Positions 1 to 64,000 of a stretch of DNA of 64,000 nt are shown piece by piece. The translations under genes and the position numbers were made by a program. The notes beneath the pieces were generated by a model. It saw only the letters and a program-made list of their open reading frames with translations. It ran no database searches and was not told the DNA's origin. The stretch's first letter is position 1. Every line of letters starts with the position of its first letter. The DNA is from Hydrogenophilus sp. (GTDB lineage Bacteria > Pseudomonadota > Gammaproteobacteria > Burkholderiales > Thiobacillaceae), in assembly GCA_020725265.1 (NCBI GenBank), contig DYFK01000004.1, positions 26,460 through 90,459 on the forward strand, in the 5' to 3' direction.

Positions 1-33
1 GGGAAACGTTGGATTCGGACATGGTCGTCGGTG

Positions 34-133
34 GGTCGCTGGTAGCCTGTGGCTGGTGGCTCGTAGCTTGGGGTCGCGCCCGCGGCGCGGCCCTTCAGCG
101 ACTCGCTACTCGCCACTTGCCACTTGCCACTTG
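34..133. repeat. Heptad array, copy 1 (downstream of napA)
   Basis: Seen directly: six in-phase heptads of the type ggtcgct / ggtagcc / ggtggct / cgtagct at 34-75, a GC-rich core at 76-98, then five in-phase heptads cgactcg, ctactcg and three copies of ccacttg at 99-133. The right arm reverse-complements to words of the same type as the left arm, so the element can fold into a long imperfect hairpin. It lies 4 nt past the napA stop codon, in the direction of whatever nap gene follows outside the window. It belongs to the same family as the arrays at 19678, 37522, 37844 and 46645. No ORF of note lies in bases 1-137. Confidence 0.7.
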
Positions 134-137
134 TTCA

Positions 138-2897
138 TCACGCCTTGTAGATCTTCACCGAACACTTCTTGAAATCGGTCTCTTTCGAGATCGGGCAGGT
201 AGCGTCCAGCGTGACCTTGTTGATCAGCACGCCCTCGTCGAACCAGGGTACGTACACCATGCCGCGCGGCATGCGGTTACGGCCACCGGTTTCCAGGCGC
301 ACCTTGACCTTGCCGCGACGGGATTCGACCCAGACCAGATCATTGCGCTTGAGCCCCTTCGCTTCCGCGTCCTTGGGATGGATCCAGCACACCGCCGACG
401 GCACCGCGCGATGCAGTTCCGGCACGCGCCGGGTCATGGTGCCGGAGTGCCAGTGTTCGAGCACGCGGCCGGTGCATAGCCACAAGTCGTAATTGGCATC
501 CGGCTTTTCCACCGGCGAGACGTAGGGCCAGAAGAAGATCTTGGCCTTGCCGGCAAGCGGCACCGGTTTGGGGTCGGTGACGCCGTCCAGGTTGCCGGTG
601 GGAATGGCCTTGGCGAAGTCACCGTAGAAGTTGAAGCCCTCGCCCTTCTTGACGTACGGGTCGTATTGCTCGTTGAAGCGCCACTTGGTCTCCACCCACT
701 TGCCACCCTTCTGCACCACCGGCCAACGCAGACCACGCACCTTGTCGTCGTGATAAACGTCGAACGGCGCGAGATCGTGGGCCTTGCCCATGCCGAACTG
801 GCGGTATTCCTCGAACAACGCCTTTTCCGGGAACCAGCCGTCGCCGAGCAGTTCGGCGATGTGGTTGCCGCGCCCCTTGGCGATGCGGTCCGGCCACTTC
901 ACCTTCTTGTTCTCCGGCGTGGCGAACAGCACTTCGTACAGGGTGGATTCCGGGCTGTACCCCATCTTCACCGCCTCATCGAGCACGCTCGGCAGTTTGC
1001 CGTCCGGGAAGCCCTCGGCCTTGAGGCCGGGCATCGGCTGCTCGCCCCAGACATCCTTCAGTTTGAAGCGCTTGGCCAGCTCCAGCATCATCCACAGATC
1101 GCCGCGCGCCTGTCCCGGCGGTTTGATCTGCTGGCGCCAGACCTGGGTGCGCCGCTCGGCGTTGCCGTAGGCGCCCCACTTCTCGTTGATCATCGCCGCC
1201 GGCAGCACCAGATCGGCGACCTTGGCGGATACGCCCGGATAGGCATCGCTGACGACGATGAAGTTGTTCATCTCGCGCGCGGCCTTGATCCAGTGATTGG
1301 CGTTGGCGGTGTTCTGCCAGGGGTTGTTGACCTGCACCCAGTTGAACAGGATCTGGCCGTCCTCCAGGTCGCGCATGATCTTGACGAAGTGGCTGCCCAC
1401 CTTCGGGTTGATCGTATTGGCCGGCAGTTTCCAGAGCTTTTCGGTTAGATCGCGGTGCTTCTTGATGTCCACCACCATGTCGGCGGGCAGGCGGTGCGCG
1501 AAGGTGCCGACCTCGCGCGCGGTGCCACAGGCGGAAGGCTGGCCGGTCAGCGAGAAGGCACCGTCGCCCGGCTTGGACATGCGGCCGGTCATCAGGTGGT
1601 TCATATAGCACTGCTCGTTGACCCAGGTGCCGCGCTGGTGCTGGTTGAAACCCATGGTCCAGTACGACACGATCTTGCGCTTGCGGTCGCAGTACATGTC
1701 CGCGAGTTGTTGCAGCTTGGCCTTGAAGTCCTCGATCGACTCGTCCGGATCACCCTTGGCGACTTCCGCGACGAAGTCCAGCGTGTACGGCTCCAGCGCC
1801 GCCTTGAAGTCATCGAAACTGATATGCCAGTGGCGCACCGGCGTGCCGATGTTCTTCTGCGCCACCACCTCGCCTTCCTTGCGACGCTGCGCGATGGCTT
1901 CCCACTTGTCGATGACGTGCGACTGCTCGTTCTTGACGATCTCCATCTCGGCGGCGGTGTGGAACTTCTCCGCGTTGGCCGGGCGGAAGCCGTAGCCGAT
2001 GTCGGTGACGCCGGTGGCGAAGATGGTGTGCTTCCTGACGAAATCCCAGTCGAGCACGTCGCGCTTGACGATCTCGCGGGCGATGTAGTTCTGGATGGCC
2101 AGATCGCCGCTCGGGCTGAAGATGATCTCCAGGTCGGCGATGTCGGACGACATATTGCCGTACACCGACAGGTTCACCACCTTCATCGGCTTGTGCGTGA
2201 GGCGGCGGTTGGTGATGCGCGACCACAGGATCGGGTGCATCTCGGCCATGTTGGCGCCCCATAGCACGGCGGTATCGGTGTGCTCGATGTCGTCGTAGTT
2301 GCCGGGCGGCTCGTCGATACCGAAGGTACGCATGAACGCGGCCACGGCGGAGGCCATGCAGTGGCGCGCGTTGGGATCGATGTTGTTGGAGCGGAAGCCG
2401 GCCTTCATCAGCTTGGCGGCGGCGTAGCCCTCATGAATGGTGTATTGGCCGGAACCGAAGATGGAAATGCCGTGCGGACCCTTTTCCTTCATCGCCCAGC
2501 GCATCTTCTCTTCCAGGATGTCCAGCGCCTGTTCCCAGGAAATCGGCGTGAACTTGCCCTTCTTGTCGAACTTGCCGTTGGTCATGCGCAGCAGCGGCTG
2601 GGTCAGACGATCCTGGCCATAGTTGATCTTGCCGTTGAAATAGCCCTTGACGCAGTTCAGGCCCTTGTTGACGGGCGCGTCCGGATCACCCTTGGTGGCG
2701 ACGATGCGGCCGTCCTTGGTGGCCACCATGATGCCGCAGCCAGTGCCGCAGAAACGGCAGACCGACTTGTCCCACTGCCAGCCCGCTTCCGAAGCCTTGA
2801 CCGCGGCCTCGACCTGTTCGGACATCGACATGCCAACCGTGGCGGCGGTCGCCCCGGCAACGCTGGTCTTCAGAAAATCACGACGCGAAAGTCCCAT
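138..2897 (-). CDS. napA: Periplasmic nitrate reductase, catalytic subunit (long form, 919 aa)
   Basis: Molybdenum bis-MGD enzyme that reduces nitrate to nitrite in the periplasm with electrons from the quinol pool through NapB/NapC or NapGH. A Tat signal is visible at the N terminus (SRRDFLK, residues 4-10, followed by an Ala/Gly-rich stretch). The [4Fe-4S] cysteines are C47, C50, C54 and C82, and the Mo-ligand cysteine is C180 in NARHCMAS. At 919 aa it is longer than the roughly 830-aa enteric enzyme and resembles the long form known from Campylobacterota and some other proteobacteria. It follows napD by 19 nt, so napD-napA is an operon that probably continues off the left edge. Tat export fits chaperoning by NapD. 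The family assignment is secure. Confidence 0.97.
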
Positions 2898-2916
2898 CTC
2901 AGCCTCCTAGACTCGA

Positions 2917-3240
2917 TCAACTGTTCAGATACGCGGGCACAACGCAGGAATCGAAGCCTTCCTTGTCATCCTGGAGTTCCGCCGGCAAAGCTTCATAACT
3001 GCGTTCATCCTCGGCGATGTAGTGGTAGACCATCTCCGCCATGACCACGCCGGGCAACGCCTTGATGCGCTTGACGCCCTCGATCTCGGCGTGGATGTCA
3101 GCCGCCTCCTGCACCGCGACAATGCGTCCGAGATCGGCATCGACCTGATGCACCTCAACGCCATCCAGCGCGTTCAGCTCCGCCACCACCTGCTCCCGCC
3201 GATCCGGTTTCGCCACCACCAAAATGCCTGAGAGATTCAC
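2917..3240 (-). CDS. napD: NapD, Tat-signal-binding chaperone for NapA
   Basis: Small cytoplasmic protein of the NapD family (ferredoxin-like fold) that binds the NapA twin-arginine signal peptide and holds back export until the cofactor is inserted. The sequence starting VNLSGILVVAKPD and the later segment GVKRIKALPGVVMAEMVYHY are typical. The start chosen is GTG at 3240 because GAGGAG lies 7 nt upstream (3253-3248). The longer reading frame to 3312 would run into the regulator box. The result is 107 aa, slightly longer than the usual 80-100, with an acidic C-terminal tail. It is the first gene of the nap operon, which is unusual only in that no napE/F precedes it here. Confidence 0.9.
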   Translation of the reverse strand: MNLSGILVVAKPDRREQVVAELNALDGVEVHQVDADLGRIVAVQEAADIHAEIEGVKRIKALPGVVMAEMVYHYIAEDERSYEALPAELQDDKEGFDSCVVPAYLNS

Positions 3241-3298
3241 GATCACACTCCTCGCTGGTTCACGGAGCAAATCCTGACAAGCACGTCCTTTAATTACT

Positions 3299-3312
3299 TT
3301 GACAATGGTCAA
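3299..3312. promoter_or_regulatory. Perfect Fnr/Dnr-type operator between napD and the regulator gene
   Basis: TTGACAATGGTCAA is a perfect TTGAC-N4-GTCAA dyad. The C/G variant of the Fnr consensus is typical of Dnr/Nnr-type nitric-oxide-responsive regulators. It sits 58 bp from the napD GTG and 57 bp from the regulator TTG. On the plus strand a -10-like CCTAAT lies at 3336-3341, the spacing expected for a class II activator site centred near -41. The reading is that the regulator at 3370 controls napDA and perhaps itself. Site identity is seen in the sequence; control is inferred. Confidence 0.8.
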
Positions 3313-3369
3313 GTTTGCCCGGGGGGTGCCGATGTCCTAATTCGGACCCTAAACAAAAAGGAGACCCGC

Positions 3370-4059
3370 TTGATCCTCGAAACCCGTCACGCGATCGATG
3401 AAATCCTGTCCCGACAACCGTTGTTTCGCGGTCTGTCCGCCAACGAACTGGCACAGATCTCCGCCGGCAGCCGGGAATTCCGGGTCGGCAAGAACGAAAT
3501 GCTGTTCCACAAGGGGGATGCGCCGGAAGGCATGCACGTCGTCGTGATGGGACAGATCAAGCTGTCCCTGCCATCCGCCCAAGGCACCGAAAAGGTCGTG
3601 CACATGTGCGGTCCCGGCCACACTTTCGGCGAAGCCGTGGTCTTCCTGGAACGGCCCTACCCGGTCAATGCCCAGGCCACCGCCGACAGCATCGTGCTGC
3701 TGGTCTCCCGGCGCGTGCTCGTCGACAGCCTGGACAGCAACAGCATGCTCTGTCGCAAGATGCTTGCCAGCCTGTCCACGCGCCTGCACGAACTGCTCGG
3801 CGACATGGAAACCTGCATGCTGCGTGGCAGCGTCCAGCGCGTGGTGTGTTTCCTGATCCAGTCCGAACCCCCCGGTGACGAACCCGGCTTCAGCCTCAGC
3901 CTGCCGGTGAGCAAGCAAACCATCGCCTCCCGCCTCAACCTGGCGCCGGAAACGTTCTCGCGGGTGCTCGGGGAATTATCGGAAAAAGGCCTGATTCAGG
4001 TACGCGGACGCACGATCACCGTACCCGACCGGCGCGCGCTCCGGGAATTCACGGCCTGA
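3370..4059 (+). CDS. Crp/Fnr-family transcriptional regulator, Dnr-like
   Basis: 229-aa regulator with an N-terminal cyclic-nucleotide-binding-type beta barrel (about residues 15-125), a dimerisation helix (125-150) and a winged helix-turn-helix with recognition segment SKQTIASRLNLAPETFSRVL at 181-200. There is no N-terminal cysteine cluster of the Fnr iron-sulphur type, so it resembles Dnr-type regulators, which sense NO through haem, more than Fnr itself. The start is TTG at 3370, with AAGGAG 7 nt upstream. It is divergent from napDA across a TTGAC-N4-GTCAA box, which fits control of nitrate respiration. Haem binding cannot be proven from sequence. Confidence 0.88.
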   Translation: MILETRHAIDEILSRQPLFRGLSANELAQISAGSREFRVGKNEMLFHKGDAPEGMHVVVMGQIKLSLPSAQGTEKVVHMCGPGHTFGEAVVFLERPYPVNAQATADSIVLLVSRRVLVDSLDSNSMLCRKMLASLSTRLHELLGDMETCMLRGSVQRVVCFLIQSEPPGDEPGFSLSLPVSKQTIASRLNLAPETFSRVLGELSEKGLIQVRGRTITVPDRRALREFTA

Positions 4060-4220
4060 AGAGGAATCGACGCGGGCATCCGTTCAGCCTGAATAATCGA
4101 CTGGATAGCCGAAGCCAGAAACACCAACGGTAGGGTTCAACCAGGAGCACGGGGAGCGTGTTTGATGCACCCGCGGGCATTTGACGCGCGACGAATGGAA
4201 TTTACCGGTGCTTCGCGCCT

Positions 4221-4703
4221 TTATCGCGTGACGTTCACGAGGAGTACCGGGTTGGACATGCGACTTGTATCCCGATCACATGGATGGGTCATCAGCAAGT
4301 AGGGGCCATCCGGCCCAATCTCTTCTTGAACGACTCTCCAGCCCAGAGCCTTATAGAACCGCACCGCGTTGACATTCGCCTTGACGCATTTGAGAGTCGG
4401 CGGCTCAGAGAAATACTTGGCGCAGCTGGTCAGCAACGCCCTGCCCACCCCCCTTCGTGTAGCCGATGGATGAACAAACAGGTTATGCACGAAGCTGTCT
4501 GGCTCCCAAATTGATGCAAAACCAAGAATATTTCCGTCGACCACGGCGACCAAGATTCTTTCGCCTTCCGTGTGCGCATCGAAATCACTGGCTTGATGTG
4601 AGTTGATGGCATTCCATGTGAATGTGGCGTTTCGAGACGCAACGTACAAACCACGAAGAGCTTCGCGATCACTTTCCTCGAATTCACGAACGTGAATGTT
4701 CAT
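4221..4703 (-). CDS. GNAT-family N-acetyltransferase
   Basis: 160-aa single-domain GNAT protein that would transfer an acetyl group from acetyl-CoA to an unknown amine substrate. The acetyl-CoA-binding motif A is visible as RRGVGRALL, preceded by the typical strand VHNLFVHP and followed by the motif-B segment NAVRFYKALGWRVVQEE. The gene is visibly less GC-rich than its neighbours, is flanked on both sides by non-coding stretches of about 160 and 235 bp, and shares no operon, which hints at recent acquisition. The substrate (small molecule, antibiotic or protein terminus) cannot be told. Confidence 0.85.
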   Translation of the reverse strand: MNIHVREFEESDREALRGLYVASRNATFTWNAINSHQASDFDAHTEGERILVAVVDGNILGFASIWEPDSFVHNLFVHPSATRRGVGRALLTSCAKYFSEPPTLKCVKANVNAVRFYKALGWRVVQEEIGPDGPYLLMTHPCDRDTSRMSNPVLLVNVTR

Positions 4704-4862
4704 TTATGTGCCTGGGATCCACGGGGGAGCGAGCGCATGGCCAAGGATCTCACTGAATATGTTTGGCGCGATATGAATACAGCGTGCCGGGGAGCAAAGG
4801 AATTTTTCCTTGCCGTTCCGCGCCCCTGGTCAAGAAAGAAATCTGGATTGATGACGGGCTGG

Positions 4863-4880
4863 ATTCCAGCCGCGCGGAAT
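4863..4880. repeat. Degenerate ATTCC-N8-GGAAT dispersed-repeat core
   Basis: Within the 235-bp gap 4704-4938, ATTCC (4863-4867) and GGAAT (4876-4880) are separated by 8 nt and followed by another gggaatga. The surrounding bases resemble the widespread proteobacterial cggaatgac-type or dRS3-like intergenic repeats in decayed form. Only one copy is seen in the window, so the assignment is tentative. Nothing else is recognisable in this gap. Confidence 0.3.
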
Positions 4881-4938
4881 GGCGTGGGAATGAAGATCTG
4901 GCAGGGACTGGGCAAGTGGCGCGGTCGTGGTTTTCAGG

Positions 4939-6144
4939 TCAGCGCGTCGCAAGTCCCCGTCGCAAGTCCTGCTTGAGGTCTTCCGGGTGTTCCAGGCCCA
5001 CGGCGACGCGCACCAGGCCGTCGCCGATCCCGGCGGCGGCGCGTTGCTCCGGAGTCATGCGGCTGTGGGTGGTGGAGGCTGGGTGGGTGATGGTGGTGCG
5101 GGTGTCGCCCAGGTTGGCGGTGATGGACAGCAGCCGGGTGGCGTCGATCAGCCGCCAGGCGGCATCGCGGCCGCCGGCGACTTCAAAGGCGACGATGCCG
5201 CCGCCGTTCGATTGCTGGGCCATGGCCAGGGCGTGCTGGGGGTGCGAGGGCAGGCCGGGATAGAACACGCGGCTCACGCCGGGCTGGCATTCCAGCCAGG
5301 TGGCCAGTTCCAGGGCATGGTCGGCATGGGCGCGCATGCGCGGGCCCAGGGTTTCCAGACCCTTGAGCAATACCCAGGCATTGAATGCCGACAATGTGGG
5401 GCCGGCGGTGCGCAGGAAGGTGTAGACGCCCTCCATGAGCGCGCGCGCGCCCAGCACCGCACCGCCCAGCACCCTGCCCTGCCCGTCCAGATATTTGGTG
5501 GCGGAGTGGATGACCAGATCGGCGCCGAACTTCAGGGGTTGCTGCAGGATCGGCGTGCAAAAGCAGTTGTCGACCGCCAGCCAGGCGCCGTGCCGGTGGG
5601 CGATGTCGGCCAGGGCGCGCAGGTCACTGATTTCCGTAAGCGGGTTGGACGGCGATTCGACGAAGAACAGCCGGGTGTTCGGCCGGGTCGCGGCTTCCCA
5701 CTCGGCCGGATCGGTTGGCGAGACGAAGGTGGTTTCCACGCCGAAGCGGCCGAGGATGTTCTGGAACAACTGGACGGTGGAACCGAAGATCGAGCGCGAG
5801 GCGACGATGTGTTCGCCGGAGCGCATCAGGCCCATGACCGTGGCCAGGATGGCGGCCATGCCGCTGGCGAAGGCGACGCAGCGCTCGGCGCCCTCCAGCG
5901 CGGCCAGGCGTTCCTCGAACATGGCCACGGTGGGATTGGTGAAGCGGGCGTAGATGTTGCCGGGCTGTTCACCGGAGAAACGGGCGGCGGCCTCGGCGGC
6001 GCTACCGAAGACGAAGCTGGAGGTCAGGAACATCGCCTCGGAATGTTCCTGGAACTGGCTGCGCCGCGTGCCCGCGCGCACCGCCAGGGTTTCCGGACGC
6101 AGGCCGGCGATGTCGGCGGAATCGCGGTCGTCCGGTCCGTTCAT
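4939..6144 (-). CDS. metZ: O-succinylhomoserine sulfhydrylase (MetZ)
   Basis: 401-aa Cys/Met-metabolism PLP enzyme that makes homocysteine directly from O-succinylhomoserine and sulfide in methionine biosynthesis. The PLP lysine lies in HSATKYLDGQGRVLGG. Other family marks are YARFTNPTVAMFEERLAALEG near the N terminus and SITANLGDTRTTITHPASTTH near the C terminus. Its start overlaps the purF stop by 4 nt (ATGA), and metZ directly after purF is the usual order in beta- and gammaproteobacteria, which supports MetZ over MetB or MetC. It is the last gene of the long minus-strand run. Confidence 0.92.
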   Translation of the reverse strand: MNGPDDRDSADIAGLRPETLAVRAGTRRSQFQEHSEAMFLTSSFVFGSAAEAAARFSGEQPGNIYARFTNPTVAMFEERLAALEGAERCVAFASGMAAILATVMGLMRSGEHIVASRSIFGSTVQLFQNILGRFGVETTFVSPTDPAEWEAATRPNTRLFFVESPSNPLTEISDLRALADIAHRHGAWLAVDNCFCTPILQQPLKFGADLVIHSATKYLDGQGRVLGGAVLGARALMEGVYTFLRTAGPTLSAFNAWVLLKGLETLGPRMRAHADHALELATWLECQPGVSRVFYPGLPSHPQHALAMAQQSNGGGIVAFEVAGGRDAAWRLIDATRLLSITANLGDTRTTITHPASTTHSRMTPEQRAAAGIGDGLVRVAVGLEHPEDLKQDLRRGLATR

Positions 6145-7658
6145 ACCGAAGCCAGGTTGAGATTCATCTGACGCGTGGCCGGCGCCGGCGTGGTCGGAAT
6201 CTCGCCGTTGCGCTGACCTTCCAGGCGGGCGAGGTAATCCTCGGTGACATCACCGGTGACGTAGCAGCCGTCGAAGCAGGATGCGTCGAAACGCTCGATG
6301 GCCGGGTTGACCGAGCGGATCGCCGCGATCAGGTCGGGAAGGTCCTGATAAATCACCGCGTCGGCGCCGATCTCGGTGGCGATTTCCTCGTCGGTACGGC
6401 CGTTGGCGAGCAGTTCGTCGCGGGTCGGCATGTCGATGCCGTAGACATTCGGGAAGCGCACAGGTGGGCTGGCCGAGGCGAAATACACGGCGTTGGCGCC
6501 GGCATCGCGCGCCATCTGGATGATTTCCCGGCTGGTGGTCCCGCGCACGATGGAGTCGTCCACCAGCAGCACGTTCTTGCCCTTGAATTCGAGCGGCATG
6601 GCGTTGAGCTTCTGGCGCACCGATTTCTTGCGCGTGGCCTGGCCGGGCATGATGAAGGTGCGGCCGATGTAGCGGTTCTTGATGAAGCCCTCGCGGTAAT
6701 CCAGCCCGAGCCTGAAGGCCAGTTGCAACGCCGACGGCCGGCTGGTGTCCGGAATCGGGATGACGGTGTCGATGTTCAGATGGCTGAATTCGCGCCGGAC
6801 TTTCTCGGCCAGGTATTCGCCCATGCGCAGCCGGCTTTCGTAGATCGAGGTGCCATCCATGACCGAATCGGGGCGGGCGAAGTAGACGTACTCGAAGATG
6901 CACGGCGTGAACTGTTGCGGCTCCGCGCACATCTGGTCGAGCAATTCGCCGGCCTGGGTGATCAGCACGGCTTCACCGGGACGTACGTCGCGCAGGACCT
7001 GATAACCCATGGCCTCGATGGCCACGCTCTCGGAGGCGATGATCCACTCCGGGCCGGACTCGCCATCCATGTGGCCGATGGTCAGCGGCCGGATGCCGTT
7101 GGGATCGCGGAAAGCCAGCAGGCCGAAGCCGGCGACCATGGCGACCACCGCGTAGGCGCCCTTGCAGCGACGATGCACGCCGGAGACGGCGGCGAACACG
7201 TCGGCGGCGGTCAGACGGTGACCATGCACGGCTTCCTGCAACTCGTGCGCGAGCACGTTGAGCAGGACCTCGGAATCGGAACCGGTGTTGACGTGACGGA
7301 GATCATCGACGAACAGTTCGTGCAACAGGCTTTCGGTATTGGTCAGGTTGCCGTTGTGGCCAAGCACGATACCGAACGGCGAGTTCACGTAGAACGGCTG
7401 CGCCTCGGCCGGACTGGAAGCGGAGCCGGCGGTCGGATAGCGGACATGGGCGATGCCGACATTGCCGATCAGGTTGCGCATGTCGCGAGTGCGGAAGACG
7501 TCGCGGACCATGCCCAGGCTCTTGTGCATGTGGAACATGCTGCCATCCATGGTGACGATGCCGGCGGCATCCTGGCCGCGATGTTGCAGCAATTGCAAGC
7601 CGTCATAGAGCAACTGGTTGACGGGCTGGCTGGAGTGGATGCCGACGATGCCGCACAT
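6141..7658 (-). CDS. purF: Amidophosphoribosyltransferase
   Basis: First committed enzyme of purine synthesis, converting PRPP and glutamine to phosphoribosylamine. The start is set at ATG 7658 because the mature protein must begin with the catalytic cysteine (MCGIVGI); GAGG lies about 8 nt upstream. This gives 505 aa, the length of the E. coli enzyme. An N-terminal class II glutaminase domain (residues 2-230) is followed by a phosphoribosyltransferase domain with the PRPP loop VLLVDDSIVRGTTSREI. It overlaps metZ by 4 nt. cvpA, which usually precedes purF, is missing: only 87 bp separate it from the SPOR-domain gene. Confidence 0.97.
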   Translation of the reverse strand: MCGIVGIHSSQPVNQLLYDGLQLLQHRGQDAAGIVTMDGSMFHMHKSLGMVRDVFRTRDMRNLIGNVGIAHVRYPTAGSASSPAEAQPFYVNSPFGIVLGHNGNLTNTESLLHELFVDDLRHVNTGSDSEVLLNVLAHELQEAVHGHRLTAADVFAAVSGVHRRCKGAYAVVAMVAGFGLLAFRDPNGIRPLTIGHMDGESGPEWIIASESVAIEAMGYQVLRDVRPGEAVLITQAGELLDQMCAEPQQFTPCIFEYVYFARPDSVMDGTSIYESRLRMGEYLAEKVRREFSHLNIDTVIPIPDTSRPSALQLAFRLGLDYREGFIKNRYIGRTFIMPGQATRKKSVRQKLNAMPLEFKGKNVLLVDDSIVRGTTSREIIQMARDAGANAVYFASASPPVRFPNVYGIDMPTRDELLANGRTDEEIATEIGADAVIYQDLPDLIAAIRSVNPAIERFDASCFDGCYVTGDVTEDYLARLEGQRNGEIPTTPAPATRQMNLNLASV

Positions 7659-7745
7659 ACGGAAGCCTCGATCAGGAACGCGGGGCCGCCGGCGCGACGC
7701 GCGGCAATCCCGCACAGGCGGGTTGGTGGAAAGGGATGGACGCGA

Positions 7746-8480
7746 TCATGAGCCAATCAATACCGAGGAAAAACCCTTGGCCTTGAGGCTGGCCTGGATT
7801 TCCTGGGCGCGCGCGTGTTCGGCAACGGGTCCGACGCGGACCCGATACTGGCCATTGGTTTCGACCAGGACCGCGTTGAAACCGGCGGCGATCGCCTTGT
7901 CCCGCAGGGCGCGGGCGTTGTCGCCACTGCTGAAGGCGCCGAGCTGGAGAAAATAGCCGCGCGCGGTCAGATTGCTTTCGATCCGGCTTGGCGCGGTGGC
8001 CAGGCGGGTGGCCTCCGGCGCCAGTGGCGCCGCCACCGGCCTGGGCGGATCCGGCGGCCTCGACGGTTCCCGGGGTTTCGGCGTTTCGGCGACCTTCACG
8101 GGCGGCGCGGGCCGGGGTGTCTCGCGCGGCGGAACCTTCGCCGAGCCGACCGACCGGGTCTCGGCTCCGCCATCCTCGGGGACGACGCTGGCCGCCGGTT
8201 GAGGCTGGGTCGGCTCCGCGGCGACCGGTGGCGGTTCCGGTGGCAACGTCGCTTCGGGCGCCAGCTCCGGCGCGCCGGATCGCTGCGCGCCTTCGTCGAA
8301 CGGCGTGTCTCGCGACGGAATGCGGATTTCGACATCCGGCCCCAATGGCTTGGGTTCCGGATCGAACAGCATCGGCAACACCAGGAAGGCGGTCAGGGCG
8401 ATGGCGATGGCGCCGACCAGTCGGCGGCGCGCGCGGCGGCGCAATGCCATCTGCTCCTGGGTTACGCTGATGTCAGCCAT
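7746..8480 (-). CDS. SPOR-domain cell-division protein, DedD-like
   Basis: 244-aa bitopic inner-membrane protein. A basic cytoplasmic N terminus (RRRARRRL) leads into one membrane segment (about residues 21-41), then a Pro/Ala/Glu-rich periplasmic linker (45-160) and a C-terminal SPOR domain (about 168-244, beginning GYFLQLGAFSSGDNARAL). SPOR domains bind denuded septal peptidoglycan, and this folC-dedD-purF position is the usual one for DedD-type proteins. Its ATG overlaps the folC stop by 8 nt, so the two are translationally coupled. Confidence 0.9.
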   Translation of the reverse strand: MADISVTQEQMALRRRARRRLVGAIAIALTAFLVLPMLFDPEPKPLGPDVEIRIPSRDTPFDEGAQRSGAPELAPEATLPPEPPPVAAEPTQPQPAASVVPEDGGAETRSVGSAKVPPRETPRPAPPVKVAETPKPREPSRPPDPPRPVAAPLAPEATRLATAPSRIESNLTARGYFLQLGAFSSGDNARALRDKAIAAGFNAVLVETNGQYRVRVGPVAEHARAQEIQASLKAKGFSSVLIGS

Positions 8481-9801
8481 GATGAGGCGTCGGAGGGAAA
8501 CCGGAATTTGTCGCGGGCGCGGCGCGGAGTCGGGATGCGTGCAGGGCCATGACCTCGGCGACGGTGTGGAAGGAACCGAAGGCGAGGATTGTATCAGCCG
8601 GTTCCGCCTGCCGGCACGCGTTCATCCATGCCGTCGGGACATCTTCGTGACAGGCGTGCGGCAAGCCGAGCCGGGCCAGTCGCGCGGCCAGTTCGGTGGC
8701 CGGCAGTCCGCGCGCGCCGGACAGGCCGGCCAGATGCCAGAAATCGATCCGCCCGGCCACCGCTTCAACCACGCGTTCGACATCCTTGTCGGCCAGCATC
8801 GCGAATACCGCGACGATCCGCCCGGTGGGCGGGAGGTCGGCCAGATTGGCCGCCAGCGCGCGCGCGGCGTGTGGATTGTGGGCAACGTCGAGCACCCGCA
8901 GCGGCGCTTGGCCGATGACCTGGAAACGGCCGGGCTGGCGGGCGCTGGCCAAGCCGGCGCGCAGCGCGGTCATGCTCACCGGCAGACGGTCGCGCAGGCT
9001 CCAGAGCGCGGCGATGGCGCTGGCGGCGTTGCCGAACTGATGGGCGCCGGCCATGGCCGGCCGGGGCAGCGCGGGGAAACGGGCATCAGCGACCTGGCAG
9101 ACCCAGCCATCGTCATCCGGCCGATAGCGGATCTCGTGGTCGATCCGCAAAACGAGCGCGCCCAGTCTAACGGCGTGTTCGAGCAGGCTGGCGGGTGGAT
9201 GCGGATCGCCGCAGATAGCCGGCCGGCCGGCGCGAAAAATCCCGGCTTTTTCGTAGCCGATGGCCTCGCGGGTATCACCGAGAAATTGCTGATGATCGAG
9301 ATCGACGCTGGCGACCACCGCGCAATCGGCATCCCAGACATTGACGGCGTCCAGGCGTCCTCCCATGCCGACTTCCAGCACCACGACATCGGGCCGCGCG
9401 CGCTGGAACAACCACATCGCCGCCAGCGTGCCCTGCTCGAAATAGGTCAGCGCGATTTCGCCACCGGGGCCGAGCCGGGCGTTCTCGACCTCGTCCAGCG
9501 CCGCCACCAGTTCGGCATCCGGGCATTCCGCGCCATCGATGCGCACGCGCTCGTTGTAGCGCAGCAGGTGCGGCGAGCCGTAGCAGCCGACCCGATAGCC
9601 GGCGGCGATCAGCACGGCTTCCAGATAAGCGCAGACCGACCCCTTGCCGTTGGTGCCTCCGACCACGATGACCGGGAAAGCCGGCGTCAGCCCGAGTCGG
9701 TCGCGCACCGCCGCGACCCGGTCGAGACCGAGCACGATGGCTTCGCGATTGCGCTGTTCGAGCCGGTCCAGCCAGGCCGCGAGCGGTTCCGGCGCGGTCA
9801 C
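8473..9801 (-). CDS. folC: Folylpolyglutamate synthase / dihydrofolate synthase
   Basis: Mur-ligase-family enzyme that adds glutamate to dihydropteroate and to folates. The P-loop GGTNGKGSVCAYLEA is near residue 50, and later family motifs include SPHLLRYNERVRIDG, YFEQGTLAAM and VLDVAHNPHAARAL. The start is taken at GTG 9801, 8 nt after the accD stop, giving about 442 aa, close to the family norm. The frame is open much further upstream, but that region is antisense-free accD coding sequence in another frame. No strong Shine-Dalgarno is visible, so the exact start is uncertain. Confidence 0.94.
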   Translation of the reverse strand: MTAPEPLAAWLDRLEQRNREAIVLGLDRVAAVRDRLGLTPAFPVIVVGGTNGKGSVCAYLEAVLIAAGYRVGCYGSPHLLRYNERVRIDGAECPDAELVAALDEVENARLGPGGEIALTYFEQGTLAAMWLFQRARPDVVVLEVGMGGRLDAVNVWDADCAVVASVDLDHQQFLGDTREAIGYEKAGIFRAGRPAICGDPHPPASLLEHAVRLGALVLRIDHEIRYRPDDDGWVCQVADARFPALPRPAMAGAHQFGNAASAIAALWSLRDRLPVSMTALRAGLASARQPGRFQVIGQAPLRVLDVAHNPHAARALAANLADLPPTGRIVAVFAMLADKDVERVVEAVAGRIDFWHLAGLSGARGLPATELAARLARLGLPHACHEDVPTAWMNACRQAEPADTILAFGSFHTVAEVMALHASRLRAAPATNSGFPPTPHHG

Positions 9802-9809
9802 GGAAGCGG

Positions 9810-10667
9810 TCAGGCCGCCTTGTTCATCAACTGCGCGCACAACCGCGCCAGCGTCGCCTTCATCTCGCGGCGGTCGACGATCAGATCGATGGCGCCATGT
9901 TCGAGCAGGAATTCGGAGCGCTGGAATCCTTCCGGCAGGGTCTCGCGCACGGTCTGTTCGATCACGCGCGGGCCGGCGAAACCGATCAGGGCCTTGGGCT
10001 CGGCGACGATGATGTCGCCGAGCATGGCGAAGCTGGCGGATACGCCACCCATGGTCGGATCGGTCAGCACCGAGATGAACGGCACCCGGTTGGCGGACAG
10101 ATGCGTCAGCGCCGCCGAGGTCTTGGCCATCTGCATCAGCGAGGTCAGGCCCTCCTGCATGCGCGCGCCGCCGCTGGCGGAAAAACAGACGAACGGCTTC
10201 TTGCCGCGGATCGAAGCCTCGACCCCGCGCACGAAACGCTCGCCGACCACCGAGCCCATGGAACCGCCCATGTAACGGAACTCGAACGCGGCCGCCGTCA
10301 TCGGTTGGCCGAGTACCTGCCCTTCCATGACCACCAGCGCGTCCTGCTCGCCGGTATCCCGGCCGGCGTCGGCCAGGCGATCGGTATAGCGGCGGCTGTC
10401 CTTGAACTTGAGGAAATCCATGGGCAGAACGTTGGCGCCGATTTCGTTGCGGCCATCGGCGTCGAGCAGCAGATCGAGCCGCTTGCGGGCGCCGACGCGA
10501 TGATGGTGGCCGCAATGTGGACAAACGTGCTGGTTGCTTTCGAGGTCGGCCGCGTAGAGCACGGCGTCGCAACTCGGGCATTTGCTCCACAGTCCCTCGG
10601 GCACGACTTTCTTGGCCGATTCGCGGCGCTGAATCTTGGGCGGAATGAGTTTCTGGAACCAGCTCAT
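9810..10667 (-). CDS. accD: Acetyl-CoA carboxylase carboxyltransferase, beta subunit
   Basis: 285-aa beta subunit of the carboxyltransferase that makes malonyl-CoA for fatty-acid synthesis. It starts [12 protein letters not shown], with AAGGAAG upstream. An N-terminal zinc ribbon has CPSC and CPHC pairs (about residues 29-51). The crotonase-like carboxyltransferase core contains [11 protein letters not shown] and [16 protein letters not shown]. It sits 10 nt after trpA, as in many proteobacteria, and is followed by folC. Confidence 0.97.
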
Positions 10668-10677
10668 GATCGCTTCC

Positions 10678-11475
10678 TTATCGGTCCAGGGCGGCGCGTA
10701 CGCCGGCCACGAAATTCCTGACGTTGTCGAGCATCGACTCGGGCGCGGATTGCTCGATTTCGCGCACGATGCGGCTGCCGATGACGACGGCGTCGGCCAC
10801 GTCGGCAACCTTGCGCGCGGTCTCGGCGTCACTGATGCCGAAACCGACCCCGACCGGCAGGCCGGCACTGGCGCGGATCATGCCGACCCGCGCGGCCACC
10901 TCGTCCAGATCCAGGTTGGCGGCGCCGGTGACGCCCTTGAGCGAGACGTAATAGACGAAACCACGCGCCTGCCGGGTGATCGCGGCGACCCGCGCCTCCG
11001 GCGTGGTCGGCGCCAGCAGGTAGATGTTGTCCAGCCCGGCCGCCGCGCATCGGGCGGCGAACTCGTCCGATTCCTCGGGCGGGTAATCGACGGTCAGCAC
11101 GCCATCAACCCCGGCCGCCTTTGCGGCGGCGCAGAAGGCGTCCCAGCCCATCGCCTCGATCGGATTGGCGTAGCCCATCAGCACCACCGGAGTGGTCGCG
11201 TCGGTTTGGCGGAATTCGGCGGTCATCGCCAGCACATCCTTGAGGCCGACTCGGTGCTTCAGCGCCCGTTCCGAACTGCGCTGAATGGTTGGGCCATCGG
11301 CCATCGGATCGGAAAACGGCACGCCCAGTTCGAGGATGTCGGCGCCACCGGCAACCAGCGCGCGCATCAGCGGCACGGTCCGGTCCGGCGCCGGATCGCC
11401 GGCGGTGATGAATGGAATCAGGGCCTTGCGGTTGGCCGACTTGAGCGTGGAGAAAGTGGAAGCGATACGCGACAT
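10678..11475 (-). CDS. trpA: Tryptophan synthase, alpha subunit
   Basis: TIM-barrel subunit that cleaves indole-3-glycerol phosphate to indole and glyceraldehyde 3-phosphate. Catalytic Glu and Asp lie in [18 protein letters not shown], and the phosphate-binding segment GVGFGISD is near the C terminus. The start is ATG 11475 (MSRIASTF), which follows the trpB stop by one base, giving 265 aa as is usual. A seven-codon upstream extension inside trpB was not used. Confidence 0.96.
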
Positions 11476-11476
11476 G

Positions 11477-12662
<1,186 letters not shown>

Positions 12663-12688
<26 letters not shown>

Positions 12689-13295
12689 GCTGAACTTCCT
12701 TCATGAATTCGGCGATTTTCGCGGCATCCTTGATGCCCTTGGCGGCCTCGACACCGCTGGATACATCGACCGCCCAAGGCCGCGTCACGCGGATCGCCTC
12801 GCCGACATTGGCGGCGGTCAGGCCACCGGCCAGGACGATCGGGCACGGCATGCCGGCGGGGATCAGGCGCCAGTCGAAACGCTCACCGGTGCCGCCGTGC
12901 GCGGCCTCGCTCCAGGCATCGAGCAGTAGACCGCGGGCGTCGGCATGGCGGGTGGCGGATTGTAGCAAATCGACCCCGGGCCTCACCCGCAACGCTTTCA
13001 GATAGGGTACGCCGAAGCTTCGGCAGAATTCCGGGGATTCCTCGCCGTGGAATTGCAAGCAGTCGGGCCGAACCTGGCGCACCACGGCTTCGACCGCGGC
13101 CGGCTCCGGATTGACGAACAGGGCGACGGTGCCGACGAAGGGCGGCAGCACGCGCGCGATGGCGGCGGCCTGTTCGAGCTGGACATGGCGGGGGCTGGCC
13201 GGATGGAACACCAGGCCGATGGCGGCGGCGCCGGCGTGGGCGGCGGCCAGGGCATCCCCGATACGGGTGATGCCACAGATCTTGACTCGGGTCAT
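12663..13295 (-). CDS. trpF: Phosphoribosylanthranilate isomerase
   Basis: 210-aa TIM-barrel enzyme of tryptophan synthesis (Amadori rearrangement of phosphoribosylanthranilate). It opens with [20 protein letters not shown], whose Cys is the general base. LQFHGEE and the phosphate-binding C-terminal segment AVDVSSGVE are also present. It overlaps truA by 4 nt upstream and trpB by 26 nt downstream. The stand-alone form, not fused to trpC, matches pseudomonads and betaproteobacteria. Confidence 0.96.
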
Positions 13296-14107
13296 GACGG
13301 ATCGGAATTTCCGGAAAAGTGGGAAATGAACGGAAAGTGGCCACCATCCTCGGGCAACGCGTGGCGGGGAGCATAACGGACGCCGGTCAGGTACAAACCG
13401 TCGGCGGCGAAGGTCGCGGCGGCGCGGGCGCGATCACGCGCGGCCAGCACCTCGGCCAGCCAGTCCGGCGGGCGGCGGCCGAGGCCAACCCAGACCAGGG
13501 CGCCGACCATGTTGCGGATCTGATGGTGCAGGAAAGCGTTCGCGCGGAATTCGAAGATCAGCAGGTGGCCATGGCGACGAACCCTGGCCGCGCGCAGTTC
13601 GCGCACTGGCGTCTTCGCCTGGCATTCGGCGGCGCGGAACGCCGAGAAATCATGCGTGCCAAGCAGGTATCGGGCAGCGGCGGCCATGGCCTCCACGTCC
13701 AGTTCACCATGCAGCCAGCCGACGCGCCCAGCCATCAGCGCGGGGCGCACCGGGTGGTTGTGCAGCAAATAGTGGTAGGTCCGCTCCAGCGCGCCGAAGC
13801 GGGCATGGAAATCCGCCTCGACCTTGCGCGCCCAGAGTACCGCGACGCCATCCGGCAACGCGCTGTTGACGCCGCGCACCCAGGCCTGTTCGGGGCGGAC
13901 GGATTCCGCGTCGAAATGCACGACCTGGGCGGTGGCGTGCACGCCGGCATCGGTGCGACCGGCGCAGATGGTTCTGACCGGCGCGCCATGAACGCGCGCC
14001 AGCGCGGCTTCCAGATGGTCCTGGACGGTGACGCCGCCGGGCTGGGTCTGCCAGCCCCGGAACACCCGACCATCGTATTCCAGACCGAGCGCTATGCGTT
14101 CGGCCAT
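13292..14107 (-). CDS. truA: tRNA pseudouridine(38-40) synthase TruA
   Basis: 271-aa enzyme that makes pseudouridine at positions 38-40 of the tRNA anticodon arm. The catalytic aspartate is in CAGRTDAGVHA, and the N-terminal LGLEYDGRVFRGWQTQP and C-terminal FLHHQIRNMVGALVWVG are characteristic. It overlaps the membrane-protein gene upstream by 16 nt and trpF downstream by 4 nt, which indicates tight translational coupling. Confidence 0.96.
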   Translation of the reverse strand: MAERIALGLEYDGRVFRGWQTQPGGVTVQDHLEAALARVHGAPVRTICAGRTDAGVHATAQVVHFDAESVRPEQAWVRGVNSALPDGVAVLWARKVEADFHARFGALERTYHYLLHNHPVRPALMAGRVGWLHGELDVEAMAAAARYLLGTHDFSAFRAAECQAKTPVRELRAARVRRHGHLLIFEFRANAFLHHQIRNMVGALVWVGLGRRPPDWLAEVLAARDRARAAATFAADGLYLTGVRYAPRHALPEDGGHFPFISHFSGNSDPS

Positions 14108-14760
14108 GATCCGGCGAACAACAACAGCACGGCAAGCAGGGCCGTCCCGAGCACCAGCGTGTCCACGACGCCGGCACGATGGTCGACCAGTCGGATGCTG
14201 GTCGGCAAACCAGGATCAGGCGGAGCCTCGGACAGGCGTCGGAGATTGCCGGTCCCGCGCTCCAGTCTCTCGATCGCGCGCAACGTGAGGCCAAGCCGCA
14301 ATGCCAGCCGGTCCGGAGACAAACCGATGCGGGCCAGCGGCCGGGCCAGCGCGTACAGACCCGTCAGCAGAGATTCCCCGGCCAAGGACAGCACCAGGAT
14401 ATCCAGCCATGCCAGCATGATCAGCAATCGAAAGGCTTGCCCGGCGCCATGCGTCAGGCCTTCCCGGCTTGGCGACCACTCGCCGGCCGACGCCAGCAAG
14501 GCTTCGCCGGGCAGGTTGTAGGCATAGCCGAGCACCAGTATTCCCAGCAGCCAGCGCATGCGCCAGATCAGGACGTGTGGAGAGCGGCGCATGGCCAGCA
14601 ATATGAACAGGGCGGACACCGCGAGCACGATCAGCATGAAAAATGGCAGCCCCGGAATCGCCAGGGCTGCCATCAGGTAGAGAACGATACGACTGGCCGG
14701 GTGCAACACCGCTCGCGCGTCTCGCGCCCGGCACCGCCGATCCGTGTCCGGATCAGCCAA
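14092..14760 (-). CDS. CbiQ/EcfT-like transmembrane protein
   Basis: 222-aa hydrophobic protein with about five membrane helices (near residues 25-42, 45-60, 70-87, 108-130, 195-215). The cytoplasmic loop carries an RPLARIGLSPDRLALRLGLT segment that resembles the A-helix coupling motif of energy-coupling-factor (ECF) T components. In ECF vitamin or metal transporters the T protein joins two ATPases and a substrate-binding S protein, but none of these is nearby, so its partners are unknown. It overlaps fimV by 8 nt and truA by 16 nt. The family call is from pattern recognition and is moderately sure. Confidence 0.65.
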   Translation of the reverse strand: MADPDTDRRCRARDARAVLHPASRIVLYLMAALAIPGLPFFMLIVLAVSALFILLAMRRSPHVLIWRMRWLLGILVLGYAYNLPGEALLASAGEWSPSREGLTHGAGQAFRLLIMLAWLDILVLSLAGESLLTGLYALARPLARIGLSPDRLALRLGLTLRAIERLERGTGNLRRLSEAPPDPGLPTSIRLVDHRAGVVDTLVLGTALLAVLLLFAGSWPNA

Positions 14761-17491
14761 CCTCGGCCATCAGCTTGTCGGCCTCGGCCTTTTGATCGGC
14801 GTCTCCCTCGTCGACCACTTCCTGGAGGATTTCGCGGGCGCCTTCGCGATCACCCATTTCCAGATAGGCCCGGGCCAGATCCAGCTTGGTGTTGACCTCC
14901 TCGCGCATCGATTGGTCCAGAACCGGCGCCTCGATCTCCTCCATCGGGGCTTCGGCGGGCGCGGCCACCTCCACGAACTCCTCCACCGGCATGGCTTCGA
15001 TCTCGACCGGGGCCGCGTCGAACTCGAACGCGGTTTCCAGCGCATCGGACGGAATCTCGGTCTCGGCGGGCGCTTCGACCGGCATCTCGGGCGACGTCTC
15101 GGTGAACGCCGTCATGTCGAAATCGGTAGCCTCCTCCATGACCTCGCCGACCGGCTCGGCCGTTTCCCCGATTTCCTCCCGAAGCTCCAGGTCGATGCCA
15201 TCGAGATCGAGCCTGGGTGGCGTCGAACCGACGGTATCGGCCGGAAAATCGAGGTCGGGCAGATCAAGGCCCCCGGCGGCTTCCTCGACGACCGGGGTCG
15301 CCTCGGTCTCGCCTGCCTCGGTGACGTCGAAGGTGGGCAGGGATGCCCCGGTCTCTTCCGGTTCCCGCGCGGGCGCCGGGCCGGCCTCCGGCTCGGTCGC
15401 CGTGAACAGCGTGTCGGCGTCGAATTCGAGGATGCTGTCGTCATCGGCCATCGTCGGCTCGGGTTCCGTCATTTCGATGGCCACGGGCTCGGGTTCCGGC
15501 GCCTGGTCGAACTCCAGGCCCTGCCCGGACTCGGCCTCAAGCATGGCGGCCTCCTCGGTCGGCGCGGGTTCCGGTTCAACCGGCGCGCTCTCGAACGCGA
15601 GTGGTTCAGGTTCGGAGGCAGCGGCAGTGGCAGCGGCAGCGGCAGCGGCCGCCACGATTCCCGCGGCGACCGGCGCGGCCGACGCCTCTTCCTGGGCCCG
15701 GTACAGCGGGTTGTCCGGATCGATCGATCGTCCCATCTCCGCTGCGCGCGACCAGATCGGAGTGTTCTGTCCGCCCAGTCCGGCGTACAGCTCGCTAGCG
15801 GTGGTCTCGAACACCGTGGTGTCCTTGCGGGCGGCGTAGATTTCCAGGAGCTTGAGCGCGATCTCGTGCCGGTTGGGATCCTTGGCCAGCGCTTCCTTGA
15901 GGATTTCCTCGGCCTGGGCATCACGGCCGTAGGCCATGTAGACCTCGGCCTCGGCGATCGGATCAACCTCGTGGCTGTCGATCGCGCCCATGCCCAGGCG
16001 GCTGAAATCGGTCAGCAACATGCTGCCTTCCGTGCTGACGCCGGCGGCGGCGCCTGTCGACGGCGGTGGCGTGAAGACGGCGTTATTCTTGAATTCGCCG
16101 CCGGTCATGATGCTGTCCTCGAACTTGGTCAAGCCCTGGCGCCGGCGATTGCCCATCATCATCAGCCAGAGCAGCACCGACAACAGTACCGCCGCGATCA
16201 GGCCTCCGATGTAGATCGGGTTGCTGATGAAGGTGGACAGCCAACTCGACGAGTTGTCCTCGATCGGCGGAGGCAGATCGGTGGCCACCGGCGCGACCGG
16301 TGTCGCTGGCGCCGGCTGTTCGGTTGCCGGCGGCGGAGCCGGTGGCGTCTCCGGTTCCACCGCCGGCGCGGCGGCCGCCTCGGCGGCTTCCCGCGCCTTC
16401 ATGTCAAGCAGCGACTGCATGTCGCTGACGGTGCGTTCGAGCTGGCTGACCCGGTCCTGGGCTTCCTGGAGCGCGCGCGCCTTGGCGGCGAGCTCCTCCT
16501 CCATCATCTGGAGTTTTTCCAGCGTCTTGCCGTCGGGTTTGCCGGGCGTGCCGGCGGGCTCTCCCTTGGACAGCTTGAGTACGTCCCGGGAAGATGGCGC
16601 CGCTGCTGGCGTCTGCTCGACGCGCTTCTCGATACGCCCCGCGCTGGCGACATCATCCGGCCGCGCCGGCGCGGCCTCCGCCGCCATGCCGGCGACCTGA
16701 CCACGATAGGCATGCCATTCGGCGGCATGGCCGCGGATGACGCGCAGCGCCTCGGCCTGGGTATTGGCGGCGACCAGATCGGTTTCGGGAACGGCAAGCG
16801 CGCGCCCGCTGGCCATCCGGTTCATGTTGTTGCCCTGGAAGACACCGGGGTTGTTCTGATAGAGCGCGACCATCATCTGCTCGAGGCTGACCTCGGCCGG
16901 CTTGAGCTTGGCGGCGATGCCGCGCAGGGTCTCGCCGGAGCGGATCGGTCCATAGATTTTCGGCGTGGCCGGCGCGCCGGTTGTCCGGGCCCGGGTCGCG
17001 TCGGCGCGGCGCGGCGCGGATTCCGGCGCCGCGCCTTCGGAGCGTGCCAGTTCAGGCACGGCGACGGCGCGCGCGGGTTCGGCCTGGCGGAATTCGGCAG
17101 GCGGATCGAGCAACAGGGTGTATTCGCGGACCATGCGGCCCGAGCTCCAGTTCAGCTCGATCAGCACATCCAGGAAAGGTTCGGTGATCGCGGTAGCGGA
17201 GCTCAGCCGGATGACCGGTTTGCCGCCGCGATTCTGTTCGACCGAGAAATTGAGGTTACCGAGCGCGCCGGACCGATCCATGCGCGCCTGACGGTAGGCT
17301 TCGGCGCTGGCGAGACGGGCTTCGAGACTGGCAAGATCATCCTTGCCGACCGAGAGGAGTTCGATCTCGGCCCGCAGGGGCTGGCCAAGCGCGGACTGGA
17401 CGGTCAACTTGCCCAGTCCCGCGGCGCTGGCACTTCCCCAAGCCAACAGCAGCGCCCACATCAACCCACTGATTTTCATGGATTTATTCAT
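14753..17491 (-). CDS. fimV: FimV/HubP-family polar peptidoglycan-binding protein
   Basis: 912-aa bitopic membrane protein. A cleavable-type N-terminal signal (about residues 6-24) is followed by the FimV N-terminal beta domain GLGKLTVQSALGQPLRAEIE and a LysM-like peptidoglycan-binding segment beginning YGPIRSGETLRGIAAKLKP. A coiled coil near 300-350 precedes one membrane helix (about 420-442). The cytoplasmic part is very acidic with TPR-like repeats and an Ala run, ending in the FimV C-terminal motif (DLARAYLEMGDREGAREILQ). FimV organises the cell pole, type IV pili and, in some species, c-di-GMP or cAMP signalling. Its place between the asd paralogue and truA is conserved. Confidence 0.93.
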   Translation of the reverse strand: MNKSMKISGLMWALLLAWGSASAAGLGKLTVQSALGQPLRAEIELLSVGKDDLASLEARLASAEAYRQARMDRSGALGNLNFSVEQNRGGKPVIRLSSATAITEPFLDVLIELNWSSGRMVREYTLLLDPPAEFRQAEPARAVAVPELARSEGAAPESAPRRADATRARTTGAPATPKIYGPIRSGETLRGIAAKLKPAEVSLEQMMVALYQNNPGVFQGNNMNRMASGRALAVPETDLVAANTQAEALRVIRGHAAEWHAYRGQVAGMAAEAAPARPDDVASAGRIEKRVEQTPAAAPSSRDVLKLSKGEPAGTPGKPDGKTLEKLQMMEEELAAKARALQEAQDRVSQLERTVSDMQSLLDMKAREAAEAAAAPAVEPETPPAPPPATEQPAPATPVAPVATDLPPPIEDNSSSWLSTFISNPIYIGGLIAAVLLSVLLWLMMMGNRRRQGLTKFEDSIMTGGEFKNNAVFTPPPSTGAAAGVSTEGSMLLTDFSRLGMGAIDSHEVDPIAEAEVYMAYGRDAQAEEILKEALAKDPNRHEIALKLLEIYAARKDTTVFETTASELYAGLGGQNTPIWSRAAEMGRSIDPDNPLYRAQEEASAAPVAAGIVAAAAAAAATAAASEPEPLAFESAPVEPEPAPTEEAAMLEAESGQGLEFDQAPEPEPVAIEMTEPEPTMADDDSILEFDADTLFTATEPEAGPAPAREPEETGASLPTFDVTEAGETEATPVVEEAAGGLDLPDLDFPADTVGSTPPRLDLDGIDLELREEIGETAEPVGEVMEEATDFDMTAFTETSPEMPVEAPAETEIPSDALETAFEFDAAPVEIEAMPVEEFVEVAAPAEAPMEEIEAPVLDQSMREEVNTKLDLARAYLEMGDREGAREILQEVVDEGDADQKAEADKLMAEVG

Positions 17492-17606
17492 CGCTTCGCC
17501 TTTTGTCCTCTAACCCGCGTCAGATGGAAGAATGTCCCCGGGACGCCGAATCCATGGAATTTTCTGAAATTTCTCATGGGGTTAGGCGCATTTATTGAAG
17601 GGTTTC

Positions 17607-18551
17607 CTACGTTAGCACCGAATTCGCGGGCTTATCAATCCAATTTTCTACCGCCGAGACCATGCGCGCGGCCTCCAGCCCGGCGGGATCGAACACCAGC
17701 CAGACTCGGATGCCGTCGGCGTCGGCCCGAACCCGCCCGACGAATACGTCCGGGCTGTCCTGGGCATCGGTGGCGGGCGTGGGCGTGGCGGCCGGCAAAT
17801 CGGCTTCCATCAAGGTAATTCCGTCGCGCGCGCGCAGCGCGACGCGCGCGGCGTCGAGGTCGGCGGGCCGTCGGGTACGCGCGTGCAGCGCGACCGTGGC
17901 GCCATGAAATAGCGGTGACCAGATCAAGGTAAAGACAGGAGCCGGGCCGGCGACCAGATCGACGACCGCGCGCGCGAGACGGGTTTCGTCGTAGCCCGCG
18001 CGGCTGCCTGGATAGTCGGGGATCAGGTTGAACGCGACGCGCAGCGGGAAGATTTCCGGATCCGGCTCTTCCATGTTGAAAAGTCCGATCGTCTGGTTGG
18101 CGAGTTCCTCGACGGCCGCCTTACCGGCGACCGAGACCGGCAGGGTCGCGAAAGCGTCGACCGCCTCGATTTCGCAACAGCCAGCCAGGGCCCGCAGCAC
18201 CCTGGCGACCGCCTCGGCCGGAGCCGGGGGAATCTCGGAGGTGGCGAGCAACGGCATGGTCGGATATCGCGCCCGGAGATCGGTGACCAGCCGGTTCACA
18301 GCCGGCGCGCGCGAGGTCACCAGCACCGCCTGGGCTCGCTGGAAATCGAAATCGGCGGCCGCCAGTAACGGCCATTCGACGCCGGCGAAACTGACGATGC
18401 CCTCGGGCTCATCGAGCGTCAGGGGAAACAGCTCCCCGATCTGAATGTCGTTTTCGCCCAACCGGGCCAGGACCACTTCCCCGAGTGGCTCGTCGGCGCC
18501 CAGAACCGCCAGATCAAACCGGGAAACCACCGCGTCGCCGGACAACGCCAT
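17607..18551 (-). CDS. USG-1-like protein, aspartate-semialdehyde dehydrogenase paralogue
   Basis: 314-aa protein with the overall Asd fold. It begins FDLAVLGADEPLGEVVLARL (a degenerate NAD-binding strand) and has the C-terminal dimerisation-type segment. It lacks the GGNCT catalytic cysteine motif of true Asd, so it is probably not a dehydrogenase. Its ATG overlaps the asd TGA (TGATG), showing translational coupling. The asd - usg-like - fimV order is the usual one in pseudomonads and betaproteobacteria. The function of this family is unknown. The 115-bp gap between it and fimV shows no clear signal. Confidence 0.85.
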   Translation of the reverse strand: MALSGDAVVSRFDLAVLGADEPLGEVVLARLGENDIQIGELFPLTLDEPEGIVSFAGVEWPLLAAADFDFQRAQAVLVTSRAPAVNRLVTDLRARYPTMPLLATSEIPPAPAEAVARVLRALAGCCEIEAVDAFATLPVSVAGKAAVEELANQTIGLFNMEEPDPEIFPLRVAFNLIPDYPGSRAGYDETRLARAVVDLVAGPAPVFTLIWSPLFHGATVALHARTRRPADLDAARVALRARDGITLMEADLPAATPTPATDAQDSPDVFVGRVRADADGIRVWLVFDPAGLEAARMVSAVENWIDKPANSVLT

Positions 18552-19663
18552 CAACCTTCGAGCAGGATGCGCAGCATGCGGCGCAGCGGCTCGGCGGCGC
18601 CCCATAGGAGCTGGTCGCCGACCGTGAAGGCGGACAGGTACTCGGGGCCCATGTTGAGCTTGCGCATGCGGCCGACCGGTACGGTCAGGGTACCGGTGAC
18701 GGCGGCGGGGGTCAGTTGCTCCATGGTGATCTGGCGGTCGTTCGGCACCACCTTCACCCAGTTGTTGTGCGCGGCGATGATGCCGTGGATCTCGTCCAGC
18801 GGGACGTCCTTGGTCATCTTGATGGTGAGCGCCTGGGAATGGCAGCGCATGGCGCCGACGCGCACGCAGAGGCCATCGATGGGGACCGGGTTGTCGGAAC
18901 GGCCGAGGATCTTGTTGCACTCGACCTGGGCCTTCCACTCTTCCTTGGACTGGCCGGACGGCAGCTGCACGTCGATCCACGGAATCAGGCTGGCGGCCAG
19001 AGGCACCGGCCAGGCGTCGAGCGGATAGGTCTCGGAACGGATGAAGTCGGTCACCTTGCGGTCGATTTCCAGGATGGCGGAAGCCGGATCGGCGAGCAGG
19101 TGGTTGACCTCGCCATGCACGGCGCCCATCTGCTGGATCAGCTCGCGCATGTTGCGGGCGCCGGCGCCGGAGGCGGCCTGGTAGGTCATCGGCGAAATCC
19201 ACTCGATCAGACCCTTCTCGAACAGGCCGCCGATGGCCATCAGCATCAGCGACACCGTGCAGTTGCCGCCAACGTAGGTCTTGATGCCCTTGGCGATGCC
19301 GTCCTCGATCACGTTCTTGTTCACCGGATCGAGGATGATGATGGCGTCCTTCTCCATGCGCAGGGCGGAGGCGGCATCGATCCAGTAGCCCTTCCAGCCG
19401 GCGACCATCAGCTTCGGGTACACCTCCTTGGTGTAGTCACCGCCCTGGCAGGTGATGATGATGTCCATCGCCTTCAGTTCGTCGACGCTCATGGCGTCCT
19501 TCAAGGGCGGCACGTCCTTGCCGATGTCCGGACCCTTGCCACCGGGGTTGGAGGTGGTAAAGAACACCGGCTCGATGTGGTCGAAATCCTTTTCGTCCCG
19601 CATCCGGCCCATCAGGACCGAACCCACCATGCCACGCCAACCGATCAGACCTACTTTTTTCAT
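18551..19663 (-). CDS. asd: Aspartate-semialdehyde dehydrogenase
   Basis: 370-aa NADP-dependent enzyme of the aspartate pathway leading to lysine, threonine, methionine and diaminopimelate. It begins [18 protein letters not shown] with a GxxGxxG-type nucleotide loop. The catalytic cysteine is in [12 protein letters not shown] and the catalytic histidine in [10 protein letters not shown]. The start at 19663 has AGGAG 6 nt upstream; a longer open frame to 19723 would cross the heptad array and is not used. It is the long Gram-negative form, separated from leuB by a 77-nt heptad array. Confidence 0.97.
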
Positions 19664-19677
19664 TTCAACTCCTGGAT

Positions 19678-19754
19678 AGTCGAGAGCCGAGAGTAGAGAG
19701 CCGAGAGATGGGGTGCCGTGCACTCTCCACTCTTAACTCTCCACTCTCGACTGA
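19678..19754. repeat. Heptad array, copy 2 (leuB-asd junction)
   Basis: Exactly eleven heptads in phase (77 nt). Four purine-rich words (agtcgag, agccgag, agtagag, agccgag) are followed by a core and then by complementary words such as ccactct, taactct, ccactct and cgactga. The outer seven bases pair perfectly and the inner words pair at about five of seven positions. It fills the space between the leuB stop (19761) and the asd Shine-Dalgarno, so the transcript would carry a hairpin between two co-transcribed genes. Several words are identical to those inside lpdA at 37844-37934. Confidence 0.8.
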
Positions 19755-19760
19755 GTTTCA

Positions 19761-20825
<1,065 letters not shown>

Positions 20826-20846
20826 TGGATTCCTTTCAGACTGGGA

Positions 20847-21485
20847 TCACGCGAACAACCAGGGCGCTTCCTGCTTGCGGCGTGCTTCGTAAGCCTTGAT
20901 CTGGTCGGTGAAGCGAAGCGTGATGCCGATATCGTCGAGACCATGGAGCAGCCGATGCTTGCGCTCGGCGTCGACTTCGAAGGCGAACACGTCGCCATCC
21001 GGCGTGGCAACCGTCTGCGCCTCCAGGTCGATCAGCAGACGATAGCCTTCGGCGGCATCGGTTTCGCGGAACAACTGCTCGACCACCTCGGCTGGCAGCA
21101 CGATGGGCAACAGGCCATTCTTGAAGCAGTTGTTGTAGAAGATGTCGGCGAAACTGGGCGCGATGATGGCCCGGAAGCCGTAGTCCTCCAGCGCCCAGGG
21201 CGCGTGCTCGCGCGACGAGCCGCAACCGAAGTTCTCCCGCGCGAGCAGCACCGAGGCGCCCTGGTAGCGGGACTGGTTGAGCACGAAATCCGGGTTCAAC
21301 GGCCGCTTCGAATTGTCCATGCCCGGCTCGCCATGATCCAGGTAACGCCATTCGTCGAACGCATTGGGGCCGAAGCCGGTGCGCTTGATCGACTTCAGGA
21401 ATTGCTTGGGGATGATGGCGTCGGTATCGACGTTGGCGCGGTCGAGTGGCGCCACCAGGCCATCGAGACGGGTAAACGGCTGCAT
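20847..21485 (-). CDS. leuD: 3-isopropylmalate dehydratase, small subunit
   Basis: 212-aa small subunit (aconitase swivel domain) of isopropylmalate isomerase, partner of Leu[20 protein letters not shown] near the N terminus and [15 protein letters not shown] are family signatures. Its ATG overlaps the stop of the preceding entericidin gene by one base (TAATG), so it depends on translational coupling. Confidence 0.97.
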
Positions 21486-21646
21486 TACTTGCTGCCCGCC
21501 TTCTGGATTGCCTCGCCGGCCTTTTCGATGTCCTGACCGACGCCACGCACGGTATTGCAGCCGTAGATGCTGAACACCACGCCAATGGCCACCGCGATCA
21601 GCGCCAGTTTCACCACGCCCAGGATAATCCAGTTTCTCGGAGTCAT
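21485..21646 (-). CDS. Entericidin A/B-family small lipoprotein
   Basis: A 53-aa ORF nested in the leuC-leuD junction. It has an N-terminal hydrophobic signal (about residues 7-28), a lipobox-like Tyr-Gly-Cys with Cys at 30, then [20 protein letters not shown], the hallmark of entericidin EcnA/EcnB lipoproteins. It overlaps the leuC stop by 4 nt (ATGA) and the leuD start by 1 nt (TAATG), so it is a genuine operon member. Entericidins are small cell-envelope lipoproteins linked to stationary-phase lysis in E. coli. An entericidin gene between leuC and leuD is a recurring betaproteobacterial trait. Confidence 0.88.
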
Positions 21647-23067
21647 CGCATCACCTCACGCACGTCAACAAAATGTCCGAACATGGCCGCCGCCGCCGCC
21701 ATGGCGGGACTGACCAGATGAGTCCGGCCGCCCTGCCCCTGGCGGCCCTCGAAATTGCGGTTGGAAGTGGAGGCGCAACGCTCGCCCGGCTCCAGCCGGT
21801 CGGCGTTCATGGCCAGACACATCGAGCAGCCAGGATCGCGCCATTCGAACCCGGCCTCGATGAACACTTGGTCGAGTCCCTCGGCCTCGGCCTCGGCCTT
21901 GACCAGGCCGGAGCCCGGCACCACCAGCGCCTGTCTGACCCCGGCCGCGACCTTGCGGCCGTTGCGCAAACCCCAGCGCGCCACCTCGGCGGCGGCGCGC
22001 AGATCCTCGATCCGCGAGTTGGTGCAGGAACCGATGAACACCTTGTCGACGGCGATTTCAGTGATCGGGGTATGCGCTTTCAGGCCCATGTATTGCAGCG
22101 CGCGTGTCCAGTCGGCCTGCTTGACGGGGTTCGGCGCTTCGGCCGGATCGGGCACCCGGCCATCGATGCCGGTCACCATTTCCGGCGAGGTTCCCCAGGT
22201 CACCTGCGGCCGGATGGCGGTGGCGTCGAGTTCGACGATGGCATCGAAAGCCGCGCCCTCGTCGCTGGTCAGGGTCCGCCAGTAGGCGACCGCCCGTTCC
22301 CAGTTCTCGCCGGCGGGCGCGCCCGGACGGCCGCGCATGTATTCGATGGTGCGCTCGTCGACCGCGACCAGACCGGCACGGGCGCCGGCCTCGATGGCCA
22401 TGTTGCACAGGGTCATGCGTCCTTCCATCGACAGCGCGCGAATCGCGGAACCACCGAACTCGATGGCATGGCCGGTCCCGCCGGCGGTGCCAATGCGGCC
22501 GATCACGGCGAGCACGATGTCCTTGGCGGTCACGCCCGGGGGCAGTTCGCCGTCGACCCTGACCAGCATGGCTTTGGACTTCTTCTGCCATAGGCATTGC
22601 GTGGCCATGACGTGTTCGACTTCGGAAGTACCGATACCGAATGCCAGGGCCGCGAAGGCGCCGTGCGTGCTGGTATGCGAATCACCGCAGACCAGGGTGA
22701 CGCCGGGCTGGGTGAACCCCTGCTCGGGGCCGATGACGTGGACGATGCCCTGCCGGCGATCATCCATCGCGAACTCGGTGAGGCCGAAATCACGGCAGTT
22801 CGCATCCAGGGTTTCGACCTGAGTGCGAGAAACCGGGTCGGCGATGCCGGCGGCGCGGTCGCTGGTCGGCACGTTGTGGTCCGGCGTGGCCAGCACCGAC
22901 GCGACCCGCCAGAGCTTGCGACCGTTAATCCGGAGCCCCTCGAAGGCCTGCGGACTGGTCACCTCGTGAACCAGATGGCGATCGATGTAAAGCAGCGTGG
23001 TGCCATCCGGCTCCACGTGGACCACGTGGTCGTCCCAGAGTTTGTCGTAGAGGGTACGAGGCTGCAT
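21643..23067 (-). CDS. leuC: 3-isopropylmalate dehydratase, large subunit
   Basis: 474-aa aconitase-family subunit that holds the [4Fe-4S] cluster of isopropylmalate isomerase. Cluster cysteines lie in [13 protein letters not shown] and in the paired-Cys segment [12 protein letters not shown]-terminal DKLWDDHVV and [19 protein letters not shown]-like segments match the family. It is the first gene of the long minus-strand run. The 125-bp gap upstream holds a weak possible promoter (TTGACG and CATAAT, but with only 14 bp between them), so no firm promoter is called. Confidence 0.97.
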
Positions 23068-23192
23068 GCTTGAGTGACGACGAGATCGATAAAAAGTTGG
23101 TCATTATGACATAGCGGGCGCGCGTCAATCAGGCCGACGCGCCCCTCCAGGCGCGCGCGCGAGCCCCTTTATCGCCAGGCGGTCATGCCGGT

Positions 23193-24275
23193 TCAAGGCT
23201 CGGGCGGACGCACCTCGATCGCAAGCCAGCGCGGCACGCACCCAGAGCCATTGGACACGTTCTGATCGAACCGGCACTCGCGCGGATCGGGCTGTGACTC
23301 GCCACAATCGCAGTACAGGCCATGTGGTGGTGGCGCGCCCTGACCATCGTCCCGCCCATGCCACCAAGCCAGCGCCCGAGCCAGCAGCGCGTCGCGCGAG
23401 AACGTAGGAGATGACGCATCGATGCGCAGGTAATAGACGCCGCGTGGCGGATAGCCATTGCGCAGACGCACCGGATTCTCGTAGCGCGCCACCGTCAGCG
23501 CCTCGCCATGTGACAGTCCCGCGCTGCGCGGATCGCCGTAGCGGGTGTGACCGAACTCGTGCGACAGCACGGCTTGCGGATCGACCAGTTCATCGCTGAG
23601 CGGGAAGCGGCAACGAAAGCCGCGCAAGCCCAGGCGCACGCTGGCCGCCGCCGCCATGGCACCGGTACCCTCGAAAGCGAAGATCCTGAACAGCGCGACT
23701 TCCTGGGAAAACAACCCGGCCTCGGACAGGCGTCCGGTCAACAGCGCCGACAGGCGCAAGGACTCGCCGCCAGCAACGGCGGCGCGCCACGATGGTTCGT
23801 CGTATTCCAGGTATCCCTGGTTGAACAGGCGCAAGGTGTCGTCGGCCACCTCGCGAAACCAGACGGCGCCGGCGTCGCTCAGGGCGAAACGACGCAGCAG
23901 ATCAATCTGCGCCTGATCGAGCGGCAGCGCGATACCCGGCACGGCAGGCACGGTCACCAGGTTGATCTTGCGCGCCAGGGCGAAATGCTCCTCGCGGCGC
24001 GCCAGTTCCTCATCCGCGTCGCGCGGTGGCGACGCCAATCGCCCGGCGCGCGGCTCGCCGTCGGCGGTGGCATACAACGCGATCGCCCCGCCCGCCTGCC
24101 AGGGTTTCGCCAGTTCGGAGATCAAATCCACCGGTCGCGTCGCCACGTCCGGGGGCCGGATTTCGCCGGCATCGCCGGGAATGTCCGCCCATACCTGTGC
24201 CGCGACCATCAGCAGGATCGCGATCAATCTGGATGCCGCGCGACGCGGGCGCGGAAATGGGCTCGTCGGATTCAT
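23193..24275 (-). CDS. Putative exported zincin-like protein with HEFGH motif
   Basis: About 360 aa with a basic then hydrophobic N-terminal signal (RRAASRLIAILLMVAAQVWA), so probably exported. The central segment AVLSHEFGHTRYGDPRS contains HEXXH in the form HEFGH, the zinc-binding signature of metallopeptidases, resembling M91-type or related zincins. A Cys-containing C-terminal tail (CDCGESQPDPREC) could form disulfides. No full family match is recognised, so protease activity is inferred from the motif only. Start ATG 24275 is preferred over a GTG at 24293, but neither has a good Shine-Dalgarno. It stands alone, with 125 bp upstream of leuC and 273 bp after the c-di-GMP gene; that gap shows nothing clear. 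Confidence 0.65.
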   Translation of the reverse strand: MNPTSPFPRPRRAASRLIAILLMVAAQVWADIPGDAGEIRPPDVATRPVDLISELAKPWQAGGAIALYATADGEPRAGRLASPPRDADEELARREEHFALARKINLVTVPAVPGIALPLDQAQIDLLRRFALSDAGAVWFREVADDTLRLFNQGYLEYDEPSWRAAVAGGESLRLSALLTGRLSEAGLFSQEVALFRIFAFEGTGAMAAAASVRLGLRGFRCRFPLSDELVDPQAVLSHEFGHTRYGDPRSAGLSHGEALTVARYENPVRLRNGYPPRGVYYLRIDASSPTFSRDALLARALAWWHGRDDGQGAPPPHGLYCDCGESQPDPRECRFDQNVSNGSGCVPRWLAIEVRPPEP

Positions 24276-24548
24276 GTCGGCGGATTGGACCACGCCCGCG
24301 CCCCGGAAATCGGGATACCGCCGGGATGAACAATTCCGTCATCGCCAGGCACGCAGGCCGCGGATACCATAACCTGATGATTTCATGATGGAAGACGAGC
24401 CCTTGACCGAAAAACACCGATCGGTACCGCGATCCATCCCGCGCGGATTCCATTGAGCCATCAAACCGAAGCACTGGATTTCCCACCGCTGGATAGCTCC
24501 CCGCCCTGGGCACCAACGATGCCGGCATCCGCGCACGTCACGCAAATA

Positions 24549-27014
24549 CTAAGCCACATCCCGAAAAACGACTCTCATGTCCGTTCGCGTGGCGAGCATG
24601 TCCACCAGCGCGGCATGCGTGATCGGACGGCTGAACAAATAGCCCTGCCCGCCGCCGCATCCCAGTCGTTGCAGGAGTTCCGACTGTTCCGGGCGTTCTA
24701 TGCCTTCGACGATGATCTCCATGCGCAGCGACGCGGCGAGTGCGACCACCGCCTCGACGATTGCGATCTCGTCCCGCGCTTCCGGCAGATGATGGATGAA
24801 CGAACGGTCGATCTTGATCAGATCGATCGGCAGATCCCGCAGCACGCTCAGCGAGGAATAGCCGGTGCCGAAATCGTCGATACTGATCGAGACGCCGAGC
24901 CTTTTCAGTTCGCCGATGATCACGACGCTGCGTTCATGCGCCTGCAGGGTGCTCTCGGTGATCTCGAGTTCCAGAGCCGTGGCGGGGAAACCGCTGGCGA
25001 CCAGCGTATCACGCACGGCGCCGACGAAGTCCTCGCGCATGAATTCCCGTACCGAGACGTTGACCGCCAAACGCAGTTGCCTGCCGCTGGCGTCGCACAG
25101 ACCCAGGATCTCGCGGCATGCCCGCTCGAGAACCCAGTGCCCGAGGCTGTCGATCACCCCGCTCGCTTCGGCAATTGGAATGAAGCGCGTCGGCGGAATC
25201 ATCCCCAGCTCCGGATGCATCCAGCGCACCAGTGCCTCGACCCCGAAGATGCGCCCGTTCGAGAGATCGACCTGTGGCTGATAGTGAACGACCAGCTGAT
25301 CCTCTTCGATGGCGCGGCGCAGACCCTGCTCGATGATCAAACGTTCGTTGCTGTGTTCGGCCATGTCCTCGGAATAGAAGCGATAACGGTTGCGCCCGGC
25401 TTCCTTCGCCGAATACATGGCGATATCGGCGGCGCGCATCAGCAGGTGGCGATCGCCGCCATGGTCTGGATAGACCGCGATGCCGATGCTGCCGGATACG
25501 GTAATGCGCTCGCCGGCCAGATCGAATGGCGCGTGCACCGTAGCGAGGATTTTCTTCGCCAGGTCGGCGGCATATTCGGCGGTGTTGTCGCCGGCGAGGA
25601 TGACGAACTCGTCGCCGCCCAGGCGGGCGATGGTATCGGAGCCCCGCAGGGAATCGCGCAGGCGGCCGGCGACGATGCGCAGCAGCTCGTCGCCGACGCT
25701 GTGGCCGAGGGTGTCGTTGACCACCTTGAAGCTGTCGAGATCCAGGAACAGCAGCATGAAGCCCTGCTGCTGGCGGCGCGCCACCTCGATGGCCTGGTCC
25801 AGGCGGTCTTCCAGCAGCAAGCGGTTGGGCAACCCGGTCAGCGGATCATGATGGGCGAGGTGACGCAATTTTTCCTCGGCGGCATGCATGCCGCTGACAT
25901 CGGAAAAGGCGATCACGAAATGACTGGGCTGCCCCGCCGCGTTGCGTACCACGCTGATGCTTTGCCAGGCCGGGAAACGCGCGCCACCGTGACGCTGACA
26001 GACGACCTCGCCTTGCCAGTAGCCTTCGCTTTCCGCCGCCAGCGCCGCGAAGAAGCTTGCGTTGTCTTGCGTACCGCGCTGCACGCGAAGCAGCACGTCG
26101 GCATCGAAGCCGATGGCCTCGATCACGCCGTAACCGGTTATCCGCTCGAAGGCGACATTGGCGCAGACGATGCGGCGGTCAGCATCGACAATGACGATGG
26201 CTTCGGCCGAGGTATCGAACACCACACTGGACTGGCGCAGACGGTCTTCCATCTGGCGGCGTTCGGTGACGTCCTGCAACACCCCCACCAGCCGCCGCTC
26301 GACGTTTGCGTTCCGGAAGGCTTTGACCCTGGCCTCGATAACGTGCGGCCCCGTATTGCGCCGCGCGGTGCGGAATTCGATGCCATGGCCGTGTTCGGAA
26401 GCCAGAGCGCTCTCCAGCGCGGCGGCGAAGCTGGATCGATCGCCAGCATCAACCCGCGCGAGGAAGCTCTCCCATGATTCCTCGATCGGCACCTCGCGGT
26501 CGTCGAACAGCATGTCCAGGTGACCCTCGCCATGCAGGCGATCGGCCTTCGGCAACCATTCGATGACGCCCAGCGAGGCGGCATCCATCGCCAGCTTGAG
26601 GCGCAGCTCGCTCCGTTCCACGGCAAGCTCGATTTCACGCCGGGCAAGCGCCATCTGGATCGATGCATGCAGTTCACGGATATCCCATGGCTTGACCAGA
26701 TAGCCGAACGGCCGGCTGGCGAGCGCCCGGTGTAGGGTTTCGTCCTCGGCGTAGGCGGTCAGATAGATGATGGGAATCTGATGGCGCGCCTGGATTTCGC
26801 TTGCCGTCTCGATACCGTCCATGGCGCCTTCCAGATGGATATCCATCAGCACGAGATCGGGGCCGGCATCGGCGATGGATCGCATGGCTTGCTCACCGCT
26901 GCCGACCATCGCCACCACCCGATAACCCAGGGATTGCAACTGGTTCTTGAGATCGAAGGCGACGACGCGCTCGTCTTCGACCAGCATCAGGTTGACTGAC
27001 TTGACTGAGTTCAT
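24549..27014 (-). CDS. Response regulator with PAS, GGDEF and EAL domains
   Basis: 821-aa cytoplasmic c-di-GMP turnover protein. A receiver domain (residues 8-120; acidic pair E13/D14, phospho-acceptor D58, conserved K in GYLVKPW) is followed by two PAS-type regions (about 135-250 and 260-375). Then come GGDEF (385-545, intact GGDEF at 466-470, with an RxxD inhibitory site RGSD at 457-460) and EAL (560-810, EAL at 593-595; DDFGTGYSSL present). Both catalytic signatures are intact, so it could make and degrade c-di-GMP. Its ATG overlaps the stop of the upstream kinase gene by 4 nt, so its phosphodonor is probably that kinase. Confidence 0.94.
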   Translation of the reverse strand: MNSVKSVNLMLVEDERVVAFDLKNQLQSLGYRVVAMVGSGEQAMRSIADAGPDLVLMDIHLEGAMDGIETASEIQARHQIPIIYLTAYAEDETLHRALASRPFGYLVKPWDIRELHASIQMALARREIELAVERSELRLKLAMDAASLGVIEWLPKADRLHGEGHLDMLFDDREVPIEESWESFLARVDAGDRSSFAAALESALASEHGHGIEFRTARRNTGPHVIEARVKAFRNANVERRLVGVLQDVTERRQMEDRLRQSSVVFDTSAEAIVIVDADRRIVCANVAFERITGYGVIEAIGFDADVLLRVQRGTQDNASFFAALAAESEGYWQGEVVCQRHGGARFPAWQSISVVRNAAGQPSHFVIAFSDVSGMHAAEEKLRHLAHHDPLTGLPNRLLLEDRLDQAIEVARRQQQGFMLLFLDLDSFKVVNDTLGHSVGDELLRIVAGRLRDSLRGSDTIARLGGDEFVILAGDNTAEYAADLAKKILATVHAPFDLAGERITVSGSIGIAVYPDHGGDRHLLMRAADIAMYSAKEAGRNRYRFYSEDMAEHSNERLIIEQGLRRAIEEDQLVVHYQPQVDLSNGRIFGVEALVRWMHPELGMIPPTRFIPIAEASGVIDSLGHWVLERACREILGLCDASGRQLRLAVNVSVREFMREDFVGAVRDTLVASGFPATALELEITESTLQAHERSVVIIGELKRLGVSISIDDFGTGYSSLSVLRDLPIDLIKIDRSFIHHLPEARDEIAIVEAVVALAASLRMEIIVEGIERPEQSELLQRLGCGGGQGYLFSRPITHAALVDMLATRTDMRVVFRDVA

Positions 27015-28435
27015 GATGACCTCCCGGGTTCTGGGTCGCAGGGAAAGCGCAATGTAAAACGGGCACCCTGGCCATGCTCCACCGTGAAACGCCCACCCAG
27101 CTGCTCGGCGAACAGCGCCACCAGTTGCAGGCCGAGTGAATTCACATTCACCGGATCGAAGTTCTCGGGCAGGCCCACGCCATCGTCGGCGACGACCAGC
27201 TCGTATTCACCGTCCCCGACATGCAATTCGAGGCGAACCTCGCCACCGCGCCGATCGGGAAATGCGTGCTTGAAGGCATTGGTCACCAGCTCGTTGACCG
27301 CCAGACCACAGGGAATGGCGCGTTCGAAATCGAGGAATTGCGGCTCTTCGGGCATGATCTTGCGCAGGACGATGTGAGCGCCGCTCTCGCGATAACTACC
27401 AAGCAGCAACTGCGCCAGGCGATCAAGGTATTCGCCGAAATCCATGCGCGTATAGTCCTTGCGCTCGTAAAGCAGTTGATGGGTCAGCGCCATGGCGCGC
27501 ACCCGGCCCTGGCTCTCGGTGAGCATGGCACGCAGACTGGCATCGCCAGCTTGCGCGGCCTGCAGGTTGAGCAGACTGGATATCACCTGCAGGTTGTTCT
27601 TGACCCGGTGGTGCACCTCATTGAGCAGCACGGTCTTTTCCCGTAGCGCATTTTCCAGATTCTCGCGCTGGCGCAGGCGCTCGGTGATGTCGACGATGGA
27701 GGCCAAGACCATGACCCCATCCTCGGTATCGATCGGATTGAGGCCGATTTCGACCGCGAACTCGCTACCGTCGGCGCGGCGCGCGTACAGATCACGCCCG
27801 ACCCCCATCGGACGCGCCTGCGGCGATGCGAAGAATCCGCCGCGAAAACGCGCGTGTTCGGCGCGCAAGCGTTCCGGCACCAGCATTTCCACCCGCTGAC
27901 CGATCAGGACCTCGCGCGGGTAAGCGAAAAGCTGTTCGGTTTGCGCGTTGACCAGAACGATAAGACCGTCGCGATCGATCATCACCATTGCGTTTGGCGC
28001 ATATTCGACGACTCGGCGAAAACGCTCCTCGAGCCGCTTGCGACCCGTGATGTCGACGATCGTCGCGAGCACCCTGAAACCACCGCCAGTCTCAAGCGGC
28101 TTAAGGCCGATCTCGACCGGGAATTCGCTACCGTCACGGCGCCGCCCGTAAAGCTCTCGGCCGATCCCCATCGGCCTCGGTTGTGGATCGACCGCATAAC
28201 CCGCGCGGTAGCCGGGATGGTTTTCGGCGAAGCGTTCGGGCACCAGCTTCTCGACCGGCTCCCCGAGCAACTCCTCGCGGCTATAGCCGAATATCCGTTC
28301 GGCCATCGCGTTGATCAGGACGATGCGCCCCGTTTCATCGACCATGACCATCGCGGTCGGCGCCCATTCGACGACCTTGCGGAAAGAGTCATCCTCCACT
28401 GGCGATATCCCCGCCGGGACTCCTTTATTCATCAT
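27011..28435 (-). CDS. PAS-PAS sensor histidine kinase (HisKA_2 type)
   Basis: About 474 aa with no membrane segment, so a cytoplasmic sensor. Two very similar PAS domains (residues about 15-135 and 140-252, each with the motif VEIGL after RRxDGSEF) precede a HisKA_2 dimerisation helix with EVHHRVKNNLQ (phospho-acceptor His near 275). A HATPase_c domain follows, with NELVTNAFKHAF as N box and ADDGVGLPENF as G1. The start is set at ATG 28435 because GGAGAG lies just upstream; a 15-codon longer form is possible. It is translationally coupled to the response-regulator/GGDEF/EAL gene. The near-duplicate PAS domains suggest an internal duplication. Confidence 0.92.
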   Translation of the reverse strand: MMNKGVPAGISPVEDDSFRKVVEWAPTAMVMVDETGRIVLINAMAERIFGYSREELLGEPVEKLVPERFAENHPGYRAGYAVDPQPRPMGIGRELYGRRRDGSEFPVEIGLKPLETGGGFRVLATIVDITGRKRLEERFRRVVEYAPNAMVMIDRDGLIVLVNAQTEQLFAYPREVLIGQRVEMLVPERLRAEHARFRGGFFASPQARPMGVGRDLYARRADGSEFAVEIGLNPIDTEDGVMVLASIVDITERLRQRENLENALREKTVLLNEVHHRVKNNLQVISSLLNLQAAQAGDASLRAMLTESQGRVRAMALTHQLLYERKDYTRMDFGEYLDRLAQLLLGSYRESGAHIVLRKIMPEEPQFLDFERAIPCGLAVNELVTNAFKHAFPDRRGGEVRLELHVGDGEYELVVADDGVGLPENFDPVNVNSLGLQLVALFAEQLGGRFTVEHGQGARFTLRFPCDPEPGRSS

Positions 28436-28531
28436 CTGCTCTCCGAATGCAGCGATTGCTTCGGTAGCGTGAAGATGCATGCTGCCTCATGCACATCGCG
28501 TCACGCCCGGGGTTCGAGACCGGGGTGGCTA

Positions 28532-28556
28532 ATACTTGATAACGCTACTCAAGTAT
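28532..28556. promoter_or_regulatory. Perfect 8-bp inverted repeat upstream of the sensor kinase operon
   Basis: ATACTTGA (28532-28539) and TCAAGTAT (28549-28556) form a perfect inverted repeat with a 9-bp spacer in an AT-rich patch, about 97 bp upstream of the kinase start. The spacing and AT-richness fit a dimeric regulator operator overlapping the promoter. The bound protein is unknown. Confidence 0.45.
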
Positions 28557-28602
28557 AGACAACCTTTGAAACTGGATACTCGGCGTGGCGAAAACACGCG
28601 AT

Positions 28603-29760
28603 TCAGGATTTGCCGGCAACCGCCGCGTGTCCCCGCCAGGCGAAGATCAGGCTGGCAAGCACGGCGAAGCCGGAGGCCAGCGAGAAGGTCCAGGCGGAGC
28701 CCAGCCCATCCCAGGCGGCGCCGGCATAGAGGCTGCCGACGGTACCGCCGACGCCGAAGGCGATGCTGTTGTACAGCGCCTGGCCGCGCGCCTGGTTGCG
28801 CCCGGTGAAATGGCCATGCACCAGGGCCAGCGCCGAGGCGTGGTAGGCGCCAAAGGTAAAGGCGTGCAGCAATTGCGCGAACAGCAGCAGCGGCAGGTTA
28901 TCGGCCTGCCAGCCGATCAGCAGGAAGCGCGCGGCGGCGATCAGCAACGTCGCCAGCAGCACCGTTTCGGCGCGCACCCGCGCGAACACCCGGGGCATGA
29001 TCAGAAAGATGCCGATCTCGCAGACCACGCCGAGCGCCCACAGCCAGCCGGCGAAGCTCTTGCTGTAGCCGGACTCGACCAGATGGATGGTGAAGAAGGT
29101 GTAATACGGCCCATGCGCCGCCGCCATCAGCAGCGCGGCGAGCAACAGGGCCATCACCTGCGGGCGCCGCAGTACCTCGCGCAGCGGGATGTGGGCGTGA
29201 TCATGGCGGGCGATCTCGGCTTCCGGAATGATGCGCGCGGTGAGCACGATGCCGACCAGCAGGCCGAGCACCACCCAGGGCACCAGCTTGATCGAGGCAT
29301 GGTCGAGCGCCATGCCCAGGCCGATGACGACGACGATGAAACCGACCGAGCCCCACAGGCGGATGCGGCCATAGCGGTCGGTGCGTTCGCCCAGATGCGA
29401 CAGCGTGGTCGCCTCGACCAGCGGCAGCGAGGCGCTCCAGAAAAAGCTGATCAGGCTCATGACCAGGAACAGCGGCCAGAACGTGGTCGCCCAGAACACA
29501 CCGATGAAGGTCAGCAGACTGACCAGCGCCGCGAGCTGGACGATGGCGACACGCTTGCCGGTGTGGTCGGCGATGTGGCCCCAGATATTGGGCGCGAAGA
29601 TGCGCATGACCTGGAGCAACGACATCAGCACGCCGATCTGGAAAGCGTTGAATTCCAGCGAATGCAGGTACAGGCCCCAGAACGGCGCCATCGCGCCGAC
29701 GAAGGCGAAATAGAAGAAGTAGAACGCCGACAGGCGCCAGTAAGGCAGGGTGGAAGGCAT
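28603..29760 (-). CDS. MFS transporter, LacY/HcaT-like (MFS_1_like)
   Basis: 385-aa inner-membrane carrier with about 12 predicted helices. The N terminus reads YWRLSAFYFFYFAFVGAMAPFWGLYLHSL, with the loop 2-3 motif NIWGHIADHTGKR typical of the LacY/NupG/HcaT-like branch. Acidic and polar residues inside helices (for example SASLPLVEATTL) are as expected for a proton symporter. The substrate is unknown. In betaproteobacteria this family often lies near aroC or heat-shock genes without a clear pathway link. No Shine-Dalgarno is obvious. Confidence 0.87.
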   Translation of the reverse strand: MPSTLPYWRLSAFYFFYFAFVGAMAPFWGLYLHSLEFNAFQIGVLMSLLQVMRIFAPNIWGHIADHTGKRVAIVQLAALVSLLTFIGVFWATTFWPLFLVMSLISFFWSASLPLVEATTLSHLGERTDRYGRIRLWGSVGFIVVVIGLGMALDHASIKLVPWVVLGLLVGIVLTARIIPEAEIARHDHAHIPLREVLRRPQVMALLLAALLMAAAHGPYYTFFTIHLVESGYSKSFAGWLWALGVVCEIGIFLIMPRVFARVRAETVLLATLLIAAARFLLIGWQADNLPLLLFAQLLHAFTFGAYHASALALVHGHFTGRNQARGQALYNSIAFGVGGTVGSLYAGAAWDGLGSAWTFSLASGFAVLASLIFAWRGHAAVAGKS

Positions 29761-29782
29761 CGCGGGGGACGGTTGAAAACGC

Positions 29783-29813
29783 GATCGGCCCGACGGGTCA
29801 CGCCGGGCCGATC
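29783..29813 (-). terminator. Probable intrinsic terminator after the YdcH-like gene
   Basis: A perfect 10-bp stem, GATCGGCCCG (29783-29792) with its reverse complement (29804-29813) and an 11-nt loop, lies 18 bp past the stop of the 29832 gene. Read on the minus strand it is followed by gcgTTTTc, a short T run, which fits a weak rho-independent terminator between the YdcH-like gene and the MFS gene. Confidence 0.55.
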
Positions 29814-29831
29814 ACGGTAGCAAGGCGTGGA

Positions 29832-30077
29832 TCAGCGTTTGCCGGCTTCGACCAGCATCCGGTAGAGCCGGTCCTTCAGGCGCACGCGCAGATATTTCAG
29901 CTCCTCCGCGTACAGATCGGAAGCCGGATCCAGCCGCTGCTCGATGCGCGCCACCTTGCGATCGACCTCATCGTAGTCCTTCATCATGCTGACGAACTCG
30001 TCGTTGCTCAGCATCAGCGACCGGATGGTGTCCTGGTATTCCGGGAAATCGTGATAGAGATCGTGGCTTTCGATCAT
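29832..30077 (-). CDS. YdcH/DUF465-family small protein
   Basis: 81-aa charged, largely alpha-helical protein. It starts MIESHDLYHDFPEYQDTIRS, continues with FVSMMKDYDEVDRKVARIE and ends in the typical LKDRLYRMLVEAGKR. This layout (two helices linked by a short turn, likely a coiled-coil hairpin) is the DUF465/YdcH family of unknown function. AAAGGAG precedes its ATG. It lies 52 nt after aroC on the same strand. Confidence 0.88.
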   Translation of the reverse strand: MIESHDLYHDFPEYQDTIRSLMLSNDEFVSMMKDYDEVDRKVARIEQRLDPASDLYAEELKYLRVRLKDRLYRMLVEAGKR

Positions 30078-30129
30078 GCGGCGCTCCTTTCGGCCGGTTT
30101 CGGGTTGTGGATATCGGGTTTGGCCGCGC

Positions 30130-31236
30130 TCAGGCGCGCCGGCCGGTGATCAATGGCGTGACGGGATCGACATCGGCGTTCTGCGCGCGCTGGCGCAAGG
30201 CATGGTCCATCAGCACGATGGCGAGCATGGCCTCGGCGATCGGCGTGGCGCGGATGCCGACGCAGGGATCGTGGCGACCCTCGGTCACCACCTCGGTCGG
30301 CGCGCCGTCCAGATCGACCGAACGGCCCGGCAGGCGCAGCGACGAGGTTGGCTTGATCGCGATCGAGGCGACGATGTCCTGGCCGGTGGAAATGCCACCC
30401 AGGATGCCGCCGGCATGATTGGACAGGAAACCTTGCGGCGTCAGCTCGTCGCGGTGCTCGGTGCCCTTCCGCGCCACGCAGGCGAAGCCTTCGCCGATCT
30501 CGACGCCCTTGACCGCGTTGATGCTCATCAGGGCATGCGCGAGATCGGCGTCGAGCCGGTCGTACACCGGCTCGCCCAGGCCGACCGGCACGTTTTCCGC
30601 GACCACGTTGATGCGCGCGCCGACCGAATCGCCGGACTTGCGCAGCTCGTCCATGTAGCGCTCCAGCTCGGCGACGCGACCGGCATCGGCGGCGAAGAAC
30701 GGATTGCCCTCGGCGCGCACGTCGTCCCAGCAACGGAACGGCACCTCGATCGGCCCGAGCTGGGCCAGGTAACCGCGGATCACGGTGCCATATTTCTCGT
30801 TCAGCCATTTGCGCGCGATGGCGCCCGCCGCCACCCGCGCCGCGGTCTCCCGCGCCGACGACCGGCCACCGCCGCGATGGTCGCGCAAGCCGTATTTCTG
30901 CGTGTAGGTGTAGTCGGCATGCCCCGGCCGGAAGGTACGCGCCAGATTGCCGTAATCCTTGCTGCGCTGGTCCTCGTTGCGAATCAACAGCGCGATCGGC
31001 GTGCCGGTGGTGCGCCCCTCGAACACGCCGGACAGGATTTCGACGGTATCCGACTCCCGCCGCTGGGTGACGTGACGCGAGGTGCCCGGCTTGCGCCGGT
31101 CCAGATCGATCTGGATGTCGGCCTCGCTCAGAAGCAGCCCGGGCGGGCAGCCATCGACCACGCAACCGATCGCGGGGCCATGCGATTCACCGAAGGAAGT
31201 AACGGAAAAATTGAGACCGAGAGTGTTGCCGGACAT
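30130..31236 (-). CDS. aroC: Chorismate synthase
   Basis: 368-aa FMN-dependent lyase that makes chorismate from EPSP, the last shared step toward Trp, Phe, Tyr and folate. Signatures present are [12 protein letters not shown] near the N terminus, [10 protein letters not shown], and [17 protein letters not shown]. The C-terminal [15 protein letters not shown] is also normal, as is the length. No Shine-Dalgarno is obvious before ATG 31236. It shares a 157-bp divergent region with the cytochrome gene. Confidence 0.97.
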
Positions 31237-31393
31237 GGCATGCGAAGATCGTGAAAACCCGGCGGATTATGGCATGGCCGCACACGCCCGGCCCGGTTTC
31301 GACCCGGCTGGCGGCTTCCGATTGCATGGCCGCGCCGGCCCGGTTAGCCTCGAAACCTTCCCAGAACTTCCTCCCCGCACGCCGGCCAGCCCC

Positions 31394-31756
31394 ATGAAAC
31401 ACCCCGCCCGTCCGCTCCCGTTCCCGATCGCCCTGCTCGCCATCCTGCTCGCCACCACGCCGGTATCCGCCCAGGCCGGCGCCGACCACGACGAAGTACG
31501 CGCCCAAGCCCACACCTGCATCGCCTGCCACGGCGAATACGGCCAGAAGGAAGCCCCCGGTCAGCCGCGCATCGGCGGTCGCGACTACTACGAACTGCTC
31601 GCCGCCATGGCCAGCTACCGCACCGTCCAACGCTTCCACCCGGCCATGACCACGCTCATGCTGTCGCTCGACGAAGCCAGCATGAGCGCCGCCGCCGAAT
31701 ACTTCGCCGGCATCGACCCCGCCCGCGTCGCCCGCAAGGGACCGTACAACGACTGA
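31394..31756 (+). CDS. Small exported c-type cytochrome
   Basis: 120-aa protein with a signal peptide (residues 1-26, cleavage near VSAQAG) and one haem c site TCIACHGEYG (CXXCH). A likely distal methionine is in AMTTLML. The layout resembles a class I cytochrome c553/c4-like domain (conserved FxGIDPARVARK near the end, analogous to the usual YFA segment). It would act in periplasmic electron transfer; the partner is unknown. The start at ATG 31394 is chosen because it gives a clean signal peptide, whereas the longer open frame reads through the divergent aroC promoter region. Confidence 0.82.
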   Translation: MKHPARPLPFPIALLAILLATTPVSAQAGADHDEVRAQAHTCIACHGEYGQKEAPGQPRIGGRDYYELLAAMASYRTVQRFHPAMTTLMLSLDEASMSAAAEYFAGIDPARVARKGPYND

Positions 31757-31771
31757 TCCCGGCCGGGCCCG

Positions 31772-33274
31772 TCAAGCTCCGCCGGCGAGCCGCTCCAGCA
31801 CTTCCAGACCCAGGCCGACGCCGAAGCCGGTGATGTCAGTGCCGGCGGCGCCCAAGCCGCCCTTGCAGCGGCTGGCGGAGAGGTCGACGTGCAGCCAGGG
31901 TGTTTCGCCGACAAAGCGGCCCAGGAAGCGGGCGGCGAGGATGTGGTCGGCTTCGCCGTCCAGCGTGCATTGCTTGACGTCGGCGACGGTGGATTCGAGC
32001 GCTTCGTCGTAGTCTTCCGGCATCGGGAAAACGACCACCCGTTCGCCGCTGGCCTGGCCGGCGGCGACGGCGACGGCGGCGAGGTCGTCACGGTTGGCGA
32101 TGACGCCGCTCATGCGCTCGCCAAGCGCGACCGCCATGCTGCCGGTCAGGGTGGCGAAGTCGAGGATGGCGGCCGGTTTTTCGCGCGCGGCCAGGGCCAG
32201 CGCGTCGGCCAGCACCATGCGTCCCTCGGCGTCGGTGTGGACGATCTCGATGTGGGTGCCGTCGAGCGCGCTGACGATCTCGTTCTGCCGGTAGGCGGCC
32301 GGCGACAGGTGGTTCTCGGCGATCGCCAGCCAGACGTCGAGATCGAACGGCGCCTTCAGGCGGGTGGCGGCGAGCAGGATGCCAAGCGCGACCGCCGAGC
32401 CGTTCATGTCGTCGTGCATGTTGTTCATGTAGCGCGCCGGCTTCAGGTTGTGGCCACCGGTATCGAAGCAGATGCCCTTGCCGACCAGCGCGTAGGCACC
32501 GGCGCGCGCGTTCTTGCGGCGGCCGCGCAGGCGCAGGCGGACGATGGCGGCGTCGCGATGGCCGCTGCCGCGCGCCACCGCCAGGAAGGCGCCGGCGCCC
32601 AGTTTTTCCAGGCGCTTGAAGTCGTATTCCTCGATCTCCCAGCCCATTTCCGCCGCCAGCGCGCGCACCCGTGCCCGATAGGCGGCCGGACCGAGCAGGT
32701 TGGGTGGTTGCGTGGTCAGCTCGCGGCACAGACTGTTGCCCTCGGCCAGCGCGCGAGCGCGATCGATCATCCGATCCAGGCTTTCGCCACCGGCGCCATG
32801 CAGCACCAGTCGCTTGAGCGGGGCCGGCATCTTGTCCCGTTTCCAGGCCGGCAGGCGGACGCCATTGAGCCAGCCGACGTAAGCGGCGGCGGCGGCGGCG
32901 CGGGCGCGGAATTCAGGCGGCCCCCACAGCGCGATGCCGATTTCCGTGGCGTCCTCGTCGAGCAGGGGCTTGAGGGCCTGGCGCAGGCGCGCATGCCAAT
33001 CGAACGCCGGCTTGCCGGGGTCCAGGCGCAGCCAGCTCGACAGGCGGCCGTCATCCAGTTCCAGGGTCAACGGCCGCTCCGCCAGCGCCGACCCGGTCTT
33101 GCCGCGCCGGGCCAGCGCCGCCAGCGCGCGTTCGGCGTCGGGCGCGCCATGCCAGTCGTCGCCAGCGGGCAGCACGTGCAGCAGATGACGAGTCTTCGCC
33201 AGACGCGCGGGCGAGGCCTCGGCGTGGCGGCTCAGGCGCGCCAGCACGGGCAGACCGGGCGGGGTTTTGTTCAT
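31772..33274 (-). CDS. M17-family leucyl aminopeptidase
   Basis: About 500-aa cytosolic aminopeptidase with an M17 catalytic domain in its C-terminal half. Visible motifs are LVGKGICFDTGG (metal-binding Lys/Asp), MHDDMNGSAVALG (metal Asp; the second Lys of the canonical MKxDM motif is His here), and the signature HTDAEGRMVLADAL with catalytic Arg. The start is ATG 33274, since AAAGGA is 7 nt upstream of it and only 1 nt from the alternative ATG at 33280. It converges on the cytochrome gene (15-bp gap) and diverges from aceE. The K-to-H change may alter metal affinity. Confidence 0.92.
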   Translation of the reverse strand: MNKTPPGLPVLARLSRHAEASPARLAKTRHLLHVLPAGDDWHGAPDAERALAALARRGKTGSALAERPLTLELDDGRLSSWLRLDPGKPAFDWHARLRQALKPLLDEDATEIGIALWGPPEFRARAAAAAAYVGWLNGVRLPAWKRDKMPAPLKRLVLHGAGGESLDRMIDRARALAEGNSLCRELTTQPPNLLGPAAYRARVRALAAEMGWEIEEYDFKRLEKLGAGAFLAVARGSGHRDAAIVRLRLRGRRKNARAGAYALVGKGICFDTGGHNLKPARYMNNMHDDMNGSAVALGILLAATRLKAPFDLDVWLAIAENHLSPAAYRQNEIVSALDGTHIEIVHTDAEGRMVLADALALAAREKPAAILDFATLTGSMAVALGERMSGVIANRDDLAAVAVAAGQASGERVVVFPMPEDYDEALESTVADVKQCTLDGEADHILAARFLGRFVGETPWLHVDLSASRCKGGLGAAGTDITGFGVGLGLEVLERLAGGA

Positions 33275-33288
33275 CAGCATTCCTTTAT

Positions 33289-33303
33289 ATTGAAAACTTC
33301 AAT
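33289..33303. promoter_or_regulatory. ATTGAA-N3-TTCAAT dyad in the aceE / aminopeptidase divergent region
   Basis: A perfect 6-bp inverted repeat (ATTGAA AAC TTCAAT) with a further ATTGAA at 33311-33316, all AT-rich against the GC-rich background. The layout resembles a PdhR-type 6-3-6 dyad (ATTGGT-N3-ACCAAT) with changed bases. It overlaps the Shine-Dalgarno-proximal leader of the aminopeptidase gene. Its role is inferred only. Confidence 0.4.
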
Positions 33304-33318
33304 CCTTACTATTGAAAA

Positions 33319-33336
33319 TTGACCGACCTCGGTCAA
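33319..33336. promoter_or_regulatory. 18-bp perfect palindrome upstream of aceE
   Basis: TTGACCGACCTCGGTCAA is perfectly self-complementary and lies 132 bp upstream of the aceE ATG, 16 bp from the ATTGAA dyad. It is not an Fnr box, because the spacing between TTGAC and GTCAA is 8 rather than 4. It is a strong candidate operator for control of the pyruvate dehydrogenase operon or of the divergent aminopeptidase gene. Confidence 0.55.
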
Positions 33337-33467
33337 GCCCCGATAATTCGCGGGTTTCGGTAACCCGATTGTCCATGAATCCGCTTAAGGTTGGACAGTC
33401 GCGGCCCACGCCGACCGCCGGTCGGCAACGTCCCAGAACAACCATCCTGCTTCGGAGATTCCGTTTC

Positions 33468-36155
<2,688 letters not shown>

Positions 36156-36167
36156 GGAAGCGGGCAA

Positions 36168-37517
36168 ATGACGATCAAGGAAGTGCTCGTCCCCGATATC
36201 GGCAACTTCAAGGATGTCGAGATCATCGAGGTGCTGATCGCCGCCGGTGACCAGGTCGCCACCGACGACTCGCTGCTGACCGTGGAATCGGACAAGGCGG
36301 CCATGGACATCCCGGCGCCGTTCGCCGGCACCGTCAAGGAAATCCGGGTCAAGGTTGGCGACAAGGTTTCGGAAGGCAGTCTGATCCTGCTGATGGAAAC
36401 CCGGGAACAATCCGGCGCCGCCCCGGCCAAGCCGGTGGCGCCGCCGGTGGTGACCTCGTTCACGCCGCCGGCCGCCACCGCCGTGGCGGAGGTGCCGGCC
36501 CCCTCGCGCCCGGCGCCGGAAGTACCGGCGCCGATCCAGCCGCAAGGCCGGCCCGACCCGGTCGCCGCGCGCGCCGAATTCGCCACCGGCAAACCGGCCC
36601 ACGCCAGCCCGTCGGTGCGCCGATTCGCCCGCGAACTGGGTGCCGACCTCCCACTGATCAAGGGCAGTGGCCCGCGCGGCCGCATCCTCAAGGAAGACGT
36701 GCAAGCCTGGGTCAAGGGCGAACTGGCCAAGCCGCGCGCGGAAGCGATGGGCGCTGGCGGCCTCGGCGCGGGCCTGGCGATCCCGCCGGCGCCGGTGATC
36801 GATTTCAGCCAGTTCGGCGACATCGACTCGCAGCCGCTGTCACGGATCAAGAAGCTGTCCGGCGCCAATCTGCATCGCAACTGGGTTACCGCGCCGCACG
36901 TCACCCAGTTCGACGAGGCCGACATCACCGATCTGGAAGACTTCCGCAAGTCCATGCTCGACGAGGCCGGCAAGCGTGGCGTCAAACTGACCCTGCTCGC
37001 CTTCCTGATGAAGGCGGTGGTCAACGCGCTGCGCGCCTACCCCAGCTTCAACGCCTCGCTGGCGCCGGACGGGGAAACCCTGATCCTCAAGAAGTACTTC
37101 CACATCGGCTTCGCCTGCGACACGCCGGATGGCCTGGTGGTGCCGGTGATCCGGGACGTCAACCGCAAGGACGTGCTCGACATCGCCCGCGAACTCGGCG
37201 ACCTGTCGGCGCGCGCGCGCGAACGCAAGCTCAAGATCGAGGAAATGCAGGGCGGCTGCTTCAGCATTTCCAGCCTGGGCGGCATCGGCGGCACCGCCTT
37301 CACGCCCATCATCAACTGCCCGGAAGTCGCCATCCTGGGGGTCTCGCGCGGCGCCATGAAGCCGGTATGGAACGACAAGGCGAAAACCTTCGAACCACGC
37401 CTGACGCTGCCGTTGTCGCTGTCCTACGACCACCGCGTCATCGACGGCGCCGACGGCGCCCGCTTCACCAGCCACCTGCGCCTGATGCTGTCCGACGTGC
37501 GCCGGCTGCTGTTGTAA
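36168..37517 (+). CDS. aceF: Dihydrolipoyllysine acetyltransferase, pyruvate dehydrogenase E2
   Basis: 449-aa core subunit. It has one N-terminal lipoyl domain (residues 1-78, lipoyl Lys in VESDKAAMDIP), then a Pro/Ala-rich linker, then a peripheral-subunit-binding domain (about 145-182, SPSVRRFARELGADLPLIKG). A C-terminal catalytic domain (215-449) carries the active-site SYDHRVIDGADGARF. E. coli E2 has three lipoyl domains; here there is one, and a second sits on the E3 subunit encoded downstream. A 93-bp junction filled by a heptad array separates it from lpdA. Confidence 0.96.
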   Translation: MTIKEVLVPDIGNFKDVEIIEVLIAAGDQVATDDSLLTVESDKAAMDIPAPFAGTVKEIRVKVGDKVSEGSLILLMETREQSGAAPAKPVAPPVVTSFTPPAATAVAEVPAPSRPAPEVPAPIQPQGRPDPVAARAEFATGKPAHASPSVRRFARELGADLPLIKGSGPRGRILKEDVQAWVKGELAKPRAEAMGAGGLGAGLAIPPAPVIDFSQFGDIDSQPLSRIKKLSGANLHRNWVTAPHVTQFDEADITDLEDFRKSMLDEAGKRGVKLTLLAFLMKAVVNALRAYPSFNASLAPDGETLILKKYFHIGFACDTPDGLVVPVIRDVNRKDVLDIARELGDLSARARERKLKIEEMQGGCFSISSLGGIGGTAFTPIINCPEVAILGVSRGAMKPVWNDKAKTFEPRLTLPLSLSYDHRVIDGADGARFTSHLRLMLSDVRRLLL

Positions 37518-37521
37518 CTTC

Positions 37522-37598
37522 AGTCGGGAGCCGAGCGTGCTGAGTCGAGAGAAACAAGCTCGATTCGGCCATACTCTCGACTCCCGGCTCTCAACTAT
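37522..37598. repeat. Heptad array, copy 3 (aceF-lpdA junction)
   Basis: Eleven heptads in phase (77 nt): agtcggg, agccgag, cgtgctg, agtcgag and further words on the purine side, then atactct, cgactcc, cggctct and caactat on the pyrimidine side. The arms are imperfectly complementary. It occupies almost the whole aceF-lpdA gap, ending 12 nt before the lpdA ATG, and leaves no recognisable Shine-Dalgarno for lpdA. Confidence 0.78.
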
Positions 37599-37610
37599 CG
37601 ACAGATTCAA

Positions 37611-39344
<1,734 letters not shown>

Positions 39345-39451
39345 ACTTGACTGCCGGCAACTATGCCGGGCGGCGATGGCAACGAATCGCGGGAGTTTTG
39401 GCGCAGCGACTACGATACCGAACTTGTCCGCGCCCCCAGCCCGCCGCCGGA

Positions 39452-39667
39452 TCACCGTTCTCGACGGCTGCCGCCACGCACATGGCCGACCCAGTGGCAT
39501 AGCGGCGATTCGCAGCGATAACGGCGGACCGGCACCAGCAGGCTGATCACCCTGCCCAGCAGGGTGCGGGGGATGCGGAACAGGGGTTCTCCACATTTCG
39601 GGCAGGGTGGATTGGCCGGACTGGCCGTTTCCGTAGCCGGGGTGGAAGTGGCGGTCGTCTTGCGCAT
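39452..39667 (-). CDS. Small zinc-ribbon-like protein
   Basis: About 71 aa (75 if the ATG at 39679 is used, but AAGG directly abuts that codon). A Thr/Ala/Pro-rich N terminus precedes CPKCGEPLFRIPRT and YRCESPLCHWVGHVR, giving four or five cysteines arranged as CXXC...CXXXXC with a tryptophan after the last pair. A hydrophobic segment (LLGRVISLLVPVRR) lies between the pairs. This resembles small proteobacterial zinc-ribbon proteins of unknown function. It is the last gene downstream of the BLUF-protein and thioesterase genes. Bases 39345-39451 hold nothing recognisable. Confidence 0.55.
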   Translation of the reverse strand: MRKTTATSTPATETASPANPPCPKCGEPLFRIPRTLLGRVISLLVPVRRYRCESPLCHWVGHVRGGSRRER

Positions 39668-39737
39668 CGTGATCGGCATCCTTGACTCAAAGGGTGCCCG
39701 TCAGACCCCACCAAGCGGTCAAGTTCCCGGATCACGG

Positions 39738-40211
39738 TCACGATCGATCGCGGTCACCCTTCCCGACTGGTTCCACCCTGGCCTCGATCACCGCGAAGGT
39801 GGCGCGCATCGCCACCACCACCCGCTCCGGACCGAGGATGGCGCCGGAGGCGTGGCACAGTCGGGAGCCGATCCGGATACGGTCGATCTGGCTTTCCAGG
39901 ACATCGCCCGCATGAACCGGCGCCAGGTAATCGACCGACAGATTGGCGGTGACGATGCGCCGCTCCGGCGGCAGTCGGCGGCCGACGTTGTAGCCGAGCC
40001 AGACATCGGCCAGCGCGGCCAGGAAGCCGCCGTGGGCGCTGCCGTGAATGTTGCGGTGACGCGACTCGACCACCACCCGGAAAGTCAGGTGCTCGCCATC
40101 GTCGCGGACGTACTGGGTGGCCAGCGCGGGCATGAAATCGCCGAGCGCCGGCCATTCGGCGAAGCCCTCGGTCAACCATTGGGCATGCGCGCCCGAAACG
40201 GAGGCCGGCAT
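39738..40211 (-). CDS. PaaI-type hotdog-fold thioesterase
   Basis: 157-aa single hotdog-fold protein. The helix motif NIHGSAHGGFLAALADVWLGYNVG contains the HGG(x)5-6-D active-site pattern of PaaI/YbgC-like acyl-CoA thioesterases, followed by strands ANLSVDYLAPVHAGDVLESQ and SRLCHASGAIL. It would hydrolyse an acyl-CoA of unknown chain. It starts 7 nt after the stop of the large BLUF/GGDEF/EAL gene, so the two are probably co-transcribed, though no functional link is evident. Confidence 0.88.
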   Translation of the reverse strand: MPASVSGAHAQWLTEGFAEWPALGDFMPALATQYVRDDGEHLTFRVVVESRHRNIHGSAHGGFLAALADVWLGYNVGRRLPPERRIVTANLSVDYLAPVHAGDVLESQIDRIRIGSRLCHASGAILGPERVVVAMRATFAVIEARVEPVGKGDRDRS

Positions 40212-40218
40212 GTCGCGT

Positions 40219-43200
40219 TCAATCGGTCGCGATCGGCCCGGCCGGGCCGCGGCCGAACGCCGTGATCAGCGCGTACGCGACCTGCGCGTCCTCGGCCAGG
40301 TCGAACAAACGCCAGTGTCGTCGCGTCCAGGGGCCGAAATCGGGCTGACCGGGACGTGGATCGAGATCGCGCAGGCCGAGCCCCCAGTCCGGAAACACCC
40401 GGCGCGGCGCATCCCCGGTGATCACCACGCGCAGGTCATGGTGGCGGGGATCGGTGCGCAGACGGGCATGCAGCGCCTCGACGGCCTCGCGACCACCTTC
40501 GATCCACTGCATGAACTCACCGTCCTGGTAAAGCAGCAACCCGGTGATGTTGTTGGCGGCATTCAGCACGCGCGCGCGTTCGCGCAGCTCGTTCAGTTCG
40601 GTTTCGCCCATGGGCCGGCGGGCGCGGCTGACATACAGCAGGAAATGGATCGGCGGGGTGGGCGATTCGATCGGCCGGACCTCGCCGCGTTCGACGGCGG
40701 CAAGGAAGTCGGCCTCGGCCTGCGGCCGATGGAACAGGAAACCCTGCGCGTATTCGCAACCGATCGCGCGCAGCTCCGCCAGCTGCGCCGGCGTTTCCAC
40801 ACCCTCGGCGATCCGCCTGAGGCCGAGCGCGCGCGCCATGCCGACCACGGCGGTGGTGATCGCCCGGCTGTCCGGACGCTTGTCGATGCCGGAGATGAAC
40901 TCGCGGTCGATCTTGAGGGTATCGACCGGCAGCCGCAGCAACTGGGCCAGCGACGAATAGCCGGTACCGAAATCATCGACCGCGACGCGCAATCCGAGAT
41001 CGGCGAGTCCGCGCAACACGCGCAGATTGGAATCGACATCCGACATCAGCGCGGTTTCGGTGATTTCCAGCACGATGCGGGCGGGATTCGCGGCGCGCGC
41101 GCGCAGACAGCCGGAGAAGGTCTCGACCAGATCGTCATCGTCGAGCTGGCGGGTCGACAGATTGACCGAGATGTAAGGCGCTTCCTCGCCCCAGCGCTGG
41201 CGCAGTCGGGCTTCCATCGCGCAGGCCTGATCGAAGGCCCAGACGCCGATGGCCTGGATGGCGCCGGACATTTCGGCGATCGGGATGAACGCGGCCGGCG
41301 ACACCTCGCCATCCGGCGGCCGCCAGCGCGCCAGCAGTTCGGCGCCACGAATCCGGCCGCTGTCGGTGGCGACGATGGGCTGGTAGAGCGCATGCAATTC
41401 GCCCCGCTCGACGGCGCCACGCAAGCCGTTGGCGATCGCCAGACGTCGCGCCGCTTCCCGGTGCAGATCCTCGCTGAAGAACTGCCAGCCATCGCGACCA
41501 CGCGCCTTGACCGCGTACATCGCGGCATCCGCGTTGCGCAGCATGTCCTCGGCGGAATGGCTGGCGCCGTGACCGACCGCCACGCCGATACTGGCGCTGA
41601 CGAAATGATCGTGGCCATCCAGGCGGACTGGTTCGCGCAACACCGCGTTCAGACGCTCGGCCAGGCCGGACAGGGCATCGATATCCTCGACCTGCTCGCC
41701 GAGCACCACGAATTCATCGCCACCGAGCCGGCCCACCGTATCGCCCGGACGCACGCTGGCGACCAGACGCTCGGCGACCTCGACCAGCAAGCGGTCGCCG
41801 GCCTCGTGGCCATGGCTGTCGTTGATCAGCTTGAAACCGTCCAGATCGATGAACAACAGCACCACCTGGCCTTGCCCACGTTTCGATCGGGCCAGCGCGC
41901 TGCTCAGGCGATCCCGGATAAGCGCCCGGTTGGGCAGCGCGGTAAGCGGGTCGTGGCTGGCGCGCCAGGTCAGCGCCTGTTCCGCCAGTTTGCGCTCGCT
42001 GATGTCCTGGAGCGTGACCACCAGCAGGCATTCGTCGCCACTCCGGAAACGCGCGATCGAGGCCTTGGCCGGAAACACCGAACCATCCTTGCGATAACCG
42101 GACACCTCGCCGCGCCGGCCCATCGGCAGCTCGGCCTGATCACTGGCGAGGAAACGCCGGACGTGCTCGACGTGCAGGTTGCGGAATTGCGGCGGCACCA
42201 GTTGATGCACGGACAGGCCGAGCATTTCGTCGACGCCGTAGCCGAACATCTCGCGGGCGACCCGGTTGGCCTGGACGATGACGCCTTGCTCGTCGGCGGC
42301 GATCACGGCCGCGTCCGCGAGCGCCAGGATGTGGTCGACGCGGCGGTCGACCGGCACCCGGGGCGCGCCCGTCGGGCGGGAAGGCACAACCGGCCCGGCA
42401 CCCTCGCCGGCTGTCCGGGCCTGGAAGAAATTGGCCAGGTAACGATCCGGAATCACCGGAGCGATCCGGCCGAACGACTCGACGATGGTGAAGGAGCCGT
42501 TGGCCTCGCAGCGGGCAAGATAGGTATTGACGTAGGCATGATGACTGGCCGGATCCATGCGCACCTCGCCCTGCGGCGCGCGCAGTCGGACCCGTTCCAG
42601 CGCCGCCACCAAGGCATCCGGATCCAGTCCGCCGGCGGTTTCCGCCGCCTGGGCGAACGCCTTCACGCACAGCCAGGTGGCCTCGCCGAAATTGGTGAGC
42701 ACGCCGTCGCCGTCCGGCCAGACTCCGGAAACTTCCGGCAAGGCCGCCAGCCGGGCCAGGCAGGCCCGGTTTTCCGGTGTGTCCACCGACATGAAATAGG
42801 TATTGCTGGAATACAGGCCGGCGCGGACTTCCGGCGCCAGTCGGCTGACCATCAGTTCGTCGTAATGGCCCATGACCACGGCCATGTGGCCTTTGAGGCC
42901 CATTTCGTAAAAGCGGGTGAGCAACGTGATCTGGTCGGCACCGGCGAAGTACGGCACGAAGACGTCGGCGCCGGAGCGCGCCACCCGCGTCAGCAGGTCG
43001 TCGATCGCGCGCGCGTCGTCGATGCCGATCGGCAGATAGGTTTCGCCGACCACCTCGCCACCGATCGCCAACAGCGCCCGCTTGGCCGCGTCGATCGAAC
43101 CCAGCGGCCATTCGTAATTGCTGCCGGCGAAATACATCTTGGGGCCATATCGCGCGGCCATGGCCGGGATCATGCGCTCGATCTGCTGGTTGGGCAGCGC

Positions 43201-43581
43201 CGCGAAATGGAAGAAATGCCGGCAGCCGATACTGCCTTCGTAGAACGAGAAATTTAGGTAGGGTATCCGCGCCGGCTCGGCCACCTGACTGGCGACGGCG
43301 ATGCGCGAATTCGACAGCAGGTTGCCGATGAGCGCGACGCAGCCGTGTTCCTCGACCAACCGGCGCGCGGCCGGGACCGCGGTTTCCGGCAGACTGCCGT
43401 CGTCCTCGACGATCAGCTCCAGCGGTCGGCCGAGTACACCGCCACCGGCGTTGATTTCGTCACAGGCAAGCCGACCCGCCCGGCTGATCTCCGGCCCATA
43501 CAACGCGACCAGCCCGGTCAGCGGCGTCATCAGGCCGAGCCGGACGGGTCTGGTGGCGTGGTCGGAAACGGTGGCGGTCAT
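40219..43581 (-). CDS. Multidomain c-di-GMP protein: PBP-like sensor, PAS, GGDEF, EAL and BLUF
   Basis: 1120 aa (start ATG 43581; an upstream ATG at 43641 adds 20 aa). Residues about 12-390 resemble branched-chain-amino-acid/amide-binding proteins of the AmiC/UrtA type (RLGLMTPLTGLVALYGPE, INAGGGVLGRPLELIVEDD), but no signal peptide or membrane helix is present, so this sensor is cytoplasmic like AmiC. PAS is at about 412-530. GGDEF is at 537-705, with an intact GGDEF at 620-624 and inhibitory RxxD at 611-614. EAL is at 715-955, reading ELL at 748-750, with DDFGTGYSSL and KID intact. BLUF is at 978-1075: Y983, N1007, Q1025 and W1066 match the flavin-photocycle residues, while the usual Met is Leu1068. 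It probably senses a small ligand and blue light to set c-di-GMP levels. Confidence 0.9.
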   Translation of the reverse strand: MTATVSDHATRPVRLGLMTPLTGLVALYGPEISRAGRLACDEINAGGGVLGRPLELIVEDDGSLPETAVPAARRLVEEHGCVALIGNLLSNSRIAVASQVAEPARIPYLNFSFYEGSIGCRHFFHFAALPNQQIERMIPAMAARYGPKMYFAGSNYEWPLGSIDAAKRALLAIGGEVVGETYLPIGIDDARAIDDLLTRVARSGADVFVPYFAGADQITLLTRFYEMGLKGHMAVVMGHYDELMVSRLAPEVRAGLYSSNTYFMSVDTPENRACLARLAALPEVSGVWPDGDGVLTNFGEATWLCVKAFAQAAETAGGLDPDALVAALERVRLRAPQGEVRMDPASHHAYVNTYLARCEANGSFTIVESFGRIAPVIPDRYLANFFQARTAGEGAGPVVPSRPTGAPRVPVDRRVDHILALADAAVIAADEQGVIVQANRVAREMFGYGVDEMLGLSVHQLVPPQFRNLHVEHVRRFLASDQAELPMGRRGEVSGYRKDGSVFPAKASIARFRSGDECLLVVTLQDISERKLAEQALTWRASHDPLTALPNRALIRDRLSSALARSKRGQGQVVLLFIDLDGFKLINDSHGHEAGDRLLVEVAERLVASVRPGDTVGRLGGDEFVVLGEQVEDIDALSGLAERLNAVLREPVRLDGHDHFVSASIGVAVGHGASHSAEDMLRNADAAMYAVKARGRDGWQFFSEDLHREAARRLAIANGLRGAVERGELHALYQPIVATDSGRIRGAELLARWRPPDGEVSPAAFIPIAEMSGAIQAIGVWAFDQACAMEARLRQRWGEEAPYISVNLSTRQLDDDDLVETFSGCLRARAANPARIVLEITETALMSDVDSNLRVLRGLADLGLRVAVDDFGTGYSSLAQLLRLPVDTLKIDREFISGIDKRPDSRAITTAVVGMARALGLRRIAEGVETPAQLAELRAIGCEYAQGFLFHRPQAEADFLAAVERGEVRPIESPTPPIHFLLYVSRARRPMGETELNELRERARVLNAANNITGLLLYQDGEFMQWIEGGREAVEALHARLRTDPRHHDLRVVITGDAPRRVFPDWGLGLRDLDPRPGQPDFGPWTRRHWRLFDLAEDAQVAYALITAFGRGPAGPIATD

Positions 43582-43681
43582 GGGGATGCGGTCTGGGCGC
43601 GCGGCAAGAATGAGAACGAGAGGTCGACGCGAGTTTGCCATGTTCGCGGGCCGACGTGCCGACCCGGCTGGGGCGGACCGC

Positions 43682-43903
43682 TCAACGAATCGGGAGCAGG
43701 CTCAGGACCAGCGCGATCACCAGCGACAACGCGACCACGATCGCCATCGGCCGAAGCCGACGCCGCTCGGTCCGGGCCGGCGCCGGAGACCGGTCGGCGC
43801 CGTCTTCCAGCAGCGCCAGCTTGGCGCGAGCGAACGCTTCGTCACTCAACTCGCCACGGCGGTGACGCTCGATCAGTTCATTCAGCGCGCGCCGGAAATC
43901 CAT
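43682..43903 (-). CDS. Small SHOCT-like membrane protein
   Basis: 73 aa. The N-terminal RRALNELIERHRRGELSDEAF is a SHOCT-like helical hairpin (short C-terminal-domain type, LxxL...G-I/L-T/S-xEEF pattern). After a basic linker there is one hydrophobic helix (about residues 53-71), so a tail-anchored membrane protein is likely. It starts 9 nt after the mltA stop on the same strand, which suggests an envelope-related job. Function unknown. Confidence 0.65.
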   Translation of the reverse strand: MDFRRALNELIERHRRGELSDEAFARAKLALLEDGADRSPAPARTERRRLRPMAIVVALSLVIALVLSLLPIR

Positions 43904-43912
43904 GCCCGGGGT

Positions 43913-45358
43913 TCAGGAACCGGACCTGCCATTACCGGCATTGCCGCCATCGCCGCCGTTCCCCATCGCCAGCGGAAAATCGCGCGGCAACAGCACCCAC
44001 ATGGCGCCGCGCTGCTTCATGGCGCCGGCCAGCTTGCCGGCGTCGTCACCGAAGCCCCAGAAGAAGTCGGCGCGGACGTTACCCTTGATGGCGCCGCCGG
44101 TGTCCTGGGCAAGCATCAGGCGGTTGAGTGGCTCGCTCGAATTCGGCCGGGTGGTCGCCAGCCAGACCGGCGCGCCCAATGGCAGGCCGCGCGGATCGAC
44201 GGCGATGCTGCGTTCCGGCGTCAGCGGCACGCCCAGCGCGCCGAGCGGACCGCCCTTGTGGTTGGGCAGCTCACGGAAGAACACGTAGCTGGGGTTGGCG
44301 TTGAGCAACTCCGGCAGCCGCTCCGGATTGCGCCGGCCCCAATCCTTGATGCCCTGCATGGAAGCCTTGTCCAGGGTCAGCTCACCCTTTTCCACCAGCC
44401 AGCGGCCGATGGACCGGTAGGGATGGCCGTTCTGGTCGGCGTAGCCGACACGCATGATCTCGCCGTTCTCCAGTTGCAGGCGGCCGGAACCCTGCACCTG
44501 CAGGAAGAACAGTTCGACCGGGTCATCCACCCAGGCCAGTTCGCGACCGCGCACGGAATCGGCGCCGGCATCGATTTCGGCACGGGTGAAATAGGGCACG
44601 ACTCGGTTGCCTTGCAGGCGGCCACGCAGGCGCAGGCTCTTGAGTTCCGGGTAAACGGTGGCGAGATCGACCACCAGCAAATCCTCGGGCGCCGCGTGCA
44701 GCGGATAACGGTACTTGGGCGTCAGCGTCCGGCTGCCGCGCAGCAGGGGTTCGTAATAGCCGGTGACCAGGCCATCTCCCCCACCTTCGGCCTGGGTGAT
44801 CCGCCAGGGCCGGAAGTGGTGTTCGAAGAAGCCGCGCGCGACATCGTTGTCGATCGTCGCTGGCAAGCGGGAAGCGGCCTGGCAGACCGGCTGCCAGGAC
44901 GGATTGTTGCGCAGGCCGCGGCAGGACTGGAGCAGCGCCGGCCAGGCCTGGGCATGTTCGTCGTCGCGCCAGCCCGGCAGCTGATCCCAGCCGGCCGGAC
45001 GCAGCCAGGGCATGGCCAATGGCGCCGGCTTGGCCGGTTCCACTGGTGGCGGGGGTTCCGGCGTGGGCGTGGGCGGTGGCGCGGGAACCGGGCTGGGAAC
45101 CGGGCTGGGAACCGGCGCGGGGGTCGGAGCTGGCACGGGAGCGGGAGCCGGCTCCGGTGTTGGTGTTGGTGGCGGCACCGGCGCTGGTGCCGGGACTGGA
45201 ACAGGCGTGGGCGCCGGAACCGGCATCGGCGCGGGCTCGACGGCGGGCTTCGGTGGCCGGTCGGGAACCGGTTCGGTCGGCGTCACCGGTTTGCCGCCGG
45301 GCGCCGCGCAGCCGGCAAGCAGGAGAATCAGGACAACGGAGAGGAAAAACGGTCGCAT
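43913..45358 (-). CDS. mltA: Membrane-bound lytic transglycosylase A
   Basis: 481-aa outer-membrane lipoprotein that cleaves peptidoglycan. The start is ATG 45358 (MRPFFLSVVLILLLAGCAAP), giving a lipobox LLLAGC. Residues about 30-110 are an extended Pro/Ala/Val-rich repeat (PVPAP/TPTPEP), much longer than in E. coli MltA and probably a spacer through the periplasm. The MltA domain contains GLVTGYYEPLLRGS, and the 3D domain carries the catalytic Asp in MLAQDTGGAIKGNVRADFFWG. It is followed by a small SHOCT-like gene and preceded by apaG. Confidence 0.95.
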   Translation of the reverse strand: MRPFFLSVVLILLLAGCAAPGGKPVTPTEPVPDRPPKPAVEPAPMPVPAPTPVPVPAPAPVPPPTPTPEPAPAPVPAPTPAPVPSPVPSPVPAPPPTPTPEPPPPVEPAKPAPLAMPWLRPAGWDQLPGWRDDEHAQAWPALLQSCRGLRNNPSWQPVCQAASRLPATIDNDVARGFFEHHFRPWRITQAEGGGDGLVTGYYEPLLRGSRTLTPKYRYPLHAAPEDLLVVDLATVYPELKSLRLRGRLQGNRVVPYFTRAEIDAGADSVRGRELAWVDDPVELFFLQVQGSGRLQLENGEIMRVGYADQNGHPYRSIGRWLVEKGELTLDKASMQGIKDWGRRNPERLPELLNANPSYVFFRELPNHKGGPLGALGVPLTPERSIAVDPRGLPLGAPVWLATTRPNSSEPLNRLMLAQDTGGAIKGNVRADFFWGFGDDAGKLAGAMKQRGAMWVLLPRDFPLAMGNGGDGGNAGNGRSGS

Positions 45359-45446
45359 GGGGAAATACCTGGAGGATCGCGCCGAACCTGGCGAGGCTCG
45401 ATCGAATCGGGCGGCGACCGGCTCGCGGCGGGTCGCTCCGGCCCGC

Positions 45447-45830
45447 TCAATGCAGCACGCGCGGCACGGCGAGGATGAATTCGGGAATCTCGGCTTCGAA
45501 CTGGCTGCCGTCCTCGGCCACCATCTGATAACTGCCGCGCATGGCGCCAACCGGCGTGGCGATGGCGGTGCCGCTGGTGTATTCGAACTTTTCGCCCGGT
45601 TTCAGCAGGGGCTGTTCTCCGACCACGCCCAGACCGCGGACTTCCTGGATCTTCTGCAACGCGTCGGTGATGATCCAGTGACGGGAAATCAGTTGCGCCG
45701 ACATCTGGCCGGTATTGGCGATGGTGATGGTGTAGGAGAACACGTAGCGGTCGACCGATTCGTCCGACTGTTCGGGAATGAAATTCGTCCGGGCGCTGAC
45801 CGTGATGTGGTACTTCCTGCTGTCGGCCAT
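45447..45830 (-). CDS. apaG: ApaG (DUF525) protein
   Basis: 127-aa immunoglobulin-like ApaG fold. ATG 45830 gives MADSRKYHITVSARTNFIPE, and the hallmark segments are QLISRHWIITDA, VVGEQPLLKPGEKFEYTSG and GAMRGSYQMV. It is linked to CorD/magnesium-cobalt phenotypes and binds nucleotides or pyrophosphate in some species. The mltA-apaG pair next to rpe-gph-trpE is typical for betaproteobacteria. It shares a 122-bp divergent region with rpe. Confidence 0.95.
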   Translation of the reverse strand: MADSRKYHITVSARTNFIPEQSDESVDRYVFSYTITIANTGQMSAQLISRHWIITDALQKIQEVRGLGVVGEQPLLKPGEKFEYTSGTAIATPVGAMRGSYQMVAEDGSQFEAEIPEFILAVPRVLH

Positions 45831-45952
45831 GATCGAAGGCGGGGAAACTGAGGCGGAGCGGGCATTGCACACGATTCGGCCCGGCCTGTCCAGTGGCCGG
45901 GACGGCGGGTAAAATGCCGGTTTTGTTCACAACCCGACCAGGAAAACCCGAC

Positions 45953-46639
45953 ATGGCCGACTTCCAGATTGCCCCCTCCATCCTCTCCGCCAACTTCGCC
46001 AAGCTGGGCGAGGAAGTCGACAACGTGTTGGCCGCCGGCGCCGATATCGTGCACTTCGACGTGATGGACAACCACTACGTGCCCAACCTGACCATCGGCC
46101 CGCTGGTCTGCGAAGCCCTGCGCAAGCATGGCGTCACCGCGCCCATCGACGTGCACCTGATGGTCAAGCCGGTGGACCGCATCATCCCCGACTTCGCCAA
46201 GGCCGGCGCCACCTACATCACCTTCCACCCGGAAGCCTCCGAGCACATCGACCGCACCATCGGCCTGATCAAGGACAGCGGCTGCAAGGCCGGCCTGGTG
46301 TTCAACCCGGCCACGCCGCTGGACGTGCTGGAGTACACCCTGCCCAAGCTCGACATGGTGCTGCTGATGAGCGTGAACCCCGGTTTCGGCGGCCAGAAGT
46401 TCATCCCCTACGTGCTCGACAAGGCCCGCAAGGTACGCGCCATGATCGACGCCGCTGGCATTGACTGCCGCCTGGAGATCGACGGCGGCGTCGGCCCGGC
46501 CAACATCGCCGAAGTCGCCCGTTCCGGCGTCGACACCTTCGTCGCTGGCTCCGCCATCTTCGGTGCCGCCAAGGACGGCGACCCGCACCGCTACGACACC
46601 GTGGTCGCGGCCATGCGCGCGGAATTGGCGAAGGTTTGA
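45953..46639 (+). CDS. rpe: Ribulose-phosphate 3-epimerase
   Basis: 228-aa TIM-barrel enzyme that interconverts ribulose 5-phosphate and xylulose 5-phosphate. The N-terminal [17 protein letters not shown], metal-site [18 protein letters not shown], and [12 protein letters not shown] are canonical. The start is ATG 45953 with AGGAAA about 9 nt upstream; 20 extra in-frame codons upstream were dropped. It is followed by gph across a heptad array. Confidence 0.97.
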
Positions 46640-46644
46640 AAATC

Positions 46645-46721
46645 GGGGAGTGGGAAGTGGGGGTAGGAATCCCTGCCCACTGCCCACCGCCCTACTCCCT
46701 ACTACCCATTTCCTACTCACC
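46645..46721. repeat. Heptad array, copy 5 (rpe-gph junction)
   Basis: Eleven heptads in phase (77 nt): ggggagt, gggaagt, gggggta, ggaatcc, then ctgccca twice, ccgccct, actccct, actaccc, atttcct and actcacc. It starts 5 nt past the rpe stop and ends at the base before the gph ATG, so it takes up the entire junction. Purine and pyrimidine arms are imperfectly complementary. Confidence 0.8.
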
Positions 46722-47402
46722 ATGACCGCCCCCCTACCCGTGAAAGCCGTCGTCATCGATCTCGACGGCACCCTGCTCGACACCGCGCCGGACCTGGCCG
46801 ACGCCGCGATGGCGATGGCCGCCGATCTCGGCCTGCCGCCGATCGATCTGGCCGAGGTCAAGACCTACATCGGCAACGGTGTCTCCCGCCTGGTCAAGCG
46901 CGTGCTGACCCGGGACATGCACGCCGACCCGGCCCCGGAGCTGTTCGCCCAGGCGCTGCCCATCTACGAAAAGCACTATGCCGAATGGGTCAGCCGCAAG
47001 AGCCGGCCCTTCCCCGGCGTGGTCGAAGGCCTCCAGGCCATCCAGGCCAGCGGCGTGCATCTGGCCTGCATCACCAACAAGGCCGAGCGTTTCACCCATC
47101 CGCTGCTGAAGGACACCGGCCTGTTCGACTACTTCGAACTGATCCTGTCCGGCGACACCCTGCCGGAGAAGAAGCCCTCGCCGCTGCCGCTGCTGCATGC
47201 CTGCGCGGTGTTCGATTGCGAACCGGACGAACTGCTGCTGATCGGCGATTCGCTCAACGACACCCAGGCCGCGCGCGCCGCCGGCAGCCACGTGTTCTGC
47301 GTGCCCTACGGCTACAACCGGGGCCGGCCGGTGACCGAGCTGGACCTGGACGCGGTGGTGCCCAGCCTGACCGAGGCCGCGAAACTGATCGCCAGGAAAT
47401 GA
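46722..47402 (+). CDS. gph: Phosphoglycolate phosphatase
   Basis: 226-aa HAD-superfamily phosphatase that removes 2-phosphoglycolate. The nucleophile motif is VIDLDGTLLDTAPDL, motif II CITNKAE, and motif III/IV KKPSPLPLLHA followed by LIGDSLNDTQAARAAG. The ATG directly abuts the heptad array and no Shine-Dalgarno is visible, so translation may rely on reinitiation after rpe or on the folded array. The rpe-gph-trpE order supports the name. Confidence 0.94.
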   Translation: MTAPLPVKAVVIDLDGTLLDTAPDLADAAMAMAADLGLPPIDLAEVKTYIGNGVSRLVKRVLTRDMHADPAPELFAQALPIYEKHYAEWVSRKSRPFPGVVEGLQAIQASGVHLACITNKAERFTHPLLKDTGLFDYFELILSGDTLPEKKPSPLPLLHACAVFDCEPDELLLIGDSLNDTQAARAAGSHVFCVPYGYNRGRPVTELDLDAVVPSLTEAAKLIARK

Positions 47403-47519
47403 AATGACGCCGTTGAGCATGACCGGAACGCGATGGCGATAGGCGGGTAACCATCCATCGCCCGCCCGCCGCGGCTTGCCGCGCGAGGGCAAGAACAATC
47501 AGCGTCCAAGGAACCCACC

Positions 47520-49016
47520 ATGTTCAACGAAGAGAAATTCAAGGAACTGGCCCGTCAGGGCTACAACCGCATCCCGGTGATCAAACGGCTGCCGGCCGAT
47601 CTCGACACGCCGCTGTCGCTCTACCTGAAGCTGGCCAACCAGCCCTACTCCTACCTGCTCGAATCGGTGGTCGGCGGCGAACGTTTCGGCCGCTATTCGT
47701 TCATCGGCCTGCCGGCGCGCACCGTGCTGCGCGTGCATGGCCACTTCGCCAGCATCGAGACCAACGGCATGCCGGTCGAACAGTGCGATTGCGCCGATCC
47801 GCTCGCCTTCGTCGAGGACTTCCTGAACCGCTTCAAGGCCGCGCCGGTGCCCGGCATGCCGCGTTTTCCGGGCGGTCTGTGCGGCTACTTCGGCTACGAC
47901 ACGATCCGCTACATCGAGAAGAAGCTGGCCGGCACGCGCAAGCCGGACCGGATCAACACTCCCGACATCCTGCTCATGCTCAGCGACGAGCTGGCGGTGA
48001 TCGACAACCTGACCGGCCGGCTGACCCTGATCGTCTACGCCGACCCGCTCGAGGACCAGGCCTACCTGAAGGCGCACCAGCGCCTGGCCGAACTGTCCCG
48101 GCAACTGCACCGGCCGGCCGTGCCGCCGCGCGACGTCAAGGGCAACGGCCAGGAAGCCGTGTCCGAATTCGGCGAGGACGCCTTCAAGGCGGCGGTCGAA
48201 CGCGCCAAGCGCTACATCCTGGAAGGCGACATCATGCAGGTGGTGCTGTCGCAGCGCATGAGCCAGCCGTTCCACGCCCACCCGCTGTCGCTGTATCGCG
48301 CGCTGCGCGGCCTCAATCCGTCGCCGTACATGTTCTATTACGACATGGGCGGCTTCCACGTGGTCGGTTCCTCGCCGGAAATCCTGGTCCGGCTGGAAAG
48401 CGAAGCGGATTCCGGGCGTCGCCGCGTCACCGTGCGGCCGATCGCCGGCACCCGGCCGCGCGGCGCCACCCGCGCCGAGGATCTGCGCCTGGAAGCCGAG
48501 CTGCTGGCCGACCCCAAGGAACGCGCCGAACACGTCCAACTCATGGATCTCGGCCGCAACGACACCGGCCGCGTCGCCGAGACCGGCAGCGTGCGCGTCA
48601 CCGAGAACATGACCGTGGAGCGCTATTCCCACGTCATGCACATCGTCTCCAACGTCGAGGGCACGCTCAAGCCGGGGCTGTCGGCGATGGACGTGCTGCG
48701 CGCCACCTTCCCGGCCGGCACCGTCTCCGGCGCGCCCAAGATTCGCGCCATGGAGATCATCGACGAGCTGGAACCGACCAAGCGCGGCGTCTATGCCGGC
48801 GCCGTAGGCTACGTCGGCTTCAACGGCGACATGGACGTCGCCATCGCCATCCGCACCGCCGTGGTCAAGGACCACATGCTGCACGTGCAGGCGGGCGCCG
48901 GCATCGTCGCCGACTCGGTGCCCGACAGCGAATGGATGGAAACCCGCAACAAGGCGCGCGCCGTGCTGCGCGCCGCCGAACTCGCGCAGGCAGGTTTCGA
49001 GGGCGAGGTCGAATAG
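47520..49016 (+). CDS. trpE: Anthranilate synthase component I
   Basis: 498-aa chorismate-binding enzyme. The feedback-inhibition motif LLES is near the N terminus ([20 protein letters not shown]). The catalytic core contains [21 protein letters not shown] and [25 protein letters not shown] precedes the ATG. The expected partners trpG, trpD and trpC do not follow; instead an accessory cluster begins 25 nt downstream. The 117-bp leader contains a gcgatgg/ccatcgc inverted repeat (47430-47461) but no Trp-rich leader peptide, so attenuation is not supported. Confidence 0.97.
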
Positions 49017-49041
49017 CGGCACTGATCCGGGAGGCATGAAT

Positions 49042-49935
49042 ATGATCATCGATCTTCGCTGCCGGATCACCACCGCCGGCAGCGCCGACTATTTCCTCGA
49101 CCGGATGACGCGTCTGAACCGGCTCGACCGGGTGCCGGCGCTGGCCGAAGCCTCGGTGGACGCCTTCTTCGCGGAAATCGGCGCCGCCGGCGTCACCACG
49201 GCGGTATCGGTATCCGGCCACAACCCCGGTGCCCGCCTGGGCCGGTTCGATCTGCCGGCGCGCACCACGCCGAACGATCTGCTGGCCGGGGTCCAGCGCG
49301 CCCACCCCGGCCGCTTCCTCGGCGTCGCCGGCATCGACGTCAGCGATACCCTGCACGACGCGGCGACCGAGCTGGAACGCTGCGCCGGCGAACTCGGCCT
49401 GAAGGCGATCTGCATCGAACCTGGCCGCGCGCCCGGCTGTCCGCCCAACGACCGTCGTCTGTACCCGATCTACGAACGTTGCGCCGAACTGGGCCTGGCG
49501 GTCATTCCGCAGACTTCCGGCGTGCTCGGTGGCCGCCTGGTCGACTACGCCAACCCTCGCCATATCGAGGAAGTCGCCGACGACTTTCCCGACCTGCGCA
49601 TCATTTGCGGGCACGGCTGCTATCCCTACGTACGCGAGGCCATCGTCATGGCCAGCCGACGCGACAACGTCTGGCTGGCACCGGACATCTACTTCTTCCA
49701 CCTCGGCCACGAAGACTGGGTCAAGGCGATCAACGCCAACCTGCTCGGTTTTTCCGAACGTTTCCTGTTCGCCAGCTCCTATCCGCTGACCGCGATCGGC
49801 CCCTATGTCGAAGCCTTTCTCCGGATCGACTGGAAGCCGGAAGTGCTCGATCGCATCCTCTATCGCAACGCCCTGCGCGCGCTCGATCTGGAGCGCGATC
49901 CGGTGTTCGCCTCGAAATACGGAATTTCAGCATGA
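49042..49935 (+). CDS. Amidohydrolase-2 family protein
   Basis: About 297-aa TIM-barrel metal-dependent hydrolase or decarboxylase. It resembles amidohydrolase-2 (ACMSD-like) proteins: GRFLGVAGIDVSD, a His-bearing strand DLRIICGHGCYPYVREAI, and the C-terminal RFLFASSYPLTAIGPYVEAF with YRNALRAL. The N-terminal metal HxH pair is not evident (it reads IIDLRCRI), so catalysis may differ. ATG 49042 is used because GGAGG lies 7 nt upstream and only 1 nt from the ATG at 49036. It overlaps the ATP-grasp gene by 4 nt and follows trpE by 25 nt. First gene of the accessory cluster; substrate unknown. Confidence 0.8.
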   Translation: MIIDLRCRITTAGSADYFLDRMTRLNRLDRVPALAEASVDAFFAEIGAAGVTTAVSVSGHNPGARLGRFDLPARTTPNDLLAGVQRAHPGRFLGVAGIDVSDTLHDAATELERCAGELGLKAICIEPGRAPGCPPNDRRLYPIYERCAELGLAVIPQTSGVLGGRLVDYANPRHIEEVADDFPDLRIICGHGCYPYVREAIVMASRRDNVWLAPDIYFFHLGHEDWVKAINANLLGFSERFLFASSYPLTAIGPYVEAFLRIDWKPEVLDRILYRNALRALDLERDPVFASKYGISA

Positions 49936-51080
49936 CGATTCGCCGCGTCCTCCTGCTCTCCGGCGCCAGCCTGGTCGGCCAGAACCTGCTTGGCGCGCTT
50001 GACGGGCGGCGCGCCGGCCTGCGCCTGCTGGCCACCAACAGCCTCGCCGACGAGCCGGCGCTGTTCGATTTCGACGCGGTCTGGCTGACGCCCGGGTTGC
50101 GCGCCGATCCAGCCGCCTTCCCGCGACGTTTCGATCAGGTGCTGGCCGAGGCCGAGCCCGACCTGATCGTGCCCTGTCGCGACGACGACGTCGCCTGGTT
50201 GGCCGATCTGGCGCGAACGCGGCCGGAACTGCGCGAACGCAGCCTGTGCGGCGATCCGGAAATCGCGCGGGCGTTGCTCGACAAGGACGACAGCGCGCGC
50301 CTGTCGGCCCGGCTCGACCTGCCCTTCGTCGCCACCCTGGCCTGCGACCGGGGCATCGACGCGCTGCGCGGGTTCGCGCGAAGCCACGGCTATCCACTGC
50401 TGGCCAAACCGCGCGAAGGCTTCGCCTCGCGCGGTGTCCGCCTGATTCCCGATGACGCCCGGCTGGCGCGCCTGGCCGGGCGACCCGACTACGTCGTCCA
50501 GCGCTATCTGGGCGATCCCGCCGTCGTGCGCGCCTGGCTGGACGGGCTCGCCGAGGATGGCATTCCGCTGTTCCACAGCTTCGAGGAAACCAAGATTTCG
50601 TTGCAGGCGCGCATCACCCGCGCCGGCGAAGTCGGCGGCGTCTTCGTCACCGGCAACGCCATGCGCCAGGGCCGCAGCGAGCGGGTCGCCATCGAAACCG
50701 CCGGCGACGCCCATGAACTGGCCTGGCGCTGCGCGCGCGCGTTCGCCGCCGACGGCTGGCGCGGCCCGCTCAACATCCAGTGCCAGCGCGCGCCGGACGG
50801 CGGGCTGGCGATCTACGAGTACAACGGCCGTTTCACCGGCGCCACCGCCGCGCGCCAACTGCTCGGCTTCGACGAGGTCGGCGAGACACTGACCGACTGG
50901 CTGGGCTGGCGGCCGCCGGTGGCAATGACTCGAACACCGGCCAACAACGTCAGCCGTCTGCTGGTCAGCCGCTGCGTCGACGCCGCCTCGCTCGCCGAAC
51001 TGACGGCGGCCGGACGCTGGCGGGCGGCGCCGCTCACGCCGGCGGACGGATCGCCCGGAGCTGGTCGGTCACCACATTGA
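49932..51080 (+). CDS. ATP-grasp family ligase (first of two)
   Basis: 382 aa. A Rossmann-like N-terminal pre-ATP-grasp domain (RRVLLLSGASLVGQNLLGAL) is followed by an ATP-grasp fold with nucleotide motifs YPLLAKPREGFASRGVR, YVVQRYLGDPAVV and the metal-binding AIYEYNGRFTGATAARQ. Carbamoyl-phosphate-synthase-like ATP-grasp enzymes join a carboxylate to an amine via an acyl phosphate. The paralogue at 52790 has the same layout. Its 3' end overlaps the antisense remnant of an MmgE/PrpD gene by 47 nt, and its last residues (GAGRSPH) may be a junction product. Coupled to the amidohydrolase by a 4-nt overlap. Confidence 0.84.
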   Translation: MTIRRVLLLSGASLVGQNLLGALDGRRAGLRLLATNSLADEPALFDFDAVWLTPGLRADPAAFPRRFDQVLAEAEPDLIVPCRDDDVAWLADLARTRPELRERSLCGDPEIARALLDKDDSARLSARLDLPFVATLACDRGIDALRGFARSHGYPLLAKPREGFASRGVRLIPDDARLARLAGRPDYVVQRYLGDPAVVRAWLDGLAEDGIPLFHSFEETKISLQARITRAGEVGGVFVTGNAMRQGRSERVAIETAGDAHELAWRCARAFAADGWRGPLNIQCQRAPDGGLAIYEYNGRFTGATAARQLLGFDEVGETLTDWLGWRPPVAMTRTPANNVSRLLVSRCVDAASLAELTAAGRWRAAPLTPADGSPGAGRSPH

Positions 51081-51919
51081 TGTCGGCCAGCTCGGGCGCC
51101 CACAGGCTATCGAGCAACCGGCGCGTGCCCGCCTCGTCCAGCACCGGCGCGCTCAGGCGCCGGAACTTGGCTTCCAGCTCGGCGTCGCTGAGCGGATTGA
51201 ACGGGTGGCCCTTGGGCGGCCCGGCCTCCTGGCGCGATCGCCCTGGCCACCACCGATCTCATGCCAGCCCCCCCCCAATGCAGCGCGGCCGTGATCCGGA
51301 CGACATCCTCGACGCGCGCCACCGACGGCCGCAGCGCAAGGATCGCGCCGATCGGCCCCTGCGCGCTGTACTCGGCCGGATAAAACTTCAGGCCGGTCGA
51401 TTCGACCGCGCTCCGGCCATCGCGCCGCCAGCACCGCCGACAGCGCGCAATGCGCGGTGGCGCAGCCCTTCCAGTCGGACAGTTCGCCGGTGCGGGTGAC
51501 GCGCATCGGAATGTTCGGCGTGATCGCCAGGGAAATCGCGTTGGCCATGGCGGCAAGGTCGAGATCCAGGATCATGCCGCCGCCAACCACGCCGCCGAGC
51601 ACGGCCGGAATCATGTCGCTGGGATGGCCGCCGATGCCGGTGTCGTTGTAATCCAGGTAGCGCACCATCACGGTGTTGGCGAACGCCGCGTATTCCGGCG
51701 TGGTGCGCGCCGGCGAGCCGATCACCGAGCGCCGAAATCGGATCGGGCGGTGGCCGCGATGCGTCGCGCCACGCCGACCGGCGGCGCGGCCAGCGCGCCC
51801 AGCGCGCAGGCGATCGAATCGATCAGGTGACGGGTGACGGCGCGGATCGCGGCCGGCGGTGGCGGTTCGGCGCGAAGCCCGACCGCGTATTCGGCCATCC
51901 GGCGGGTGGGCGCGTCCAA
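51034..51919 (-). pseudogene. Decayed MmgE/PrpD-family gene
   Basis: Pieces of an MmgE/PrpD protein (2-methylcitrate dehydratase-like) lie in order on the minus strand but in different frames. The N-terminal part is RRMAEYAVGLRAEPPPPAAI with HLIDSIACALGAL (from 51919). The middle part is TVMVRYLDYNDT, GGHPSDMIPAVLGG and ELSDWKGCATAHCAL. Next comes STGLKFYPAEYSAQGPIGAI in another frame, then a C-terminal GHPFNPLSDAELEAKFRRL ending at 51034. The span is about 890 nt against roughly 1350 for an intact gene, so internal deletions as well as frameshifts have occurred. It overlaps the end of the neighbouring ATP-grasp gene. Confidence 0.8.
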
Positions 51920-51953
51920 TCCGAACCTTTCTTCCGGTTTCGTCGACGCGCGT

Positions 51954-52808
51954 TCAGGCCAATCGCGCCCGAACCAGACGCTCCAGACTGACCGCCAATG
52001 GCGTCGGCCGCCAGCCCGGCAGGTCGCGGCGCAGCCGGCGGGTATCGAGCAACACCGCCGGTCCGCCCGACCAGGGTCCGGGGTCGAGCCGGCAGGGTCG
52101 TCCGCCGCGCGCCAGCACGGCCGCCAGGACCGTCATCAGGTCACGCACGGCAACGATGTCACCGGCGACGTTGTAGGTTTCGCCGGCGCGCCATTCGTCG
52201 GCGCACAAGCGCGCCACCACCGTCACCAGGTCATCCAGGAACAGACTGTCGATGCCCTGGTCGCCCCCCAACAGGGGTAGCCGGCCTTCGCGCAGGGCCG
52301 TGTCGATCGCCACGTTGAGAAAACTGCCGCCGTAATTCCCGCCCGGCGACGGCCCGAACACCCCGCAAGGTCGCAGGATCACGAAATCCAGGCCGCTGGC
52401 GCGCACCAGACGTTCGGCCGCCAACTTGTCCGCGCCATAGGCGCCGGTTGGCGCCGGCGGGCGCGTCTCGTCCGCGACATGCGGTGGCGGCACGTCGCCA
52501 TAGACGGCATTGCTGGAGAAGAACAGCACGCGGGGCACCCGGCCGTCCAGGCGGTCGAGCAGGTTGGCGAATCCGTCGACATTGACCGCGCGCGCCAGCC
52601 CGGGATCCTCGCCGCCTGGCCTGCGCAGATGATGGCTGCCGCCACCCGCCGCCGCGAGATGGATCAGGAGGTCGGCCTCGACACGCCGGACCGGCCCCTC
52701 GGGCAACCGGTAGTCGGCCGGCTCGACCCGGTGACCGTCGGCTTCCAGACGTCGACGCAGGGCATCGCCAAGGTAACCGCCGGCCCCGGTCAGGTGGATG
52801 CGGGCCAT
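51954..52808 (-). CDS. NAD-dependent epimerase/dehydratase (extended SDR)
   Basis: 284 aa with a Rossmann N terminus HLTGAGGYLGDALRRRL (GxxGxxG), the catalytic SSNAVYGD serine region, and the YGADK (YxxxK) active site. It probably acts on a nucleotide sugar or similar. Its start lies 19 nt inside the end of the second ATP-grasp gene, so the two form a minus-strand operon in the accessory cluster. The substrate is unknown. Confidence 0.88.
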   Translation of the reverse strand: MARIHLTGAGGYLGDALRRRLEADGHRVEPADYRLPEGPVRRVEADLLIHLAAAGGGSHHLRRPGGEDPGLARAVNVDGFANLLDRLDGRVPRVLFFSSNAVYGDVPPPHVADETRPPAPTGAYGADKLAAERLVRASGLDFVILRPCGVFGPSPGGNYGGSFLNVAIDTALREGRLPLLGGDQGIDSLFLDDLVTVVARLCADEWRAGETYNVAGDIVAVRDLMTVLAAVLARGGRPCRLDPGPWSGGPAVLLDTRRLRRDLPGWRPTPLAVSLERLVRARLA

Positions 52809-53872
52809 GTTCCGGTCTGTTCCAGAATGGCGAGATCGCGCGCGTCGAACAGGTCATGGCTGAGGTAGCGACGCGCCCATCGTCCAGGTTCGCAGCGCAA
52901 CGGCGGCGCCGGCTCGCCATCGACGAAATGACGGTGGACGGCGTCGCACTCGTTGAAGTCCATGTCGGCGCGCACCGGCGTGATGCCGGTGAAACGGGCA
53001 TTGATTTCGAAGAACGCGTAGCCGCCGTCGCGCGTCTCGCGCGCCTGGAAATTGCACGGGCCGATCAGGCCGAGCCCAGCCAGGCGCGCCGTCATCGCCA
53101 GCACCACCGACTCCAGCGCCGGCTGGCGGAGGGTTTCCACGGTGAACGGCAATCCATGCCAGAGCGTGTTGCGGCTCAGAAACAAGCCAAGCGGCCGCCC
53201 GGCCGAGCCAACCACGACCTGCGCCGAATATTCGTTGTCCTGACGCAGCCGGTCGCCATCCATGGCGCCGGCCCGGGTCGCCATGCCGGCTGGCGCCAGA
53301 TATTCCTGGACGATGGCCGGCCCCGTCGCCGCCGTCAGCGCGGCTTCCAGGCCGGCCCGGTCGAACGCCAACCGCACGCCGCGCGAGGCGTAACCGAAGC
53401 GGGGTTTGACCAGCAGTGGAAAACCGCGCTCGGCGATCAACCGTTCGATACCGTCGGCATCGTCGGCGGCGACGGTAGCGGCGAAACATTCGCCGAAAAA
53501 CCGCGCGCTTTCCAGTTTGTCATTGCTGACGCGGATCACCTCGGATGAAGCGACCACGACCCGGCAGCCATGGCGCTGTTCGAGCGCATGGCGATGTCCG
53601 GCCAATAACGGCAGTTCGGAATCGTGACCGGGCACCAGCAACTCCGGCCGCTCCCGCGCCAGCACCCGATCGAGCGCTTCCAGATAGGCGTCGGCGTCGC
53701 TCGTGGGGGGCATCAGATGCAAGCGGTCGCAACGGAAGTTGCCGGCGGCCACCGCCTCGCAATTCGCGCCAATCACACGGTAGCGCCGCGCCGCGCGGCG
53801 GAAGGCATGGAGGACACCGTAACCGACGCCACTGCCGACGCTGGTGACGAGAACCGATGGAGCGAGCGACAT
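52790..53872 (-). CDS. ATP-grasp family ligase (second of two)
   Basis: 360 aa (start ATG 53872; a longer frame to 53911 exists). The N-terminal VLVTSVGSGVGYGVLHAFRR and VIGANCEAVAAGNFRCDR resemble CarB-like pre-ATP-grasp domains. The ATP-grasp part has FPLLVKPRFGYASRGVRLAF, AIVQEYLAP and FFEINARFTGITPVR. Its architecture parallels the ligase at 49932, so two related amide-forming steps may exist in the cluster. It precedes the epimerase with a 19-nt overlap and diverges from the CmoA-like gene over 101 bp. Confidence 0.86.
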   Translation of the reverse strand: MSLAPSVLVTSVGSGVGYGVLHAFRRAARRYRVIGANCEAVAAGNFRCDRLHLMPPTSDADAYLEALDRVLARERPELLVPGHDSELPLLAGHRHALEQRHGCRVVVASSEVIRVSNDKLESARFFGECFAATVAADDADGIERLIAERGFPLLVKPRFGYASRGVRLAFDRAGLEAALTAATGPAIVQEYLAPAGMATRAGAMDGDRLRQDNEYSAQVVVGSAGRPLGLFLSRNTLWHGLPFTVETLRQPALESVVLAMTARLAGLGLIGPCNFQARETRDGGYAFFEINARFTGITPVRADMDFNECDAVHRHFVDGEPAPPLRCEPGRWARRYLSHDLFDARDLAILEQTGTWPAST

Positions 53873-53973
53873 GGGTACGCTGCGGGTTGGAAATGACGAT
53901 TGCGGGGTCACGCGAGGTTACACTACGACCGCTTCGGGCGCACCGCGTCGCGCCTGGGAAAGGGAATGCCGCC

Positions 53974-54687
53974 GTGGATGTCGGCAACAACATCATGCTT
54001 ACCGGGGATAGCTGGAATTTCGCCGACAGCGTCGAATCCTTCGAGGACCACATCGCGCAGTCGATCCCGCATTGCCAGGAACAGCGCGAGTTCATCGCCG
54101 GACTCGCGCGTTTCTTCCTGCACGGCAACGCGACCGCCTACGAGATCGGCGTTGCCACCGGCGCTTTGGCCAGGGCCGTGCTGGCGCGGGTGCCCCAGCG
54201 TGATTGCCGCTATATCGGCCTCGACCGGGTACCAGGCATGATCGAGAGAGCCCGCCGTGGACTGGCGGGCGATCCTCGCTTCCAGGCGATCGAGGCCGAC
54301 GCGCTCGACTTCCCTTTCGACAACGCCGCGCTCATCCTGTCCCACTACACATTGCAATTCATCCCTTTGCCCGAACGCGCCGCCCTGCTCGGCCGCCTGC
54401 ATGCCGTGTTGCGGCCGGGTGGCGCTCTGGTGATCTACGAAAAAACCCTGGGCGGCGACGCCCGCGTCCAGGACATCCTCACGCAGATGTATTTCGAGTT
54501 CAAGGCTCGCCAGGGCCTCAGCGCGGAAGTCATCATCAACAAAGCCCATGCCCTGCAGGGCGTGGCCATGCCGATCTCGTTCGAGGACAACCTGCGCCAG
54601 CTGCGCGCGGCCGGTTTCACCCGTATCGAGGTGATCTACCGGGCCTACGCATTCGTCGGCTTTCTCGCGATCAAGGAACCTTCATGA
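53974..54687 (+). CDS. CmoA-like SAM-binding protein
   Basis: About 237 aa, class I SAM fold. Its sequence tracks E. coli CmoA, the carboxy-SAM synthase: an early FEDHIAQSIPHCQEQREFIAG, LQFIPLPERAALLGRLHAVL, GGALVIYEKTLGGDARVQD, and a C-terminal LRQLRAAGFTRIEV. The SAM motif EIGVATGALARAVLARVP differs from CmoA's DLGCSLG. The start is GTG 53974, with an AAGGGA about 8 nt upstream; ATG 53995 is an alternative. CmoA makes carboxy-SAM from SAM and prephenate for tRNA modification, but the context here is biosynthetic and no cmoB is nearby. Whether it makes carboxy-SAM or is a plain methyltransferase is open. It overlaps the FkbM gene by 4 nt. Confidence 0.8.
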   Translation: MDVGNNIMLTGDSWNFADSVESFEDHIAQSIPHCQEQREFIAGLARFFLHGNATAYEIGVATGALARAVLARVPQRDCRYIGLDRVPGMIERARRGLAGDPRFQAIEADALDFPFDNAALILSHYTLQFIPLPERAALLGRLHAVLRPGGALVIYEKTLGGDARVQDILTQMYFEFKARQGLSAEVIINKAHALQGVAMPISFEDNLRQLRAAGFTRIEVIYRAYAFVGFLAIKEPS

Positions 54688-55538
54688 ACGACTCCATCCT
54701 GCGGCTCGATGTCCAGGGCGTCCAATTCCAGTTGCCGATCCCGGAAGACAACCCCTCGGCGCGCAACTTCCAGGCGGTCTACCAGAAGAACGGCAATTAC
54801 GAGGCGGTCATGGTCGCGCTGCTGACGCGCATCCTCGACTCCCTGCCGGAACCGGTGTTCGTCGATCTCGGCGCCTTCATCGGCTACTACACCTTCTATT
54901 GCGCCAGGCTGCTGGCCGGCCGGGCACGCGTCCACAGCGTCGAGAGCAATCCCGAGTATGTCGAGATCCTGCGCCGCGGGATCGCGCTCAACGGCGTCGA
55001 CAATGTCGATATCATCCATGCCACGCTGTCCGACCGGACCGAGCCGGTGCGCATCAACGGCACCTCGGTGTCGGCGGTGGCGGATACCGGCCTGGAATTG
55101 ATGGCGGAGACATTCGACAGCGTCAGCCGGCGGCTCGGCTTTCGGCCCAACGTCGCCAAGATGGACGTGCATGGTTTCGAGGGCAAGATGCTCGGCGGCA
55201 TGACCGAGACCCTGCGCGGCAGCCTGCGCTACCTGCTGCTGGAACTGCATCCCAATGTCTATCTGGAGAAATACACGCCCGGCATCACCCGCATGCGCAT
55301 CCTGGACATGCTGGAGGATGCCGGCTTCCGGCTCTATTACGTGGCCGGCCACCGCTACACCTGGTCCGATGGCATGCGCCGTTTCTTCGAGACCGGCCGC
55401 TTCGCCTGGCAACCGCTGACCCGGGAAACGCGTGGCATGTTGCTGTTCGATCGCCACAACCACCTGTTCATCCTGGCCAGCAAGACACCGATGGAAGAAC
55501 TGGTCGGCCCCTCCGAACTCGATCCCAGCCTGGAATGA
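54684..55538 (+). CDS. FkbM-family methyltransferase
   Basis: 284-aa SAM-dependent methyltransferase. The SAM motif is EPVFVDLGAFIGYYTFYCA, followed by VHSVESNPEYVEILRRGI. The FkbM hallmark VAKMDVHGFEGKMLGGM and LLLELHPNVYLEK are present. The family O-methylates hydroxyl groups on sugars or polyketides. It is coupled to the CmoA-like gene (ATGA overlap) and followed by a glycosyltransferase, which suggests glycan decoration. Confidence 0.88.
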   Translation: MNDSILRLDVQGVQFQLPIPEDNPSARNFQAVYQKNGNYEAVMVALLTRILDSLPEPVFVDLGAFIGYYTFYCARLLAGRARVHSVESNPEYVEILRRGIALNGVDNVDIIHATLSDRTEPVRINGTSVSAVADTGLELMAETFDSVSRRLGFRPNVAKMDVHGFEGKMLGGMTETLRGSLRYLLLELHPNVYLEKYTPGITRMRILDMLEDAGFRLYYVAGHRYTWSDGMRRFFETGRFAWQPLTRETRGMLLFDRHNHLFILASKTPMEELVGPSELDPSLE

Positions 55539-55584
55539 ACAACCGGTATTGCCCAATCCGTCCACCCGTCCTCCGGAGTCGGAC

Positions 55585-56764
55585 ATGAACGATCCGACGC
55601 GACTGCAAGGACGCCAGCCCCTGCCCCTGCCCCACGCCGACCGTAGCCAGCCTCGCCTGACCCTGAGCGGCGCGCTGGAGCCCCTGTCGCCGGCCGAGGC
55701 GTTGCTGCTGCTGATCGAGGCGCGGCGCGCGCTGATGCCCGGCGGGCGCCTGGAGATCGTCGCCAGCGCCGAGCTCGACCTGGCCGCCATCCGCCACTTC
55801 GCGGACCTGCTCGGCCTGACCCCGGCGCCGGCCGAGGCGGACGGCGCGACGGCGGCCTGGATCAAGCCGGCGCGCGGCGTCGACGGCGAACCGCGCGTCT
55901 CCATCGCCATCCCCGCCTATTCCCCGCGTTTCTTCGAAGCGGCGCTGACCAGCGCGCTGAATCAGAGTTACGACAACCTCGACGTCGTCGTCTGCGACGA
56001 TTCGCCCGACGCCGGGATCGGCGAGATCTGCCAGCGTCTCCAACGCTTGCGCCGATTCCGTTACCTGCGCAACCCGACCCGGCTCAAGGGGCGCGCCAAC
56101 TACGCCCGCTGCCTGGACGAGGCCGAGGGCGAATTCCTCAAGTACCTCAACCACGACGACGTGCTCGCGCCCGACTGCGTCGAACGTCTGGTCGACGCCT
56201 TCCGGCGCGCGCCGGACATTGCCCTGGCCACTTCCTACCGGGCGCGCGTCGACGAACACGGCGCGCCGCTGCCCGACCAGCCGGCGACCCGGCCGCTGGT
56301 CGAGTCGGACAGCATCCTGCACGGCGCCAGCCTGCTCAACGTCATGCTCATGGCCGGCCTCAACGTGGTCGGCGAACCGAGCACGACGATGTTCCGCAAG
56401 GCCGACCTGATCGTCGGCAAGCCGGACTACTTCTGTTTCGACGGCGTCGTCGCGCGCGGCGTCATCGACATGGCGATGTGGTCGACCCTGCTGCTGCGCG
56501 GCGACGCGGTCTATCTGCGCGCGCCGCTCAGCCAGTTCCGCATCCATGCCGACCAGCAACAGCAGGATCCGGCGATCCGCCAGTTGGGCATGCAGGGCAT
56601 CCGCAATCTCCAGGAAGGTCTGGCTGCGTCTGGGTCTGCACGCGGCGTTCCGGCGCGACCAGTTCCTGGGCCGGCCGTTTCCGGACGATGGCGGCGGCTG
56701 GCGGGCGCTGCCGTTCACGCCGGTGCCGCAGCCGCCACCGACCCGGCTCTGGAATTTTTCCTGA
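55585..56764 (+). CDS. Family 2 glycosyltransferase with methyltransferase-like N-terminal segment, frameshifted
   Basis: The start ATG 55585 has GGAG 7 nt upstream. Residues about 28-95 (LEPLSPAEALLLLIEARRAL, MPGGRLEIV) look like the C-terminal part of a SAM-methyltransferase domain without its SAM-binding half. Residues about 105-350 are a GT-A glycosyltransferase, with RVSIAIPAYSPRFFEAALTS, VVVCDDSPDAG and an acidic HDD pair. One extra base near 56616-56618 shifts the frame. Reading on in the +1 frame gives WLRLGLHAAFRRDQFLG and a stop at 56764, 9 nt before the next gene, whereas the unshifted frame runs 172 nt into that gene. Sequencing error or real lesion cannot be told apart. Confidence 0.78.
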
Positions 56765-56773
56765 GGCGGCGCG

Positions 56774-57874
56774 ATGACCCGGATCACCGTAACCCGGCCG
56801 CTGCTGCCGCCGCTGACCGACTTCCTGCCCTACCTGGAGCAGATCTGGGCAAGCGGCCAGCTCACCAATGGCGGCCCGTTCCACGCCCGTCTGGAAGCCG
56901 CCGTGGCCGAGCGGCTGGGGGTCGGCCACGTGTCCCTGACCGGTAACGGCACCCTGGCGCTGATGCTGGCGATCCGTGCCCTCGACCTGCGCGGCGAGAT
57001 CATCACCACGCCGTTTTCCTTCGTCGCCACCAGCCACGCGCTGCGCTGGGCCGGCCTGACCCCGGTGTTCGCCGACATCGATCCAGTCAGCCTCAACCTC
57101 GATCCGGCCGCCGCCGAAGCGGCGATCACCCCGCGCACCGGCGGCCTGCTGCCGGTGCACGTCTACGGCCGGCCATGCGCCCTGGCGCTCGACGAGCTGG
57201 CGCGCGCGCGCGGCCTGCCGCTGCTCTACGACGCCGCCCATGTGTTCGGCGCGCGCGCCACGCCGGCGCTGGCCGGGCGCGGCGACATGGCGGTGCTCAG
57301 TTTCCACGCCACCAAGGTGTTCCACACCTTCGAGGGCGGCGCCGTGGTATCGCCCGACGCCGAGACCAAGCGGCGGGTCGACCGGCTGCGCAATTTCGGC
57401 TTCGCCAGCGAAACCGAGGTGGTCGACGTCGGCATCAACGCCAAAATGAACGAATTGCAGGCCGCCTTCGGCCTGCTCCACCTGGACCGGCTGGATGCCG
57501 CGATCGCCGCGCGCGCCGCCATCGCCGCCGCCTATCGGGCCGGCCTCGCCGACGTGCCCGGCATCGCCTGTCCGACACCATCCGCGCTGGCGACCGACAA
57601 CCACGGCTATTTCCCGATCCGGGTCGGCGTCGACCATCCCGGTGGCCGCGATGGCTTGTACCGTCGCCTGCGCGAGGCCGGCATCCTGGCGCGCCGCTAT
57701 TTCCATCCCCTGATCAGCGATTTCCCGATGTACCGCGATGCCCCCGGCGCGCAACCGGACAACCTGCCGGTGGCGCGCCGGGTCGCCGCCGAAATCCTGT
57801 GCCTGCCGATCTTCCCGGACATGACGGCGGCCGACCGCGACCGGATCATCGAAGTGGTCCGGCGACCCGCGTGA
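56774..57874 (+). CDS. DegT/DnrJ/EryC1/StrS-family aminotransferase
   Basis: 366-aa PLP enzyme that usually transaminates a keto-sugar nucleotide. The PLP lysine is in LSFHATKVFHTFEGGAVV. Other marks are SLTGNGTLALMLAIRALDL, ITTPFSFVATSHAL, YDAAHVFGA and GINAKMNELQAAFG. The C terminus RRYFHPLISDFPMYRDAPGA is also typical. Last gene of the accessory cluster; it follows the glycosyltransferase by 9 nt. The cluster content fits synthesis and transfer of an amino sugar or a similar surface modification. Confidence 0.92.
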   Translation: MTRITVTRPLLPPLTDFLPYLEQIWASGQLTNGGPFHARLEAAVAERLGVGHVSLTGNGTLALMLAIRALDLRGEIITTPFSFVATSHALRWAGLTPVFADIDPVSLNLDPAAAEAAITPRTGGLLPVHVYGRPCALALDELARARGLPLLYDAAHVFGARATPALAGRGDMAVLSFHATKVFHTFEGGAVVSPDAETKRRVDRLRNFGFASETEVVDVGINAKMNELQAAFGLLHLDRLDAAIAARAAIAAAYRAGLADVPGIACPTPSALATDNHGYFPIRVGVDHPGGRDGLYRRLREAGILARRYFHPLISDFPMYRDAPGAQPDNLPVARRVAAEILCLPIFPDMTAADRDRIIEVVRRPA

Positions 57875-57884
57875 GGACGAGGTC

Positions 57885-60800
57885 ATGCGCCAGGGATCAT
57901 CCATGCCCGCCCGCTTACGTTCGTTGCTGCTGAAAACCCCGGTGCTGATCGGCCTGGGCCTGCTCGGCGCCTGGCTGTTGTTCGCCTGGCTGGCATTCGA
58001 GCCGCTGGTCCGATGGGCCGCGCCCAAATATGTCGCCGAGCGGAGCGGGCATGTCCTGCGCATCGGCTCCGCCAGCCTGCATCCGTTCGCGTTGTCGGTG
58101 CGTCTGGGCGACGTCGCCCTGGACGAGCCGGACGGCGCGCCGCTGCTGGCGTTCGAGGAGTTGCTGGTCGATTTCGACAGCACCGGCGTGTTGCGCGGGG
58201 CCTGGGGCTTCGACGCCATCGACCTGACCGGTCCGCGCGCGTGGCTTGCGTTGCGCGCGGACGGCCGGCTCAACTGGAGCGCGCTGGTCGATGCCTTCCG
58301 GAATCCCGAACCACCGACCGACGACAGCCTGCCACGGCTGCTGATCCGGCAGTTGCGACTGGCCGGCGGCCGCGTCGACCTGGTCGATCACCGGGTCGGC
58401 TTCGAGACCGCGCTCGATCCGCTCGATCTCAACCTGAGCGATCTGTCGACCCTGCCCGACGACGTCGGCGCCTATGCAATCGAAGCCACCACCGAGCCGG
58501 GCGCGCGCATCCGCTGGCAGGGTGACCTGACGCTGAACCCCGTCGCCGCCAAGGGTCGCGTCGCCATCGATCGGGTCGCGCTCGACCGGCTCTGGCCCTA
58601 TCTGCGCGCGCGCCTGCGCATGGCGCCACCCAAGGGTGTCGCCGCGTTGTCCCTGAATTACCGGGCCGGCTACGCCGACCGCGAGTTCTCGCTAAACCTG
58701 GACGACATCGGTTTCGAGCTGGCCGAGCTGGAACTGCGCGGCGTCGAGGCCCCGACGCCGGCCGTCGCGCTCGACCGGATCACGCTGGCCGGCGGCCGCT
58801 TCGACCTCGGCGAACGCCGCCTGGATCTGGGCGAGATCAACCTGGGCGGTGGTCAGCTCCGGCTCAAGCGCGAAACCGACGGCCGTCTCGACATCGGGGA
58901 CTGGTTCGCCGGTGCTCCGCCCGCGGATCCGGCCACCACCCCGCCGGAAGCCCCGGCACCGATGACCGTCGCCGCGTCCCCGACGACCGGGACCGTCCCG
59001 GCCTGGCGACTGAACCTGGAGCGTCTCGCGCTCGATGGCATCGGTCTGCGCGTGGAGGATGCCGGCTTCGCCAAGCCGCTCGTGCTCGAACTCGGCAACC
59101 TGCGCCTGGGCCTGGCCGCCCACGCCGAGCTCGGCGGCGCCCGGATGCTCGCCCGCGTAGAGGACATCGGCATCGACCTGTCCGGCCTGCGCCTGCTCGC
59201 CGAGGCCGGATCGGCACCACTGTTCGTGCTGGGCGGCCTGGCCGTGACCGGGGGCATGATCGATCTCGGCGAGCGCGCCGCCAGCTTCGACCAGATCGGA
59301 CTGGTCAACGGCAAGCTGGAACTGACGCGCGCCGCCGATGGCCGGATACCGCTGCTCGCCGCCCTCACCCGCGTCGGCGCGACGTCGGTGGCGCCACCCG
59401 CGCCATCCGACGCCGGGACGGCGCCGGCCTGGCGTTACCGGATCGGGCATCTCGGCCTGTCCGGATTCGAGATCGGCGCGCGCGACGAAAGCGTTCGCCC
59501 CGCCGGTGGCCTGACCCTGGAGCGGATCGAGCTTGGCATCGACGGCATCAGCGACGATCCCGAGGCACCGCTGCCGACGCGGCTGAGCGCCACCATCCGT
59601 GAGGGTGGCAGCCTGCGCGTCGAGGGCAAGCTGACGCCGGCCGCGCCCGCCGCCGACCTGCGTCTGAAACTGGAACGGCTGGCGCTGGCGCCGGCGCAAC
59701 CTTGGCTGTCCCAGGCCGCCAACCTCCGGTTCGCCTCCGGCCATGCCGGCCTGCATGGCCGCCTGCGTTACGACGGTGGTGCCGCGCGCGCCCGTCAGCT
59801 CGATTTCCGTGGCGGCTTCTCGGTCACCGACCTGCTCCTGAACGAGACCGAAAGCGGCGAGCGTTTCCTGGCCTGGCGGATGTTGGCCAGCGACAGCGCG
59901 CGCGCCAGCCTCGACCACCTCGCCATCGCCGAGCTGCGCCTCGACCAGCTCGGCGCCAAGCTGGTGATCCAGGCGGACAAGACCGTCAACCTGAAGAACA
60001 TCCTGAAGACACCCGAATCCCCGCCGGTCGACATGGTCGTCACCCCGGCCGCCACCCCGGCCGCGCCAGCCGGCGCGCCGCCGCCGGCGTTCCGCCTCGA
60101 CATCGACCGGGTTCGCGTCGAACGCGGCGAACTCGACTTCGCAGATCTGTCGCTGGCGCTGCCGTTCGGCACCCGCGTGCATGATTTCACGGCCACGCTC
60201 AACGGCATCTCCACCCGAACCGGCCAGCGCGCCGAGCTGGAACTGGATGGCCGCGTAGACGACCACGGCATGGCGCGCGCGGTCGGCCAGTTCGACCTGT
60301 TCGACCCGACCGACTTCATGGACATCAAGGCGGTGTTTCGCAATGTCGAGATGAACCGGCTGACGCCCTACACCGCCACCTTCGCGGGCTACAAGATCGC
60401 TTCCGGCAAACTTTCGCTCGATCTCGAATACAAGATCCAGCAGCGCCAGTTGCTCGGCGAGAACCAGATCGTCATGGACCGCCTGACCCTGGGCGAGCGG
60501 CTGGAAGGTCCGGACATCAAGCACCTGCCGCTGGAACTGGCGATCGCCATCCTGCGCGACAGCAACGGTGTCATCGACCTCGGCCTGCCGGTTTCCGGCA
60601 GCCTCGACGATCCCCAGTTCAGCTACGGCCGCATCATCTGGAAGGCCATCGGCAACATCCTGACCAAGCTGGTCACCGCGCCCTTCCGCGCCCTCGGCGC
60701 GCTGTTCGGCGGCGACGGCGAGAAACTGGAAAAGATCGTGTTCGAGCCGGGCGAGGCCGGCCTGACGCCGCCGGAGAAGGAAAAATTCGGCGCCATCGGC

Positions 60801-61451
60801 CAGATCCTGAACAAACGTCCCGGCCTTGCCCTGACCGTGCATGGCGTCTGGTCGGCCGAACGCGACCGCCCGGCGATGCGGGAAACCCGGCTGCGCCGCG
60901 CCATCGCCGAAGCCATGGGCCTGCGCCTGGCCGCCGACGAGGAGCCGGGACCGATCTCCACCGCCAATCCGAAGGCGCGCGCCGCGCTCGAAAGCCTGTA
61001 CGCCCAGCGTTTCGGCGCGCGCGACTGGGAAACCCTGTCGGCGAAATGGCGTCAGGCCAATCCGGACCCCGCGAAGAAAGCCGAGGAAGGTCGTCTGATG
61101 TCCCGACTGAAAAACCTGCTGGTCCGGGAACAGCCGCCGCCGCCCCTGTCCGGCGACGAACTCGCCGAGCTGGCCGGCGCCGACCTGCACGATCTGCTGT
61201 ACCGCCGCCTGTTCGAGCGCGAACAGGTCGGGGATGCCGATCTCCAGGCCCTGGCCGGACGCCGCGCCCAGGCCATCGTGTCCGGCCTGATCGCGGCCGG
61301 GGCGCCGGCGGCACGCGTCCGCGCCGGCGCCATCGAAGCCCATGCCGGCGATGGCGCCGACATTCCGGCGCGCCTGGAGCTGGGCGTCGCGGCAACGCCC
61401 ACCGAGTCCGCCGTCGGCCCGAACGCCGACACGTCCAAGGCGCGGGATTAG
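57885..61451 (+). CDS. DUF748 (AsmA-like) envelope protein
   Basis: 1188 aa. An N-terminal membrane anchor (about residues 18-40) is followed by a large periplasmic part made of repeated AsmA/TamB-like beta stretches. The DUF748 core near the end has FDLFDPTDFMDIKAVFRNV, LSLDLEYKIQQRQL and DRLTLGERLEGPDIKHLPLE. A C-terminal OmpA-like segment follows (IVFEPGEAGLTPPEKEK). This bridge-like family is linked to phospholipid transport and outer-membrane homeostasis. It begins 10 nt after the aminotransferase gene, so it may be read from the same transcript. An ATG six codons in (57903) is a possible start. Confidence 0.9.
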   Translation: MRQGSSMPARLRSLLLKTPVLIGLGLLGAWLLFAWLAFEPLVRWAAPKYVAERSGHVLRIGSASLHPFALSVRLGDVALDEPDGAPLLAFEELLVDFDSTGVLRGAWGFDAIDLTGPRAWLALRADGRLNWSALVDAFRNPEPPTDDSLPRLLIRQLRLAGGRVDLVDHRVGFETALDPLDLNLSDLSTLPDDVGAYAIEATTEPGARIRWQGDLTLNPVAAKGRVAIDRVALDRLWPYLRARLRMAPPKGVAALSLNYRAGYADREFSLNLDDIGFELAELELRGVEAPTPAVALDRITLAGGRFDLGERRLDLGEINLGGGQLRLKRETDGRLDIGDWFAGAPPADPATTPPEAPAPMTVAASPTTGTVPAWRLNLERLALDGIGLRVEDAGFAKPLVLELGNLRLGLAAHAELGGARMLARVEDIGIDLSGLRLLAEAGSAPLFVLGGLAVTGGMIDLGERAASFDQIGLVNGKLELTRAADGRIPLLAALTRVGATSVAPPAPSDAGTAPAWRYRIGHLGLSGFEIGARDESVRPAGGLTLERIELGIDGISDDPEAPLPTRLSATIREGGSLRVEGKLTPAAPAADLRLKLERLALAPAQPWLSQAANLRFASGHAGLHGRLRYDGGAARARQLDFRGGFSVTDLLLNETESGERFLAWRMLASDSARASLDHLAIAELRLDQLGAKLVIQADKTVNLKNILKTPESPPVDMVVTPAATPAAPAGAPPPAFRLDIDRVRVERGELDFADLSLALPFGTRVHDFTATLNGISTRTGQRAELELDGRVDDHGMARAVGQFDLFDPTDFMDIKAVFRNVEMNRLTPYTATFAGYKIASGKLSLDLEYKIQQRQLLGENQIVMDRLTLGERLEGPDIKHLPLELAIAILRDSNGVIDLGLPVSGSLDDPQFSYGRIIWKAIGNILTKLVTAPFRALGALFGGDGEKLEKIVFEPGEAGLTPPEKEKFGAIGQILNKRPGLALTVHGVWSAERDRPAMRETRLRRAIAEAMGLRLAADEEPGPISTANPKARAALESLYAQRFGARDWETLSAKWRQANPDPAKKAEEGRLMSRLKNLLVREQPPPPLSGDELAELAGADLHDLLYRRLFEREQVGDADLQALAGRRAQAIVSGLIAAGAPAARVRAGAIEAHAGDGADIPARLELGVAATPTESAVGPNADTSKARD

Positions 61452-61591
61452 TGACAAAGTGGTCTTGATATTGCCGGCCGCATTCGGCACGATGGCCCGC
61501 GATTCGCGCGACATCCTTCCGATGTCCGCATGCCATCCGAACTTGTCGCGATAACAGGCACGGTAACCGGGGACCGTGTCCGAGGAGGACC

Positions 61592-64000
61592 ATGAAAACC
61601 CTGCACAGCTTCATCCTGACCGCCTCGGTCGCCGTCTCCCTGATCTTCTTCGGTGGCAGCTACCTGGTGTTCACCTACGCGTTCCGAGACGGCATCCGCG
61701 ATTCCGCGCGTGAACAGGCGGCGGTGCTGGCGCGCTCGACCTGGCATTCGATGACCCAACTGATGTTCCAGGGCTGGAGCCGGGATGAATTGCTCGGCTT
61801 CATCGACGCCACCCAGACCGCGCTGGTCGACTCGCCGACCACCATCGCCATCCACCGCGGCGAGGCTGTCGCCGAGCGCTATGGCCATTTCGACCAGCCG
61901 GCGCCGGACACCCCGCTGACACGCGCGCTGACCGACGGCGCCGCCACCGACCTGCTGGAGGGTGACTTCGTTCGCCACGTCTTTCCGCTGGTCGCCGAGG
62001 CGCGCTGCCTGTCCTGCCACGACAACGCGCGCGTGGGCGACGTGCTCGGCGCCATCGATGTCCGCCAGGACACCCGGCCGGCGCTGGCCAAGGCGGAAAA
62101 ACGCTTCTTCTTCAGCCTGCTGGCATTGGCGCCGCTGCCGTTCGTGGTCGCCTTCCTGGTGGTCTGGCGCATCAACCGGCGCATCGACGACGCCGTCGGC
62201 CGGCTGCGCGACAACGTCGACAACCTGAACCGGGTCTCCGACCTCACCAGCCTGCGCCCGACCGAAGCCAGCATCGGTTTCCGCGAACTCGACGACATCT
62301 TCGAGCAGATCGCACAGCTCGGCACCCGGCTGCGCAACGTCGCCGTCGACAAGGATCTGCTCGAATTCGAAATCCGGCTGATGGAGAAATTCATCATCAC
62401 CTCGGAAGTGGTCAAGGACTGGCATGAGTACGTCAAGGAGCTGCTGATCGAAATCAGCAAGGTCATCGATGCCTACACCCTGTTCTGCGTGTTCAAGGTG
62501 GAAGACGAACTGTTCAGTCTGGAGATCTTCTGGCGGCACCGACCGTCGCCGGAACAACTCACGCAGATGGAAGAACGTGTCCGCGCGATTCTGGATACCA
62601 ATCCCTACCTGCGCGGCATCCACGGCATCCAGATCAACCACACCGTCGCCGAACCCGACCGCGACATGCCGCCGCTGAACGCGCGGGACATGGAATTGCA
62701 GACCAAATCGCTGCTGGTCGAAGCGCCCAAGATCGGCGGCATCGTCGGCATCGGCGTGCAATCCGAGATGGTGCGCGACGATACCCGCGCGCTGGTCATG
62801 GAAAGCATCCTGTCCACCCTGCTCAACGTGATCGGATCGGTGCGCGCGATCTACAAGTACACCCGCGACCTGGAGTATTACGCCACCCGCGACCCGCTCA
62901 CCCACCTGTACAACCAACGCGTGTTCTGGGAACTGCTGGAATACGAGATCAGCCGCGCCAGCCGCCACAAGCAGAGCTTCGGCCTGCTCATGATCGACCT
63001 CGACAACTTCAAGTCGATCAACGACACCTACGGCCACCACGTCGGCGACCGTTTCCTGCAGGAATTCGCCAACGTGGTCCGCCACGCGCTGCGCAACGAG
63101 GACATCCTGGCCCGCTACGGCGGCGACGAGTTCGTCGCCCTGCTGCCGGAAGTCAGCGAGGCCGATGCCTACACCGTCGCCGGCCGCGTGGTCGAGGCCG
63201 CCGCCAACCTGGCGGTGGAACTGCCCGACGGCGGCCGCGCCAAGGCTTCGGTCTCGGTCGGCCTGGCCATCTACCCCGACCATGGCGACGACAAGAAGGA
63301 TCTGTTCCTGCTCGCCGACAACATGATGTACAAGGCCAAGAACGAAGGCAAAAACCGCGTGGCCCTGCCCAGCGACGTCGATGTCGCCGAGGCCTACCGC
63401 AAGATCGGCGAGAAGAGCCAGATCGTCCTGCGCGCGCTCGACGAGGGTCTGGTGCGCCCCTACTTCCAGCCGATCATGCACGGCGGCACCCGCCAGCTGG
63501 CGGCCGTCGAGGTGCTTTCGCGCATCCAGACCGACGAAGCCCTGTTCGAGGCCGGCGAATTCATCGAGCTCGCGGAGAAGATGGGCGTCATCCACAAGCT
63601 CGATTTCCAGGTGATGGACCAAGCCATGGCCGAGGTCGCCCGGACCGGTTACGCGGGCTACCTGTTCATCAACCTGTCGCCGCGCGCGATGGTGCTGTCC
63701 GAATTCCTGCCCGAGGTGAAAGCCATGGTGATCCGCCACGGCGTCGCCCCGGACCGCATCGTGTTCGAGATCACCGAACGGGAAACCATCAAGAACATCA
63801 GCCTGCTCACCAAGTTCGTCGCCGCCCTGAAGATGGAAGGCTTCCTGCTCGCGGTCGACGATTTCGGCTCCGGTTTCTCGTCCTACCACTACATCAAGCA
63901 CTTCCCCATCGACTTCCTGAAGATCGAAGGCGAATTCGTGCTCAACATGGTCAAGAGCGAGCGCGACGCCGCCTTCGTCCGCAGCATCGCCACCCTCGCC
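61592..64000 (+). CDS. Membrane GGDEF/EAL protein with periplasmic CXXCH motif (partial, runs off window)
   Basis: At least 803 codons with no stop by the window end. A membrane helix (about residues 7-29) and a second (about 173-192) flank a periplasmic domain ending in RCLSCHDNARVGDVLGAIDV, with CXXCH at 139-143, as in Tll0287/DUF3365-like haem c sensors. A HAMP-like stretch and a GAF-like region (about 255-420) precede GGDEF (430-595; GGDEF at 510-514, RxxD inhibitory site RNED at 501-504) and EAL (from about 610; EVL at 640-642; DDFGSGFSSY present). ATG 61592 has GAGGAG upstream. It may sense redox state, oxygen or NO in the periplasm to tune c-di-GMP. The 140-bp gap before it shows no other signal. 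Confidence 0.9.
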   Translation, partial: MKTLHSFILTASVAVSLIFFGGSYLVFTYAFRDGIRDSAREQAAVLARSTWHSMTQLMFQGWSRDELLGFIDATQTALVDSPTTIAIHRGEAVAERYGHFDQPAPDTPLTRALTDGAATDLLEGDFVRHVFPLVAEARCLSCHDNARVGDVLGAIDVRQDTRPALAKAEKRFFFSLLALAPLPFVVAFLVVWRINRRIDDAVGRLRDNVDNLNRVSDLTSLRPTEASIGFRELDDIFEQIAQLGTRLRNVAVDKDLLEFEIRLMEKFIITSEVVKDWHEYVKELLIEISKVIDAYTLFCVFKVEDELFSLEIFWRHRPSPEQLTQMEERVRAILDTNPYLRGIHGIQINHTVAEPDRDMPPLNARDMELQTKSLLVEAPKIGGIVGIGVQSEMVRDDTRALVMESILSTLLNVIGSVRAIYKYTRDLEYYATRDPLTHLYNQRVFWELLEYEISRASRHKQSFGLLMIDLDNFKSINDTYGHHVGDRFLQEFANVVRHALRNEDILARYGGDEFVALLPEVSEADAYTVAGRVVEAAANLAVELPDGGRAKASVSVGLAIYPDHGDDKKDLFLLADNMMYKAKNEGKNRVALPSDVDVAEAYRKIGEKSQIVLRALDEGLVRPYFQPIMHGGTRQLAAVEVLSRIQTDEALFEAGEFIELAEKMGVIHKLDFQVMDQAMAEVARTGYAGYLFINLSPRAMVLSEFLPEVKAMVIRHGVAPDRIVFEITERETIKNISLLTKFVAALKMEGFLLAVDDFGSGFSSYHYIKHFPIDFLKIEGEFVLNMVKSERDAAFVRSIATLA

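What the first reader, a model, noticed from the sequence alone, without database searches (positions are those of the whole stretch)
40219..43581. PBP-like sensor, PAS, GGDEF, EAL and BLUF in one protein
The order of domains is unusual: a cytoplasmic AmiC/UrtA-like ligand-binding fold at the N terminus and a blue-light flavin (BLUF) domain at the C terminus of a full GGDEF-EAL protein. BLUF photocycle residues Tyr983, Asn1007, Gln1025 and Trp1066 are present, with the semi-conserved Met replaced by Leu. BLUF-EAL proteins are known (BlrP1, YcgF), but I know of none with a binding-protein-like sensor and C-terminal BLUF. It would merge metabolite and light inputs on c-di-GMP.
Basis: partly seen in the sequence, partly recalled or inferred. 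Interest (0 to 1): 0.8.

Follow-up and report, generated by a model that had tools for sequence, protein, structure and literature searches.

The report
Blue-light-controlled c-di-GMP phosphodiesterase (BldP family)
The gene encodes a large soluble signalling protein with a small-molecule-binding domain, a possibly heme-binding domain, c-di-GMP enzyme domains and a blue-light sensor; the domains are real, but the whole arrangement belongs to a family of light-activated enzymes already studied in two bacteria.

Summary
In detail: window 43581-40219 (-) encodes 1120 aa with Peripla_BP_6, PAS, GGDEF, EAL and C-terminal BLUF, all above Pfam cut-offs. BLUF residues Tyr983, Asn1007, Gln1025 and Trp1066 are present, with Leu1068 in place of Met. 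A hydropathy scan shows no membrane segment or signal peptide. The claim that no such protein is known fails: the same five domains in the same order occur in 28 other loci. A review lists the light-activated phosphodiesterase BldP from these two species. So this is a new BldP-family member. Most likely mechanism (inferred): blue light on BLUF activates EAL hydrolysis of c-di-GMP, gated by the PAS and AmiC/UrtA-like domains. New here: the PAS is closest to FixL among solved structures, and the His at FixL's proximal-heme position is kept in 30 of 30 members with a PAS; this could explain the oxygen dependence that I recall for BldP.

The parts
40219..43581 (-). bldP-like gene, 1120 aa: PBP - PAS - GGDEF - EAL - BLUF
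   Evidence: full-length relatives
42496..43548 (-). AmiC/UrtA-like binding-protein domain (residues 12-362), no signal peptide apparent
   Evidence: Pfam Peripla_BP_6 E 7.7e-69; solved relatives 8tg1, UrtA 7s6e, AmiC 1pea; hydropathy
41995..42342 (-). PAS domain (residues 414-529), FixL/DosP-like
   Evidence: RmFixL 1d06 E 1.9e-15
42172..42174 (-). codon of His470, aligned with the FixL His that I recall as the proximal heme ligand
   Evidence: alignment; His in 30 of 30 family PAS domains; 4 of 14 PAS stretches from EAL loci of the same genome
41491..41961 (-). GGDEF domain (residues 541-697), motif GGDEF (620-624) with RPGD I-site (611-614)
40723..41424 (-). EAL domain (residues 720-953), examined catalytic residues present (motif ELL)
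40378..40644 (-). BLUF domain (residues 980-1068): Tyr983, Asn1007, Gln1025, Trp1066; Leu1068 where 32 of 34 members have Met
39738..40211 (-). 4HBT (PaaI-like) thioesterase gene starting 7 bases beyond the stop; perhaps co-transcribed, no functional link shown
   Evidence: no tblastn hit in 46 related loci, many with short flanks

Best explanation
The gene encodes an orthologue or close paralogue of BldP, a soluble blue-light-activated c-di-GMP phosphodiesterase. Shown: domain order, full-length homology, conserved catalytic and photocycle residues. Inferred: flavin in the C-terminal BLUF domain absorbs blue light; the hydrogen-bond change around Tyr983 and Gln1025 is passed to the neighbouring EAL domain, which hydrolyses c-di-GMP. 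The GGDEF domain keeps its motif and I-site here but is degenerate in some relatives, so it is more likely a nucleotide-responsive regulator or minor cyclase than the main output. The AmiC/UrtA-like domain senses a small amide- or urea-like solute in the cytoplasm, and the FixL-like PAS probably binds heme; both set how strongly light acts. Net effect: light lowers c-di-GMP only under the right metabolic and gas or redox state.
For: Domains. Same architecture and full-length homology to the single EAL-BLUF-sized frame of the genomes taken as A. vinosum (58.8% over 1119 aligned positions) and M. marinus (53.0% over 1105). BldP of these two species listed as blue-light-activated BLUF/FAD phosphodiesterase: review PMC8846402, passages seen. 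Among 34 EAL-BLUF members including the window protein, EAL residues E748, N807, E839, E842, D869, D870, K890, E929 and Q946 are kept in 34 and E926 in 33; BLUF Tyr, Asn, Gln and Trp in 34. GGDEF: of the 33 with that region, 28 have xGDEF and 5 do not (3 SADEF, 2 ANEEF). PAS closest to FixL among solved structures. AmiC/UrtA similarity.
Against: No activity, flavin, heme or ligand was measured. Position 1068 is Leu, where 32 of 34 members have Met, and the strand with that Met is held essential for BLUF signalling (PMC4630285, two passages). The Arg that stabilises O2 in FixL/DosP aligns with Gly491. On the tree the window protein is a separate long branch (0.43), apart from its same-genus relative, so strict orthology is unproven. 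BLUF-less versions of the same core exist, so the core can be kept without light sensing. The structure model was too poor to show how BLUF and EAL meet.
Confidence: 0.82

Rival explanations
1. Bifunctional light switch: both GGDEF and EAL are active, and light or ligand flips the balance from c-di-GMP synthesis to degradation.
For: The window protein keeps canonical GGDEF, the metal Asp579 and the RPGD I-site.
Against: 5 of the 33 members with the region have a degenerate motif (SADEF or ANEEF), while the examined EAL catalytic residues are kept in 33-34 of 34; BldP is listed as a phosphodiesterase.
Confidence: 0.25
2. The BLUF domain has lost signalling (Met to Leu at 1068), and the protein acts as a ligand- or gas-regulated phosphodiesterase whose light response is vestigial.
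For: Leu at 1068 only in the window protein and L038, of 34; separate long branch of the window protein; BLUF-less relatives exist.
Against: Tyr, Asn, Gln and Trp are all kept and the BLUF score remains strong.
Confidence: 0.12
3. Catalytically silent trigger or binding protein, like E. coli BluF, that acts through protein contacts.
For: E. coli BluF has a degenerate EAL without phosphodiesterase activity and antagonises BluR (PMC3509220, start of abstract seen).
Against: The examined EAL catalytic residues are present here and nearly invariant across the family.
Confidence: 0.05

Closest known systems
BldP of Allochromatium vinosum and Magnetococcus marinus (Ryu et al. 2017, J Bacteriol 199:e00014-17; paper not held, abstract recalled, reference seen)
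   Same: Five domains in the same order, C-terminal EAL-BLUF, identity 58.8% and 53.0% over nearly the full length, catalytic and photocycle residues conserved.
   Different: Leu instead of Met at 1068; separate long branch on the tree.
BlrP1 (Klebsiella pneumoniae) and BluF/YcgF (E. coli)
   Same: BLUF linked to an EAL domain (for BlrP1, for BluF).
   Different: BLUF is N-terminal to EAL and there is no PBP, PAS or GGDEF domain (recalled).
DosP (E. coli) and FixL heme-PAS sensors
   Same: PAS closest in sequence to FixL and DosP PAS; DosP is also a PAS-type c-di-GMP phosphodiesterase.
   Different: O2-stabilising Arg not at the aligned position (Gly491); heme binding untested.
AmiC and UrtA binding proteins
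   Same: Similarity over the whole domain, E 1.7e-28 (AmiC 1pea) and 7.2e-33 (UrtA 7s6e); AmiC is likewise cytoplasmic (recalled).
   Different: Here fused to c-di-GMP enzymes; ligand unknown.
RmcA (Pseudomonas aeruginosa), a PBP-clan sensor on a c-di-GMP enzyme
   Same: A PBP-clan domain and a PAS domain on one c-di-GMP phosphodiesterase (review PMC8846402).
   Different: RmcA uses SBP_bac_3, another family of the clan, in the periplasm and without BLUF (recalled).

Membership tests
BldP family | C-terminal EAL-BLUF module | tested here: met
   EAL 720-953, BLUF 980-1068
BldP family | Full-length homology and same domain order as the A. vinosum and M. marinus proteins | tested here: met
   58.8% over 1119 and 53.0% over 1105 aligned positions; Pfam order in both.
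BldP family | EAL catalytic residues present | tested here: met
BldP family | Photoactive BLUF with FAD | not testable with these tools
   Tyr983, Asn1007, Gln1025, Trp1066 present, Met replaced by Leu1068; flavin not measurable
BldP family | Blue-light-activated, oxygen-dependent c-di-GMP hydrolysis | not testable with these tools
   needs enzyme assay; oxygen dependence recalled only
BlrP1/BluF type BLUF-EAL | N-terminal BLUF followed by EAL | tested here: not met
   BLUF is at the C-terminus
FixL/DosP heme-PAS | His at the FixL proximal-ligand position | tested here: met
   His470 aligned with the FixL His, 30 of 30 in the family
FixL/DosP heme-PAS | Distal Arg that stabilises bound O2 | tested here: not met
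   aligned residue is Gly491; Arg at that column in 2 of 30; Arg490 next to it in 29 of 30
FixL/DosP heme-PAS | Bound heme | not testable with these tools
   needs a spectrum
AmiC/UrtA amide/urea receptors | Polar pocket residues equivalent to AmiC Ser85, Thr106, Tyr150 (pocket residues recalled) | tested here: inconclusive
   Ser90, Ser112, Tyr156 align; kept in 26, 27 and 25 of the 29 members with the domain

The most novel reading that the evidence does not exclude
BldP-family proteins are three-input integrators: a cytoplasmic AmiC/UrtA-like domain reports an amide- or urea-type metabolite, a FixL-type heme PAS without the classical distal Arg reports O2, NO or redox, and BLUF reports blue light, all gating one EAL phosphodiesterase. 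The heme PAS would be the cause of the oxygen dependence recalled for light activation of BldP.
Probability: 0.4. Interest if true: 0.55.

Novelty: new member of a known kind. Interest (0 to 1): 0.3.

Why it matters
It places the window protein in a light-activated phosphodiesterase family that has supplied an optogenetic tool (EB1), and shows five-domain members in beta-, methanotrophic gamma- and one alphaproteobacterial record beside the purple sulfur and magnetotactic ones. It also points to two inputs for which I found no test: a cytoplasmic solute-binding domain and a FixL-like PAS with an invariant heme-type His. If heme is confirmed, the oxygen dependence recalled for BldP has a structural cause that one spectrum can test.

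Tried and rejected
Structure prediction of the full-length protein with 13 aligned sequences gave a poor model (mean pLDDT 59.1, pTM 0.32), so no fold search was run and nothing is concluded about domain packing.

Conserved gene neighbourhood: tblastn with the neighbouring thioesterase gave no hit in 46 related loci, but many of these loci hold only one or two kilobases beside the gene and not all carry it, so this is weak evidence. No operon function is inferred.

Heme signature as mere PAS background: 14 PAS stretches, some partial, from ORFs in 20 EAL loci of the same genome gave His at the column in 4 and a gap in 3. So the 30 of 30 in the family is not simply what any PAS shows, but the control is small, only 20 of the 37 EAL matches were used, and the profile that found the stretches was built from the 30 family members.

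Categorical novelty, and a fusion created by misassembly, were both rejected once full-length relatives were found in independent genomes.

Literature: 8 searches. Ten held papers contain 'BldP' or 'EAL-BLUF'. By title and abstract start, PMC8846402 is the only one on c-di-GMP; PMC4477167 uses 'EAL-BLUF' once, about BlrP1; the other eight were judged from the listing only. I saw no description of the N-terminal binding domain of BldP in the passages I read, but no paper was read whole and the original BldP paper is not held, so it may already describe that domain.

The first family search around L028 failed on the handle form and was redone through.

Full report
What was checked. The finding is the minus-strand ORF 43581-40219 (1120 aa, P0001). 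Pfam finds Peripla_BP_6 (12-362), PAS (414-529 over two models), GGDEF (541-697), EAL (720-953) and BLUF (980-1068), each above its cut-off. A hydropathy scan shows no stretch typical of a membrane segment or signal peptide. The window's genome is 3.3 Mb in 36 contigs; this is its only BLUF match, beside 37 EAL matches, 36 of them over the cut-off. NCBIfam matched 37 families; of the 25 shown, only the generic GGDEF and PAS domain models reach their cut-offs.

Is it alone? No. A scan of the named genome collection with an alignment of three BLUF tails, which used two short peptide patterns and so reaches only part of the family, gave 29 loci. Of these, 10 have all five domains in one frame; 2 have short GGDEF-EAL-BLUF frames (L028 Thiocystis violacea, and L031, whose frame holds an unknown residue and has a separate PAS-GGDEF-like stretch upstream); 1 is a phytochrome-BLUF fusion (L033); and 16 hold small single-BLUF frames. 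In the family of the Thiocystis genome, 40 of 116 sampled genomes match the tail. I fetched 19 loci, 18 from there and 1 from the genome of L029: 12 have all five domains in one frame, and the others are one frame with only a fragment of the binding domain (L060), one GGDEF-EAL-BLUF (L057), one EAL-BLUF (L072) and 4 with BLUF but no EAL match. A further 8 loci gave 6 five-domain frames and 2 without EAL match. That makes 28 five-domain relatives plus the window protein. Elsewhere they are patchy: among 370 sampled genomes of the class, 53 have a BLUF match, but apart from the window only one such frame exceeds 1000 aa. In one genus of the Thiocystis family all 8 of 8 genomes have one.

Link to a known family. 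The review PMC8846402 (passages seen) lists BldP of Allochromatium vinosum and Magnetococcus marinus as blue-light-activated, FAD-binding BLUF phosphodiesterases, citing Ryu et al. 2017. That paper is not held; from recall, its abstract says that BldP has C-terminal EAL-BLUF modules and that light activation depended on oxygen. Two of my five-domain relatives lie on contigs of 3,526,903 bp and 4,719,581 bp, which I recall as the A. vinosum DSM 180 chromosome and the M. marinus MC-1 genome. In these genomes the BLUF frames are 1150 and 261 aa, and 1122, 168 and 144 aa, so only one frame in each can hold EAL plus BLUF. The window protein is 58.8% identical to the first over 1119 aligned positions and 53.0% to the second over 1105, and Pfam gives the same domain order in both. 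An older census also lists a BLUF-GGDEF/EAL protein in Methylomicrobium alcaliphilum (PMC4844311, passages). I conclude that the window protein is a member of the BldP family.

Conservation. Of 34 EAL-BLUF members including the window protein, 11 of the 13 EAL positions printed are invariant; the middle letter of the EAL motif varies (Leu 28, Ala 4, Val 1, Met 1) and E926 is Lys in one (L079). BLUF Tyr983, Asn1007, Gln1025 and Trp1066 are invariant; position 1068 is Met in 32 and Leu in the window protein and L038. GGDEF is less constrained: of the 33 with the region, 28 keep xGDEF, 3 have SADEF and 2 ANEEF; Asp579 is lost in one, Asn587 in two and Asp588 in three; the RxxD of the I-site is lost in one (M. 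marinus). This pattern points to phosphodiesterase as the maintained output.

The PAS domain. Its best solved relatives are FixL (1d06, E 1.9e-15), a multi-sensor kinase (10jx), other FixL entries and DosP. His470 aligns with the FixL His that I recall as the proximal heme ligand; in DosP the proximal ligand is H77 (PMC4263535, passages). All 30 family members that have the PAS keep this His and Arg467, against 4 of 14 PAS stretches from EAL loci of the same genome. Against a standard O2 sensor: the distal Arg position of FixL aligns with Gly491, which is Arg in only 2 of 30; Arg490 beside it is kept in 29 of 30. I read this as a probable heme PAS of uncertain gas preference.

The N-terminal domain. 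It matches AmiC and UrtA over nearly its whole length. Recalled AmiC amide contacts Ser85, Thr106 and Tyr150 align with Ser90, Ser112 and Tyr156, a hint of an amide- or urea-like ligand. They are not invariant: of the 29 members with the domain, Ser90 is kept in 26, Ser112 in 27 and Tyr156 in 25.

Evolution. A tree of the part before BLUF (35 rows) puts the window protein on its own long branch, apart from its same-genus relative L032 and from the clade that holds A. vinosum. The root is a midpoint, for drawing only. Besides the window, 3 of 184 sampled class genomes have a close relative of the binding domain at E 1e-60 or better: two are PBP-PAS-GGDEF-EAL frames without BLUF (L084, L086), and one frame runs off its contig end (L085). 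L084 sits among BLUF-bearing rows in a group with support 99/95, so BLUF has probably been lost there; L086 is a very long branch and is not placed. Rows labelled 'Chrom' carry my default label; for L084 and L086 it is not a taxonomic finding.

What I could not settle. The structure model was poor. Flavin, heme, ligand, enzyme activity and light response are untested. Whether the original BldP paper already discusses the binding domain is unknown to me. The host is most likely a betaproteobacterium: the contig of a same-genus genome (G067:C101, 21,819 bp) has the same length as the named record of L032, a Betaproteobacteria MAG.

Verdict. A real, intact sensor protein, but a new member of a known kind. 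The interest lies in the untested inputs, not in the light-EAL fusion.

Noticed in passing
L033:3724-6429 (+), Oxalobacteraceae MAG contig CANFGA010000011.1: A bacteriophytochrome histidine kinase (PAS_2-GAF-PHY-HisKA_3-HATPase_c) with a C-terminal BLUF domain 49% identical to that of the window protein: a possible red- and blue-light receptor in one chain, suggesting that the BLUF tail moves between outputs. One copy seen; assembly error not excluded.
   Followed up: partly
window 40117-43257 (+): A 1046-aa open frame runs antisense to almost the whole gene; I take it as a by-product of GC-rich coding DNA, untested.
   Followed up: no
window 27011-28480 (-) and 24549-27014 (-): A PAS-PAS-HisKA_2 histidine kinase gene overlaps by 4 bases a response-regulator-PAS-GGDEF-EAL gene. 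One PAS stretch of the kinase has His at the FixL column and Arg at the distal column (frame in L097): a possible FixL-like gas-sensing two-component control of c-di-GMP.
   Followed up: partly
G000 whole genome: 37 EAL matches (36 over the Pfam cut-off) in a 3.3 Mb genome, a large c-di-GMP network.
   Followed up: no
L028:4678-6432 (+) and L057:3011-4828 (+): Short GGDEF-EAL-BLUF versions without PBP and PAS match, with the GGDEF motif decayed to ANEEF: natural minimal relatives.
   Followed up: partly
L072:2228-3532 (-): A 435-aa frame with only EAL and C-terminal BLUF, resembling the EAL-BLUF fragment EB1 recalled from the BldP work.
   Followed up: no
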